From contig NC_083341.1 in the NCBI RefSeq assembly GCF_019175385.1, positions 60,421,800 to 60,485,799 on the forward strand: a stretch of DNA of 64,000 bases, read 5' to 3'. This DNA is from Lycium barbarum. Its lineage: Eukaryota; Streptophyta; Magnoliopsida; Solanales; Solanaceae. This document shows positions 1 to 64,000 of this stretch, one piece after another; within the stretch, counting starts at the first letter, position 1; every line of letters starts with the position of its first letter. The notes below the pieces were generated by a model. That model saw nothing but the letters and a program-made list of their open reading frames with translations, made no database searches and was not told where the DNA came from. The position numbers and the translations under genes were made by a program.

Positions 1-1345
1 TACCAAAAACTCATAATTCCGGCAAAGACCTCGGCAACTGCTACCATGCATAAGCACTGATACACATGTACTCCGACATCTCAGTAGCACAATCCACGAG
101 GGACCGCGAAGTCCATGTACCTCACGATTCTGGGAAAGACCTCAGCAACTGCTACCTCACGATTCTGTTAACAACCGCGGAAATCGCTACGCACAACCTC
201 AATCTTGGGACAACCATTGGATATCGGTCCTCACGTCACTGTCATCCAACTGAGCCCAGCGCATAACAGTGTTTCCTCAAGTATCATAAATGTATCAACA
301 ATATATCATGAAGGATGAGAATGCGTGCAATGTATGAATTCAATATCAGTAATCAAATCAATATCACAAGTACCACGCATGAGCACACCAAAAATATCAA
401 GTAAAAAGCGATACAATAAGCTACCATGGGATCACAGCTCTTCACAGTACCTCACAGGCACATAAGTAATATCAATGATAAGGCTACAAATAAGCCACAA
501 TAGAATCACAATCCTCGTATCAAACGACAACACGTAAGATACTACAAAATCATAATCAGGATATATCGATAGTCTACAATATCTACTATCTCCACATGGT
601 ATCAAGCCAACAACAATAAAACAAGATAAGTCACAACATAACGGGGTGGCTAATCCCAATCACACAACAAGGCCCAACCTAAGACGATATCCAACCCAAC
701 TTCATAGTCGAAGGTTTACATGCTTTCTCCGATAATATCATCTAGATATATGCTTCGCTAAATGAAGTCTCACCATAGGGTAAACTGTAACCTACCTAGA
801 AGACCGAACAACAAAGTCTCCAATAGTCAAACCTTGATCTTCCCTTTCCTTTGAGCCTCAAGATAATGAAAGTCTAAACATATTCAAATCATGGAATTAT
901 AATCAAGAAGAACATCAAACAAACCTTACTTCTATTCAAGACCCAAATCCCCAACCTATGGAATAGGGTTTATGAACTAGAAGGGTGAAATTAGAAATCT
1001 AAAGGTCTCAACATGGCATTAGACCTCTAGGTGATCAATTCCCATCAATATCAAGCTACAAAAATCAACAATTCACTCAAATTCGAATTCTAGGCAAAAC
1101 CCCCAAATTTGGGTATAAACCCTAACTTCCAATTCCATAAATTAGCCACTAATTAGGAAGAAGTTATGAAATAAAAGATTCTAATCATCAATTCCATGCT
1201 TAAAGAAGCTAACCCAATCAGCAAATAATGATTTAGAAGCCTAGAGAGAATAACTCATTAAACCCACTTTGTTCTTACCATTTAAGAGAAATCTAGGGAT
1301 GGATTGTTGATTAGGAAAAGCCAATGAATGATCTAGGGACAAGAT
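1..1345 (-). mobile_element. Ty3/gypsy LTR fragment (truncated by window start)
   Basis: No conserved coding sequence. The composition and motif style match the minus-strand LTRs elsewhere in the window: long A/C-rich, CATA-rich text on the plus strand, with two near-copies of AAAGACCTC(A/G)GCAACTGCTACC at about 25 and 135. The first 260 bases are GC-richer and look like the R/U5 side of an LTR read backwards. Neither terminus is present, so family and exact extent are inferred. It could instead be LTR-derived sequence of another lineage. Confidence 0.4.
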
Positions 1346-2129
1346 TGATACCTTGTGTAATGGTTCGCATTTTTGCTGGTGGGGTTAGCGCTCGGAAAAG
1401 CTACTTCGAAATCGTTGGTGCTCTTTTGGACTTTGTTTTAAAAGAGTCGCTACCTAATTTTTAGGAAATTAGGAAAACAAGTTTCGAAGGGTTTATTCAT
1501 AGACAGTGAAAAAGCCTTCGTAATCCAAAGTTATAGGTAAGGGTTCTGGTGATCCCCTAGGGAAGGTGTTAGGCACGCTAGCATTAAGGATCCGTACTAT
1601 ACGGTTAACCTTCGAATTCCATGTGTGAGTGTTTGCATGAACTGTTTATTCAGTGTTTATTACCCGCAAAAGTCTGTCATTATGCATATCATTTTTTTAA
1701 AGGAATCGAATGTATTCTATTTAAATATAGGGTACTTAGGTTCGGATTTATAATATCCGGATACAATTAGTTCCTTTCATATATAAGGATAGTACTAGTT
1801 TTTGTGAAAAGTTCATTTAAGGTATGGGGTAAATAAAATTTATTCATGCTTGATTCACACATGGTCCGGGTTAATCTGTTTAATACATTTTTTTAGAACG
1901 TCCTTATCTAAAACTTTATGATTACGGATAAATTTTGGCCATTTAGTTTACAAAAGGGGTTTTCATAAATTTAGACATATTGAACTTGTTCTTTTGAAAA
2001 ATGAATTAGGTTTTATAGCAAAAACAATTCTTTATTTATAAAAGGAGTTATCGTTTTCTTGGTAAGGCCCAGATCCATTTATTTAAGAAAATCCAATTTT
2101 GAAGTATATTTATTTTATTAACCGTTTAA

Positions 2130-2425
2130 GTCATCTGGGCTCTGGCCCAAATACTTTATCCGCTCGTCTTTAAAAACTGTGGGCTCTAGCCCAAAATTCT
2201 TTAGCCATTAGTTTCCTAAAAAAGGGGGGAGAAAACGGTCAAGTGGGCTCTGTCCCAAAACAATTTTAACCATTTGTTTCTAAAAGAAAGGCTATATGGG
2301 GTCTGGCCCAAGGTAATTTAACTATCTGTTTAAAAAAGAAAATTATGCCGACCTTGCCCCAAAATACTTTAACCGATTGCTTCTAAAAATCGTGTGGACT
2401 CTGGCCCAAAATACTTTATATTTTT
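2130..2425. repeat. Degenerate tandem repeat around GGGCTCTGGCCCAAAA
   Basis: Six degenerate units (starts near 2137, 2181, 2244, 2297, 2348 and 2393; spacing about 44-63 bp) share GGGCTCTGGCCCAAAATACTTTA and a following ACCGNTTG. Each core contains the small palindrome GGGC..GCCC. It lies inside copy A. Copy B at 13860-14010 has scattered GGGCC..AAGCCCA motifs in the matching part. Confidence 0.75.
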
Positions 2426-3241
2426 GCCGATTCAAACCCAGAAAAACGTAGCTATCTTAAAAGGAATTTGTTCAATTTACTTCTCCTCTTTTGTTTTAAA
2501 CAAAATATCACCATTTTGGCCTCAAATCCTTTTAGTCTCCTTATTGCTTAGTTTATTGAAAACGTGATTAGTCCCCTTTAAGTTAAAAAAATCAGTACGC
2601 ATATTCCTTGTTTTTGAAAATTTGTTTTAATGATCTAGAGTCAACTAACGGCATATGCACCGTTTGAAAGATACAACATTTAAGAAAATTTGAACAACAT
2701 ATATAACATAGGAAAGATAGACTAGGGGTGTACCAAACCCCCAGCAACCATTTTTATCCATGGTTGGGCCTTCGTATCATTTTCACCCATGGCTTTCAAA
2801 TATATACTTGCTTCCCTTTCTTTTTCGCGGACTCAGTAATTTTGAAAGAATTTCCCTATTGGGCCCCTTGGCCCAATAGGGTGGCTGGACCTCGGCCCAA
2901 ATAGCCATGCAGTGAAGAAGGAAAGAAACAAAGACCCCGGTTACTTCAATATGTTACTGATCTTATCAAATGTACAGCTATACACACATATATACACAAC
3001 ATCCTACTTATTCACAAGTCCTATCATATGCATAACTGTACATACATACGAACATAGTATCCTATTTATTCACAAATCCACGTTGTATGCCTATGTACTT
3101 CCATGCCGTTAAACTCATCTCAAAAGACTTGGGTGGTGGGAGGAAAAGTCATCACCCCCTTATTCCTGATGCCGCACAAGTTCCAAGAGGTTTCATGAAC
3201 CTCTGACATGGCTGGTCACTAGGGGAAGGTTCAAACCAAGT

Positions 3242-3267
3242 CCCCCCCCCCCCCCCCCCCCCCCCCC
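3242..3267. repeat. Run of 26 C
   Basis: An uninterrupted C homopolymer of 26 bases followed by GCGCCCCC, in an otherwise AT-rich region. A 26-base G run is found at 16960-16985. See findings: such runs may be length-unstable or partly an assembly or base-calling product. Confidence 0.95.
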
Positions 3268-6200
3268 GCGCCCCCTAAACTGCCTCTCCCAACCAACACA
3301 GCCATGGAGGGCATAGACTTACACATTCACATATAGGTTTGGAATAAATAGGACAAGTTTAATGCACATACCATAAATTAATAGGAACAGGTGAAAAGTA
3401 TGGAGAGAAGAAATTGATGATCCAAGTAGATATAATACTTTAATGAACCAAGACCAAGACAAATTAGACATGAGTTAGACAAGGATGAGATAGTACATAT
3501 AGACACCATGTGATCAAATATAGGTTGAACCAAACAATCATAACATAAACAAGTATGGAGATGGCATAAAACAGTCCTGAATTAAGTAAACATGGTGCAG
3601 ATGGAAGCTAGCTGCAAGCCTCTAAATTCATGGGATAGCCTAGGGAAATTCACATAAATGGCAACCACAAAAAATACATATGAAGTCCTCATACACAACT
3701 GAGCAGGTTTATTTATACAACTAAACGAAAGCATTCGTTTTACTTACAAAAAGGGCAGTTGCAGGATCACATTATAGTGTAGTATAACCAATTAGGAATC
3801 TGGGCAAGCATGGCAAAGTTGAACACAACCAAACATTTTAAATCCAATTATCTATTTCAGGATATAGTAGTATTCAATAAAAGGAAAACAAACAACCAAT
3901 GATGACAGTAAACAAAAGCATGTCAATCTAAGTATATCTAAGAATAGTTCCCACATTCTTTTGAATTGAGTTTAATCTTGAGTCAACTTGTTGCTAGAGG
4001 GTTCATTAAGTCATCTTAATCTTCACAAAATTATTATACACTAGCTTGAATACCCAGCAGGTCATGTCATTAAGCAGGCTCTATCTAACCAGGTCACAAA
4101 ATTCCCATGAAGCAAAACAGTCAAGTAATGGTCACTTTAACACTTAGACCAAATATTAAGACTCAGACCAGCACTCAAGGGTTTAAAAAAAAAAAGACAT
4201 GACAGGTAGGTTTTCTTCCTAAGCCTGTACCAGCTTGCTTTAAATAAGATCATACAAAAATTTAATGACTTAAGCATAAGTTCAGGTTAGTGGCTTTGAT
4301 TCACACTTTCCTTTTTCTTTCTTTCAGACTTAGACATGAGACAATCACACATATTGATTAAGACTAATGTCAGCTTCATTTAGATGCACTCAAGACCTTT
4401 AAATAGGATTCAAAGACAACTCATGTGAATAGGTGACTAAACAAACTTGGATTGCTGGTAACCTTCTAAATACTTCGTCTAACCTCCTTTTAAGACTTTT
4501 GACATAACTGGGCTCTATGACAGGACTGTAGGGTCAAATATATTCATATGGCAAATATACCTCCATAGACTTATAGAGTATGCCATGACATCTTTTATTT
4601 GGAGGAAGGCACTGTGAATCAAGTTGGAATTGATTCCTCCCAATCCTCTCTCTAAGATGCGTTTTAAAAAGGCTCCTCTGTTGTTAAGTGGCTCATAGCT
4701 TGCCCATGAACACTTTTATCCCCACCAACACCATTACTGAATCAATTCCCAACCAAATACTTGACTGATATGAACACCTTTATCCCCACCAACCAAAACC
4801 TTCATTTAAACACCAATTAGTGCCATCACACATCAGGAAAACATATTACACATATCATGAGTAGGTTGTCATACACAAACTTCATTTTTTCTAAGTAAAA
4901 GATACCTAATGTATCACAGCATAGTAATTCAAAAGAGAGAGAGACACACACACACAAACCAAATAGATAAATTTGCAAAGCATCCCCATAATCTTAGAAC
5001 AAGGTTGGCACTTAACCCCTAGGAATCTATATGAGTTTTTAAACAATTTCAAACATGTCAAGAAGATAGTTAATTAGGCAGTGCTATCATGAGAGACCAT
5101 ACTAGTACTTGGGACTCAGTGACCTCATTAATGATTCTTATTATTCAAAATTAGTGTTTGGACAGTCATATAAGAACCTCTAGTAAATCCCATGGTTATA
5201 GGACATGAGACTTAGAAAGAGAAAAGAGTCCCCAGGTCCTGAAGAAAAGACAAGTGCAAGGTGAGGTCACCACGCCCACCCTTTCCTAATCTTTCCTTTC
5301 AGTAAAAGGGGAGCAAAGGCTCCACTGGTCATCACTTCCAGTTCATACCTAAGCTCACCCTTTACTCCCCAGGAACAAACTCTTCTTCTCCATTCCCCAT
5401 CCTAAACCAAATGACACCACCAAGGCCTTCCTAATGGTTAGGTAATTAATCTTCTATTTTTAATGCAACACCTCAAACATGTGACTCTATATTTTATGGA
5501 CTAAGTCATATACAAACAAAACAAGATAAAAGCAAACAAACATATGTGTTAAAATTCCCAAGGGTCAAGACTGCTCTCCTCTTATGTCTAATTCCAGTTA
5601 TGATTATGACACTACATAAATAATCTCATTCACAAAGGACTTTGACAAACTAAAAAACATATTTGCCATTTTCATTCTTTCTCACTTTGCTCTTTTATCT
5701 CTCAGGATTAGATCAAGATAAGGCAGGGGTTCTTAATTGTACATCTAAGGAATGACAGATTAGTTGACACCTTTCTTTTGTGAGGATGACACACAGTCAT
5801 TCAAAGTTAGACAAACTTCACAAAACAACACTTAACCCCATCAGTTTAGGCGACCACATAGAGAGATCATTCATGATTGCATATATGAACACTTAGTGTT
5901 GGATCAGTTACTATAATTCACATAGGTTTATCCTATTTCTGATTAATGACTAACACATAGTTTAGTTCAAGCATCTAATGACCAAGCAAAATACTCATAC
6001 TAGGACTAGACAAACAAACAGATGCCTTTCATACTTCTGCTATCATTATTTTCTCAAATGACAAATGACTCAAAATCTATCTTCAACATCACAACCAATT
6101 CTAAATCCTGACTACAGACGCTGTTTCTCTAAACCTAAGCTTACTTCAGCATTCTTTCTTCCATTTTTATTCTTAATTCAATCTTATTCAAGTAAATGAT

Positions 6201-8238
6201 CTAGATAAAGGCATGAATTATTATGCTAGTGGTTCTAAGTAAAACCCCATTTAGACTTGGCTTATAAAGTACTACTCAGTAATCATGATCACATATCCAC
6301 TACACAACCACAGACCAATATAATTCATCAAGGGATCAACTTAAGCTAAACATGTTCACTCATATAACTTCAACAATCGAACACTCAAACTAAACAAGGA
6401 AGATAACAGCAAAGTGATCACAGAAACTTCAAAACTAACATAGCTCAAATCAGGAATGCTCAACAATCCAGACAAGCAATTTAAAATAATGTCAAGGTAG
6501 GCTAACTAAACACCACAATATTCCTAAATTAACCACATTCCTAAATTAGACATATCATCACCCAAACTTAAAGGTAAATACAAAGAAGCAATAATAAGGT
6601 AAAATGTTACCTTTTTATTGTGCTGCCTTGTCAAGAGTTGAACTTGGAGCCTTTGTGCTTCCAAACCCCGACTCAAACCACACAAAAAACGAAAGAAAGT
6701 CAGAACTAAAAAAAAAAGGACTTAAACCCTAGAATAAGGCCAAACCTTTTAAAATTTTACCGCAAACCTAGGGCTTGAGTTTTGATGCCCAAATCAAAGC
6801 TCTAAATTTCAAGATTTTTTTCGAACTCCCAAAACCTCTTTTTTTTTTCTCTCCCCTTTTTTTTCAGTGTTGACCAAAATTTGTTCAAAGACTTGAAATG
6901 TCGATGTGGTACAAAAGAAATTTTTAAATGCAAAATCTATTACTATGAAATTAACGGCTAGATTTCTACAAAAACGAGTGCATATGGACATATCTATCTT
7001 GTTTTGTGTAGATCCGAGCCACCAACTATGGAACACTAGGAATTAAGCCTGAAAAAAATTCAAAGACAGTAACATTAACGTCATAATCTGTGAATTTTGA
7101 CCAAGAAAAGTGAAAACAAGAGTGCATTTTACCTCGTAGGGTTGTTTGGGTAGGATTTGGAAGAGAGAGATGAAATATCTTTGAAGTTGCACCAATCTAG
7201 ACGTGCTAAAGCTAATACATGTCTGTGCACTCTGTGTTGATGCCATTTTTGGCAATCCAGCGAGGAGAGAGGGAAAGGGGAGGGGGGAGAGGGGCGCTTA
7301 GGGTTAGCAAGAAAGAGGAAGAGAGAGAAGGGGAAGGGAAAGGGTCGTTTGGAAATGAAAATATGAAAAGGGAGGATATACCCTTTATCTGTATTGAGGG
7401 GTTGGGCCGGGGTCTTGGTATGTTTTGGGATGGACTCGATCCAAGTCTTAATAATAAGACTGGACCCTTTGTTTTATATATGATATATAAGTATGTGTAT
7501 ACCTAATGTATACACATGTATATAGAGAAGGTAGATAATTTAATACACATATGAAAATTTAAAATATTGATCATTGGTAATAATATTCCAATTAAAAATA
7601 AATTAGGGCATAATTAACCCATTAAAATAATTTAAAAATGGCCAACTGTGTTAATGGGCTTAATTTTTTGTCGATATGGCCCTGATTGATTTCAATCCAA
7701 CTGATTATTTCGATTATGGCCATATTTGGATTAATTAGCGAATTTTAAAATTAAATTGCATTAATGACCTCGATTAATTTGAGCCAATGAATATGGTTAT
7801 TTTAATTAAGGCCACTAAGAGACTAATTTTACAAAAATGACCCCAATTTCCTTAAACCATGAATTGGTTAAATTTACTGTGGCCATAGCAAAAATAATTA
7901 AATAATTTAAAATTAATTTGCAATAATGACCACCTAATTGATCAATTAAAACATTTATAGATAATTGCAAATAGTTTTGACAAATTACACAATTATACAA
8001 AATTAATGATTAAGGGGTGAAATGGTTAATTTTTTTAAATTACTCAAACTCCTTGAATTGAAGGGAAATAAGTATTTGCTAATTTTGATTTTTTGACAAT
8101 TTGAACAATTAAATAAATGATTATTATTTTCTTAAACCAAATTCCTTCTTTTTATTTTGATTAAATCTAGTAAGTATCTCATAAATGTCATAAAAGTACC
8201 AATTAAGTTCTAAATAATTTGTGATGTGATGAAAGCCC

Positions 8239-9162
8239 CTTTTCACCAATTTAAAGGAGTAAAATATTGACTTGAACAATTTATAAAAATTATTTAAAAC
8301 CCTTTAAGGTGCATAGTTCATTTATTTATTATTCAAGGACTCTAAGTGATTAAAATAAATTATGAGAGGTCAAAAATTAGGTGTCAAGAACTGCCTCTTC
8401 GGTGTTCGGGGATGGCGGGACCATCCCAGAGCAACGAAATTTGACTAACCCTAATTTTTGACTGACCCGACTCATTCCACCCTTCATCTTCATATAATTT
8501 TCACATACGTGACCGGACCCTAGCTTCTGGGTTTCCTACATATCTCAGGTTATATGAAAATTCAAGCCACTTGTAGTTCGACTCAACTAAGGACTTTCAA
8601 GTGATTTGGAAGGACAGTCCTGAGATCCCCAGTGTTGTGATTGGGTTCCTCCGGACGACTATTATAATGTGACCGACTCTCTGGTCTTGAGTTCACCTAC
8701 ATATCCCTGGTCTCTGGGAATGAGGTCACATGTAGTTCGACTCGCTGGAGAAGAGTATATCCATTATGTGGGAATACCTTCAGACTTTTCGATGTGTATC
8801 CGACCGGTCGCGATTTTTAGTGAAGAAAATAAAAACAAGACAAGTTGTGGCTGAGTCTGAGATTGGATGGCTTCCAAATCCTGGCCGGAGAGCTTGACTC
8901 TCATGGGCACCCTATCTTGACCGGCTGCATAAGAAAAAGTTCCACGTTTGCTCCGCGATTTGTCTGGATCTGGTTCAGCAAGCCGGCTCCTTTCTGGCGG
9001 CTGTGTGCCTTTTCCCTGAACACTTTTCACCAATTTAAAGGAGCAAAATATTGACCGGAACAATTTATAAAAATTATTTAAAACTCTTTCAGGTGCATAG
9101 CTCATTTATTTATTATTCAAGGACTCTGAGTGATTAAACTAAATTACGGGAGGTCAAAAATT
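8239..9162. repeat. 140-bp direct repeats, 784 bp apart, around a Tat-like segment
   Basis: 8239-8378 and 9023-9162 are near-identical (shared CTTTTCACCAATTTAAAGGAG, TTATTTATTATTCAAGGACTCT, GAGGTCAAAAATT). They are the first ~140 bp of the copy A LTR type, read on the minus strand. The right copy is cut by the next element at 9163. Between them, 8390-9022 holds two diverged units with CCTACATATC ... TGTAGTTCGACTC (about 8535-8585 and 8695-8745), a pattern I associate with the region near LTRs of Tat/Ogre-type elements. No coding sequence of known type is visible in it. Confidence 0.7.
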
Positions 9163-9942
9163 TGTCACACGTTGGAGAAGAATTCAATGGTAACCCTTAA
9201 AAATCGACCCCTTAAGCCTTAAGAACGAAATATGGGAAAATGACTCAGTGTATAAGGGTTTAACACGATAAAAAGGCCTCTGACTCAACAATTACCGCTT
9301 CTGCGGCGTCGGGACTGCTACAGCGGTCCCGCTATGACGGTAATTCAGACTGTTACAGAGGCCCTTCAACAAATCACATAGCCGCTACAGAAGCCCTTCG
9401 GCAGCAACAACAGCACCATTATAACGGTTCTGGTGCCGCCATAGCGGGCACCAGACACCAGGTTACATACTCAAATTTGATAACTTGCGCTCGAAATACG
9501 ATTATTGCTTGGTAAGACCTACTCACATGCCATATACGCTACCCCCCATAAAAATGTGCTATGAACGCACTCATGGTCTCAGAATCTCCATCAGGGGCCC
9601 CGATGACTGAGTCAACCCCTGAACCTCTCAACTAGTAATCCAAACCAAGTCCCAAAATGCACCCGAGTGCATTGGAAACCAAACTGAATATGCACACATG
9701 TCCTAAACCATCGGACCTCTCGGAATCGATGGATTCCTGAAAAAGGTTCATTTACCCAAAAGTCAACTTTGAGTCAACTATTTTTTGCTTTTAAGCCAAA
9801 TTTCCCCCAAAACTTACCCAAGTCAAACCCAAACACCTCGGGAAGCGTGTTAGCGGTCCCCTCCGGTAAAATGTGATCTTAACAAGATCGAGGAAGGGTC
9901 AAAAAGGTCGAAAACGCAATAACGACCAAACGGGTCGTTACA
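9163..9942 (-). mobile_element. Solo LTR-like unit, 780 bp (TGTAACGACCCG...CGTGTGACA)
   Basis: On the minus strand it starts TGTAACGACCCG and ends CGTGTGACA, i.e. TG...CA. It contains no gag or pol. The flanks are AAATT and TAAGT, so no target duplication survives, and both termini abut pieces of the long-LTR family in opposite orientations (minus to the left, plus to the right). It therefore probably marks a rearrangement junction. The part at 9290-9460 is rich in GCTACAGCGG/CCGCTAT inverted motifs (see findings). Confidence 0.6.
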
Positions 9943-12900
9943 TAAGTGTTTAATTGTGGTTAAAATTTCATAAATTGTTTGCTATATGGCTAATAGTGGC
10001 TACAACTGAAATAATCAATTGTTAGACTAATTTTTGCCTTAATTGAAATAGCCAAATTCATTGGTTTAACTCAATTAAGGTCATTACTGTAAAATTAACC
10101 TTTAATTGCTTAATTAGTTTAATTTCGGCTTTAATTAACATAGCCAATTTTATGGTTTAGGTAAATTGAAGTCATTGTTGCAAATGTGGCCATAAATTGA
10201 AACAGCCTAATCAATTAAGGCCATGATTTCAAATTTGGACTTGTTGCATAATTAGTCGTACCTTTATTTTTGTTAATTGGTTAATTAATCACGATTTAGT
10301 CACGATTAAGGCCATTTATTTAAAAAGTTGTCCCACATATACAAACATATACATAGATATACATGTGTATACATGCATATCATGTGTATATGTGTATATT
10401 GCCCCTCCCCCTTTTATTTTTGAGTTGAGCCGAGTCCAGCCCACTAAGGCCAGACCCGAACCAATATTTCATTTAAGGAAGGGGGTAATACCCCTTTGCG
10501 CTTCACTTCGTACCAAACAACCCTTAAGAGGAGGGGAGGGTTTCTCTAAGGAAACCCTAAGCGCTGCCTCCTCTCTCCTCGTAACGTCGCTATTTATGGC
10601 AAATTTTTAGGCAAACCACGCTTTTTCCAGGCATGTGTGACCGTATGAGCCAAATCATTAATTGTTTCCTCCGTTTCTCACCAAACACGATACATTTCTC
10701 TATTTGTTCTTTATTTTTTGTGCATTAACGGTCAAAACACTGTAATTCCTTAATGGTTTTTGTTGTGTTGTGTTCGAAATCCTCGATTGCCATTGGTTTA
10801 AGATGAACCAAGTCGGATTGATATTTCTGGGTCAAATCTGACCCTTCTTTGCTTTGTTGTGATCGATCCCAAACATTGATTGTCGTGTGAAGAGACGATT
10901 CTTAGAAATTGGGAATTGTCCCACATCGAAATCAAATTAGGGTTTAGGGTTTTAGAGGTTTCTATTTAAAGGACCCCAACTTGCATTGTAACACAGTTTG
11001 TAAGATCGAATATAGCACAATATTCAAAAAATCTGAAAATACCTAGGGTTTCTAGCATTTTGCTTTAAAACCTTTAATTTTTTCGGATTAAGTTAAATTT
11101 TTAAAGTTTTAAATATTTCTCTTGTTATTGTGGCTGAGTGTGAGTTGAAGGAGCATAGGAATTCTCCAAGTTCAACATTCGAGCAAGGCTGCGCAACAAA
11201 AAGGTAAATTTGCCTCCTTTTAGTTTGTTTTTGTTTGTTTGTTTGTTTGTTATGTGTTAGTTATATGTTCTCATTTGTTATGTGTTAACTTGCTGTTTAT
11301 GTGTGATTCATGTTTAATATGGTTTAGTTTAGGCTTATCTCTTTGTTAATTATATGCTTCTATAATCATTTAGTTAGCTTAGTTAAGTCAAGTTGAGTTA
11401 TTTAGTTCTAAAAAAGAAGGTTATTAGATAGCATTAGAGATGTAGAAGATTGTTAAATCCTATCTGGTAATGCTTTATTTGATGTGGTATAACACTAGTC
11501 CTACTTGAACTTGATTAATTCTCTGGTAACATGTAGTATTATCCTTCACCTGTCCATTTGAGAGATTATGAATTGATAATTATTTAAATACTTGGTTGTG
11601 CCCTGAAGCTACTGTTAGTCATGTTCTTCTCTTTCTGAATTTGAATAGGTCTGTTGAGTTATATGACTTTGCTATTTGTTAATGTTGAATACATAGAATT
11701 CCTTTGTAAGTTGGAGAATCACCTATGGCTAAATATGTGCGTTCTTTTAATACTTATGTCTTAGAAAGAAACTATTGCTTCAAAGTTACACATGTTTCTA
11801 CTCAAGTAAACTGTAAAGATTTTAGTTTCCTCTACTAAGTCTTGGTTTGGTATTCTTTGATGTTGTTTGGTATACTAAGTCACAGTAAAATACTCAGACT
11901 GTCCTGTAATACACTTTTGAAACTAAAACTTCCTAAAAAATGGAAATGATGTCATGTGTGCTTAAGTATAAGGAGATTTAATATATGTGTCCCTTTGCTG
12001 ACCTAAATCGTTTTGTTTGAAAACCATTTGTTGACAACTACCTTAACTATGCAATAATTGAAATCTGTAATGAACTAAGAGCTTAGGATCTGGGATTTTT
12101 AATGAGATGTAGTTGGAAAAGGTTTAAATATGTTGATAAGGATCCAGTTTGTTGGGATTAACTTAGTAGTTGCTTTATTTGGTCTCTATGTGTTGGTTTT
12201 TTGTGAATCAGAGGTCTAAATCTGTATTGTGGTGCTATGTGTTAGGTCTGTGACTTCTTTAAGTGTTGAAAGGTGTAAGTAAGGAGGATGACACTTGAAA
12301 CATAGACAACTATGAGTGTGACTTACCTAGAACTTAGAAGAAGGATAGAGGACTTGGAGTTTCTAGCTAACTCAGTCCCCATGTCTCTCTTCTGAGTTGC
12401 TAGGGTTCCCTCATGGGGAAATCCACATTCCATGGGACCTTCCCAAAAGTTTAAAGCAATTAAAAGAGGTGTTGAGTTGTTCTTTTAAGGTTCAAACTGA
12501 TTTTGCAGCATTTCATCTCTCTGGGTGTATATTTTTTTAATCCTGTGAGCTTCTAGTTTATATGGTATTCGGGACTATTTCCTTTGTGCATTTTTCCTTG
12601 TGAATGGGCCTTCAAATAACTTCAAAATTGTCCTGAAATCTTGTGTGTTCTTGTGTTGTGTCATTGCCTTAAATAAGTTGGTTTTCTTCATCATGATATA
12701 CTGGAATATACCTCTGTATACCTCGTATATTCAAACTCTGCATATGCTGCATATGTAGAAGTTTGGTATATCAGGCATATCATAGGTATATCACCTATGA
12801 TAAATGCCTTAACTGTCAAAAGCTCTACATGTTAAATTGCTCTATTGATGAGTTTAGTCCTTGTGCCTTATTGGGCCCAATTTTCATTAGAATTTGTTTG

Positions 12901-14084
12901 GGTCGAGTTTGCCTTTCATGCCATATTTTGATTTGTGATTTGGGCTAGTTTGTAGACTTTGAATAAACTGCCTAGGTCTGGACTATGCTTACATTATTGA
13001 GATTGGTCCTAAGACTTATCTTCTATTTTCTTTTCTTTTTTTTGGTACTACTTTCTTATTAGTTGTTCGTTAGTATAATTAAATCACTTAAGTATCGATT
13101 ATAAGTACTTTGATTTAACACATGGGTCTTAGACACATGCTAATCCTTTTCTTTTTGTGCTCTATGTGATTCAACCTCGGGCCAATTGGGCCGTATCTTG
13201 CATTAAGCCTTGTTGGGCCAGAGGCCCAACATCATTTTTTATCCGATCCGAGGAAAGCAAATAAGAGAAGCAAATATATTGAAGGCCCAACCACAGGTGA
13301 AAATGGTCATTGGTGGGCTTTGATAGGCCCACCAAATAAAATTCTCGTTCCTCTATGTCCCTTTATTTATATGTATATTTGTGTTGTATATGTATTGTAT
13401 GTAAACAAATCTGTAGTATATTGAAACCCATGTGGATGTAGAACTTAGGAAAGACACTTAGTATCTTAGGAAAATTGTCAAACTGTTTTCAAAAGGCCGA
13501 ATAGTGATCAACTTTGCATGAAATGGAACTTAACCCGATTTGTGCTAATTGTAAAACTGGTTCAGCGATTCAAATAGAGGGCAAAACAATTTACAAAATA
13601 AAGATTGAGAAGTAAAATGGTTCGGGCTTGCTGCCCCTTTGTAGAATTCAGTAGTAAAAATGGGATTTCAAGGGTCCATCTTTATTGGACCAAAAAATGG
13701 GATTTCAAGGGTTAGCCTAAATATTGTTTAGATGGTAGAACTTGTTTTGAAAGTAAACACTTTAAACACTATGCGAAAATCAGAAATCGGATGATTTTGG
13801 GAAGTTAAGAACTGGGTTCTGTTTAAAAATGAAAATGGATATCTTTTGAACTTTAAAGGATCTTGAGATTATTGGACCAAAAGCCCACCGAACTGGAGAA
13901 TTGGAAAAGAACGAGCACTTTGGGCCTGGAAGCCCAATGTTGAATCTGGACTAAAAATGATACAATATTTTGGGCCAAGTTTGAGACGAGATGGACTCTG
14001 GACTAGACTATGAGTTGACTTGATATGAGCTTCAAATGAGTAAAATTGGGACTTAATAAAATTTGCCTTTTCTTCATATATATG
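9943..14084 (+). mobile_element. Long-LTR retrotransposon LTR/leader, copy B (5' end missing)
   Basis: Co-linear with copy C: CAATTAAGGCCAT-rich start, TA/CA microsatellite at 10325-10400, GAGTCCAGCCCA (about 10430), CT-rich block (10560-10590), TGTCCCACATCGAAA (about 10918), AATACCTAGGGTTTCTA (about 11037), then GAGCAAGGCTGCGCAACAAAAAGGTAAA (11185-11212), followed by a T-rich leader. 13150-13320 (GGGCCAATTGGGCC, GGCCCAACCACAGGTGAAAATGG) is the inverse match of 2700-2900 in copy A. The interval 11220-13130 has no gene. The 5' terminus was lost at the junction with the unit at 9163-9942. Confidence 0.5.
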
Positions 14085-16860
14085 TGTTGACACCTAATTT
14101 TTGACCTCCCATAAATTATTTAATTGCTTTAAGTGCCTGAATACTAAATGGGGTGATAACTATTTTTTTTTTAAGTAAAAATCAAGATGATTTTATAGAC
14201 TATGCATATAATGTTTTACCTTTAAAGTTTGGTAAAATAATTTCTATAATAAATATCTTGGAAATTATTTCACAATAACTAATAAAGCATTTTACTAAAA
14301 ATTGTGTGGAGTAGCTATTTATATGCAAATATCAGAACTTTAATTAGCAAATATTTACCCTCTATTTTAATTCAAGGAAATTGAGTAATTTAAATAAAAT
14401 AATCCTTTTACCCCAAAATTTTAATTCTCTGCATAATCAATTTATGTGGACAATTCTCAAATTAATTATAATTGATTTAGATAAATTAATTATGATTATA
14501 GTTGTAAATTGCCTATTATGTGTTTAATTACGGCTATAATTGAAATAATCAATTAGATTAGCCAAATGGGGCCACAATTGAAAATAGCAAATTCATGCTT
14601 TAATTCAATTAAGACCATCCCTGTAAATTTAATATTTTTATGAAAATCAGTCATGTTTTTAAATTAATTATTTTTTTAGTTTCAATTTAATAGCAATATA
14701 ATCTCTTAAATTGTCTTATTTATTTATTTATTTATTTATTTATTATTTATTATTTTTGTGTACCCATTAATTCTTCCCTTTTGTTCCGTTAGTAGATGTA
14801 TATGTAATGCATCTATATATATACATATATATAGGATATATACATATGATATTAACATATATACATATAGTATATATGTGTAATACAACTATACATATGA
14901 TATATACAATATATATAGAGGATATACACGTACGGTATATGTATACACACACATATATATACATATATGTAATGGATCTGGGCTGCCCATTTTAAAAGGA
15001 TCGAGTCCAGCCCAACAAGGGCCAAACCCGGCCCAAGTCATGATTTAGGAGAAGGGGCCAAAGCCCCTTTATCCTTTTTTCTCTGTCCAAACAAGCCCCA
15101 TCTCTTCTTTCCCTCTCCCTTTAAACCTAGCGCCGCTGAGAGAGATTCTGTCTCCCTTACATCACGCTCCTTATTTTAGCAAGTTTACAGAGTGGTTTTG
15201 TGATTTCTTCAGGTCTGTGTGACCATTTGAAGTAAGCTAATTAATACTCTTTACCATTTTCGTTTTAAATCGTCCAAACAAGGTATTATTTTGCTTTTGT
15301 TCTACTTTTTGTATCTTCAACGTTCAAAAATCTAAAAAGCCTTAATGAGTTTTGTTGGCATATGTTTGAAATGTCGAGTTTTGATTGGTTCTTGGTAAAA
15401 CCTCTGGATCGATCTGTTGTTGACTTAAACTGGACCGTTGATGTTTTTTTTTTATGAAATCTCAACCTACAATATGGAATTGTGAGGAGGGAACCTCAAA
15501 TTTGAGGTTCATCCCACATCGAAACTCTAGGGTTTGGGAAACTTGGGGTGATTCTATAAATAGGGTCTCTATTTTCATTTGTTAGGCACTGAAGAACAGA
15601 ATCTCACTTGCAAAAAAAAAAAAAATGAATACCTAGGGTTTCTAAGTGTTTTACACTAGAGACCTTTAATTTTCGGTTTAGTTTAAAAAAATTAAGTGTT
15701 TGGTTTTCTTTTTGTGTTGGCTGAGTTGAGAAATTGAGGAAGAAAAGGTTCTTCGAGTTCAAATATCGACTAAGGGCTTCACTCAAAAGAGGTAATCCCC
15801 TATTCTTTATTATTATTTTTTATGTATTTTATAGCCTCTTTGTTTTCATATTGTTTAGCTCTCTTCTTTTCTTTATGGTGTTGATTTTTGTTTAGTTAGT
15901 TATAGCTTAGTTAGTCATAGTACCCAAATTTCTGTTCATTATTAATGTTTGATTTTCCCTCTTGCTTGTTTATCTAGTCTTACCCTTGTTGGTCGTGGTC
16001 TGTTAAGTTTAGTGTCACCCTATTAATTATAGGCCTAAAATTTTTGTTTCCTGTCTAGCTGATACTATGATCAGCATTGTTGTTTGATTTCCTTTTCTTG
16101 TTTAATTGATCCTACCTTGTTGGTTGTGGCACTTGGATGTTTGCGTAGCTTAGTGCCATCTTGTTAGTGACAGTACTCAAATTCCTATTTTAGTTAACAT
16201 TATGTCCAACATTGGTGTTTGATTGCCCTTTCTCGTTTAGCCAGTTTTACCCTTCTGATTGTGGTATTTGATGTTGTATGTAGTTAATGTCATCATGTTA
16301 GTTATGATCTTCAAGTGCTTATTCCCTGCTTAGGCTCGGCTGCTATCATGTTTTGTTTCCCTTTTTGGTTTAATTTGAGTTTGTCCTGTTATTCATTATA
16401 CTTGATCTCTGGTTCCTTGTTCGATTAGTTTGTCTTGCCTAGTGAAAGGGGTTTGATGTACTATCTCTATTCAACAGGCCTGTTGAGTTCTGAGCTCCTT
16501 TGTCCTGTGAAAGATAAATCCTATCATGTTTAGTCTATGGTGGTTTAGAGTCTTATTTCTGGGTTTAGTATTGGATCATCTTGTTTGATTACAGTGTTAA
16601 ATGGCTCAATTTAAGTTCGTCACCCTAATTAGAAATGTTAGCTGGTCCTATTTGTTTGTTTAGATCACCATGTTTAGTTATGATGTTTGGCTTCTTTTCT
16701 TGTTTGGTTGGGTTGCGAGCATATTGTGTCTTGATTATGTATACGTGTGTATATCTAGAGTATGATTTGGTTCGTACACTTGTGGAGAGGTTAGTTGGGT
16801 TATTGTGGATCAAGCTTGAACCCTTCTCGATGTTAGCCATGCCTGGGATTCTTGGAAATT
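14085..16860 (+). mobile_element. Long-LTR retrotransposon, copy C, starting at an LTR terminus
   Basis: Starts exactly with TGTTGACACCTAATTTTTGACC. It includes a (TTTA)n tract (14715-14757), a TA/CA microsatellite (14800-14975), GATCGAGTCCAGCCCAACAAGG (about 15000), CATCCCACATCGAAAC (about 15510), a TATA-like TCTATAAATAGGG (about 15553), AATACCTAGGGTTTCTA (about 15628), and an A/G-rich end before GGTAA at 15790. CCCACATCGAAA followed by TATAAATA and a transcript-start-like region suggests this segment is the LTR promoter side. The 3' portion is replaced by a MULE fragment at about 16868. Confidence 0.5.
15945..16470 (+). repeat. Degenerate ~130-bp tandem repeat in the copy C leader
   Basis: GTTTGATTNCCCTTTCTTG-like starts recur near 15949, 16084, 16223 and 16350. 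Each is followed by a TAGTTTTACCCTTNTTGGTTGTGG-like part and by TTAGTGCCATCNTGTTAGT. Spacing is about 127-139 bp and the copies are diverged. No protein is encoded. Similar T-rich text occurs in the leader of copy B but without clear periodicity. Confidence 0.55.
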
Positions 16861-16867
16861 CCTTGGA

Positions 16868-18028
16868 CATCAAGCTCCTAATTGCAATAGGAATGGATGC
16901 AAATGGGTCAATATTTCCTCTTGCTTTCGCAATTGCCGCTAATGAGAGCAACGACACATGGGGGGGGGGGGGGGGGGGGGGGGGGTCTTTTTGACCCATT
17001 TGAAAACTCATGTTATTAAGGATCGTACCGGCATATGCGTGCTATCTGATCGTCATAAAGGCATATTGCACAATATGGATAATTTACTGGGGTGGCAGCC
17101 TCCCTTTGTTTACCATCGCTATTGTTTAAGGCACTTGAAGGCAAATTTGCAATCAAAGTTTCACAATGGCACTCTAAACAAATTGATGTGGGGGGCTGCG
17201 ATGCAGCATCAACAACGAAAATAGGCTGCAAAAATGGATCTGATCAGGGCAGTGAGTGAACCCGCATACGTTTGGTTGATGAAGCTCGAAGTGGAAAAAT
17301 GGATGTTTCATGCTGATGGAGGCAAAAGATGGGGCATGCTCACAACAAATAGCTCAGAGTCTTTCAATGGCTTGCTGAAATCTGCTCGAGGACTACCTGT
17401 CACCGCAATGGTGAGAATGACTTTCAAGCAGGTTGTGGAGCGATTTGTTGTTAGGACAAGGCAGGCCAGAGCGATATTAGCCGACGGCGGGACATGGTTG
17501 CCAAAGCCCTTCAAAAATATGGAGCATTATAGAAAAAAAAGTGAGCATTACCAAATGACCGAGTATGACTCAATTCAACATGTGTATGAAGTTAGGACGG
17601 GTTATTAGAACGGTAAGGGTGGAAACGTGCATACCGTTTATGAGGCAACAAGAACATGCACTTGTGGTCAGTGGAAAACGTACCACATGTCGTGTTCTCA
17701 TGTTGTCAAGTGCTTCGAGAGAATGAGAAAAACGGTAACAAGTTATGTGGCGGGGGAATACAAGGTCCACAGTTACCTTAGAGCATATTCCGGCCAATTT
17801 CACCCACTTAGTAATGAAGCTTATTGGCCAAACGAGCCGTTTTCGATGGTTGCTAACAAGGATTACATCAGGAAATTGGGCATTAACTCACGGAGTCGTA
17901 GACCCAATCAAATGGATGTTAGTGAAAGAACTTACTCTCGCAAGTGCTCTACATGTAAGCAATATGGCCATGACAAGCGTTCGTGTGGGCAACAAGGCCG
18001 TGGTAGTACAAGCACGTCTAGAACTTGA
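16868..18028 (+). pseudogene. Mutator-like (MULE) transposase, 5'-truncated pseudogene
   Basis: The C-terminal half of a plant MULE transposase. The reading begins abruptly at DIKLLIAIGMDANGSIFPLAF (about 16868), typical of the MULE catalytic domain just after the first catalytic Asp, so the zinc-finger N-terminus and the DGT-type Asp are missing. The reading shifts from one frame to another across the 26-G run (16960-16985) and continues with LSDRHKGI, which carries the second catalytic Asp, then NSSESFNGLLK. A SWIM-type finger (CTCGQW...MSCSH, about 17650-17705; pattern CxC...CxH) and a CX2CX4HX4C zinc knuckle (CSTCKQYGHDKRSC, about 17947) follow. Two in-frame stops (17222-17224 TAG; 17606-17608 TAG) lie in the same frame. 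No terminal inverted repeats were found. It is inserted in, or joined to, copy C of the LTR family. Confidence 0.88.
16960..16985 (+). repeat. Run of 26 G inside the MULE pseudogene
   Basis: The run follows codons for NDTW and precedes codons for LTHLKTH. In the family only a few codons normally lie at this point, and TGG (Trp) codons are usual there. The run changes the reading frame. It equals in length the C run at 3242-3267. Confidence 0.95.
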
Positions 18029-19361
18029 AGATTGTATTTTTATTGTAATTTATTATTGTATTGCTTTGAATTAGTATTGTAATTAAATGGAATGAATTAT
18101 TTTTTAATTAGTATAAACTTCTCGTATTGGATGAATTATTATTAAATAAAATATTTATATTTGTACATTCAAATATAATAAAACACTTAAATCAAAATCC
18201 TATAAATATGACAAGTTTCAAAACTTACTTCAGGGCACTTTAGAACCTCTAAAACGACGATCCAAACGTTCAGGTGGACTTGATGTAATGAGCCGACATT
18301 ATTGTATGCAAAAAAAGATATTAAGTTTTATATAAAATATTGATATTTTGGGGTTTTGAATCATGACTAATCTTTGCCCAAAGTATGGAAAAAAACGTGA
18401 TTTGAAAGGTAACACCAAAAAAAAAAAAAAAAAACGGAAGAGCTCTTTCACGCACTAAATTAGTGCGTGAAAGGCTCAAGTTACATTTGTGCAGTTTGGT
18501 CCTTTTAGGCACTAATTTAGTGCGTGAAACCTAGTAATGTATTTTTTTTTTTTGCGCTAGTTTGGTTCAACTTTTTTGTTTTTGTGCTACAAAAGTCGCG
18601 GACTCGATTTTTTGATGCCATACAACTAAAACAACATTTATTAACCAAATGTTTTTGGATTATCGGAACGCTTTTGATTATTGAGAAGTGATTGTTAGAG
18701 TATTTTGAAAAATAATCAATTATATTATGATTGTTTTTTATTAGCTCTAATAATTTATTTTTAATGTAATGTCTAGTGAGAAAAAGAGGGTCATATTCAT
18801 TGACTAGTGGACTTGCTTATCAGGTAGAGATTGAGTGCTCAGCAAATTAAATACAATCCCGTCAACCATCAATCTCAAGCAATATAAGTTGATTAAAGTA
18901 TCAAATGTGGAGCAATTTATGCAACTGCCGATTTATTGCAAGAGCACATGATATTAAGCACTATGAAATGCATCTGAAGACGTGGAGATTGGTTATTCTT
19001 TATTTTATCAATAGTTAAGGAATCATCAAAATAAAAGAAAAAGTTTCCTCCTAAGAAGTTGTATTCCGAAATTTGAAAAATAAGAAAAACTTGTTTTTCA
19101 AATTTTTCACCTTTTTCACAACCAAAACAACTACATTTCAATAAAAAATACAATTTCAAAAACTATGGCCAAACACAACTCCAACTCCAAAATTCCAAAA
19201 AAAAGTGATTTTTTTTATTTCTATGGCCAAACGCCTACTAAGTTATCTGGAAAAGCCTACATTCTTGCATTGGGCTAACATAAGTAACTTGAAGGGAAAA
19301 ATCAACTTAATACTAAATTAGTAATCTAACATAGCATTGAGGAGTAATGAAAGGAATTGTA
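18029..19361. other. AT-rich spacer with hairpin repeats and a probable MITE end
   Basis: No gene seen. It contains poly-A and poly-T tracts (18415-18434, 18543-18553), the CACGCACTAA hairpin block (separate entry) and, at about 19030-19243, text ending TTTCTATGGCCAAACGCCTACTAAG. That text and an internal second copy of CTATGGCCAAAC look like the end of a hAT-type MITE common in nightshades. Its other end was not found. Confidence 0.5.
18446..18529. repeat. 27-bp near-perfect palindrome plus a second half-copy
   Basis: 18446-18472 is a 13+1+13 palindrome (half-site TTTCACGCACTAA). A second copy at 18510-18529 holds CACTAATTTAGTGCGTGAAA, itself containing the inner palindrome CACTAA-T-TTAGTG. 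The two are separated by 37 bp that include TGTGCAGTTTGGTCCTTTTAG. A GTGCTACAAAAG-type tail follows. It could be the end of a DNA transposon or part of a tandem repeat. Confidence 0.8.
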
Positions 19362-19623
19362 CTCCCTCTGTCCTAATTTATGTGATACTTTTCGCTTTCC
19401 GATATTCAAACTGCATGAACTTTGATCAACATTTTAAGATGTATGTTTTCACCAAATTGATGTGAAAAAATTTGCAACTTATAATACTTTTCATGTAGTT
19501 TTTAAATATATAAATTTTAATCTTAAATTTTTGAATTAATTATCTAATCCAACTCCAAAGTTTAATCAAATCGACTTTTAAAAAGTGAAAAGTATCACAT
19601 CGCATAAATTGAAAAGGAGGGAG
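19362..19623. mobile_element. Stowaway-type MITE with TA duplication
   Basis: Terminal inverted repeats CTCCCTCTGTCCTAATTTATG and (complement of the right end) CTCCCTCCTTTTCAATTTATG, flanked by TA on both sides (19360-19361 and 19624-19625). It is 262 bp, AT-rich and non-coding. The TA target and CTCCCTC terminus define the Tc1/mariner-related Stowaway group. An internal AAAAGTATCACAT complements the left-end ATGTGATACTTTT, giving a strong hairpin. Confidence 0.9.
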
Positions 19624-19625
19624 TA

Positions 19626-20081
19626 TTAGACACGAGTTTAACCCTTCCTACTATGATCGATTTTAGAATTGAGCCGGATAGTGCTCATATTTTTGAAGCT
19701 GAGTAGCATATTTCATATCTACAATGTATACCTTATATGTATATAGGGTATATATGGTTTTATACCATAGTTTAAGAATATTGCTATAAATAAAAAGGCT
19801 AAAAAAAAAAAGGAGTTTCCTATATTATTGATAACAAAATTAAATATATATTAAAACACATTAATTGCTTTTCTAAAAGTCTCCATCATATACTCAGCAA
19901 ATAGTTTAAATATTGTTTTTATGATATATATTATACTACAATTCTTTGAACAAGTATATATATATTTTACTTATATATTACATATATTTCATTATTATAT
20001 ACTATATATAATATGATTTTTTATGTATATTAACTATTATATACTAAATATAATATTATTTTTATGTATATTACATAAAAG

Positions 20082-20116
<35 letters not shown>

Positions 20117-20730
20117 CACATACATTATTGCATTCATATCTTAGATAAATTGAACAAGCAGAATACAATAATCATATGAATTTACATTGAGTTAATTTTT
20201 TCATAAAAATCAGATAAATTTAAATGTGTATATTTTATATACTATACAGTATATTTTATCAATGTAAATTAACTCATTTATATACTGTATATTATATAAA
20301 ATATACACATTTAAATTTACATTGAGTTAATTTTCCTATTTATGAAGGAGAAAAAAAATTGAAGAATAAATATGTGATCGCAGAAAGGAAGCCATGTTTT
20401 ATGGGATGAGTTGTCAGTTATTAATTGAGATTCCTATTTGTCCTTCAAATGGGCTGGTCTTTAATTTTAGCCTTTAAATGAGTTGGTCTTTAATTTTTAC
20501 CCTTAGAAATAGAACTTATGCCTGGCAGCAGGGTATAAGTTCTTTAAGGGTGAGGGGCATAACTTGTGGGATATTATAATGTGAAAATATAAACGCATGC
20601 CCTGCGAAAAAATTGTTTGCCTTGAGGGGCAAGCATAAGTGACACTGACCTCTCGGTTAGCAATTTTTTATTTTTATTTTTAAATAACAAAAAGTTTCTT
20701 ATAAAATATATACAATTCGGTAAAAACATA
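19626..20730. other. AT-rich intergenic stretch with a TA microsatellite and hairpin
   Basis: No gene recognised. It contains a (TA)n run at about 20085-20114, a long inverted repeat at 20216-20319, and a small duplicated phrase GGTCTTTAATTTTAGCCTTTAAATG at about 20457-20505. Around 20520-20640 the text is GC-richer, with two GAGGGGCA motifs. None of this is coding by eye. Confidence 0.6.
20216..20319. repeat. Long AT-rich hairpin (about 40-bp arms)
   Basis: The left arm, starting AAATTTAAATGTGTATATTTT at about 20217, is complementary to the right arm ending AAAATATACACATTTAAATTT at about 20319; the loop is about 22 bp (TATCAATGTAAATTAACTCA). The motif ATTTACATTGAGTTAATTTT also occurs directly on both sides (about 20180 and 20318) and inverted in the loop. 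The whole is a small foldback structure. Confidence 0.75.
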
Positions 20731-21030
20731 GAACAACAACAACATACTAGTGTAATCCCATAAGTGGGGTCTGAGGAAGGTGGTGTGTATATGCAACCTT
20801 ACCCCTAGCTTGTGAAGATAGAGAGGTTGTTTCCGATAGACCCTCGACTAAAGTAAAACATATCAAAATCTGTAAGAAAATGAAATACATTGGTGAAGAA
20901 GCCATGTATAAAATAATGGACAAAAGAATAGTTGCAACAACAAATAATAAGATAACCAAAGCAAAGGAAACAACGAGTAATAATAAAATCAAAGAATAAG
21001 ACAGCAGGAGAGTTTTAACCAAAAAATAGT
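20731..21030 (-). mobile_element. RTE-type LINE 3' end with TTG tail
   Basis: On the plus strand the sequence begins ACAACAACAACATACTAGTG and continues TGTAATCCCATAAGTGGGGTC, CCTTACCCCTAGCTTGTGAAG and GAGAGGTTGTTTCCGATAGACC. The complement is the well-conserved 3' end found at 63340-63472 in the other orientation, where it follows RTE reverse-transcriptase sequence. No coding part remains here. A/CAA-rich 3'UTR text continues to about 21030. Confidence 0.75.
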
Positions 21031-21728
21031 AGAGAAATGAAACCTTGTAGCAATTTTCAATACCTTATATCAGGGTTTATGATTTTTACATAGCTGTAAT
21101 AGGGTAAAGAAACTAGCTACCTCTAAGTTGCTTCACTAGGTGAAACAGTGAAGGAGAAAAGGGAAATTTACATAATACATTTGGATTATTTTAATGGGAT
21201 CATCTGAGTGATCATATGTTAATCCCTTTATTCACCAGATTATGTAAAAGTAATTTGCTTTTAGTAACAATGAATCAAGCTAACCTACAATGCCACATTT
21301 CCACACTGAGAAGAAAAGGGTACTAACTTCCGTACACACCTGCAACACCACCTTACTTTAATCCTTCTCTACTCACAAGATAACTAGTTTCTTCTTAGTT
21401 TTTATTCATGCATTTATCGTTTTCCATGTTATGCATGTCTGTAATTAGACTACATCTTTTTCTATTCATATTCTCCCAATAAACTTCATCTTTTCTTTTT
21501 TAAACGTATTAGTATGGTTTCTCGTGGCAGAGATCTTCTTTTTAATTAGTTCGAAGTTACTCCAGTGTTCACAGAAAGGTACACACACACTTGTATATTA
21601 AAAGTAGGAATCCCTAATTTAAAAAGTTAAATTATCTAAATACCCTTCTTAATAACCATATTCTATTTTTAAATATATTTAATAATATAATACTAAAAAT
21701 AACCTTTAAATAAAAGGCAAAAAACCGA
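21031..21728. other. Intergenic DNA left of the CACTA element
   Basis: No gene or recognisable repeat boundary. The text is AT-rich with pyrimidine-rich patches (21360-21480). It ends at the CGA target site of the element that starts at 21729. Confidence 0.5.
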
Positions 21729-22286
21729 CACTACAACACAGTGTATCTATAGCTACGAAATTTAAGCTATGAATTTAAAAGGCGTAGCTATTACCTAGCA
21801 ATAGCCATAAAATTTAGAATTCCGTAGCTATCTATAAATTCATAAAATTCGTAGCCACGAAAATCAAATTGGCAAAGCTAATTCCTTATTTTTGTTATAA
21901 TTGCTAACAATCGTGGCAATAACAACCTAAATAGCTACAACTTTATTGCTACAATTAAATTTTGTAGCTGATAATAATAAGTTCTTGCCACGCAATGAAA
22001 ATTACTGTAGCAATAGTAACTTTTTAGCCACAATAAATTATTTGAAACAAAATGTTGTAACTAAAGAAATATTTTTGCTTCAAGTTATAAAAATTTGTGG
22101 CAATATTTAAATAATATAGCCACAAGTTTTTGCTATAACAAAATTCCATAGCTAATAAGTAAATTTTACCACGAGTTGAAACTTACTGTAGCAATAGTAA
22201 CCTTTTAGCTACAATAAATCATTTGAAATAAATTGTTGTAGCTAAATTAATATTTTTGCTTCAAGTTATAAAAAGTTGTGGCAATA

Positions 22287-23114
22287 GTTTTTTTTTTGGT
22301 GAAGATTTTTTTTTATTAATCCTCACGAACCAACAATTACAATGTATCCTTCAATTCAGTCCCTATTTAGAATAAAACTATTCTTAATCGTTTGTTACAC
22401 ATGATAAGGTGAATATTCCGGGACTAAGTTTGGGATTAAAATTTATAGACTTTATAAATTTATCTTACACTGTTAGCCAAACACTGGATAAATTTAATCT
22501 CAAACTTAATATGAATATCCCACCTTATCCCTTATCCCATCGAACTAGAGATTACTTTATCCCACCCTCCAGGTAGAATAAATTAGTCCAAGAATTACAA
22601 TTTTAAGACTATAATCCCAGGATAATTTAGAGGTGTTTGGCTTTTAGTTAATTTTTATAAACTTTTTGGACGTAAAAGTAAATGGTTAAAAATATTTTTT
22701 ATCTTTCTCAAACGACACAAAAAGTAGCTTAAAATAAGAGCCCATTTGGATTGGCTTATAAGTTGCTTATAAGCTGTTTTCAGTTTTTTTTAGTGTTTGA
22801 CTGACCAGCTTAAAGTTATTTTGTGCTTAAAATAAACTCAAAAAATTAATTAGGCCCATTTAACTTAATTTATCTAAAGCACTTAAAACAACTGCATTTT
22901 TTAAGCCCACCCAAACAAGCTCTAAGTCAATCCAAACACCGTCTTCATGTACAAGTGTATTATCCTATCTTAATAGCTCCTCTATCCATTCCTTGTGTTC
23001 CTGCTTTTGTCTTCTACTCAAAAAGTAGTCCTTGCGGTCCCTGCATTCCTGTTGAACTTGAGTCAATAGGATGTGAGGTCTTGGCACTTTAGAGTCCCGT
23101 ATATTTTTTTTTTG
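22287..23114 (-). mobile_element. Retroposed gene 3' end (LINE-type insertion) inside the CACTA
   Basis: The insert interrupts the subterminal phrase TTGTGGCAATAG, which is present at both sides (about 22278-22290 and 23113-23124), as expected for a long target duplication. Read on the minus strand it begins after an A10 tract, encodes DSKVPRPHILLTQVQQECRD and on to EHKEWIEELLR followed by TAG (about 23098 down to 22968), has a 3'UTR-like part, and ends in an A-rich tail (complement of T10 at about 22291-22300). This is the structure of a truncated cDNA copied by LINE machinery. I do not recognise the parent protein. A 185-bp MITE-like piece (22738-22922) sits in the 3'UTR. Confidence 0.55.
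22738..22922. mobile_element. Small hAT-type MITE in the retroposon 3'UTR
   Basis: Begins GAGCCCATTTGGATTGGCTTA and ends CACCCAAACAAGCTC. The complement of the right end (GAGCTTGTTTGGGTGGG) gives a moderate terminal inverted repeat. Internally it contains TTATAAGTTGCTTATAAGC and TTAAGCCCACCCAAAC, a composition typical of short 'TTTGGATTGGCTTATAAG' MITEs. No exact 8-bp duplication was found, so the boundaries are approximate. Confidence 0.55.
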
Positions 23115-23130
23115 TGGCAATAGTTAAAAT

Positions 23131-23871
23131 CATTGTTTTAAAAGGCAGTGTCAGGACTCGCTCCGGGGCTCGTCTCGGGGCAGGACAGTGGCAAAACGCC
23201 CTGGGGCTAACGTGCGGGGCTTAGTTCCTATGAGGCTTACGTTCTAAGCGCCCAACCGTACGCCCTAAACACGCCTAACGCCCAACGCCCAGGGCTCGTC
23301 TAACAGTTCTTACACAAATTATATTTTAAATTCCTTAATTAAAATCATTCACCCTCATAATTATTTAACAAAATAATGATACTTAATAGTTTTTCATCTA
23401 TAAAAATAGAAGATTGGATGTAACTCATATAACAAGTCGTAGTATTGGATATTTACTATTTGAGAACGTCGTGAGGGTGAATATCACTTAATTTAAAAAA
23501 AAAAACACATAGCGGAATTGTACATTTTCACTTGTCATTGGTCATAAGTCCTATGTATCAGAATTATCATATAATTTTATTTTTTGTTCACGAAGAAGTT
23601 ATGTTTTAATTGTAATATTGATAAATTTTATTGATTATTTGCTTATAGGGAGCTAAAATGAATAGTATGATAGTAATAGTGTTTTAAAAAACTGTGTTTT
23701 TTTCCGTGTTTGAAAGTTAAAATGTTAGAATTGTTTTGCATTTCATAATAGCTTTTATTTCATTGTATTGTTTATACTTGTAAAATTATGTTATATATAA
23801 TTACAAGTTATAAGCAGTGTATAATGGATTGCTTTGATCATTTTTTTGTGAGGATCAAGCGCGCGCGCTCA

Positions 23872-23918
<47 letters not shown>

Positions 23919-24111
23919 TATTTATTTACAGTTTTCTTTTATTTTGTTTATGTAATTTTACCTATTTAAAAATATTTATTATAATTATATTATTTTAAAA
24001 AATACTAAAAATTAAATACCCATGGGGCTTACGCCCCGTGCCTCGAGGCTTACGCCTCGTCGAGGCGTATGTAAAACGTCCCGCCTTACGCCCCCGCCTT
24101 TTAAAACATTG
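23131..24111. mobile_element. hAT-type MITE with 8-bp duplication GTTAAAAT
   Basis: The left end CATTGTTTTAAAAGGCAG and the complement of the right end CAATGTTTTAAAAGGCGG form a 16-bp terminal inverted repeat with one mismatch. GTTAAAAT flanks it on both sides (23123-23130 and 24112-24119). Both ends are unusually GC-rich (ACGCCC, AGGCTTACGCC repeats) around an AT-rich core that includes an ATAC/TA microsatellite (23868-23918) and GCGCGCGC. There is no open reading frame of note. It is nested in the subterminal repeat zone of the CACTA element. Confidence 0.9.
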
Positions 24112-24119
24112 GTTAAAAT

Positions 24120-25900
24120 ATTAGGTTGTGGCAATAGTTAAAATGTTATAGTCACAATTGTTTTTGCTATAACAAAAAGTTATTTAAAACAAAATATTAT
24201 AGTTAAATAAATATTTTTGCTTCGAGTACAACAATTTATGGTAATAGTTGACTTAGTAGCTACAATTATTTGTCATGATGAAATAATATAGCCACAAATT
24301 TATTGTTGCGATAAAGTTTGTAGCTAATCATTATTTTTTACCACGAGTTGAAATTTGTTATAGCAATAGTAATCTTTGGCCACATTAATTTTTCTTACAA
24401 TAAAAATTACCATAAATATAGTAATAATAGAATCACATAACTAGTTGTAACAAATATAAATAATTAGATGAATAGTTATAAAAATATGCATGTGTGTATA
24501 TGTGCTTTCTTAGAGAATTCACATTCTGGTAGGTATAATTACTTGCATAAGCAAGTTCTTATATGTTATCATAAAATCAAATATGCATTAAATAAGTGTA
24601 TAAATTGAAGACACAAATTCATAAAAGTGCAGAAATTAAATTAAAGAGACAATTTTTATGATAAAATCACGAAATAAATATAATATGCTCTATGACTAGG
24701 ACCTCTTCTATCGAACAATACCTTTATGGAGCTTTAACAAAATTTCGTAGCTAATTATTAACTTTTGTCACAAGTTAAACTTACTATAGCAATAGTGACC
24801 TTTTATTCACGAAAAATTATTTAAAATAAAATATTATAACTAAATAAATATGTTTGCTTTGAGTACTAAAAAGTTGTGACAATAATTGACTTAATAGCTA
24901 CAATTATTTTCATGGTGAAATGATAAAGCCACAAATTTATTATTATGCTAAAATTTATAGCTAATTATTATTTTTTACCACGAATTCAAATTTGTTGCTG
25001 CAATGGTAATCTTTTCGCTATATTAAATATATTTTTTGTGCAATTGAAGTAACCATAAAAACAGTATTAACACAATCACAACAAATTAATTGTAACAATT
25101 TTGAATAGCTAGATGAATAGTTATAGAAATATGTAGTATATGTGGAGAGTTTTCTACATTCTGATAGGTATAATTGCTAGCATAAACAAGTTCTTACATG
25201 ATATCATAAAATTAAATAGTGAAAAATCATTTACGTAAAAAATAACATTAGATTTTCCAGCATTATTCTACTTATAATATTAATGAACTTAGTAAAAATT
25301 ACGTCACCCAACTTTGCTTTAAAAATCAAACCCCCCCCCCCCCCTCCCACCCTGATTGACCTTTCCAAATGCCTATTTTACCCTTACATTATCAACCTTT
25401 ATCTTTTTTTTTTTACTTCTTTAAAAAACTGGTTTTTTAATCTATTTATCAAATTTTCTATGAGAAAAATAAATATTATTTTCAGACCAAAAAATAAAAG
25501 TGGGAAATATTGATTGAGTATATAAGTTAGTAACATTTTATAATGAAATAAATGAGCAAAATAAAAAGATAACTTTATTAATAATAATCAAACTCTTATC
25601 TATTTATACAAGTGAAAATGCCAAGAGTAAAATGTATTGAATAAGGAGGGAGAATGTCTATTGTTCAAAATTGAGGAGTTGTTTAATTTTTAAAGCAAAG
25701 TTGGGGCCGTAAATGACTTTAGCTAAAATCAAATATTCGATTAAATCAGTATCTAAATTGAAGACTAATTCATAGAATTATTGCACAAAGTAAATTAAAG
25801 AGGCAATTTTATGATAGAATCACACAACATGAGAAATAAATAGTATATGCCCCATGACTCGGACCTCTTCTATCGAATGATACCTTTATCAAGCTAGTAG
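24120..25900. repeat. Internal tandem duplication (~650-bp unit) of the CACTA element
   Basis: 24430-24750 and 25080-25900 share a long co-linear sequence (TAGATGAATAGTTATAAAAATATG, GGTAGGTATAATTACTTGCATAA-like, AAATTGAAGAC, GACAATTTT, GGACCTCTTCTATCGAA, ATACCTTTAT). The second copy is interrupted by a roughly 0.5-kb MITE (about 25215-25731). Preceding GTAGCTA/TTTTACCACGAGTTGAAA units (24110-24430 and 24760-25080) are duplicated as well. Confidence 0.75.
25215..25731. mobile_element. MITE inside the duplicated unit
   Basis: Inverted ends: CCCAACTTTGCTTTAAAAATCAAAC (about 25305-25330) is complementary to GTTTAATTTTTAAAGCAAAGTTGGGG (about 25681-25707). Comparison with the other copy of the duplication shows that this block is extra. 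It contains a 14-C run (25331-25344) just inside the left arm. A right-end relative is at 63480-63640. The true ends and target duplication could not be fixed. Confidence 0.6.
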
Positions 25901-27692
25901 TCAGAGGTGTTCATCTTTCTATTCGATTCAATCTTACAAGCTCTTAATTAAGTTTCAAAAATAATTTAAATAAATAGGAGGTTATATCTAATTAAATTTG
26001 ATTAATTATTAATATCGAATTTTAAGAAAATCATCTTTACTAATCCAAACCAAGCTCCATCTTGATCAAGTGCTTCGAGAATTGTTATTTAACTCGAACC
26101 TATTCTATCGGAACAATATATTTTAGTGTAATTATAGGTGTTTACCGTTTGATTAGAATAAATCTTACTTGTAAAGTATAATTTGAATAAATGATGGTTA
26201 GATGTAACCTATGATTAAGTAATTATATCAAATTAATAAGTGTTAACTCCAAACAATGTTCAATGATTAGTAAATTACAAACTAAAACGGATAAATTTAA
26301 TTACTTTACATCAAATTACAATGTATTTTTATTAAGAAATTTTTTAGCTAACTTCTTTTTATTGTTCTAATTATTAAGATTTAGGAGGGAAACATGATGA
26401 ATTCATAACAGTTCCCCTCTAAATTATGAAATTAATAGTAATAAATAAATAAAAAAAGTTGTGCCTAACTTTGAAAAGAACACTAAATTAACAACACAAA
26501 AACAAAGACAAAAAGAGTTCCACCCAAATTATTTCCCTCTAATTATTTTATGCCTAAATCAAAGCTTTCTTTTCCTATTAAAGAGCCAAAACCCTACAAA
26601 ACTAAGCAATCAAAAGAAAGAAGAAGAAAGGTGCCGTCACCAATCTTCAAATTTCTTGACTCCATAACTAGGCCTTTTAGCCTCAACTTCAACTAATCTC
26701 TTTTATGATTCAGAATTGAAGACGCCTATGAATATTTGTACCCAAAAACTTGTTCCAACTTTTGTGACCCTCATGGGTTAGGAAACGTGGATAGATTTTT
26801 TGTTTAGCCATGGGCATGGAGTTGCTGATCAGGAAGAGGTAATATTCTCGTTCTTGTATATTTTTTTTTTTCGCTTCTTGTCCAATGCACAATTTTGTCA
26901 ACTCAGAGTATTAACTTTTGTTCTTGAATTGTATGTTTAGTTTTTGTATAATTTTATGTATCTTAGAATTATTTTATAATTCGAATTATGCTTGCAGCTC
27001 AAGGTCAACAATCAAATGACGCAAATCTAACTGTAAGTAATTTATTTATATTTTCTTATTATTAATCTAGTATATATGTGATTTCTCTAGAAAAATATTC
27101 ATATTAAAGTTTTTTCCAATAAAGTTTAATTTTTTGAACGAAAATACTTTATTGTAACATTTTCTTATTTGTTTTTTCAATTGTTGTTGCAGCTTTTGGA
27201 TGAGTGATGAAAGCATCAAAATCGACGGGGACATGAATAATCGTTCTTTTTTCTTGTAAATATATCGATATGTTTGAATAGAATAATGTTTCACTATTTT
27301 AAATAATATTGTTGAACCTTTATTAAGTCTTTTTCTAATATATTGCATTTATTACATAATTAAGGATATTCTGCTAACAGTAATTGTGATAAAATTTTCA
27401 ATTAGTAGCTATGAAATTTTTGAATTTGTAGCTAAACATAAATATAATTTCCACGCAAATGAGAACATGGACACACATTTTTATTTCCATAGCAAATGAA
27501 GAAAGCCTTTTGCTACAATTTATCCCCCGTGACAAAAAAGTATGGAAGTTTAGCTATGAGTTTTTGAATTCGTAGCTAGACATATATACTCCTATAATTA
27601 CCACGTATCAAGAACATGGCTATGGATTTTCACTTTCCGTAGCAAATGAAAGTTCTTCTTAGCTATAAAGCTATTTATTTCATGGCTAAAGG

Positions 27693-30600
27693 TAGGGGTG
27701 TACATGGACCGGGTTGGTTCGGATTTTTTAAACACCAAACCAAACCAATCGCGTCGGGTTTTTAAATTTATACACCAAACCAAACCAATAAAATTCGGAT
27801 TTTTCAACTTCGGGTTTTCTCGGGTTATTCGGTTTTCTCGGGTTATTCGGTTTTCTCGGGTTTTTCGAGTTTTTTTTTTTCGGAATAGTCTTTATACAAT
27901 ACATATAACTTTTACTTCAAATATTTCTGTCCTCGTAAGATACAACTATATAATTAAGGTGTTTCTTAAGAAAATAACACAAAATGTGAGAAGAGTGATG
28001 ACATTGTATTAAAATATTCAACAAAAACTAATAAAATCGGTTAAAATAATTGTAACACCTCGTATCTTAGAACTCATGTTAGACTCGTAACGTTAGAGTT
28101 TTAGAGAAAAATTTGAAAGTTTGTACGTATTACGAAAGTGGTTGACCAGCCTAATTCAAGCACCCGTAACTCCTTGATTAGTTGATAATTTGAGAAAACT
28201 TAAAACATAAAAGTTGTAGCCCTTTGGAATATCTTTCCAACGGTATATTATGGAGCTCAAATGGAGCTCTGTACTGAGAGTTATGCCTGTTTTACTATCA
28301 CTGGTGGGAGCAGAATTTTCAGATTTTGGGTTACGTTTTTTAGCCTTTTCCTACTCTAATTGGGACTCCTTATTTTATTATTGTATGAAGTAAAAAACGT
28401 CCCTAACACTACTCTAAACCCTAAGAGACTATTCTTTTTATCTCTACCTCCATCCCTAAAGAACCTAGACACTTCAATCTTGCAAGAAACTCATTCTTCC
28501 AATCAAGAAAAATCAAGAAACCTTCAAGAATTTGGTTTGGCAATCTAGTTTCCTAAGGTTTCCTCCAAGGTAAATATTTTAATCAAGAACCTTTGTATTC
28601 TACAAGATTTATCATTTATAAATACTAGAATAAATCCATCCATCCCGTTACCTTATAAAAATCAAGAGTTGTAAAAAGTTGGAGAAAACTCTAGTATTTT
28701 TCTATTGAGTTTCATTCCGACCAGCCATATTAAATTGGTGTTTCCTGATAATCTAACCGTTAGATCAAGCCCAAATTTTAACTAAGTGTTCATAACACAT
28801 AAGTAGAAAATATGAATGGTGGAGATTGGATTTGGAGGTCCGGATCAGTACCCTTTGAGCCACGAACAGTAGCTACAAAAATCAATGAAAATCCTCTCAA
28901 GGTTTCCAAATTCAAAGCTTTTGGAATTCTTCTTCAAAGATTCAGACTTTTCTTCAAGTTTTGGAGCGATTAAGGTATGTAGAGTTACTATCTACGTGTG
29001 GGAACATCATTGTTCTTCCCCACGCCTCCTAATCCATAAAGTATGAAACTTTACAAAACTGGGGTTTCTATTCTATACTATGCTCATGATAACCCTAGGT
29101 CCATGTCCATGATTATATTATGTATGAATTGCTATGATTCTATCATTGTGTTCTTAATAACTCCATATGATTATTGAGAATCAGTCTGTAATCCATGAAA
29201 ACCCATATCTCGTATTCCATGGGTTCTTGCATTCGTGTTTTTAAATAAAAATGATTATTTCATGAATATCCTACAATGTCTACAAGTTTTCATGCAACTA
29301 TATTATATAATTACTTTCATACTATGATACAAGATACATACATACTAAATACAAGTTATCTCATGAAACCATGTTTACAAGTTATTTCATGAAACCATGT
29401 TTACAAGTTATTTCGTGAAATCATGATTACAAGACAAGTACAAGTTTATTCACGAAAATCATGGGCTTCTTAGCCAACTATATTATGTTCATGTTTTTGG
29501 GAGTTGCACGAATTACCGAGAAGGCTCAGATAGTCTGAAACTATGTAGCCACCATAGGACAAGGATCGCTCCGCCCAGTTAGGACGATACCTTAATTTTA
29601 CATTGAATGGATCCATCAGGCACGTTACCACCTTATACCCTGGCAAGGTATGAGGGCTTTGCTGGTCCGGCGAGGTACTAGACTCCACGTACCCACGTGG
29701 TGATATCACATGTCGGTTTATGAAATGCTCTCCCTACTTATCATGTTTTACTTATGTTATATATATATATACCCATGCTCATGCTCAGGTTTTCAGTTTC
29801 AGTTCTTATCATGTTATTCCATGTCCCGTGTTATTTCTTTCAGTTGCTTTACATACCAGTACATTCAATGTGCTGACGTCCCCTTTTATTACCCGGGGGC
29901 CTGCATTTCACGATGCAGGTACATATTTATAGGATGCCGCATCTGCTCAGTAGGATTTGCTCGTATCAGCTCATTGGTGAGCCCCATCTCATTCAGGGTT
30001 TAGTCAGTTATATTTATTTTACTAGTCATGCATTTAAAGGTATTCTGGGGGGCCTTGTCCCAGCAAGTACGTTTTCCAGTCAAAATTCACGATTAGAGGT
30101 TTCATAGACTAGCCAGTTTAGTTATGTTAGACATGCAAGGTGTTTAGCCATCTTTGGCTCAACTCATGTTATTTTCGCATTTATGATTTAAACAAGTATT
30201 TCATTAAATTATTATGACATCTCATGTTTTATAAAAGCTCATCACGTTCATGCTATATTTCCGCTCATGTATGCCTCATGATGATTCAGCAAGCCATGTG
30301 GTTCGCTCGGTCACATGCAGTATGGTACCGAGTGTCGTGTTACGCCCAGGCCATGGTTCGGGGCGTGACATAAATATTGGTAATTAACAAGCCATAAAGA
30401 AAATGACCATAATCTAAAAATACTAAGTCATGCTAAAATAAGCACGGCTAATAAGTATTAATTACATGACAAAGAAAAAAACTTAAGTTATGTATTTTCA
30501 CTCTCTAACCTAATTATGCAAAACTAAAGAATAGATATCCAACATTATTGTCATTCCTAGTGGTAAATTGAATTTCTTTTGTTATTATTAGTGTTGAGCT

Positions 30601-30980
30601 GGTTTTGGTTTGAACTTTATTTGAGTTACAAATATCCATATGATATAAAACTTATTGACATTTAAAATTCTAAGTTCAAGCTTGAATAATATGATAATAG
30701 ATAAAAAAAAACTACGAAAAAATAAAAGAAATATTTATAAATTCCATTACAAATAAATATTTTTATGTATAAAATATTTTAAAAATTGAATACATGTAAT
30801 ATTGGGTTGGTTTGGTTCGGTTTGACTTTTTTTAGTTAAAACCAAACCAAACCAATTATGATCGGGTTTTTTTTCTCAACACCAAACCAAGTCAAATCAA
30901 ACCACTAATCGGGTTTTTTTCTCGGTTTGACTCGGTTTATCGCTTTGGTGCAGTTTGTCGGTTTACTTTGTATACCCCTA
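27693..30980. mobile_element. hAT-type element with 8-bp duplication GCTAAAGG, containing a solo LTR
   Basis: Ends are TAGGGGTGTACATGG and CTTTGTATACCCCTA (inverted repeat TAGGGGTGTAC/TAGGGGTATAC). The flanking duplication GCTAAAGG is perfect (27685-27692 and 30981-30988). Both subterminal regions carry phrases such as GGTTTGGTTCGG and AACCAAACCAA, in inverse orientation to each other. No transposase is seen. A 2320-bp solo LTR (28051-30370) lies inside; without it the element is 968 bp. A remnant of the same repeat type is at about 50640-51150. Confidence 0.9.
28051..30370 (+). mobile_element. Solo LTR of a Ty3/gypsy chromovirus (Tekay/Del-like), 2320 bp
   Basis: Starts TGTAACACCTCGTATC and ends TTCGGGGCGTGACA, with no gag-pol. 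It contains the motif CTTTCCAACGGTATA (28233 onward), shared with the LTRs at 52543 and 61319. The right half (29500-29960) is homologous to the complement of 48540-49030 (GCTCCGCCCAGTTAGGACGA, GGGGGCCTGCATTTCACGATG). Flanks are ATAAT and TAAAT, an imperfect duplication at best. Open frames inside (e.g. 29710-30003) are fortuitous. Confidence 0.8.
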
Positions 30981-31486
30981 GCTAAAGGTTTGGATTCTTA
31001 GCTACATAAGAAAATATTTGTGGCAAATACTTTAATTCATAGCTATGAATTTTTTTTAATTCGTGACTAAACATGAGTATTATTGCCATGAGACTAAGCT
31101 ATAGAAATAGCCATAAAATTTGTGCTTGTGTAGCAGATAAATTAAATATTTTGCTACGATACAACAGCTTGTGGCTACAATATGAAGATAGCTACAAATT
31201 TTGTTCGTTATGGCAAAAGAATAAAATCACTTGCTATAAGTATATTTTTTGTAGCAATAAGTATAAGTCCTTAGCCACGAACCATGTAAAGTTTGTAGCT
31301 AACTTTTAGCTACGCTACATTTTGCTACGAATGCTAAGGGAAAAAAAATTGTGGCTAAAGTGTTTAGCCACGAAAAATTTCATATTTAGCTACAACGTAT
31401 TTTGTAGCAATATATGCCTTGTGTTGTAGTGCGATTTTGTTTAAGTGGATTTTCTTAAAAGTAGTGCTTGTTCTTATTAATTACTA

Positions 31487-31690
31487 CTCCCTCCGGTTCA
31501 AAATAAGTGTCCAATTAGCATTTAGCATACCCTTTAAGTAAATACTAACTTCTACGAAAAAAATAGGTACTTTGATTGAACTACCCTTAATTAAATAGTT
31601 ACTTGATTACATAAAAATTTCACTCATCTAAATAGGAGTAATTTTGATGAAAATAATTAATTCTTTCTTGATAATGTAAGTGGACACTGA
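31487..31690. mobile_element. Stowaway-like MITE, right end lost
   Basis: Begins TA-CTCCCTCCGGTTCAAAATAAG (TA at 31485-31486). The text GTAAGTGGACACT near 31678-31690 is the complement of the AGTGTCCAATT side of the left arm. The expected terminal ...GAACCGGAGGGAGTA is absent, so about 20 bp of the right terminus is missing. Confidence 0.6.
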
Positions 31691-32343
31691 TTTTATACCA
31701 AAAGTCTGCATATATTTTACTCTCTTCAGATCCCACTTATTAGATTACATTATACTATTGTTAGAGACTTATTTGAACCATCAGCTTTCAAAGAGCCTCT
31801 TCAACCGTTACCTTGAAGGAAAAGAGCTTAACTTATTTAAATGTTTGTCTCTTGCGGTCAAGGTGTACAAGTAACTTTTTTCCAACTTTATCTTTTTGTC
31901 AAATTGCCCATTGACCATTCTTTTTAAACTACTTTTCCGGTTCTTTCATTCTGTTCTTCTTTTTATTGGATTGAGTTCTTATATTAGGAAAATAAAAAAA
32001 CAAAGAGTATAATTTTAATTTCATTAATAGGTATTGTATAGTAATAGAATTTCCCTTAACTATTTTCACTGCGAGAGGAAATTAATATTTCCATGATTGT
32101 CACGCATTATAGAACTTTAGAGATCATTGGTAAAGGTAAGTATCTTTGCTATTAGTTTGAGTGTTGGTCATGATAGAGCAACTGAAACGGATGAAAGGAA
32201 CATACATCAGCAATGTTAGCTTATAAGAAAGTATTAGACGAGATACACTTAATTATCTATGTGTACCTCATAAAATTAAAATACATAATTACATGTATCT
32301 ATTAAACTTTGATTGTTCATATCCGTCAGAAAATATCCAATCA
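31691..32343. other. AT-rich intergenic stretch, no gene seen
   Basis: No recognisable domain, repeat boundary or RNA gene. The short open frame at 31680-31874 starts at the MITE junction and has no family features. Confidence 0.5.
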
Positions 32344-32353
32344 TCTTTACCTC

Positions 32354-32772
32354 GAGAAAAGGACCAAAAGCATCCATAATGTTTGGGTTTGGATCAAAAT
32401 CATACATATTCTTTCACATGGAGCACTAATAGTACATTATGTTTGCATAAGTGGTGCACTTTTAGTCAAACTCCCAAATAAATTTAACGGAAAAGAACAA
32501 AAATGCCCCTGAACTTTTAGAAAAGGTATAAAAATACCCTTTATTCATCTATTTTGCTAAAACTACCCCTCAATTCAAATTTTTGGCTCATTTATTCCCC
32601 TTGACTAACGGACAACACTAATTTTTTTTTAAAATAAATAAATTGCACATGACATTTTATTACTGAAAAATTGATTTATTCTTTTACAAAGAAATCTGAA
32701 AAATCGTTATTTGTAGAATAAGAAAAAATAATTTTTCAACATCCGTTTCTTTAAAAAACAAATGTAGTAAGC

Positions 32773-32809
<37 letters not shown>

Positions 32810-33534
32810 AAATTGGATTTTCATTAAAACATGTGGAATTTTTTTAAGTTTGGAAAACTTTTTTTAATGGGTGGAAACCCCATTTTTTTTTTTAGAAAAT
32901 TCAATTTTTAAATCTGAAAAACTGATTGTTTTTTTAAGTAAAATGTGCAAACCTAATACTCCATAATTTTCTTCTAGATTTTAAAAAAAGACAGTTTTCT
33001 GGTTTTTTTTTAAACATAGTTTTTCCATAAAAAATTTAATTTTTTCAGGTTTTTATAAAAATCCAATTTTTCACATTTTGAAAAGAAAAAAAAATTAGTG
33101 TTGTCCGTTAGTCAAGGTTTTACTCGTTAAAAAAAAGTTTTCCAAATTTAAAAAAAAAATCAAATTTAAAAAAATTCCAAGGTTTCAGATTTCTTTTTAA
33201 AAGAATAAATCAATTTTTCAGTAATAAAATGTCATGTGCAATTTATTTTTATTTTTTAAAAAAATATTAGTGTTGTCCGTTAGTCAAGGGGAATAAATGA
33301 GCCAAAAAGTTGAATTGAGGGGTAGTTTTAGCAAAATAGATGAATAAAGGGTATTTTTATACCTTTTCTAAAAGTTCAGGGGCATTTTTGTTCTTTTCCG
33401 TTAAATTTATTTGGGAGTTTGACTAAAAGTGCACCACTTATGCAAACATAATGTACTATTAGTGCTCCATGTGAAAGAATATGTATGATTTTGATCCAAA
33501 CTCAAACATTATGGATGATTTTGGTCCTTTTCTC
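32354..33534. mobile_element. Foldback (long inverted repeat) element, 10-bp duplication
   Basis: Arms 32354-32702 and 33186-33534 are about 350 bp each and nearly identical as inverted copies (termini GAGAAAAGGACCAAAA ... TTTTGGTCCTTTTCTC). The flanking sequence TCTTTACCTC is duplicated perfectly (32344-32353 and 33535-33544). A 9-10-bp duplication with long arms fits a Mutator-like MITE or foldback element. The ~480-bp centre holds a (TA)n run (about 32777-32804) and a second partial copy of the arm phrase ATTAGTGTTGTCCGTTAGTCAAGG (33096 and 33270). No protein is encoded. Confidence 0.88.
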
Positions 33535-33750
33535 TCTTTACCTCATCAAACAACTAATTATATTATAGGATAATCCACATTGATTATTCACATAAACTTG
33601 TGCTTTATCTTTCATGTATAAATATTTATTCAAATCTTAATTTGTTAAATAATATTGATATTATTTACAAAATCGTGTACTACATAACTTGTTATACATG
33701 TGCAACACACCCGCCGAGTATATATATGTGTGTGTATGTATTTATTATAA

Positions 33751-34213
33751 AGTGTAGTGTCCTAGCTTTATGGCCAAGTGATACCACCTCTTCATTTTAG
33801 AAACAGCAACATAACATATACAATATTGAATCCTTTTAACTGACTTCTACTTGGGTAAAGAAACAGGTGAAAGGCAACTTCCAAAGGAACGTACTTGGTA
33901 TATTGTCGATCAAATAATGCAATTATCAGCCCCTAAATAATAGGTTTAGAAGCTCTACTTATCAACATATAAATATGTATGTATTTGAAAGTGTAGTGTC
34001 CTAGTTTTGATGGTCAAGTGAATACCACCTCTTCATTTCAGAAACAGCAACATAACATATACTGTACAATATTGAATTCTTTTAACTGACTTCTACTTGG
34101 GAAAAGAAGCATGTGAAAGGCAACTTCCAAAGGAACGTACTAGGTACCAGTTGTCGTTCAAATAATGCAATTATCAGCCCCCAAATAATAGGTTTAGAAG
34201 CTCTACTTATCAA
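33751..34213 (+). promoter_or_regulatory. Tandem duplication in the upstream region of the root-cap-like gene
   Basis: 33751-33989 and 33990-34213 are copies, about 93% alike by eye (AGTGTAGTGTCCTAG, CCACCTCTTCATTT, GGCAACTTCCAAAGGAACGTAC, CAATTATCAGCCCC, GGTTTAGAAGCTCTACTTATCAAC); the period is 239 bp. They lie 130-590 bp upstream of the start codon at 34342, so any control elements in the unit would be present twice. Which factors bind cannot be told from sequence alone. Confidence 0.8.
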
Positions 34214-34223
34214 CAACTAATAA

Positions 34224-34232
34224 CTATATATT
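34224..34232 (+). promoter_or_regulatory. Possible TATA box of the root-cap-like gene
   Basis: CTATATATT, about 110 bp before the ATG at 34342 and directly after the duplicated block. It is followed at about 30 bp by AGAAATTTCTGCAACTCATTC, a plausible transcript start region. This is the only TATA-like motif well placed for this ATG. Confidence 0.4.
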
Positions 34233-34700
34233 GGGGGATGTAGGAATAGAAATTTCTGCAACTCATTCAACACAAGTAATTGTTCAACTAGAGAGCGGCT
34301 AAGTAATAGCACTGCAGCAAATTCTATCAAACGTCACTAAAATGGCTAGATTTGTAGCCCACATTGTTGGTCTGATTGTCTTGCTAATGCTTATAGCAGT
34401 GAATCAGGCCAGTCCCCCTGGAATAGCTGATCATCCAAGCCATTCTCATTGCTCAGATGATGAGATTAAGCAATGCAAAAATCTTCCTCATTTTTGTCCC
34501 AAGTTCTGTCCAAATGGCTGCATAACGGAGTGTCGTTCTTGCAAGCCCATTTGTGTTGATGGTTCAGTACCACCTCCTGATGATCATGGTTCTGGATCTT
34601 ACCCTTCACCACCTACTCCAGCGTCACCACAATTGCCACCTCCATCTCTTCCTAAGGAGGGAACTCCTCCGCCATCCCCATCTCCTCCCAAGGAAACAAC

Positions 34701-35142
34701 TCCACCACCTTCATTGCCACCTCCTAGGGATAATAACGATCATGATGATGATGGTGATCATGATGGTGACGATCATGATCATGACAGTGATGATAATAAT
34801 CACGATGGTGATGGTGATGGTGATGGTGATGGTGATGGGGATGATCATGATGGGGAGGATGATGGTGATGATCAAGATCATAATTTAGGATCTCACTCTT
34901 CCCCACCCCCATCTCCTTCCAAGGAAGAAACTCCACCACCTTCATTGCCACCTCCTAGGGATAATAATGATCATGATGATAATGGTGATGATGATCATGA
35001 TGGTGATGGTGATGATCATGATCATGACGGTGATGATAATAATCACGATGGTGATGATGACGATGATGATGATAGTGGTGATGATGATCATGATGGTGAT
35101 GGTGATGACGATGATCATGATGGTGATGATCAAGATCATAAT
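34701..35142 (+). repeat. Coding minisatellite: Asp/His/Gly-rich blocks, 231-bp period
   Basis: Two large units start at 34701 and 34932 (TCCACCACCTTCATTGCCACC, then GGGATAATAA(C/T)GATCATGATGA); the period is 231 bp, i.e. 77 residues. Within each unit, GATGGTGAT/GATCATGAT triplet and hexamer repeats encode strings of Asp, Gly and His ([13 protein letters not shown]). The repeat is in frame, consistent with expansion under coding constraint while the gene was alive. The His/Asp richness suggests metal or calcium binding (inference). Confidence 0.9.
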
Positions 35143-35351
35143 TCAGGATCTCACTCTTCCCCACCTCCACCTTCACCTTCACCTTTACCAACGTTACCAC
35201 CAAAATCTCCTCCTAAGAAAGAAACTCCAACACCTTCACTTTCACCAACATTTCCTCCTAAGAAAGCAACTCCACCATCATATCCTCCTAAGGAAGCTAC
35301 TCCACTGCCATCTCCACCTAAGGAATCAACTCCACCGCCATCCCCTCCTCC

Positions 35352-36938
35352 CACTACTAAAAAAACGGGAAACATCGACGACGAAAACCGACGGGCGCGT
35401 CGGTTTTTTTAATGAAACCGACTGGAAACCGACCCTTTACGGTTCGTCGGTTTACATAGCCTCGCTTTTTGGAAACCGACGGACCACGTCGGTTTTTTCC
35501 GACGGACTGCGTCGGTTACGTGGTCCGTCGAGTTTTATCCAATAATTTTAAAAAATTAAAAAAACCGACGGACTGAGTCGGTTTTTTTAATTTCTGATTT
35601 TTGATCTTATATTAAAACAATATATATTTTATGAAAAAACCGACGCACTGCGTCGATTTTTTCATAAAATTTAAGAATTAATTTTTAGAAAACCAACGGA
35701 CTGAGTCGGTTTTCCGTCGGTTTTCTGGAAAATTTCCAAAATTAATTTCCAGAAAACTGACGGACTGCATCGGTTTTCTGGAAAATTTCCTGCATGCAAT
35801 TCATGCATTTTCTGCAGCTACACCTGCACAGAAACCAGTATCAAAAGTTGCTCAAAACTAGCATTAAAATGCTCCAAATCAATTCTAAAAGAGCTACAAC
35901 ACATAAAATCACCCTAAGTAACAATCAAACACATCAAACACTATCTAAACACATTAAATACGATCTAAATAGACCTTCAAAGTTCAAAAACATTTAAATG
36001 TCCAACCAAAAGTACCATTAACTAGTTCCATAAAGCATAAAACATAAGTCCATTATGAAATCCAAACTAAAACATAAGCCCCATGACTATATAAATGAAC
36101 CCTAACCGCTTCCGGTTTCAAATACTTCTTACACCGGCAACGAGAATAAGGACACCTAATTACCCCTTCATTTTGAAAAAGGTGAAGTGACATTGCATGT
36201 GTGTAAACTTGTCAACAAATTCATCGTGTACACCCACAAGATCACTATTATTTATATTATACATCCACATATGATCCATCTACAAAAATATACCCACAAA
36301 TTATTGAGGTTATAGAAATATATTTTAACTTAAGAATTCTAACTTAAAATATAACTTAAGAAAACACAATCCCAACCAATTCTAACTTTGAATTCTCAAT
36401 AACAATTCTAACTTTAATAACTTATGAATTCTAACTTTAATATAACTTTTAAAAGCACAATCCCAACCAATTCTAACTTTGAATTCTCAATAACAAATCT
36501 AACTTTAATAACTTATGGATTCTAACTTTAATATAACTTTTAAAAGCACAATCCCAACCAATTCTAACTTTCAATTCTCAATAACAATTCTAACTTTAAT
36601 AACTTATGGATTCTAACTTTAACAACTTATGGAGTATAACTTCAATATAACTTTGAAAAGCACAATCCCAACCAATTCTAAAAATTGAAAAGTAAATCTA
36701 GCCAAATAAAGTCTACATTTTAGTTTTGAGGTTATAGAAATATTATGACTTAACAATTCTAACCTTGAAAAGCACAATCACAACCAATTCTAACTTTGAA
36801 TTCTCAATAACAATTCTAACTTTAATAACTTATGGATTCTAACTTTAATATAACTTGGAAAAGCACAATCCCAACCAATTCTAACTAAGCTAACACAAAT
36901 ACATTAACAATGAACATAAAAATTAGCACAATCTCAAG

Positions 36939-36989
<51 letters not shown>

Positions 36990-38480
36990 AGTAAACTAGT
37001 CAAATAAAGTTTAAATTTTTTCACAAATTTAACAATAATTTAAGAAAGCACAACACCAACCAATTCTAACTTTCAATTCTCAATAACAATTCTAACTTTA
37101 ATAACTTATGGATTCTAACTTTAACAACTTATGGATTATAACTTCAATATAGCTTTGAAAAGCACAACCCCAACCAATTCTAAAAATTGAAAAGTAAATC
37201 TAGCCAAATAAAGTCTACATTTTAGTTTTGAGGTTATAATATTATTATAGAAATATTATAACTTAACATTCTAACCTTGAAAAGCACAATCCTAACCAAT
37301 TTTAACTTTGAATTCTCAATAACAATTCTAACTTTAATAACTTATAGATTCTAACTTTAATATAACTTTGAAAAGTACAATCCCAACCAATTCCAAAAAT
37401 TGAAAAGTAAATCTAGTCAAATAAAGTCTACACTTTAGTTTTGAGGTTATAGAAATACTATAAGTTAACAATTCTACTTTGAAAAGCACAATCTCAATCA
37501 ATTCTAATTTTGAATGCTCAATAAAAAATCTACTAACTTATGGATTCTAACAAAAAGCACAATTCCAACAAAAAAAAAAAACTAGTCAAATAAAGTATAC
37601 ATTTTTGCACGAATTCAACATCAATAATATTACAAACAATGATAACTAAGCTAACACAAATACATTGACAATGAACACAAAATATAGCACAATCTCATGG
37701 AAAAAAAAATGAAAAGTAAACTAGTCAAATAAAGTTTACATTTTTTCACAAATTCAACATTAATAACATTACAAATGATGTTTAACAAAGCTAAATAGAC
37801 TAACATTAGGCCTAAAATCTACAAATAAAATTAAAATTGAAAGAATTTTAAAAGCCCGAATTTAAAAGAAACTACCTCAAATTACAAGTTAAAAACGGGG
37901 CTGGGGTAGGTGGGTTGGGCTGCGTAGGTAGCGGCAGGTGGGCGGCAGGTAGCAGCAGGTGGCGAGCGTGGGTAGAGGGGGGTGGGCGGCGGGTTAGGGT
38001 TTTTTATTTTAGAGAGAAGTGGGTTTTTTGGGGGGAAGATAGCAAATGATATGCCAAACCCGTTTCTATCATATTGTTAAAAAAACCGACGCGGTCCATT
38101 GGTTTGTTTTAAAATGTTGACCAGCCTTTGACCAAAAAAAAAAAAAAAACCGACGTAGTCCGTCGGTTTCTTTAAAAAAATTCGTTTATTAATATTTTAC
38201 AAAAAAAAAATGAATTATAAATTATTTAATATATTTTTAAAAAACTAATTATTATTTTTTTAATAAAACTGACGTGGGACGTCGATTTTTGTAAAAACAA
38301 TTTGGCGAAAATATAATTTCAAAATTTTGCGAAAAAAACTGATGTTGTCCGTCGGTTTTTTAATTAAAAAAATTAGAAATACACAAAACCTACGCACTGC
38401 TTCAGTTTTCCGTCGGTTTTTCAAAGCGACGCAGTCCGTCGGTTTTTTGTCCGTCGAATTTTGCCAGTTTTTTAGTAGTG
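35352..38480. mobile_element. CACTA-type non-autonomous element in exon 1, duplication TCC
   Basis: Ends are CACTACTAAAAAAACGGG and (complement of right) CACTACTAAAAAACTGGC: a 13-bp perfect inverted repeat CACTACTAAAAAA, flanked by TCC (35349-35351 and 38481-38483). Both ends carry subterminal repeats pairing CCGACGGAC with GTCGGTTTTT (35380-35780 and 38085-38455). The interior (36330-37600) is an A/C-rich tandem array, and 37895-38000 is a G-rich block (GGCGGCAGGTAGCAGCAGGTGG). No transposase is present. The length of 3129 bp is modest for the superfamily. Confidence 0.93.
36330..37600. repeat. ~100-bp degenerate tandem array inside the CACTA element
   Basis: About eleven copies of a unit containing AAGCACAATCCCAACCAATTC, TAACTTTGAATTCTCAATAAC, AATTCTAACTTTAATAACTTA and TGGATTCTAACTTTAATATAAC (copy starts near 36363, 36451, 36547, 36660, 36771, 36866, 37048, 37161, 37281, 37376 and 37486). 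A (TA)n run (about 36950-36984) interrupts the array. It is non-coding. Confidence 0.85.
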
Positions 38481-38698
38481 TCCAAAGGTGATAACTCCAC
38501 CTTCTTCTTCTCCTTCACCTCCGTCAATTGGTTCTCCACCTCCTCCAACTTATCCATCACCCATTCCTAAACAACCTACACCTAAAAAGGTCAAGTGCAA
38601 GAACAAGTACTAGCCCAGTTATGCTGTCCAACATTTATGCCCTAGCTCTTGTCCTGACAATTGTAAAGTTGATTGTGTCTCTTGCAAACCTGTTTGTA

Positions 38699-38806
38699 GT
38701 AAGTTCTCCTTATTTTTTATTTTTGCAATAATTTCTCTAGTTTTTTCTTTATGTTTTATGTAAACACTATACTATGCTTTATCGAGTAATTTTATTTGGG
38801 ACGCAG
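38699..38806 (+). other. Intron of the root-cap-like gene (108 bp)
   Basis: GTAAGTTCTCC at the 5' side and TTTATTTGGGACGCAG at the 3' side, T-rich between. Splicing joins TGT-A to AG-TGT and gives ...CKPVC-K-CDKPGAV, matching the conserved family reading across the junction. The junction is phase 1. Confidence 0.85.
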
Positions 38807-38958
38807 AGTGTGACAAGCCTGGAGCTGTTTGTCAAGATCCACGTTTTATCGGAGGAGATGGGATTACTTTCTACTTCCACGGCAAGAAGGACAAAGATTT
38901 TTGCCTAGTTTCAGACCCTAAATTTCACATCAATGCCCACTACTTCACTTGGGTACAA

Positions 38959-41409
38959 TGTCACGACCCAACCGAAGGGCCATGACGGGTACCCGGTGCT
39001 AACCCACCTGGGCACCTCTTAACGTGCATACATATTTACATCTAGGTGAGCCACATAGCTAAATTATACTTTTATCCCTCATTCGTACTATTTCCATTGG
39101 GCAACAATACATTTGTATCATCATCAACAACTATGCCCACAACAATGTACATAAGCCGACGAGGCTAACAAAATGATATCCAAAATATAGGCCGACAAGG
39201 CCAAATACATCTAACTATATATACATGTCTACTAGCCTCTAAGGAGAGTATGTCACATCATATAGGCGGGACAGGACCCCGCCATGCCCATAAGTATGTA
39301 CACAAAAGAATAGATACCAAAAGTTGTAGCTCCGAATGAAATGGAGCTCCGCTACGTAGTCCTTGAGTAATAAAGTTATGGATCAAGCCTGTCTCCCTGG
39401 CCACCTGCGGGAATGACGCAGCGTCCACAAACAAAAGGACGTCGGTACGAAGAATGTACTGAGTATGTAAAACATGATCAACATCATTATAGAAGCATAA
39501 TAAACAACATAAGAAATAGCATAAGATGGGAGGTAGAAGAACCATCGTCATAAGCACTTACTTGCTTTTCATAGGGACATTCCATTTCTAATACGTGATT
39601 GTGTACATACATCTATATCCGTATCCGTATTCGTATCCGTACTCATTTAAACTTTCATACCCATATTCATATTCATAATCGTATTCATATTCATTTACAT
39701 ATTCATATTCATAGCATACCCGACCATGAAGGATCGGTGTTTCACATACCCGGCTATGACAAGGCTTGGTGATTATACATACCTGGCCCTACCAAGGCTC
39801 AGGGTTATCCGTACCCAACTGTAGTGGTGCGCGCACAATACATATCATACCCGACCATATAAGCTCGGGGTTACATAATAGTCATACATAGACACATATA
39901 CATAGGAGCTCATAAGCATCTTTGACATCATTACTATCGTCGTTTTATTACATCTATCCTTAGAGGATCACTCATCGTATAAGGAATTTAGTAGAATCAT
40001 AAACACAACGAGAATCATGAGCTTTAGTAGCTTTAAAGATAGAATCATTTTGAGGACATCATAGGCTCATGAAATAATAGATATATGGCCAAAGAACCAT
40101 GCCTTATCGAAAGAAAGGTTAGCATTACATACCTTTCCGTTCAACTATTCTATCACTTGAACGTTCTCCTTCAATGCTCACGTTTCTACCTTCATTAGAG
40201 TTATACTAACATTAGAAAATCGATAGCTTAGCATACTTGACTAAAGCTAGAGAAAATTGGACAACATCTCCTTTATTTATACGAATTCCTCCATATCATA
40301 TATCAACTCCCAAACATCAATGATAACAGTCACAACATCATAACAATAGTCTTTATTCAACCTACATTACCCATATTTCCCAATTCACTTCAAATCATCC
40401 ATATCCATGGTCATAGCACACTATTACGTTCACTCATATACAATGTCTATCCCATGTTCTCAACATCATTTATAACATAATCCTAATCACAACATATCAA
40501 GAATCATGACTCAATCCAAGCTATTACTCAAAAATGACACTATTCCCACATTCATGACCCATTTTCTATTTCCTTCTACAATCCAAGTCTTTCAACCTCT
40601 CAATACCTTAAACAACATGGAAATACCATAAAACTTACCTTAGATGGTGTAGGAATGAACCTTGGGTGGAAACACTTCACTTGAGCAAAACCCTAGTTCC
40701 ACCTCCATTTGAATTTCTTGTCTTGGATGAACTTTAATGAGTTTCTTACACTTGATTCACTTGGTTTGATGAAGTTGATCACTAATATCTCTTGAATTCT
40801 TGTGGGAGAAGTGTGGAGAAATATTCTAGAGAGTTCTAGAGAGAAGGGGAGTGAAGAGGAAATAAAATGAAATGAACTTGGTCCCTTATTAATATTACTC
40901 CAACTGTCCCGACCAATTTCTACGAACCAACATACGGTCCGTATAAATTATATTGACCGTATGTCTGGCTGTAGATTTAGTCCAGTGAGGCTGGCCATCT
41001 GGGCTGATTATACGGCCAAACATACGGCCAGTATATTTTATACGGCCTGTATGTTGGGCCATATAATGCCCAGTTCTTCCGAACTCATTCTCGTCGACTC
41101 GTTTGATCTCCAATCCTTATGGAACCTTCTTAACACTTGTTTATCACCTCATTAACAATCTAAGGGACGTTATAACTCTTCTCCAAAACATCATTAAGTC
41201 ATCATTAACTTGTTACTCGTAAATCCTTCCCGATACATATCGTATGCCTTGCCTTCTCTTGGAAAACTTTCTTCTCTTACCTCGAATGTCTTTGAAATCT
41301 CAATTAGGGTCATCAAATGTCATTTCTTACTTATTGAAATACCGTATACTTCGTGCTCTTCGTTAGTCTATTCACTGTGCATCAACAGAAAATTTTCCGA
41401 GGTGTAACA
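38959..41409 (-). mobile_element. Solo LTR in exon 2, 2451 bp, duplication TACAA
   Basis: On the minus strand it runs from TGTTACACCTCGGAAAATTT to GGTTGGGTCGTGACA, flanked by TACAA (38954-38958 and 41410-41414). No gag-pol is present, so it is a solo LTR left by recombination between the two LTRs of a full element. Near 40920-41060 it has clustered CATACGGCC/GGCCGTAT inverted motifs. The R/U5-like end (complement of GCGTCCACAAACAAAAGGACG at 39420) matches 60090-60160 of the LTR at 58038, so both belong to related chromovirus families. Confidence 0.92.
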
Positions 41410-42012
41410 TACAATCAATTGGTATCCTTCATAGCACTCACAAGATCTCAGTTGGTGCACTAAAAACAAAAATATGGGATGATTTCATTGACCGCCTCGC
41501 TCTCCACTTTGATAGTGAACCTATATTTCTTCCTAACAGTGATGGTGCAACGTGGAAATCGAAAACTGTACCTATGACCTCCATTACAAGAATCACTAAC
41601 ACTAATGAGGTTGTCATTGATATTGAAAATATTCTCACGATTACAACAAAGGTTGTGCCTATTACAGATCATGAATCCCGACTACATAACTACGGCATAA
41701 CGAATGATGATTGCTTTGCTCATCTTGAACTTGGAATCAAGTTTTTCTCTTTGAGTGATGAAGTGAATGGTGTTTTAGGGCAGACTTATAGGAAAGACTA
41801 TGTGAGCAGAGTCAAGATGGGTGTTCTAATGCCAATAATGGGAGGTGACAAAAAGTTTGCAGCTTGAGGACTCTTTGATGCTAACTGCTCCGTTGCTAGG
41901 TTCCAAGAAAATAGAGAACAAACTGATAATTATAAGGCTTCGTTGAATTTGGAGCTGCCAAGTTTGAGTTGCACTAATAGGATTTATGGACGTGGAATTG
42001 TTTGCAAGCGGT

Positions 42013-42110
42013 AGATATTATCATTGCATCCTAAGAGAGTCAAGAGATTATTCCATATAAAAGATATTATCATTGCATCCTCAGAGAGTCAAGTGATTAT
42101 TCCATATAAA
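42013..42110 (+). repeat. 49-bp tandem duplication after the stop codon
   Basis: AGATATTATCATTGCATCCTNAGAGAGTCAAG(A/T)GATTATTCCATATAAA occurs twice in a row (42013-42061 and 42062-42110), starting within the stop codon. It lies in the presumed 3'UTR of the root-cap-like gene. Confidence 0.85.
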
Positions 42111-42390
42111 ATAAGGTTATAAATTAAACCAATAGAATGGGTATTGACTAATAGTAATGGTGCTCAAGTACATTGTTTACATTAGACCTATTTGGGATGT
42201 GGTCCTTAACGGACATGGTTGAACCCGATAGGCTATCCTTTTTTTTTCTTCTTCTTATGCTATCTCCTTAATAACATTTTGATTTTTTCTATGTTAATGA
42301 ATATTCTTGTCTAAATCAAATGTTGGAAGAAAACGAAGTCATCATTCGACTGAGATGTATCTTCAATGTGAGTTCGAGCATATATTATAT

Positions 42391-43718
42391 GGTGAAGGGT
42401 CATATATACCCCTGTACTATCTCAAAATAGTTATGCGTATTCCCTGTTTGCTTTTTCGACGGTATATACTCCCGCCACTAGTGTATGGATCACATATGTC
42501 CCGTATTTAACGGCCACTTACAACTGGGCCACGTGGCACGATCCTGAACGCCCCCAACCCTTTTCTTCTTTTTATTTAATTTTAATATCCAAAAGCCCAA
42601 TTCTAGTACCCAATATTTGACCCATACCCGTAACCCGTTGGAAACCAAAATCTCCCTTCCCTTTCTCTGCAATTCCTCTTGCATTTTGCTGTCAAAGAGG
42701 AATCTCACATTTATTTCCACAATTTCCCCAAATTCTACAGCAATTCAAATGGACGGTGCTATGTATTAACATGAAGATGTTCGTTGTTGCAGTCATGACG
42801 ATGATGGCTATCTCCGCCGCTGATGCTCCGGCACCTGCTTCCGACGCCACCAGCTTGTCTTCATTGCTCTTGCTTTTGATATCGTCTTCTGACCCAGTGG
42901 ACGAATTAAGATTTCATCGTCTTCTTTCTCTCCGATTTGGGGTTGCACAAACAGAAGGAATCAAAAACTGAGCTCTGAGGGAAAACCCCATTGATGGATC
43001 GATCAAATTCTTGAGTCTCTCTTTATCCCTAATTGATGGGTCAATATTAGTTGTAATGAAAATTGTATAAAGCCACCCAAGTTTCCATTGCTATCAGTTT
43101 TTACTTTCAGTTCCTGTTTGCTGCCGGAACTGAGGAGAGCTGGTGCATACATTTCACACTGTTAAATGTTAATTATGAAATTTTGGAATCTTCGACGTTG
43201 TTGGTATAAGAAACTACTTTAGGATAAGGTTTTCACATGAAGTGGGTTACTTTAAGATGTCTTTTAAAAAGCTTATGTGTTTCTTAGAAATGATAAAGTG
43301 TAGCTACAGACAATCATAAAAAAGTTTGTCCAATTAAAAAAAAAAAAAAACTGGAGGAGATAATTGCACCCAAAGTAGTGGCCATGGAAGAAGCCAAAGA
43401 AAACTTTGAGAAGAAAGAAATGGTGGAACTGGGAGAGAAGAAGACGATGAATTTTTAAGACTTAATTCGTCACCGGGTCGTGTACCAGGGGCGGGTCCGG
43501 ATTAAAAGAATTAGCTGGTCCAATATTTAATTAAAAAAAAACCAAAAAAGGGGCTGGACCGTTGAGATCGTGCCACGTGTCCAACTGAAAGTGGCCGTTA
43601 GACGCGGGGCATATGTGATCGATATACTAACAGCTGGGGTATATATCATCGAAAAAACAAACGGGGGATACGCACAACTATTTTGAGATAGTACAGGGGT
43701 ATATATGACCCTTTGCCG
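42391..43718. mobile_element. Mutator-like element with ~170-bp inverted repeats (Pack-MULE candidate)
   Basis: Ends read GGTGAAGGGTCATATATACC and (complement) GGCAAAGGGTCATATATACC. Similarity continues for roughly 170 bp through ...CTCAAAATAGTT(A/G)TGCGTAT..., ...AACGGCCACTT..., CACGTGGCACGATC. The flanking sequence TATATTATAT occurs on both sides (42381-42390 and 43719-43728), fitting the 9-10-bp duplication of Mutator-like elements; the right end has one extra G. The interior has coding-like pieces, including an arabinogalactan-peptide-like frame (42771-42971) and a Lys/Glu-rich piece (about 43355-43450), but no transposase. Confidence 0.78.
42771..42971 (+). pseudogene. Arabinogalactan-peptide-like reading frame carried by the MULE
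   Basis: 66 codons from ATG 42771. The N-terminus MKMFVVAVMTMMAISAADAP is a hydrophobic signal peptide, followed by APAPASDATS, the short Ala/Pro-Ser motif of AG peptides (small GPI-anchored arabinogalactan proteins). The expected C-terminal GPI-anchor region is only partly matched (SLLLLLISSS), and the frame then continues into unrelated Arg/Phe-rich residues to a TGA at 42969. So the beginning resembles the family and the end does not. This is consistent with a captured gene piece rather than a full gene. It could still be transcribed if the element supplies a promoter. Confidence 0.6.
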
Positions 43719-43744
43719 TATATTATATGCTAATTTTAGAACTA

Positions 43745-44530
43745 CAGTCAAACTTCTCTATAACGGCATCTGCGTATAATAGCACCTCTCTATAACAGTT
43801 AAGATTTTTTAGAACCAATCTTTTATGTTATTTTTTTACTTCTCTATAACAGCATTTTACTTATAACAGCAACGGCCAACTTTATGACAATACGCTCTTT
43901 ATAAAATTACCCTCCATATAACAGGCTAACAACTATCTTCTTTTTCGCGTAATATAGTAGTTAATTATCTTTATAAAAAATAGAATATAAATGGTTATCA
44001 ATAATAAGTGTATAGATTTTGATCAAATATTTAATTTGATACTTTAATATACTATATATATTTATGACAGAATACTACATATGAATACATATTTGTAATC
44101 TAAGAATATCATTGTCTTCTATAAATTTATTTAATATACATATGAATATCATTGTTTTATTACAATAAATAAAAGAGCTTCATGGAAAAATATTTAATTT
44201 GATATTTTAATATACTATATTTCTGTAGATTTAAAATGTGTTTTAGAGCTTAAAACTTTATACATTCAGTTATGAATTTATTGAAATTGTATTAACTTTC
44301 TTAACTGTTTAGTCAGTGAAGTATTCATATCTTTGAGATTTAAATTTTAAATAATTTGTTATTTTTTTACAACATTAAAAATAAAAAGCATAGGTTTTAT
44401 GCATCTTTTTTGCCTATAACAACCACATATTATTTTAACGGCAAATGTTGTTATAGGTGTATAGTAGCAACTTTCAATAATAGCCATAAAATTTCGGACC
44501 CAACGATGCTGTTATAGAGGGGTTTGATTG
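43745..44530. mobile_element. Emigrant/pogo-like MITE with TA duplication
   Basis: Left CAGTCAAACTTCTCTATAACG and the complement of the right end CAATCAAACCCCTCTATAACAG, flanked by TA (43743-43744 and 44531-44532). CAGT starts, a TA target and CTCTATAA-containing ends are features of Emigrant/Lemi1-type elements of the pogo group. It is 786 bp and AT-rich, with additional internal CTCTATAACAGC copies (43785, 43851) near the left end. No transposase. Confidence 0.8.
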
Positions 44531-44532
44531 TA

Positions 44533-45732
44533 ATACTAAAGGAGCAATGAAGTATACGAGCATTGACTATGAAGTTTCACGGCTTTCATGATAGCATACT
44601 CCAGGAAACAGAAAAGAAAAGGAAAAGGAAATATAACTCCTCATCGAATAATTGGATTCCGATCTCGATTTTACAGTATACAAATTTAAGTAAACTATTT
44701 TTGTGAAATTTGATCATTTTAGTTCTGTTGAAGACAATAATTTGAAAAGCTTATATGGCTCAGTGCATGATTTTGCATAATCCATCCGTCTGACTAGGTG
44801 CATGACCTTTAGTTTATTTAAAAGTGCATGCATGACATTATAATGTTTAGGCTTAATACATAATTTGACACCCTTACTTGCACGATTGTTTAATTTCTAA
44901 CTTCACGGGTTTATAACATTCAAAAAACTAGTGAGCACGTGACCGGCACTCGATACCTTTAATTTTCATAGAGCGACCAAAGACATAGTATTTATACCTG
45001 ATGCCCAAAACATGCAACGCAAAATCAAGTCATATCAAGATAACTAAAACATAAATATTTGGCTCTCTTTGGACTTTGGCATTAATATAAATAATTAAAC
45101 ATAAATGTAAGTGTTGATATCCCATTTTGGCTCTCCACACTTTTTTTAATTAATTGGTCAAGATTCTTAAACTTTTAAATAGAGTAAAATAATTATTTAT
45201 ACAGTCAAATTTTTTTCCCCAATTTTGGTGTTGTTTTGTAATTTTATTTGGCAAAATACCCTAATATATATTATATATATTTTTACATAATTTTCAATTA
45301 TTAATTTTTTATATATAAATTTATTATTTATTGTTTGCTAAAAATGTATGTGCATTTATTAATTTAAATATCAAATTATTTCAAAAAATAACTGTTTAAT
45401 TACGCACATATTTAAAACTATCAACTTACAAGTCATTTACAACTTAATTACTATTATATTTAGTCTATTTTTCCAAATACAAATTTATTTTGTCAAGTTC
45501 ATGAAGCTTAATTAATTATTTAAATAATTAATTTATCTCAATCTTACTACCAACTAATTGAATTTTAAAGTATATTTGAGCAATTGGAAATACAAGAATT
45601 GGGCTTTAATTTGACTGGATTTGGCCGTTTTGTTAACTTTTGGCTAGAATAGAAGAGAAAAGGCCATAATTTAAATCCAATACCTATCCACTTCAATTCG
45701 GCTGTTTATGCCAATTAAGCTCAACCTGTGAG
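44533..45732. other. AT-rich intergenic stretch, no gene seen
   Basis: Nothing coding was recognised. The TTAGTTTATTTAAAAGTGCATGCATGAC area (44810) and long A/T runs are unremarkable. Confidence 0.5.
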
Positions 45733-46400
45733 TGTCACACCCCTTTTTACGCCCCGAAGGACACACGTTTATTTATTAAAGGGTTTTTTCAATTGAAGTG
45801 ACGTTTTGAAAAAGGATTATTTGTTTATTCAGGGTCGTTACTTGGATTGGGTTTTGGTGTTCCAAGTCACCCTATGAATTCCTAATCAAACAGAGGTTGA
45901 CTCTTTAATTATCGGTCCGCGAAAACAAAAGTCTGGGTAAGGAATTCTGCTGACCGAGGAGAAGGTGTTAGGCATTCTCCGAGTCCCGTGGTTCTAGCCA
46001 CAATCGCTTTCATCGACTTATACTTAACTTAAATTATTCTCGGATAGATTGTGTTTGTCTTAGTCACTTAATTACCTAAAATTAGCTTAGAAATGTGACT
46101 TATATTTCCGGCTTAGGAGCTTAACCGCACACAAAGCCTTTTTACTTATAACAGTTGACCAATGAGCGTATCCGCACACATGGTTAAACTCAAATTGATA
46201 GCACTCTTCTAACAATTTTGAGTTAAAAATGGAGTCAAGGAGGGTAACCCCACACGAGACTCTTTGGAATTGTTGATTTGCGCTAGCCAAGGAACGTAAC
46301 CGTACACGTGGCCAACACATTTTATTAGAAAGTCAATGAATGTAACTGCACACATGATCATCACGCCTAACTTTTCCTAACCTTAAATGGATCTTAATGA
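45733..46400 (+). mobile_element. LTR or leader start of a long-LTR retrotransposon (TGTCACACCCC...)
   Basis: Begins TGTCACACCCCTTTTTACGCC. It contains GGGTCGTTACTTGGATT, then GAGGAGAAGGTGTTAGGCATTCTCC (about 45957-45981), comparable with the leader-like GGGAAGGTGTTAGGCACGC at about 1560. It is followed by five degenerate copies of GGNACGTAACCGCACACNTGG (46117, 46160, 46240, 46292, 46336). No pol was found; the 3' limit is unclear. Confidence 0.5.
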
Positions 46401-47304
46401 AATTATTTGATGTATTTAGTACCAACACAGGATATAAAATTCAGCCCAATTAATTGAAAACTTGACAACGATGTAAACATAGAACTACTCCAGTGAATTT
46501 CCAACATTAAAGGTAACTATGGAATTGAACTTATGAACAAAAGGAAGTGATTAAAATAATAATATGAGTAAACAAGACAGACACTTGCCAGAATTAACCA
46601 AGGTGGTGGCCTTTTAAGCTTAAAATCTTCTTTTACATTTTTTAATATAACAATACCATGCATTTGATAAACACGAAATCTGGTTTTACTTTTAACCAGA
46701 CTACTTCGTTTTCTTTTTCCAATTTGCACTTGAAGAGAGAAAAAAAAAAAAAAAAAAAAACTAAAGCTCACTATTAATATTGTTGACAAACGAACTTATA
46801 CAGAGACTTAACAATTATATCAGACATGTAACTAAAATGAAAGCAACTAAAGATTGACATGAATTAATTAAACCAAAACATTCTAAAAGAATAGCATAAA
46901 AGAAGAAATGGACCTTTGTATAGATGAATCTTTGCTTTGGCACATTAATTACACCTCCACTTTAACAAATAATTTTCACTTAAGGATCATCATGGCATTC
47001 TTCCTTTTAATAAATAAAACAAGTCTTTAAATATTTCATGAGAAGCATAAATAAAGTTATGAAACTTGCATGAACTCATATCATTTGAAATCATGTAAAC
47101 AAAGCTTTAAGAGATCAGTAAGACACTTCTTTCATGATGCTATAACATTTAAAACCTTAGTTATAAATATTTATGGATAATGCATGCTTACCCATTCCAA
47201 TCAAACATACATTACCATTCTGAAAACTTTAATTTAACACTTTAACTGCATGTTATTTGTGAGAAAATAACCTCAGTAAAAACATATATTAATTCACCTT
47301 ACGT
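46401..47304. other. AT-rich stretch, probably retrotransposon leader; no gene
   Basis: A 21-base A run near 46739-46760 and A-rich text. Nothing coding was recognised. It ends at the CACTA terminus at 47305. Confidence 0.4.
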
Positions 47305-47650
47305 CACTACAAGAAATATGATTTTTGTACAACTTTTTTGTGGCGACACATAAAGTTGCCGCAAATATAAGGGTATTTGACGACTTGAAGTTGTTGCCAC
47401 AAAAGATTGTTTTAGAGGCGACCTTTCTTGCTTCTACTGAAAATAGCACTTTTAGTGGCGACTGTGGTGAGGTCGCCCCAAAGCAAATGTGTGTTAATTT
47501 TTCTAATGTTACTGCAAAAGTATTAGTGGCGACCCAAAGGTGGTCGTTGTAAAAGATCCTTTGTTGCGACATGGTCGCTGCTAAACGTGCATCTTTAATG
47601 GCAACCTTTCTTGCGCCACTAACTCTTTTCTTTGTTATTCATTTTTGGTT
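47305..47650. mobile_element. One terminus of another CACTA element
   Basis: Starts CACTACAAGAAATATG, the common CACTACAAGAAA terminus, followed by subterminal GTGGCGAC / GTCGCC repeats (47340-47620: TGGCGACACA, GTGGCGACTGTGG, GAGGTCGCCCC, GTGGCGACCC, GGTCGTTG). The inverse terminus was not seen downstream, so either only this end remains or the other end is diverged. Confidence 0.7.
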
Positions 47651-48525
47651 TTGGATGTAAATTCAAGTTTAATAGTTGCGAAGAATTTAATGTATGTTTG
47701 GTCCTTTATTAGTGCAAATATAGGTGTTTAGAGCTATTTCATATGTAAATACATATAAATATACATACCATTATTTTAAAAAGTTTTTATATTTATAGTC
47801 TAGTATTATTCAGATAAATACATAGTGTAATTCATTATATCTAATAATATTTATTTTAAACAAGTACTCATTGATAGAAACACTTTCACGGTACCAGTAT
47901 AACTAATTTTAGGGACATGCTTTAGTAAACTATAATTGAAAAACAAAAATAAATAATATAATGACATTAAAGATATAGAATAATTAGTGACTTTTTTATT
48001 TTTATTATTTTGAGTTCATAAAAAATTATATTTAGGTTCATGATTTAGATAATAAAAAAATGAATTGGAGAAAAACAAACGAATAAACAAATTAAAGGAA
48101 CCCAAATGATTAAAAAGAAGCGCTAATTAAATGGGTTTCCCCTCCTATTTTAGGTACATATGAGACCCAAAATTTCCTCTCCAGATCCACATTTTCCTTC
48201 ATTCCTCGCTTCCACACAATTCTGTTCGATAACGTAGGAAACTGAAAATCAGTGAGAGGATTTCTACAGTCCATGATGATAACCCTTTGTGAACTCTGGT
48301 CATCACTGAACTCTCTCTTACAAGACTCAAGGCGTGCTCTCTCTCAAGGGATGAAAGGTGTCTGCTTTGGGTTTCTCTTTTTCCACAAATCTTATTTGAC
48401 GAAACTAGTGTCTTGTCTGCAGCAATGCCGTTCTTATAATTTTATTTGTTAGTTTTCATTGGGATTTTCATTTCTATTATAAAGAAAATTTAATATCAAC
48501 TTGTCTTTAGAGTTGTATGCTAGTT
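47651..48525. other. AT-rich stretch with a possible gene scrap
   Basis: Mostly AT-rich. 48150-48440 is of more balanced composition (CTCTCCAGATCCACATTTTCC, GATGATAACCCTTTGTGAAC) with a 66-codon frame at 48252-48452 of no recognised family. It could be a 5'UTR/exon scrap carried in the CACTA element. Confidence 0.35.
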
Positions 48526-50119
48526 GTCAGAATGGGCCTCACCAACAAGCTGATAAGTGCGAAGTCTTACTAGGCAGATGCGTCGTCCTGTAAATCAGTA
48601 CCTGCATCGTGAAATGCAGGCCCCCGGGCAATAAAAAGGAGACGTCAGCACATTGAATATACTGGTATGTAAAGCAACTGAATGAAATAACATGGGACAT
48701 GGAAATAACATCATGAAAACTGAAACTGAAACTGGAGCTGAAGTCTGGTCATGAACATGGATACATATAGATATAACATGAGTAAAACATTATAAGTAGG
48801 GAGAGCATTGCATAAACCGACAACATGATATCACCACGTGGGCATGTGGAGTCTGGTACCTCACCGAAGCAGCAGAGCTCCCACACCTTGCCAAGGGTAT
48901 GAGATGAAAACGTGACATGAAAGGATCCAATTAATATAACACGAAGGAATCGTCCTAACTTGGCGGAGCGATCGTTATCCTACGGTGGCTAACGTAGTTT
49001 CAGGCTATTTGAGCCTTCTCGGTAATTAGTGCAACTCCTAAAAATATGAACATGGTATAGTTAGCTAAGAAGCCCATGAATTATATAACTTGCTTGTAAA
49101 CATGATTCTTGCTTGTAATAAAACATGAAGATAATATATAATATAACTTGTATGGAAATATGAAAAACATAGAAGTTCATGAAAATAAACATAGTAATTA
49201 ATAACTTGCATGTAAGAACCCATGGAATGCAAGGTATGGGCATGGATTACAGAATGATTCTCAATAATCAAAATGATGTATTAAGAACACAATGAAGAAT
49301 TTATAACAATTTAATGCATAATATAACATGGGGCATGGACCTAGGGTTATCATGAACATGGTTAAAAACCCTAGTTTTCGTAAAGCTTCATACTTTATGG
49401 AAGAAGTGGTGTGGGGAAGAACAATGATGTTCCCACACGTAGATAGCAACCCTACATACCTGGTAATGCTCCAAGCTTGAAGTAAAAATCTGAACTTAGA
49501 AGAAGAATTCTAATCCTTGGTTTTGGATTCCTTTAGGTGGATTTTCTTGAAAACCCTATGTTAAGAACATGAAATTCCTACTTAAAATTCATGGGTAATT
49601 GATGGAATTCACTTAGGATGGTCTTAAGGAGCTTACCTTGATGTTCGGAGAGGTTGAGAGGAGGGAACTTTCATGTTAGGGCTTGAGAGGAATGAGACTT
49701 ATGAAATAAAAACTGAATTCCCATCTTTTAATTGTCTCAGTCGTGGCACTGTTACGGACCGTGTTACGGTCCATAACACATGTTATGATCCGTAACAGTG
49801 GACCGTAATGCGTGTAAAATTTTCAGCGAGGGTCTGATTTTTGAGGTTGGGTTACGACGACCTATTACGGGCCGTAACATGTGTTACTGTCCGTAACGAT
49901 GAACCGTCCTTTGGTCCCAGTTACGAGACAGTGATTTTGTAAGCCATACCCATTACGGTATGAACGACAATCCGTAACACACATTACAGTCCATCCCTTG
50001 TAGCATAACGTTGGGTTTTCTGAACTGAAACATATTTTTGATTCCAACAGTCTCCTTCTTGGGTTTCTAACCTCCTGAGTCATGAATATGGTTTAGTACG
50101 GATTTTACGAGGTGTTACA
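48526..50119 (-). mobile_element. Partial Ty3/gypsy LTR, same family as 28051-30370
   Basis: On the minus strand it starts TGTAACACCTCGTAAAATCC (50119). The far part (48540-49030) is the complement of 29500-29960 (AATGCAGGCCCCCGGGCAATA, CTTGGCGGAGCGATCG, CTTCTCGGTAATTAGTGCAAC). About 400 bp of the 3' end, including the CA terminus, is missing. 49740-49990 is dense in GTTACGGNCCGTAAC-type inverted motifs. Confidence 0.8.
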
Positions 50120-50120
50120 G

Positions 50121-50390
50121 GTCGTCACCCGATAATCAAGAGAATCAAGAGCCATGTTGAAAGTGGCTTTCCACTCATACTTTAAAATGGACAAAAAGTC
50201 TATAGTCAAGATGAAATGTAAATCCAAAAGTCAAGATAGGCAAGGTACAAAATCAAGAAGGGTCGTCACCCTATAATCAAGAGAATCAAGGGCCATGTTG
50301 AAAGTGGCTTTCCACTAATACTCGAAAATAGACAAAAGTCCATCGTCAAGATGAAATGTAAATCCAAGTCAAGATGGGGAAGATCTGAAC
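50121..50390 (+). repeat. 141-bp tandem duplication (two copies)
   Basis: GTCGTCACCC(G/T)ATAATCAAGAG, then AGCCATGTTGAAAGTGGCTTT, then GTCAAGATGAAATGTAAATCC occurs at 50121-50261 and again at 50262-50390, with small indels. It abuts the LTR terminus at 50119. It looks like part of an old retrotransposon (unknown family). Confidence 0.85.
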
Positions 50391-50634
50391 AATACCATGA
50401 GGAATGTCAATATAAGTGACAAGGTCACTATCACAAAGAATGACAATGTCCCGACAAGAATGCAATAATGCTCAAGCAATCCGTATATGCAAGCGGGTTA
50501 AGTTGTCTTACAAAAATACTTCACATAACACCAATGTGATTTTAACATATTCATGAATCAATTACAAAATTATAACCCTCAACGATAACTAACATATTGA
50601 AGTGTCTCAAGATATTCTTTCTCAACCAACAAAA

Positions 50635-51150
50635 TTGGTTTGGTTCCTTTTTTTTTTCTTTTCAGTTCGATTTTTTTTTTTCGATTTGGTTATCGGTTGC
50701 GTCATATGAGCTAATTGACATAATCAAATAGTTATATTTGAATGACGATTTTGTTTTTATATATATAATGAGAAATAATAATATCAAATTTCTTAAATAT
50801 ATTTTTTAATATAACCACGGGTAAACCTTTAAAAACACAATATTTAAAAGTATATAAATTGATGTTTGTAACCTAAAGATTGAGAATAAGTCATTTTATA
50901 TCCTAATAGAAACAAGTCACTAAGTAAGAAAAGGTTAAAAGTGGTAAAACACTCAAACTCAAACTCCCTTAAGTAATAATTTGATTTTTTTGATTTTTAT
51001 TTTTCTAAATCCTAAACCAAACCAAAATCAAACTTTTAAATTTCTCAATTTGAAACCAAACTAAAAAATCGAAAAACCAATCAAAATTAAAATTTGGTTT
51101 GGTTCGATTTGATTTTTCGGTTTAATCTGAATAATGCACATCCCTAGGGA
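50635..51150. mobile_element. Remnant of a hAT-like 'GGTTTGGTTCGG' element
   Basis: Both sides carry inverse AAACCAAACC / GGTTTGGTT phrases (50636-50700 and 51010-51125), and it ends TGCACATCCCTAGGGA, comparable with the TAGGGGTGTAC terminus of the element at 27693. The left terminus and target duplication were not found. Confidence 0.5.
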
Positions 51151-52347
51151 TGTGTGGTCTCCGGTCTGATTTGGCCAATCTTCCCCTCATGAAATAGCTT
51201 TTTGATTGAGTTACGCCCATGATTTATTTCTTTACGTGAGATCAAAGCAGGACCCATGAAAATTAGATGAAATTTCACCAAAGTTCAAGCTTCCCACAAT
51301 ATCTCAACAAAACAAATTGAAAGACAAGTTCAAGTTTATGCGCAACCTTGGAGCTTTAGTGCTTCTAAAGCTCAAACAAACATGAAGAAGTTATAAATCC
51401 CCAAAGCAACGATCAAGAAAATATGTCGACATGCTTAGCTTTTACAAGTGCCTTATGTACCTTAAATACATAATAGAATACTTTACTTAAGGTCTGGAGC
51501 TTAAATATATAAGAGCTAAATCATGACGAACAAAAACGTGGCTAAATGGGTCACTGCTATTCCTAGTTCTTAAGTAGAAAAATCCGGACAACAATTATGT
51601 CCTGCATCACATATCATTTTTGACATAGTAAACAGAGAAATTAATTTTTTTTGTAAAACATGAAAGTTGTGGGTAATTTTCATATCTTTCTACAGCCTTT
51701 TGAATCACCTTAATCGGAGTTATAGATAAAAAGTTTAGAAATACTAACAACGTCGCAACAAAAATGAAATTTCAATTCTTACCACAAGTGAGAGCAATGA
51801 CTTTTGAATCTTTCAAAGCAAAGGTTAGATTCTTGGTTTAAATAGAAAATATGATGTATTCAACAAAGAGGATTTGATTTCTCACGAGAAAAGTGAAGAG
51901 CTAGGGTTTGAGCTTTAGACTTTAGTAGAGAAGATCCCAATGTAGGAGCTTCTAGAGAAAAAAAAAAGGGGTAAATTTCATCTAAGGCTAGAAATAAATC
52001 TCAAGGATCCAATGACTAGGATATAAAAGCTATTTTCTTGAAATTGGACATGACACCTCCTTATTTTAAACTCCGTAGAGAATAAACCCTTTGTTACTCA
52101 AATTAAATAATTGGCTCAAGAAGATATTTTTCTCTATCTTTTTTTTTTTAATTGTAGTTGACTCCAAAATGTCTAGCTAATTTTTTAATTAATATGCATG
52201 TACTATATTAACAATTTCTTTAAACATAAAGGTTTTTCAAAGTAAATGTCAAATTTGAATTTCAAGAATGGTAAACAAAATATTTATAAGAAAAAATTTA
52301 ATCAATTGTAATGCACATAATAAATCTGAAAAACTCGAGGTGTTACA
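51151..52347 (-). mobile_element. Gypsy LTR fragment (TGTAACACCTCGAG...)
   Basis: On the minus strand it begins TGTAACACCTCGAGTTTTTC at 52347. 51800-51990 reads (complement) as a leader-like TCTTCACTTTTCTCGTGAGA stretch, and 51640-51720 contains the LTR-type phrase AAAGTTGTGGGTAATTTTCAT (plus strand). The distal end was lost against the element remnant at 51150. Confidence 0.5.
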
Positions 52348-53640
52348 TTAGGCATATGAAGTCCTATCAAGATGACTTTGGACGGAAATAACTAATTTAA
52401 GATCAAGACCAAGTAGTGAAGTGTGTAAGAGTTCTTAAACTCGTCTAAGTTTCAATAGGTATGATTTCTAGGCTAGTTTCGTGAAAATCCGTTGAGAATT
52501 TGGGAAATCTTCCTTAATAAAAGTTGTATATCTTTGAAATATCTTTCCAACGATATAAGGTGGAGCTCAAACGGAGTTGTGATAAAAAAGTTATACCCGT
52601 TTTACTGAAGAATGTTTGGGACGCCGGCTGGAATGCAGCCGCAACCCAGAATGTGACGCCGCAAACCCAGATGTCGTATTCACTTCACATTTCAGAAAAT
52701 TTTTAATGTTTCTGGTGTGAATTTTCACCCAGAATGCGACCCGTATGCGATCGCATACTCATTGTAGCATCCCCAACCAAGAAAATTTTGTATAAGAATG
52801 GGATTTTCTTGGAACTTTCAAACTCACTTCTTTTTGGATGAATGTTTTAGGAGAAGACAACTTAGGGCTTCTCAAAACCATACAAGGTGAGTTCCTAACC
52901 ATCTATGATTAAACTATATCAAAGTAACAAGAATTAATATTAGTTCATCTTCTAAAAACCCTAGATTCTTGAAACTCAAGAAAGAGACGAAGATGGGACA
53001 CCTGAGATTCCTTTAAAAAGGTATGTTCCTTGATTTTTCTGATGTTATTGAAAGGGTTTATACTAGAGTAGGTTATCCTATGGGATTAGAATCCATGAAG
53101 GATTCATGGAGTGTTCAAGAGCATGTTTTAGACATGAAAACCGTAGTTTTCAGTAAATGGGGTAGATGGGCGGAATTAGATTAAAGTTTTAATGTTACTT
53201 ATATAAATCAATTGTAGAGTGATTGTTAAACCTTGAAAAACCCATGTGATAGCGTTATAGCAGGATTTGAGGTATGTCACTTTTTCGAACATATTTTTTT
53301 TCAAACGTTTAAGGTGTTGTTTGGCAAGGTTTGTGCGCATGAGGGACAAACCCGCATTAAACCTTTATGTGTATTATATTATATATATGTGTATACATGA
53401 TTTTCCCTTATTGAAGGATGATTGGAATTGAAATATAAAGCTTTAATCTTTGAACATGGATTACTCTATAAGGGATGCTTCAACTTGATTTCAGAAAGCT
53501 TGGATATTTCATATGGTTTGCCCTATGAACGAGTTTCGTTGAATTGAAATTGAATAATGATTTGAACTTGAATTCTAAATCAGTTAATGATATTGGTATA
53601 CCCTTATTAACGGGACGATAAACATAATCCATAACGAACA
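52348..53640 (+). mobile_element. LTR copy, left (pairs with 61063-61935)
   Basis: 52348-53380 aligns with 61124-61935 (TTAGGCATATGAAGTCCTATC, AAGATCAAGNCCAAGTAGTGAAG, CTTTCCAACGNTATAA, GGGACGCC(G/A)GCTGGAATG, CACATTTCAGAA, GATGTTATTGAAAGGGTTTA, GAATCCATGAA(G/A)GATTCATGG). The extreme 5' end is missing. The right copy lacks about 250 bp found here (52770-53030). At 52743-52758 lies the perfect palindrome GTATGCGATCGCATAC. Confidence 0.8.
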
Positions 53641-55278
53641 TGTCACGACCCAAATTACGGATCGTGCGGGCACCTACCTTATTTCCACCTAATAGGCGAA
53701 CCCTTACCAACTAACCCTTCGTAAAGCTGTTTTGAAAAATAAATGCAACCAACACTAGTGAATAAAATAAACATTTCAAAGACATTCCTTAATTAATTAT
53801 AAAAATTCAAATTTCTCAAGGATCTAGTCTGGACCGGTACAAGATCTCTAAATTACAGAGAGATAACACAATTTTAAAAGACACAACTTCCGCCTTCGGA
53901 ATGAGATGTATAGAAGCTGTAGGAAGATATCCGCCACTGCAACTAAGGAAACCTTCAAGCAACAACCTAAAACACATCTACACCCCAAAGGATGTAGTAA
54001 GAGTAGTATCAGTACACCACATGTATTGGTAAGCACAATAGGTCGACTAAGATTAGCTCACATAACACGATATAAAATCAAATAGAATAAACAGATGAGT
54101 ATCGTCGTAATGGGGTCAACTCAACCCACCTTCCTTTATTTATCAACGGATTATGAGGTTACTTGTAAACACTTCATCTCCACAATCACGAGGAAATCAA
54201 TTGTAACTTACCAGAATGAACTATGCCTATATGCCATCTAACCGAAATCAGCTATGTCACCGTTACAGATATGAACACACAAGTATAATACAATTAATGT
54301 TAGCATCGTATCTGTACATACATGATAAATGGTAATGTTTGCCCAAATAGCCATGACCTGCAGGGGACCCATGGTGTCCACGTACCACTCGCTTCGGAAC
54401 TGACCTCGGATCACACGCCTATAACTAGGCCATATCCTCACCCCTGTCAAATGTTCCTTTTCATATTTATATTGCCTTTCTTATCATAAGGTATGTACGT
54501 TCCACAATCAATTTGGAATGTGAGCAATCAATGCATCAATATCACAGAACATAAGTCATCATATCACGAGTCCTAACAAGACTTAAGAAATCAACCTCCT
54601 AATAATTTGAATGCTCTACGAAGATACATACGATAAAAATGCAAGTTATCAGACAACAGCCATATCAAGACTCAGACTCGACTCATCGATAACACAAGTA
54701 AGGAATCACTCTGAATCAACAAGAAGGTAAATACTGACGATTCCCGCATGCTCTATACATAGAATAACAACAACATGAATGCTCGATGATGGCACCTACA
54801 ATTTAGCAATAGGTCACCCCCATCCATGGTACAACAAGATTCTATTATGGCCAACTCGGTAATTGCACATACCCCACCATGCGAACCAGATCAAAGACAA
54901 ACCATATTCACTACTTTGCTTCCCTTCTTGGTATATCAACTACGCATCTTGGTTTACTTATTCACTTAATGGCACGATGCCCATAGAAATAAGTATTTAT
55001 CTTAACCTACTCAATATTCAAATGAACTCTTTGTTCGAAGACCTAATCATACTTTTTCCCGTCAATTCTATAGCATATATACAATTTACTAATCAAAGTC
55101 CAACTCAAGTAAACCATAACCTACCTCGTTGCAGAGCAGCTTTCACGAGCGTTCATGGAATATCCACCATCCCACCTTTGAGTCAAAAACTGTGATAAAG
55201 AAATCTTTAAGGGAGATAGAACAAAGGATGCTTGAAGGGATACTCCACCCTAGTCACCAAGTGTTTTACTCAGAGAAT
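53641..55278 (-). mobile_element. Chromovirus LTR fragment (ends GGGTCGTGACA on minus strand)
   Basis: The plus strand begins TGTCACGACCCAAATTACGGA. The text at 53930-54020 (complement) resembles the R/U5 region of the other chromovirus LTRs (CATCCTTTGGGGTGTAGATG). The 5' terminus (TGTTACACC...) is absent. The sequence stops at 55278, where another LTR begins, so this is a truncated LTR. Confidence 0.6.
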
Positions 55279-56355
55279 TGTTACACCTCAGACATTTCGC
55301 GTCGTCGTGCGGTGATTAAACTAACTCAAGCTAAGGCATACATAAAGTCCCTACAAGTAATAAGAGTATTTAATAATTTTAATTAAGATTCCAAAGACAT
55401 TTGAGGCAAGAGAAGAAAATTCGTCAAGGGCAAGTGGGGTATAAGTGGTATTTAAGAAAGATTTCGCAAACTATCGAGCTAAGGATTGATTAGTAATGTC
55501 TTGGGAAGAAGTTATACGGATATTTAGGTGGTTAATAAAGTATTAAACAAGTGCCAAGAAGGTTCCATAAGGATTGGAAATCGAACGAATCGACGAGAAC
55601 AAGTTCGGGAGAAAGGTGGGTTATATGACCATTTATATGGTCTGTATAACAGTCACAGTGAAGGATCATCACTAGATGACTTATACAGACAGTATAAAAA
55701 TTATACGGACCATATAAGTGTCTGTATAATTCTTGACGGGCAGCTTTGTACTTTTTATAAATATAAGTCCCAAGTTCATATTTTTCATTTGCCATCTTCT
55801 CCACACCTCTCAAGAGCTCTAGAACATTCCATACACTATACAAACATAAATTCAAGGGAGATCAAAGATCAAATACCAAAAATTAGTGGAATCAAGTGCA
55901 AGGATGCTAGCAAGGGTTATGGGAAGCTAGAAATTCCTTTGGAATTGAAGTTGGGGTTTTCTCCAAGTGAAGTATTTTCATCCAAAGCCCATTCCTACAT
56001 AATCAAAGGTGAGTTGTTTTTGTTTATTTCATGTTATTAGGAGTATTGAATGATTGAAAGACTTAGATTATGGAAGAAAATAGAGTAGGAAGTGCAAATA
56101 TGGAAAAGGTGAAATTCTTGAATGGTAACATGACATGAATCATAGTTCTTGACATGCCATGAGTAAAATCTTGTAGTGAATGATGCAATTGGTTTTAAAG
56201 AAGTATTATATGAGAATGGATATGGTATTGTGCCATAGTTATGGTTATGAATGATTTTGATAGGGAATGTGCCTTACATACTCAATTCATTATTCGTACT
56301 GACGTCCTCTCTATTATGGATGCTGTGTTCATGCCCACAGGTAGACAGAGAGACT
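55279..56355 (+). mobile_element. 5' LTR (internally deleted) of the chromovirus at 55-60 kb
   Basis: Starts TGTTACACCTCAGACATTTCG and is co-linear with the 3' LTR at 58038 (CGTCGTCGTGCGGT, GTCCCTACAAGTAA, ACCAAAAATTAGTGGAATC, CATCCAAAGCCCATTCCTAC). It lacks about 950 bp corresponding to roughly 59120-60080, then resumes with CCTTACATACTCA...TTCGTACTGACGTCC...CATGCCCACAGGTAGA and breaks into pol at about 56360. The intact frame 55528-56040 is fortuitous. A TATA-like TTTTATAAATATAAG is at 55756. Confidence 0.85.
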
Positions 56356-57828
56356 ATTTCATTCCTAGATAGGGAAGTGAGAAGGCGCCAATATCAACAT
56401 CCCCAGTTGAGTCACTATAGAGATACACTTCCTCAGAAAGAGAAGTCACTATTCAAGATTTCTACTGATGGAGTTCTCAAGTATCGAGGCAGGCTATGTG
56501 TTCCAGATGTTGCAGGACTACGCCGTCAGATTTTGGAGGAAGTTCATTACTCCCGATATTCTATTCACCCAGCAGAAACAAAGGTGTACCATGATCTCAA
56601 GTTAATGTATTGGTAGGATGGAATGAAGAAGGATATTGCAGAGTTTGCAGTTCAATGCCCAAATTGTCAATAAGTGAAAATTGAACATCAAAAGCCAGGA
56701 GGACTGTTACAAGTCATGGAAATTCCAACCTGGAAATGGGAAGTGATCAACATGGATTTTATTGTAGGTTTTCCTCATTCTCGACGTAAGTATGATTCAA
56801 TATGGGTAATCGTGGACAGTCTTACAAAATCGGCTCATTTTCTTCCAGTCAGAACTATATATTCAGCAGAAGATTATGCAAGGTTGTATCTTAAAGAAAT
56901 AGTGCGACTTCATGGTGTCCCAGTGACTATTTTCACATATAGAAGAGCATAATTTACTGCTAAATTCTGGAAGTCCTTTAAAAAAGGTTTGGGAACTCAA
57001 GTGAGGCTTAACACAACATTTCACCCACAGACTGGTGGACAAGCAAAACGCACGATTCATACCCTGAAAGATATGTTGCGGGCATGTGTACTAGATTTCA
57101 GAGGTAATTGGGATGACTATTTGCCACTTATTGAGTTTGCATATAATAACAGTTATCATTCCAGCATCCAGATGGCTCCGTATGAAGCTCTGTATGGAAG
57201 GAAGTGTAGGTCGCCAATTGGATGGTTCAAAGTCAGAGAGACCCAACTAATAGGTCCATAATTGATTCAGCAAGCGATGAAAAAGATCAAGCTTATCAGA
57301 GACCGATTGTTGACAACCCAGAGTCGCCAAAAATCTTATGTGGACAACCGCCGACGAGACTTGAAATTCCAAATCAATGATTGGGTGTTCTTGAAAGTGT
57401 CACTGATGAAAGGCATAATGAGCTTCGGCAAGAAGGGCAAGCTTAGTCCCCGATATATTCAGCCTTATAAGATTGTACGCAAAGTGGGCCAAGTGGCTTA
57501 TGAATTGGATTTACCTCCAGAGCTTGAATTAGTCCATCTAGTTTTTCATGTGTCAATGCTCCGCAAATGTGTTAGAGATCCATCTAGAATCGTGCCAGTG
57601 GATGATATTCAAGTTACCGAAAGGTTGGCTTATGACGAGGTACCCATTTCCATACTAGATAGGCAAGTGCGGAGACTCAGAAACAAAGAGGTAGCCTCAG
57701 TTAAGGTCATGTGGAGGCATAATAACCGAGAGAAAATGACTTGGGAAGCGAAAGAAAATATGAAGTCCAAATATCTGCATTTATTTCCACCCCTAGAAGA
57801 GGTTCAAGACGAGACGCCATTGGCATAA
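56356..57828 (+). pseudogene. Chromovirus pol remnant: integrase plus chromodomain
   Basis: One frame holds, in order: GAG-pre-integrase/HHCC zinc finger (HYSRYSIHP...YHDL...CPNC, 56555-56670), integrase core (WKWEVINMDFIVGFP, DSIWVIVDSLTKSAHFLPVR, about 56730-56860; EIVRLHGVP), the conserved [23 protein letters not shown] region (about 57140-57205), and a C-terminal chromodomain (FHVSMLRKC... ILDRQVRRLRNKEVASVKVMW, about 57545-57710) of the Tekay/Del type. Four in-frame stops: 56614 TAG, 56671 TAA, 56950 TAA, 57259 TAA. The second catalytic Asp (in DRG) is replaced (FTYRRA), and the catalytic Glu of GQAER is Lys (GQAKR). Gag, protease, reverse transcriptase and RNase H are absent, deleted between the 5' LTR and this piece. 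Dead copy. Confidence 0.93.
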
Positions 57829-57999
57829 GGTATGTAATGCTTTCTTTTAGTATTTTTGGTCGTGTGTGGCCATGTTTTCTTGTTGTTGATGTTGTAGCCC
57901 TATGAGGCGATGTTATTTTGGGTGCTGTGACAGGATCTTAGTGCCATATTACAGGGGAAACTCTTGCGAAATTTCTGTAGAATTCCCGAGAACTTAACA

Positions 58000-58037
58000 T
58001 TCGAGGACGAATGTTCTTAGGGGGGGGGGGGGGGGAG
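58000..58037 (+). promoter_or_regulatory. Polypurine tract region with a 16-G run before the 3' LTR
   Basis: TCGAGGACGAATGTTCTTA, then G16 (58020-58035), AG, then the LTR start at 58038. A purine tract immediately before the LTR is the plus-strand primer of LTR elements. The equivalent tract of the neighbouring element (61050-61062) is GAGAGGGGGATAA. The G16 here looks longer than usual. Confidence 0.75.
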
Positions 58038-58390
58038 TGTTACACCTCGAAAAATTTCATGTCGTCGTGCGGTAAATAGACTAACGCAAGTTAAGGTGTA
58101 CATGATGTCCCTACAAGTAAGAACGAATACTTGATGATTCTAATTAAGATTTCAAAGACATTTGAGGCAAGAGAAGCAAGTTCGTTGAATGAAGTAAAAT
58201 ATAAGTCGTGTTTGGAGAGGTTTTTGCAAGTATCGAGTTAAAGATTTTTTAGTGATGTTTTGAGGAAGTTATAATGCTCCTTATATGGTTATTGAAGTAT
58301 TAAACAAGTGTTAAGAAGATTCTATAAGGATTAGAAATCAAACGAATCGACGAGAAAAATTTCGGAAAAAATTGTGAGTTGTATGACCAT

Positions 58391-58588
58391 TTATACGGTC
58401 CGTATAACTTTATACGACTGTATAAAGGTCCTTATAAAGGTCACAGTGAGGGGTCAGTCTTGGTGAGATTATACGGTTGCTTATACGGACCGTATAAGTG
58501 TCCGTATAACAGTTACAATATGGGTTGATTGTTGATGCAATTATACGGTCACTTATACGGGCCGAACAAGATTATACGGACCGTATAA
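58391..58588 (+). promoter_or_regulatory. Three perfect 17-19-bp palindromes upstream of the LTR TATA box
   Basis: 58391-58407 TTATACGGTCCGTATAA, 58480-58498 CTTATACGGACCGTATAAG and 58572-58588 TTATACGGACCGTATAA, with additional half-sites (TATACGACTGTATAA, TTATACGGTTGC, TCCGTATAAC, ATTATACGGTCAC). A candidate protein-binding or cruciform-forming module of the LTR promoter; function is inferred only from position. Confidence 0.7.
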
Positions 58589-58625
58589 GTGTCCATATAA
58601 ATCATGTCGGGTCAGATTTTATGAT

Positions 58626-58634
58626 TTATATATA
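58626..58634 (+). promoter_or_regulatory. TATA-like box of the 3' LTR
   Basis: TTATATATATGAGACCCAAGTTC lies 38 bp after the last palindrome. The 5' LTR has TTTTATAAATATAAGTCCCAAGTTC at the same relative site, so the TATA and CCCAAGTTC (possible start region) are conserved between the two LTRs. Confidence 0.6.
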
Positions 58635-60562
58635 TGAGACCCAAGTTCTTATTTTTCATTTCTCATTTCCTCCACATCTCAAGAGAGTTCTAGAACCTTC
58701 TGCATACCATACCAATATAAATCCAAGGGAGATCAAAGACCAAATATCAAAAATTAGTGGAATCAAGTGCAAGGATGCTAACTAGGGTTAGGGAAAGCTA
58801 GAAATTCCTTTGGAATTTAAGTTGGGGTTTTCTCCAAGTGAAGTATTTTCATCCAAAGCCCATTCCTACATAATCAAAGGTGAGTTTTTCGTTGTTTCAT
58901 GTTATTGAGAGTATTGAATGGTTGAAAGACTTGGATTATGGAAGAAAATAGAGTATGAAGAGCACATAAGGAAAAGGTGAAATTCTTGAATGGTAACATG
59001 ACATGAATCATAGTTCTTGCTATGCCATGAGTATAATCTTGTCAAGAATGATATTAAGGATGTTGAAGAAGCATTATATGTGAATGAATATGATGTTGTG
59101 TTGTAATTATGGTTATGGGTACCCTTGAAGGGGAATTGTGAGAATTGAATAATGCTTAACTTGAAGAGGTTTATTGATTATGATATTGTGGGTGTTATTG
59201 ATGATGTTTGGGAGTTGTTTATTATATGGAGGAAGTTGTTGAAACAAGGAAAATGCTGCCCAATTTTCATTAGCTCTTAGTTGCTTTAGCTCAAGCTCAA
59301 GTATGTTTCCGGTTATCTAATCTTAGTACAAATTCTCTTGAATGTAGAATCGTGAGCTTGGAAGGAAACCATTTAGTCGATAGAGTTAAAGAGACATAAA
59401 GGTATGTAAGGCTAGCCCTTCTTTCTAAGGCATGACTTCCATCACATAATATCTTCTATCTTTCCATGACTTTCTTACATTTCGGAAATTACGAGTCCAT
59501 GATTATTAAGAGTTTCTCATGAGATAAAGATAAGAGATGAGCTATGATAATGATGATTTTAGTCATAGAGATTCTTAGCGTATGAAAGGATGCTATTATA
59601 AGATTAATAATCTTGAAGTATGATTTCCTTGATTGTTATTCATTATTGATAGTCTCACCTCATATTGCTAGTTCCTTCAAGGCAACACATGATGATTTTG
59701 ATGGTTCCATAAGATAATCGGAGGTTACTGACCTTACGACACTCCGATAAAATTACAGCTTTTACTTGAGCTCTTATGCATGCTTCATGTTGAGTGTATA
59801 ATGATGATGACTACACCATGCCTAGATGGCCGGGCAGCATCGCTAAGGTGGGCGACTTATTACACCATGTCTATATGGCATGGGCAGACACCACTAGTGG
59901 GCGGCGCGAAATGATTACCCCGGACGCGGTGATGTTATTGATTCAGAAAGTTTATGTATGTATGTGTGATCTATTTTAAATGTAAGAGTGAGCATGCCTG
60001 ATTCCGCCTAAAGAGGCAAGCAGTTGCAGTTATCCTTTCTTCTTATACTTTCTATATTTCCTTATTATGTTATCATACATTCCTTACATACTCAGTACAT
60101 TGTTCGTACTGACATCCTTTTTATTTTATGGACGCTGTGTTCATGCCCACAGGTAGATAGGGAGATGGACCGAATACCTAGGAGCCTTATCAACAGTTGT
60201 ACAGGAGCACCTCACTACTCCGGAGGTGCAACCTATTGGTATATTCTTTTGTGTACATATTTGGGGCATGCCGGGGTCCTGTCCAGTCTTTATGACTTCA
60301 GTATTTCAGTTAGAGGTTCGTAGATACTTATATGTGGGTTGTAGATGTTATGGGATTTCTTCAGTGTATATCTTGTACATAATTTTGTAGCCTCATAGGT
60401 TTATGCATATATACATGTTTTGGGAGATTTGGAAATTGGTTTATGAAAAGTTCTATGTTGAAAATGATATATGTCCAGGTTGAATGTGATAGATAGCATG
60501 ACGAGTGGTGCTCGGTAGCCAGCTCCGGGTACCCGTCATGGTCCACTAGTTGAGTCGTGACA

Positions 60563-60804
60563 TGTATAAACCTGAACCTTGTCATATCTTGACTCATGAA
60601 GAGATTGAAACCAATGAAGGGTTATCTTATGAAGAGGAACAGGTTCAGATCTTAGATGGACAAGTTAGGAGGTTGAGAATAAAAGATGTAGCTTCAGTTA
60701 AAGTCTTGTGGCAAAACCATAATACCGAAAAAATGACTTAGGAAGCTGAGGAAGACATGAAGAAGAGATACCCTCACTTATTCCCTATTCTAGGCATGTG
60801 TTGA
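60563..60804 (+). pseudogene. Chromodomain end of another chromovirus pol
   Basis: Starts right after the 3' LTR terminus. The frame reads ILTHEEIETNEGLSYEEE, then VQILDGQVRRLRIKDVASVKVLW, then TAG at 60739-60741 where the family has Trp (MT-*-EAEEDMKKRYPHLFP), ending with TGA at 60802-60804. It belongs to the element whose 3' LTR begins at 61063; the upstream part of its pol is gone. Confidence 0.85.
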
Positions 60805-61062
60805 ATCTTCTAGTTGTCGAATGCATGTGATAGTTTACACTAAAGGTATAAATTCCTTATTTCATGCATAGGCTTGTTTGGTGTAGTTGTGAGGAGTCCC
60901 TGTAAGGATCACATGGTCATTGTTAAAGTATTAACTGAGTTTCTTTTTAAGACAACTTACAATACGATGGAACTCTAGCGAAATTTTTTAAGACTTGAGG
61001 TTTAGTGAAAATCTTAGGCCATGACTCTCATTTGAGGACGAATGATCCTGAGAGGGGGATAA
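60805..61062 (+). other. 3' internal region and polypurine tract of the outer element
   Basis: Non-coding, ends with TTTGAGGACGAATGATCCTGAG and the purine tract GAGAGGGGGATAA just before the LTR start at 61063. The TTNGAGGACGAATG phrase is the same as that preceding the LTR at 58038, supporting a shared lineage. Confidence 0.7.
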
Positions 61063-61935
61063 TATAACACTCCGTTATTCTGGATTAGGTGTGAATGTGT
61101 TAAATGAGTATTGATGTGACATTTTAGGCATATGAAGTCCTATCAAGATGTGTTTGGATGGAAATAGCTAATTTAAGATCAAGATCAAGTAGTGAAGTTC
61201 GTAAGAGTTCTTAAACTGATCTAAGTTTCAGTAGGTATGACTTCTGGTCCAGTTTAGTAAACATCCATTGTGAATTTGGGAAAACTTCCTCCATGAAAGT
61301 TGTAGATCTTTGAAATACCTTTCCAACGGTATAATTCGGATCTCAAACGGAGTTGTGAGCAAAAAGTTATGTCCATTTTACTGAAGCCTGTCTGGGACGC
61401 CAGCTGGAATGTGGCCGCAACCCAGAATTGCGACACTGCATTCACTTCACATTTCAGAATTTTTTTAATGTTTCTGGTGTGAATTTTCACCCAGAATGCT
61501 GCCTGTATGCAACCGCATTCTGATGTTATTGAAAGAGAAGAAGAAGTGACGTTTGATATTCCTTCAAAAAAGTATGATCCTTGATTTTTCTGATGTTATT
61601 GAAAGGGTTTAGACTAGTGTAGGTTATTATATGGGATTAGAATCCATGAAAGATTCATGGAGTGTTCAAGAACACGTTTGATGATTTGAAAACCCTAGTT
61701 TTCGATAAAGGGGGTAGATGGGCGGAATTAGATTAAAGTTTTAATGTTTCTTATATAAATCAATTGTAGAGTGATTGTTGAACCTTGGAAAACCCGTTTG
61801 ATAGCGTTATAGAGGGAATTGAGGTATGTCTCTTTGTCGATAGTTTTTTTTTCTTCAAACGTTTAAGGTGTTGTTTGGCAAGGTTTGTGCACTTGAGGGA
61901 CAAACCCGCATTAAACTTTTATGTGTATTATATTA
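61063..61935 (+). mobile_element. 3' LTR (truncated) of the outer element
   Basis: Begins TATAACACTCCGTTATTCTGG (canonical TGTAACAC with G to A at position 2), directly after the polypurine tract. It aligns with 52348-53380 from 61124 on, with an internal deletion near 61520. Similarity ends at about 61935 (TGTGTATTATATTA), so the 3' part is lost. Confidence 0.8.
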
Positions 61936-62517
61936 TTTAACGTTATCAAATAATATTAATTTGGTATGCATATGAAAAAAGTACATCATCCATCATACTT
62001 GAACTCGACATGCTTTATATTCTAAATAACAATAACAAGGAGTGTTTTCGTTGCTGAATTGAGAAGGGATTACAAAAAAGAATGGAATATACTAGTAAAC
62101 ATGTTTAGGATAAAAATAATCTTCTTGATCGTATCAGTAATTTTGTTAATAGCAATCAAAATTTTAAATATATTTATACTATTGAGAATAAAAGAGTGAG
62201 AAATTTGTAACATTTATTCCACGCGGGTAATCAAAACAAAAATTATAAAATAGACGTGGGTTTTATAACAAAATTCCTAAAAGATTATCTACTTATACTG
62301 TAAATATATAATTAATTCAAAAATGACAATCCGAATTCAAAAATCTACAATCATGATAAAGAATATAAAAGAAAATGGAATTTAATTAACGCATATATAC
62401 TTAATGAACGTTATCTTGAAAAAATCATAAAAAGATTATGAACTTAAATTAAAATCTGTAGTAAGATTTTATAGCATTAATTAAATTATAAGTAAGAAAA
62501 AAATATCGTAATTCAGC
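61936..62517. other. AT-rich intergenic stretch, no gene seen
   Basis: About 580 bp of low GC with no recognised repeat or coding sequence, between the truncated LTR and the LINE fragment. Confidence 0.5.
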
Positions 62518-63472
62518 GATGTAGAGCATGAGCCGGCCGAGGAAGTGAGGCTTGGGACACGGACCATCTAAAAGCGAGGTAATTTTAATATCTTAGGTCT
62601 ATTATCCAAGGAAATGAGGAGATTGACAATGATGTCACACATTGTATTGGGGCAGGGTGGATGAAACTGAAGCTCGCCTCGGGAGTCTTATGTGATAAGA
62701 AGGTTCCACCAAAACTTAAAGGCGATTTCTACAGAGCGGTAGTTAGACCCACTATATTGTATGGGGTGGAGTGTTGGCAAGTTAAGAATTCTCACGTCCA
62801 GAAGATGAAGGTTACGACAATGCGAATTTACGATGGATGTGTGAGCATACTAGGAACAGATTAGAAATGATGTTATCCGAGACAAGATGGGAGTGACCTT
62901 AGTGGAGAACAAGATGCGGGAAGCGAGGTTGAGATGGTTCAGGCATGTACAAAGGAGTTGCACGGAGGCCCTAATGCAGAGATGTGAGAGGTTGTTATGG
63001 ATGGTTTTAGGAGAGGTAGAGGTCGGTCGAAGAAGCATTGGGGAGAAGTGATTAGATAGAACATGGCGCAGTTGCAGCTTACCGAGGACATGACCTTAGA
63101 TAGGAGGTTGTGGAGGATGCAGATTTTGGTAGAAGGTTAGTAGGTAGTAGGGCATTGTCTCGTGTATCCTTCAATTCTAGTGGGCGTAATATTGTCTGTG
63201 TAGTTTCTTGTTACTGTATGATGTCGCTTGTACTTCAATTGTCGTATTAGTTTGCTGCAGTTGCTGTTACTTTTTTTATAGCATTTTGTCATGGCTTCTT
63301 TACCTTCATATTCTTATTTGACCTTTTTGGTCATGCCCTTTCTTGAGTCGAGGGTCTTTCGGAAACAACCTCTTTACCTCCCAAGGTAGGGGTAAAGTCG
63401 GCATACACTTTACTCTCCTCAGACTCCACTTGTAGGATTACACTAGGTATGCTGTTGTTGGTGGTGTTGTTG
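62518..63472 (+). pseudogene. RTE-type LINE 3' end (reverse transcriptase C-terminus, 3'UTR, TTG tail)
   Basis: Coding piece with frameshifts: DVEHEPAEEVRLGTRTI, a shifted [67 protein letters not shown], then a shifted DKMGVTLVENKMREARLRWF, the conserved tail of plant RTE reverse transcriptases. There is a stop at 62862-62864 and several indels. The 3'UTR has CTTTCTTGAGTCGAGGGTC, GGAAACAACCTCTTTACCTCC and AGGTAGGGGTAAAGTC and ends in GTTGTTGGTGGTGTTGTTG (63453-63472). It is 5'-truncated, as is usual for LINE insertions. The 3' end is homologous to the complement of 20731-20860. Confidence 0.88.
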
Positions 63473-63479
63473 TATATAT

Positions 63480-63640
63480 AATATGAAAAGATATTAAATG
63501 GATGAACATTGAAAGTATCAAAGATAAAAATACCATTTCATAAAATAGGAGAGGGAGAATATCTATTGTTAACAATTGGAAGCTGAATTTCATTTTAAAG
63601 TAAAGTTGAGGGGTGTAAATTATTTTCACCCAATTCATAA
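63480..63640. mobile_element. MITE right-end fragment related to 25215-25731
   Basis: AGGGAGAATATCTATTGTTAAC, ATTTTAAAGTAAAGTTGAGGGG and TGTAAATTATTTT parallel 25645-25725 (AGGGAGAATGTCTATTGTTCAA, TTTTTAAAGCAAAGTTGGGGC, CGTAAATGACTTT). The left half is absent. Confidence 0.5.
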
Positions 63641-64000
63641 AAAAATCTAAGTAGAAACTCTTTGATTTTCAAGGAACTATCATTGGATTCAAAAAAGTAA
63701 AACAAAAGAAAGATGAAAGTTAGTGGAGTTGGGTTTCAAACCTTGGTCAACATAGAAGGCAAGCGATTTTGGCAAACTGTCCAACCTACAAGCCTGTGCA
63801 ACTTCGGTGTTTGCGGGGCCATACAAATAATTTAAGGGCCCCAAACATATATATATATATTATATATATATAAGAGCTGATCCATGCTTTTTGTCGTCCT
63901 CACATATGGTTTGATCCTATAAGGCTGCTACACGTGGCAGTTTTTGGGAATCTCTTTTATCACTTATTAGATCACTTTTTGGGTCATTTGCACTTTTACC
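63641..64000. other. End of window, AT microsatellite, no gene
   Basis: Contains an AT-alternating palindromic run at 63846-63872 and no recognised coding sequence. Confidence 0.5.

What the first reader, a model, noticed from the sequence alone, without database searches (positions are those of the whole stretch)
34342..42014. A root-cap/LEA-like gene stopped by two transposon insertions whose target duplications allow full in-silico excision
Seen: the CACTA at 35352-38480 (TCC/TCC) and the solo LTR at 38959-41409 (TACAA/TACAA) both lie in exons. Taking each out with one duplication gives an uninterrupted frame across both junctions (P-K codon join in exon 1, Q-S join in exon 2), through a 108-bp phase-1 intron. 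Two single-codon stops remain (38611 TAG, 41865 TGA). The stops must have arisen once the gene was no longer under selection, or preceded the insertions. Such a datable death of a secreted Cys/Pro/Asp-His-rich protein gene is useful for comparing species or accessions.
Basis: partly seen in the sequence, partly recalled or inferred. Interest (0 to 1): 0.78.

Follow-up and report, generated by a model that had tools for sequence, protein, structure and literature searches.

The report
Plant root-cap gene killed by transposons
A nightshade-family gene for a secreted, proline-rich root-cap protein has been broken by two mobile-element insertions, two stop mutations and two small deletions, while undamaged relatives exist in related species, so it is an ordinary dead gene copy, although its protein family seems to contain a mucin-like fold.

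Summary
A CACTA element (35352-38480, TCC duplicated) and a solo LTR (38959-41409, TACAA duplicated) lie in two exons of a Root_cap (PF06830) gene. Joining the flanks gives one 658-codon frame through a 108-bp GT-AG intron, with internal stops only at 38611 and 41865.

The frame is whole but the protein is not.

Relatives without these lesions exist in Lycium ferocissimum, Anisodus and Solanum. Some other Lycium and Anisodus copies also look decayed. It is best read as a dead duplicate; loss of the function from the species is not shown.

'Datable' is not supported: a solo LTR has no partner LTR, and the order of lesions cannot be resolved.

The parts
34342..35351 (+). Exon 1, first part: signal peptide, first Cys motif, Pro-rich stalk with D/H-rich arrays
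   Evidence: Open for 336 codons
34738..35139 (+). Span of the two Asp/His-rich tandem-repeat arrays (34738-34872, 34967-35139)
35349..35351 (.). Target duplication TCC, left copy
35352..38480 (.). Non-autonomous CACTA transposon, 3129 bp
   Evidence: Inverted CACTA ends, CCGACG repeats near both ends, no frame of 80 aa or more wholly inside
38481..38483 (.). Target duplication TCC, right copy
38484..38698 (+). Exon 1, second part: end of the stalk and second Cys motif
38611..38613 (+). Stop TAG, codon 380 of the joined frame; Tyr in 88 of 99 relatives with the motif
38619..38620 (+). Site of a missing Cys codon (in-frame 3-bp loss)
   Evidence: Alignment
38699..38806 (+). Intron, GT-AG, 108 bp, phase 1
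38807..38958 (+). Exon 2, first part: start of the DPR module
38941..38943 (+). Junction codon of an in-frame deletion of about 33 bp (11 residues net)
38954..38958 (.). Target duplication TACAA, left copy
38959..41409 (-). Solo LTR, 2451 bp, antisense to the gene; probably from a chromovirus
   Evidence: Ends and duplication; matches the opposite strand of 58038-60562
41410..41414 (.). Target duplication TACAA, right copy
41415..42014 (+). Exon 2, second part, to the terminal TAG at 42012-42014
41736..41903 (+). Pfam Root_cap segment (PF06830)
   Evidence: E 6.7e-28, 97.1 bits against a cut-off of 27
41865..41867 (+). Stop TGA, codon 610, inside the Root_cap segment; Ser in 129 and Thr in 30 of 176 relatives with the pattern

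Best explanation
This is a pseudogene of the plant Root_cap (PF06830) family from the nightshade family, probably from near Lycium or Anisodus. The working relatives are secreted proteins: signal peptide, two Cys motifs around an extensin-like Pro-rich stalk, then a C-terminal module that I predict to have the von Willebrand factor type D (VWD) fold, with the Root_cap segment in it. Here a non-autonomous CACTA transposon cut exon 1, and an LTR element, probably a chromovirus, entered exon 2 in antisense and was reduced to a solo LTR, usually by recombination between its two LTRs. Two nonsense mutations and two in-frame deletions (about 33 bp and 3 bp) add to this. Shown: structure, duplications, frame, stops, deletions, family. 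Inferred: that it is a redundant duplicate that lost constraint, how the solo LTR arose, and that at most a 356-residue stub without the C-terminal module could be made. The order of the lesions is unknown.
For: Element ends and duplications. Joined frame with two internal stops against 22 and 118 in the other forward frames. Pfam Root_cap. Relatives without these lesions in Lycium, Anisodus and Solanum at 78-80% identity over the C-terminal 291 residues. Missing residues. Window end branch 0.16 against 0.043 and 0.046 in its two nearest neighbours; changes at 6 of 97 otherwise invariant columns (two of them, C11S and F91Y, are effects of the deletions) against 0-4 in the 30 rows other than P0130 and P0131. 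Relative rate 28 against 9, p 0.0026, with P0123 as partner and Solanum bulbocastanum as outgroup. About 33 excess replacements predict about 1.6 nonsense changes under neutrality; 2 are seen (rough). No GTRAG or GTATG donor in 34342-35600.
Against: The rate excess depends on the rows chosen: 20 against 10 (p 0.10) with Nicotiana attenuata or P0001 as outgroup, and 19 against 13 (p 0.38) when the partner is the Anisodus copy with those outgroups. Both small deletions keep the frame and no frameshift was seen; chance gives about 1 in 9, but it could mean that selection lasted beyond the first damage. The species and its other copies are unknown: the own-genome search did not complete. No RNA data.
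Confidence: 0.9

Rival explanations
1. The locus still makes a shortened secreted protein: the standing frame of 356 residues (signal peptide, first Cys motif, Pro-rich and D/H-rich stalk, then 20 residues read from the CACTA end) is transcribed, polyadenylated inside the CACTA and used.
For: The frame 34342-35412 is open; no stop or frameshift in the first 336 codons; the D/H-rich arrays are peculiar to this copy among the Solanaceae relatives fetched.
Against: Absence of stops there is weak evidence: the part has fewer stop-prone codons (0.26 against 0.41 opportunities per codon). The module that defines the family is lost. No close relative of the stub alone was listed among the 42 proteins.
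Confidence: 0.06
2. The CACTA and the LTR are removed from the transcript as introns and the gene is in part functional, as described for some CACTA alleles.
For: Soybean TgmR* is spliced out together with the intron in which it lies (PMC4219821, passages read).
Against: Both insertions here are in exons; no GTRAG or GTATG donor lies in 34342-35600; two stops and two deletions would remain.
Confidence: 0.02
3. This is the species' only orthologue of P0123/P0124, so the lineage lost the function.
For: The window groups with P0123 and P0124, 84/91 support.
Against: The support is weak and goes in a tree with more degenerate copies; P0130 and P0131 show that Lycium ferocissimum holds further copies beside P0123. 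Not testable without the own genome.
Confidence: 0.25
4. Assembly or base-call errors mimic part of the damage.
For: No reads were available.
Against: Exact duplications of 3 and 5 bases at element ends and lesions of several independent kinds are hard to get by error.
Confidence: 0.03

Closest known systems
Root_cap family proteins (PF06830; 'late embryogenesis abundant protein-related')
   Same: Signal peptide, Cys motifs, Pro-rich stalk, DPR module and Root_cap segment; closest relatives P0123 (Lycium ferocissimum, named extensin-2-like) and P0124 (Anisodus acutangulus, N-terminal end missing)
   Different: Broken by two insertions, two stops and two in-frame deletions; D/H-rich arrays that the fetched Solanaceae relatives lack
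CACTA (En/Spm-type) transposons, e.g. Tgmt* of soybean (PMC2613891, passages read)
   Same: CACTA ends, 13-base inverted repeats, 3-base duplication, repeated motifs near the ends
   Different: 3.1 kb instead of 20.5 kb, no frame of 80 aa or more wholly inside, interior of AT-rich tandem repeats
Solo LTRs of Ty3/gypsy chromoviruses
   Same: TG...CA ends, 5-bp duplication, two long stretches 68 and 72% identical to an LTR (58038-60562) behind an SH3_Tf2-1 domain
   Different: Nothing unusual seen; family name not determined
VWD domains of gel-forming mucins and VWF (fold of the family's C-terminal module only)
   Different: Marginal sequence similarity (Pfam VWD in 5 of 61 members, best E 0.0021); no profile hit among solved structures; Foldseek TM-scores over the whole model only 0.24-0.39 in the best rows

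Membership tests
Root_cap (PF06830) | Pfam match above the curated cut-off | tested here: met
   97.1 bits against a cut-off of 27, with the internal stop given as X
Root_cap (PF06830) | C-terminal module of about 280 residues starting DPH/DPR and ending in the root cap segment, as defined in PMC10796529 (passages read) | tested here: met
   DPRFIGGDGITFYF to GRGIVCKR present, but about 11 residues are deleted and one stop lies inside
Functional gene | Uninterrupted reading frame with conserved residues kept | tested here: not met
   Two insertions, two stops, two in-frame deletions
CACTA transposon superfamily | CACTA termini in inverted orientation and a 3-bp duplication | tested here: met
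CACTA transposon superfamily | Repeated motifs near both ends | tested here: met
   CCGACG 5 times in the left 500 bp, 4 times in the reversed right 500 bp, none between in the forward orientation; it also occurs 5 times in the other orientation on the left
CACTA transposon superfamily | Own transposase (autonomous copies) | tested here: not met
   No stop-to-stop frame of 80 aa or more lies wholly inside the element; expected for a non-autonomous copy
Solo LTR | One LTR with TG...CA ends directly flanked by a short duplication, no internal region | tested here: met
   38959-41409, TACAA on both sides
Chromovirus LTR | LTR of a chromodomain-bearing Ty3/gypsy element | tested here: inconclusive
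   68-72% identity over two long stretches to the LTR at 58038-60562, behind an SH3_Tf2-1 domain; the Chromo match is below its cut-off (21.2 against 25.1 bits)
VWD domain (family's C-terminal module) | Fold similarity well above unrelated folds | tested here: met
   [not shown]
VWD domain (family's C-terminal module) | Pfam VWD above its cut-off | tested here: not met
   P0001: 12.7 bits against 22.9; 5 of 61 members listed at E <= 10, best 0.0021
VWD domain (family's C-terminal module) | Disulfides and assembly as in mucins | not testable with these tools
   Predicted models only

The most novel reading that the evidence does not exclude
The Root_cap family is a plant counterpart of gel-forming mucins: secreted proteins with a (likely glycosylated) Pro-rich stalk, Cys motifs and a true von Willebrand factor type D domain, which help to organise root-cap mucilage or wall. 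The window holds one of several copies that decayed in the Lycium/Anisodus lineage. The fold part rests on two predicted models of relatives; the mucin-like role is inference.
Probability: 0.35. Interest if true: 0.6.

Novelty: new member of a known kind. Interest (0 to 1): 0.25.

Why it matters
As a locus it is a textbook case of gene death with clean insertion scars, usable as a presence/absence marker if the insertions vary among accessions. It also cautions that a rejoining frame does not prove that the rest of the protein is whole: only comparison with relatives showed the two in-frame deletions. The wider point is the family: if the DPR module is a VWD domain, a widespread and little understood family of secreted plant proteins gains a structural idea that can be tested.

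Tried and rejected
Dating the insertions: not possible, no LTR pair and no DNA of relatives. dN/dS: not possible, only proteins of relatives at hand; replaced by branch lengths, invariant columns and relative-rate tests. Other copies in the window's own genome: search did not complete. Exact placement of the window copy: with P0123 and P0124 at only 84/91 support (33 rows; P0032 and P0002 left out as too short), unresolved with P0032 and part of P0246 added (18 rows). D/H-rich arrays as a family feature: rejected. Other copies of the gene in the window: none; besides the gene itself tblastn gave its two Cys motifs matching each other and two weak matches, E 0.13 and 0.88. Profile search of solved structures with alignment A1: 0 hits up to E 10. 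Papers linking Root_cap proteins to VWD or mucins: none in the listings (0 papers); in PMC10796529 the words Willebrand, VWD and mucin do not occur. The library lacks most subscription journals. (listings seen only) gave nothing specific on such a locus or on the function of the family.
Full report
What was checked. The region 33800-42600 was read and frames were listed on both strands. The CACTA element runs from 35352 to 38480 with TCC on both sides, the solo LTR from 38959 to 41409 with TACAA on both sides. CACTACTAAAA and its inverse occur once each in the window, at these ends. Joining the flanks in a script gives 1977 nt in one frame, with a 108-bp intron (38699-38806) and internal stops only at codons 380 and 610; the other two forward frames have 22 and 118 stops.

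What the gene is. The last piece matches Pfam Root_cap with E 6.7e-28; the three other pieces match nothing at E 0.1. A search with the last piece gave 438 proteins, one with the C-terminal 291 residues of the joined protein 426; 120 were listed each time. The closest Solanaceae relatives are P0123 from Lycium ferocissimum (619 aa, 80%), P0124 from Anisodus acutangulus (372 aa, 80%, its N-terminal end missing) and four Solanum proteins (78-79%). P0123 and the Solanum proteins show the signal peptide, the Cys motifs, the Pro-rich stalk, the DPR module and the Root_cap segment. Two proteins outside Solanaceae score higher in bits but at 48% and 55% identity (P0121, P0122); they were not used in the trees.

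Lesions that only comparison shows. Relatives read HFIGRRNENMKRDFTWVQ or nearly so where the window reads HYFTWVQ. Of 240 relatives my pattern fitted 190: 189 have 12 residues between HINxH and FTWVQ, one has 13; 50 did not fit and were not counted. The window has one. The alignment also shows PSCYAVQ in close relatives and PSYAVQ in the window: a conserved Cys is lost just after the TAG. The TAG stands where 88 of 99 relatives with the motif have Tyr; the TGA, inside the Root_cap segment, where 129 of 176 have Ser and 30 have Thr (the rest of the 240 did not fit those patterns). No frameshift was found. In the model of relative P0001 the deleted residues 43-54 take the end of one strand (37-46) and the loop to the next (55-65).

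Constraint. In a tree of 33 proteins the window's end branch is 0.16 against 0.043 and 0.046 for its two neighbours. It differs at 6 of 97 columns that are invariant in the other rows, two of the six being effects of the deletions; 30 rows have 0 to 4 such changes, and two Lycium ferocissimum copies, P0130 and P0131, have 8 and 10. Relative-rate counts with P0123 as partner are 28 against 9 (p 0.0026, outgroup Solanum bulbocastanum) and 20 against 10 (p 0.10, outgroup Nicotiana attenuata or P0001). With the Anisodus partner they are 27 against 12 (p 0.024) and 19 against 13 (p 0.38). The control pair P0123/P0124 is even: 6 against 10, 5 against 9, 4 against 8. The acceleration is moderate. About 33 excess replacements at a nonsense-to-missense ratio of 0.048 predict about 1.6 stops (arithmetic on rough branch lengths); two are seen.

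Decay is common around it. P0131 is labelled LOW QUALITY PROTEIN by its source and differs at conserved Cys residues. P0246 of Anisodus tanguticus reads a stretch in another frame, and P0032 of Anisodus acutangulus lacks its first part and an internal stretch. Some of this may be bad gene models. P0131 carries SNNFIWDA just before the DPR exon; the 3' end of the window's intron would translate as SSNFIWDA, which suggests close kinship with Lycium. The tree with these rows does not resolve who is whose orthologue.

The elements. The CACTA is 3129 bp, with CCGACG repeats near both ends (5 and 4), AT-rich tandem repeats inside and no frame of 80 aa or more wholly inside. Two soybean CACTA papers describe the same hallmarks (passages). 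Two long stretches of the solo LTR match the opposite strand of 58038-60562 at 68 and 72%. That LTR follows a frame with an SH3_Tf2-1 domain and a Chromo match below its cut-off, so the solo LTR lies antisense to the gene and is probably from a chromovirus.

Can the gene still speak? The standing frame gives 356 residues and stops at 35410. No GTRAG or GTATG donor lies in 34342-35600. The absence of stops in the first 336 codons is weak evidence for use, since that part has fewer stop-prone codons (0.26 against 0.41 opportunities per codon). A useful stub seems unlikely but is not excluded.

Verdict. The finding is a correct reading of a dead gene. It is more damaged than reported, it is not datable from this window, and it is probably one of several decaying duplicates. 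As a locus it is ordinary; the family's predicted fold is the more interesting lead.

Noticed in passing
[not shown]
   Followed up: partly
33735-34232: The region just upstream of the gene is a tandem duplication of about 250 bp at 88-89% identity, so the promoter region is partly doubled.
   Followed up: no
32354-33534: Element of 1181 bp with 290-bp inverted ends 98% complementary, flanked by TCTTTACCTC on both sides; looks like a recent Mutator-type MITE (type recalled).
   Followed up: partly
42377-43731: A second inverted-repeat element just downstream of the gene, 151-bp ends 84% complementary; no obvious duplication at its flanks.
   Followed up: partly
34738-35139: In-frame D/H-rich arrays (77.5% D+H over 40 residues) within the Pro-rich stalk, not seen in the Solanaceae relatives fetched; a few other plants have D-rich linkers, highest 55% in P0238.
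   Followed up: partly
55380-60562: Remains of a chromovirus-like element: integrase-type frames at 56251-57828, an LTR at 58038-60562, and LTR-like matches also at 55380-56354 that suggest nesting or a rearranged copy.
   Followed up: no
P0130, P0131 (Lycium ferocissimum), P0246 (Anisodus tanguticus), P0032 (Anisodus acutangulus): Several annotated Solanaceae members of the same clade look degenerate (frame change, missing stretches, changed Cys), suggesting repeated decay of extra copies or bad gene models.
   Followed up: partly
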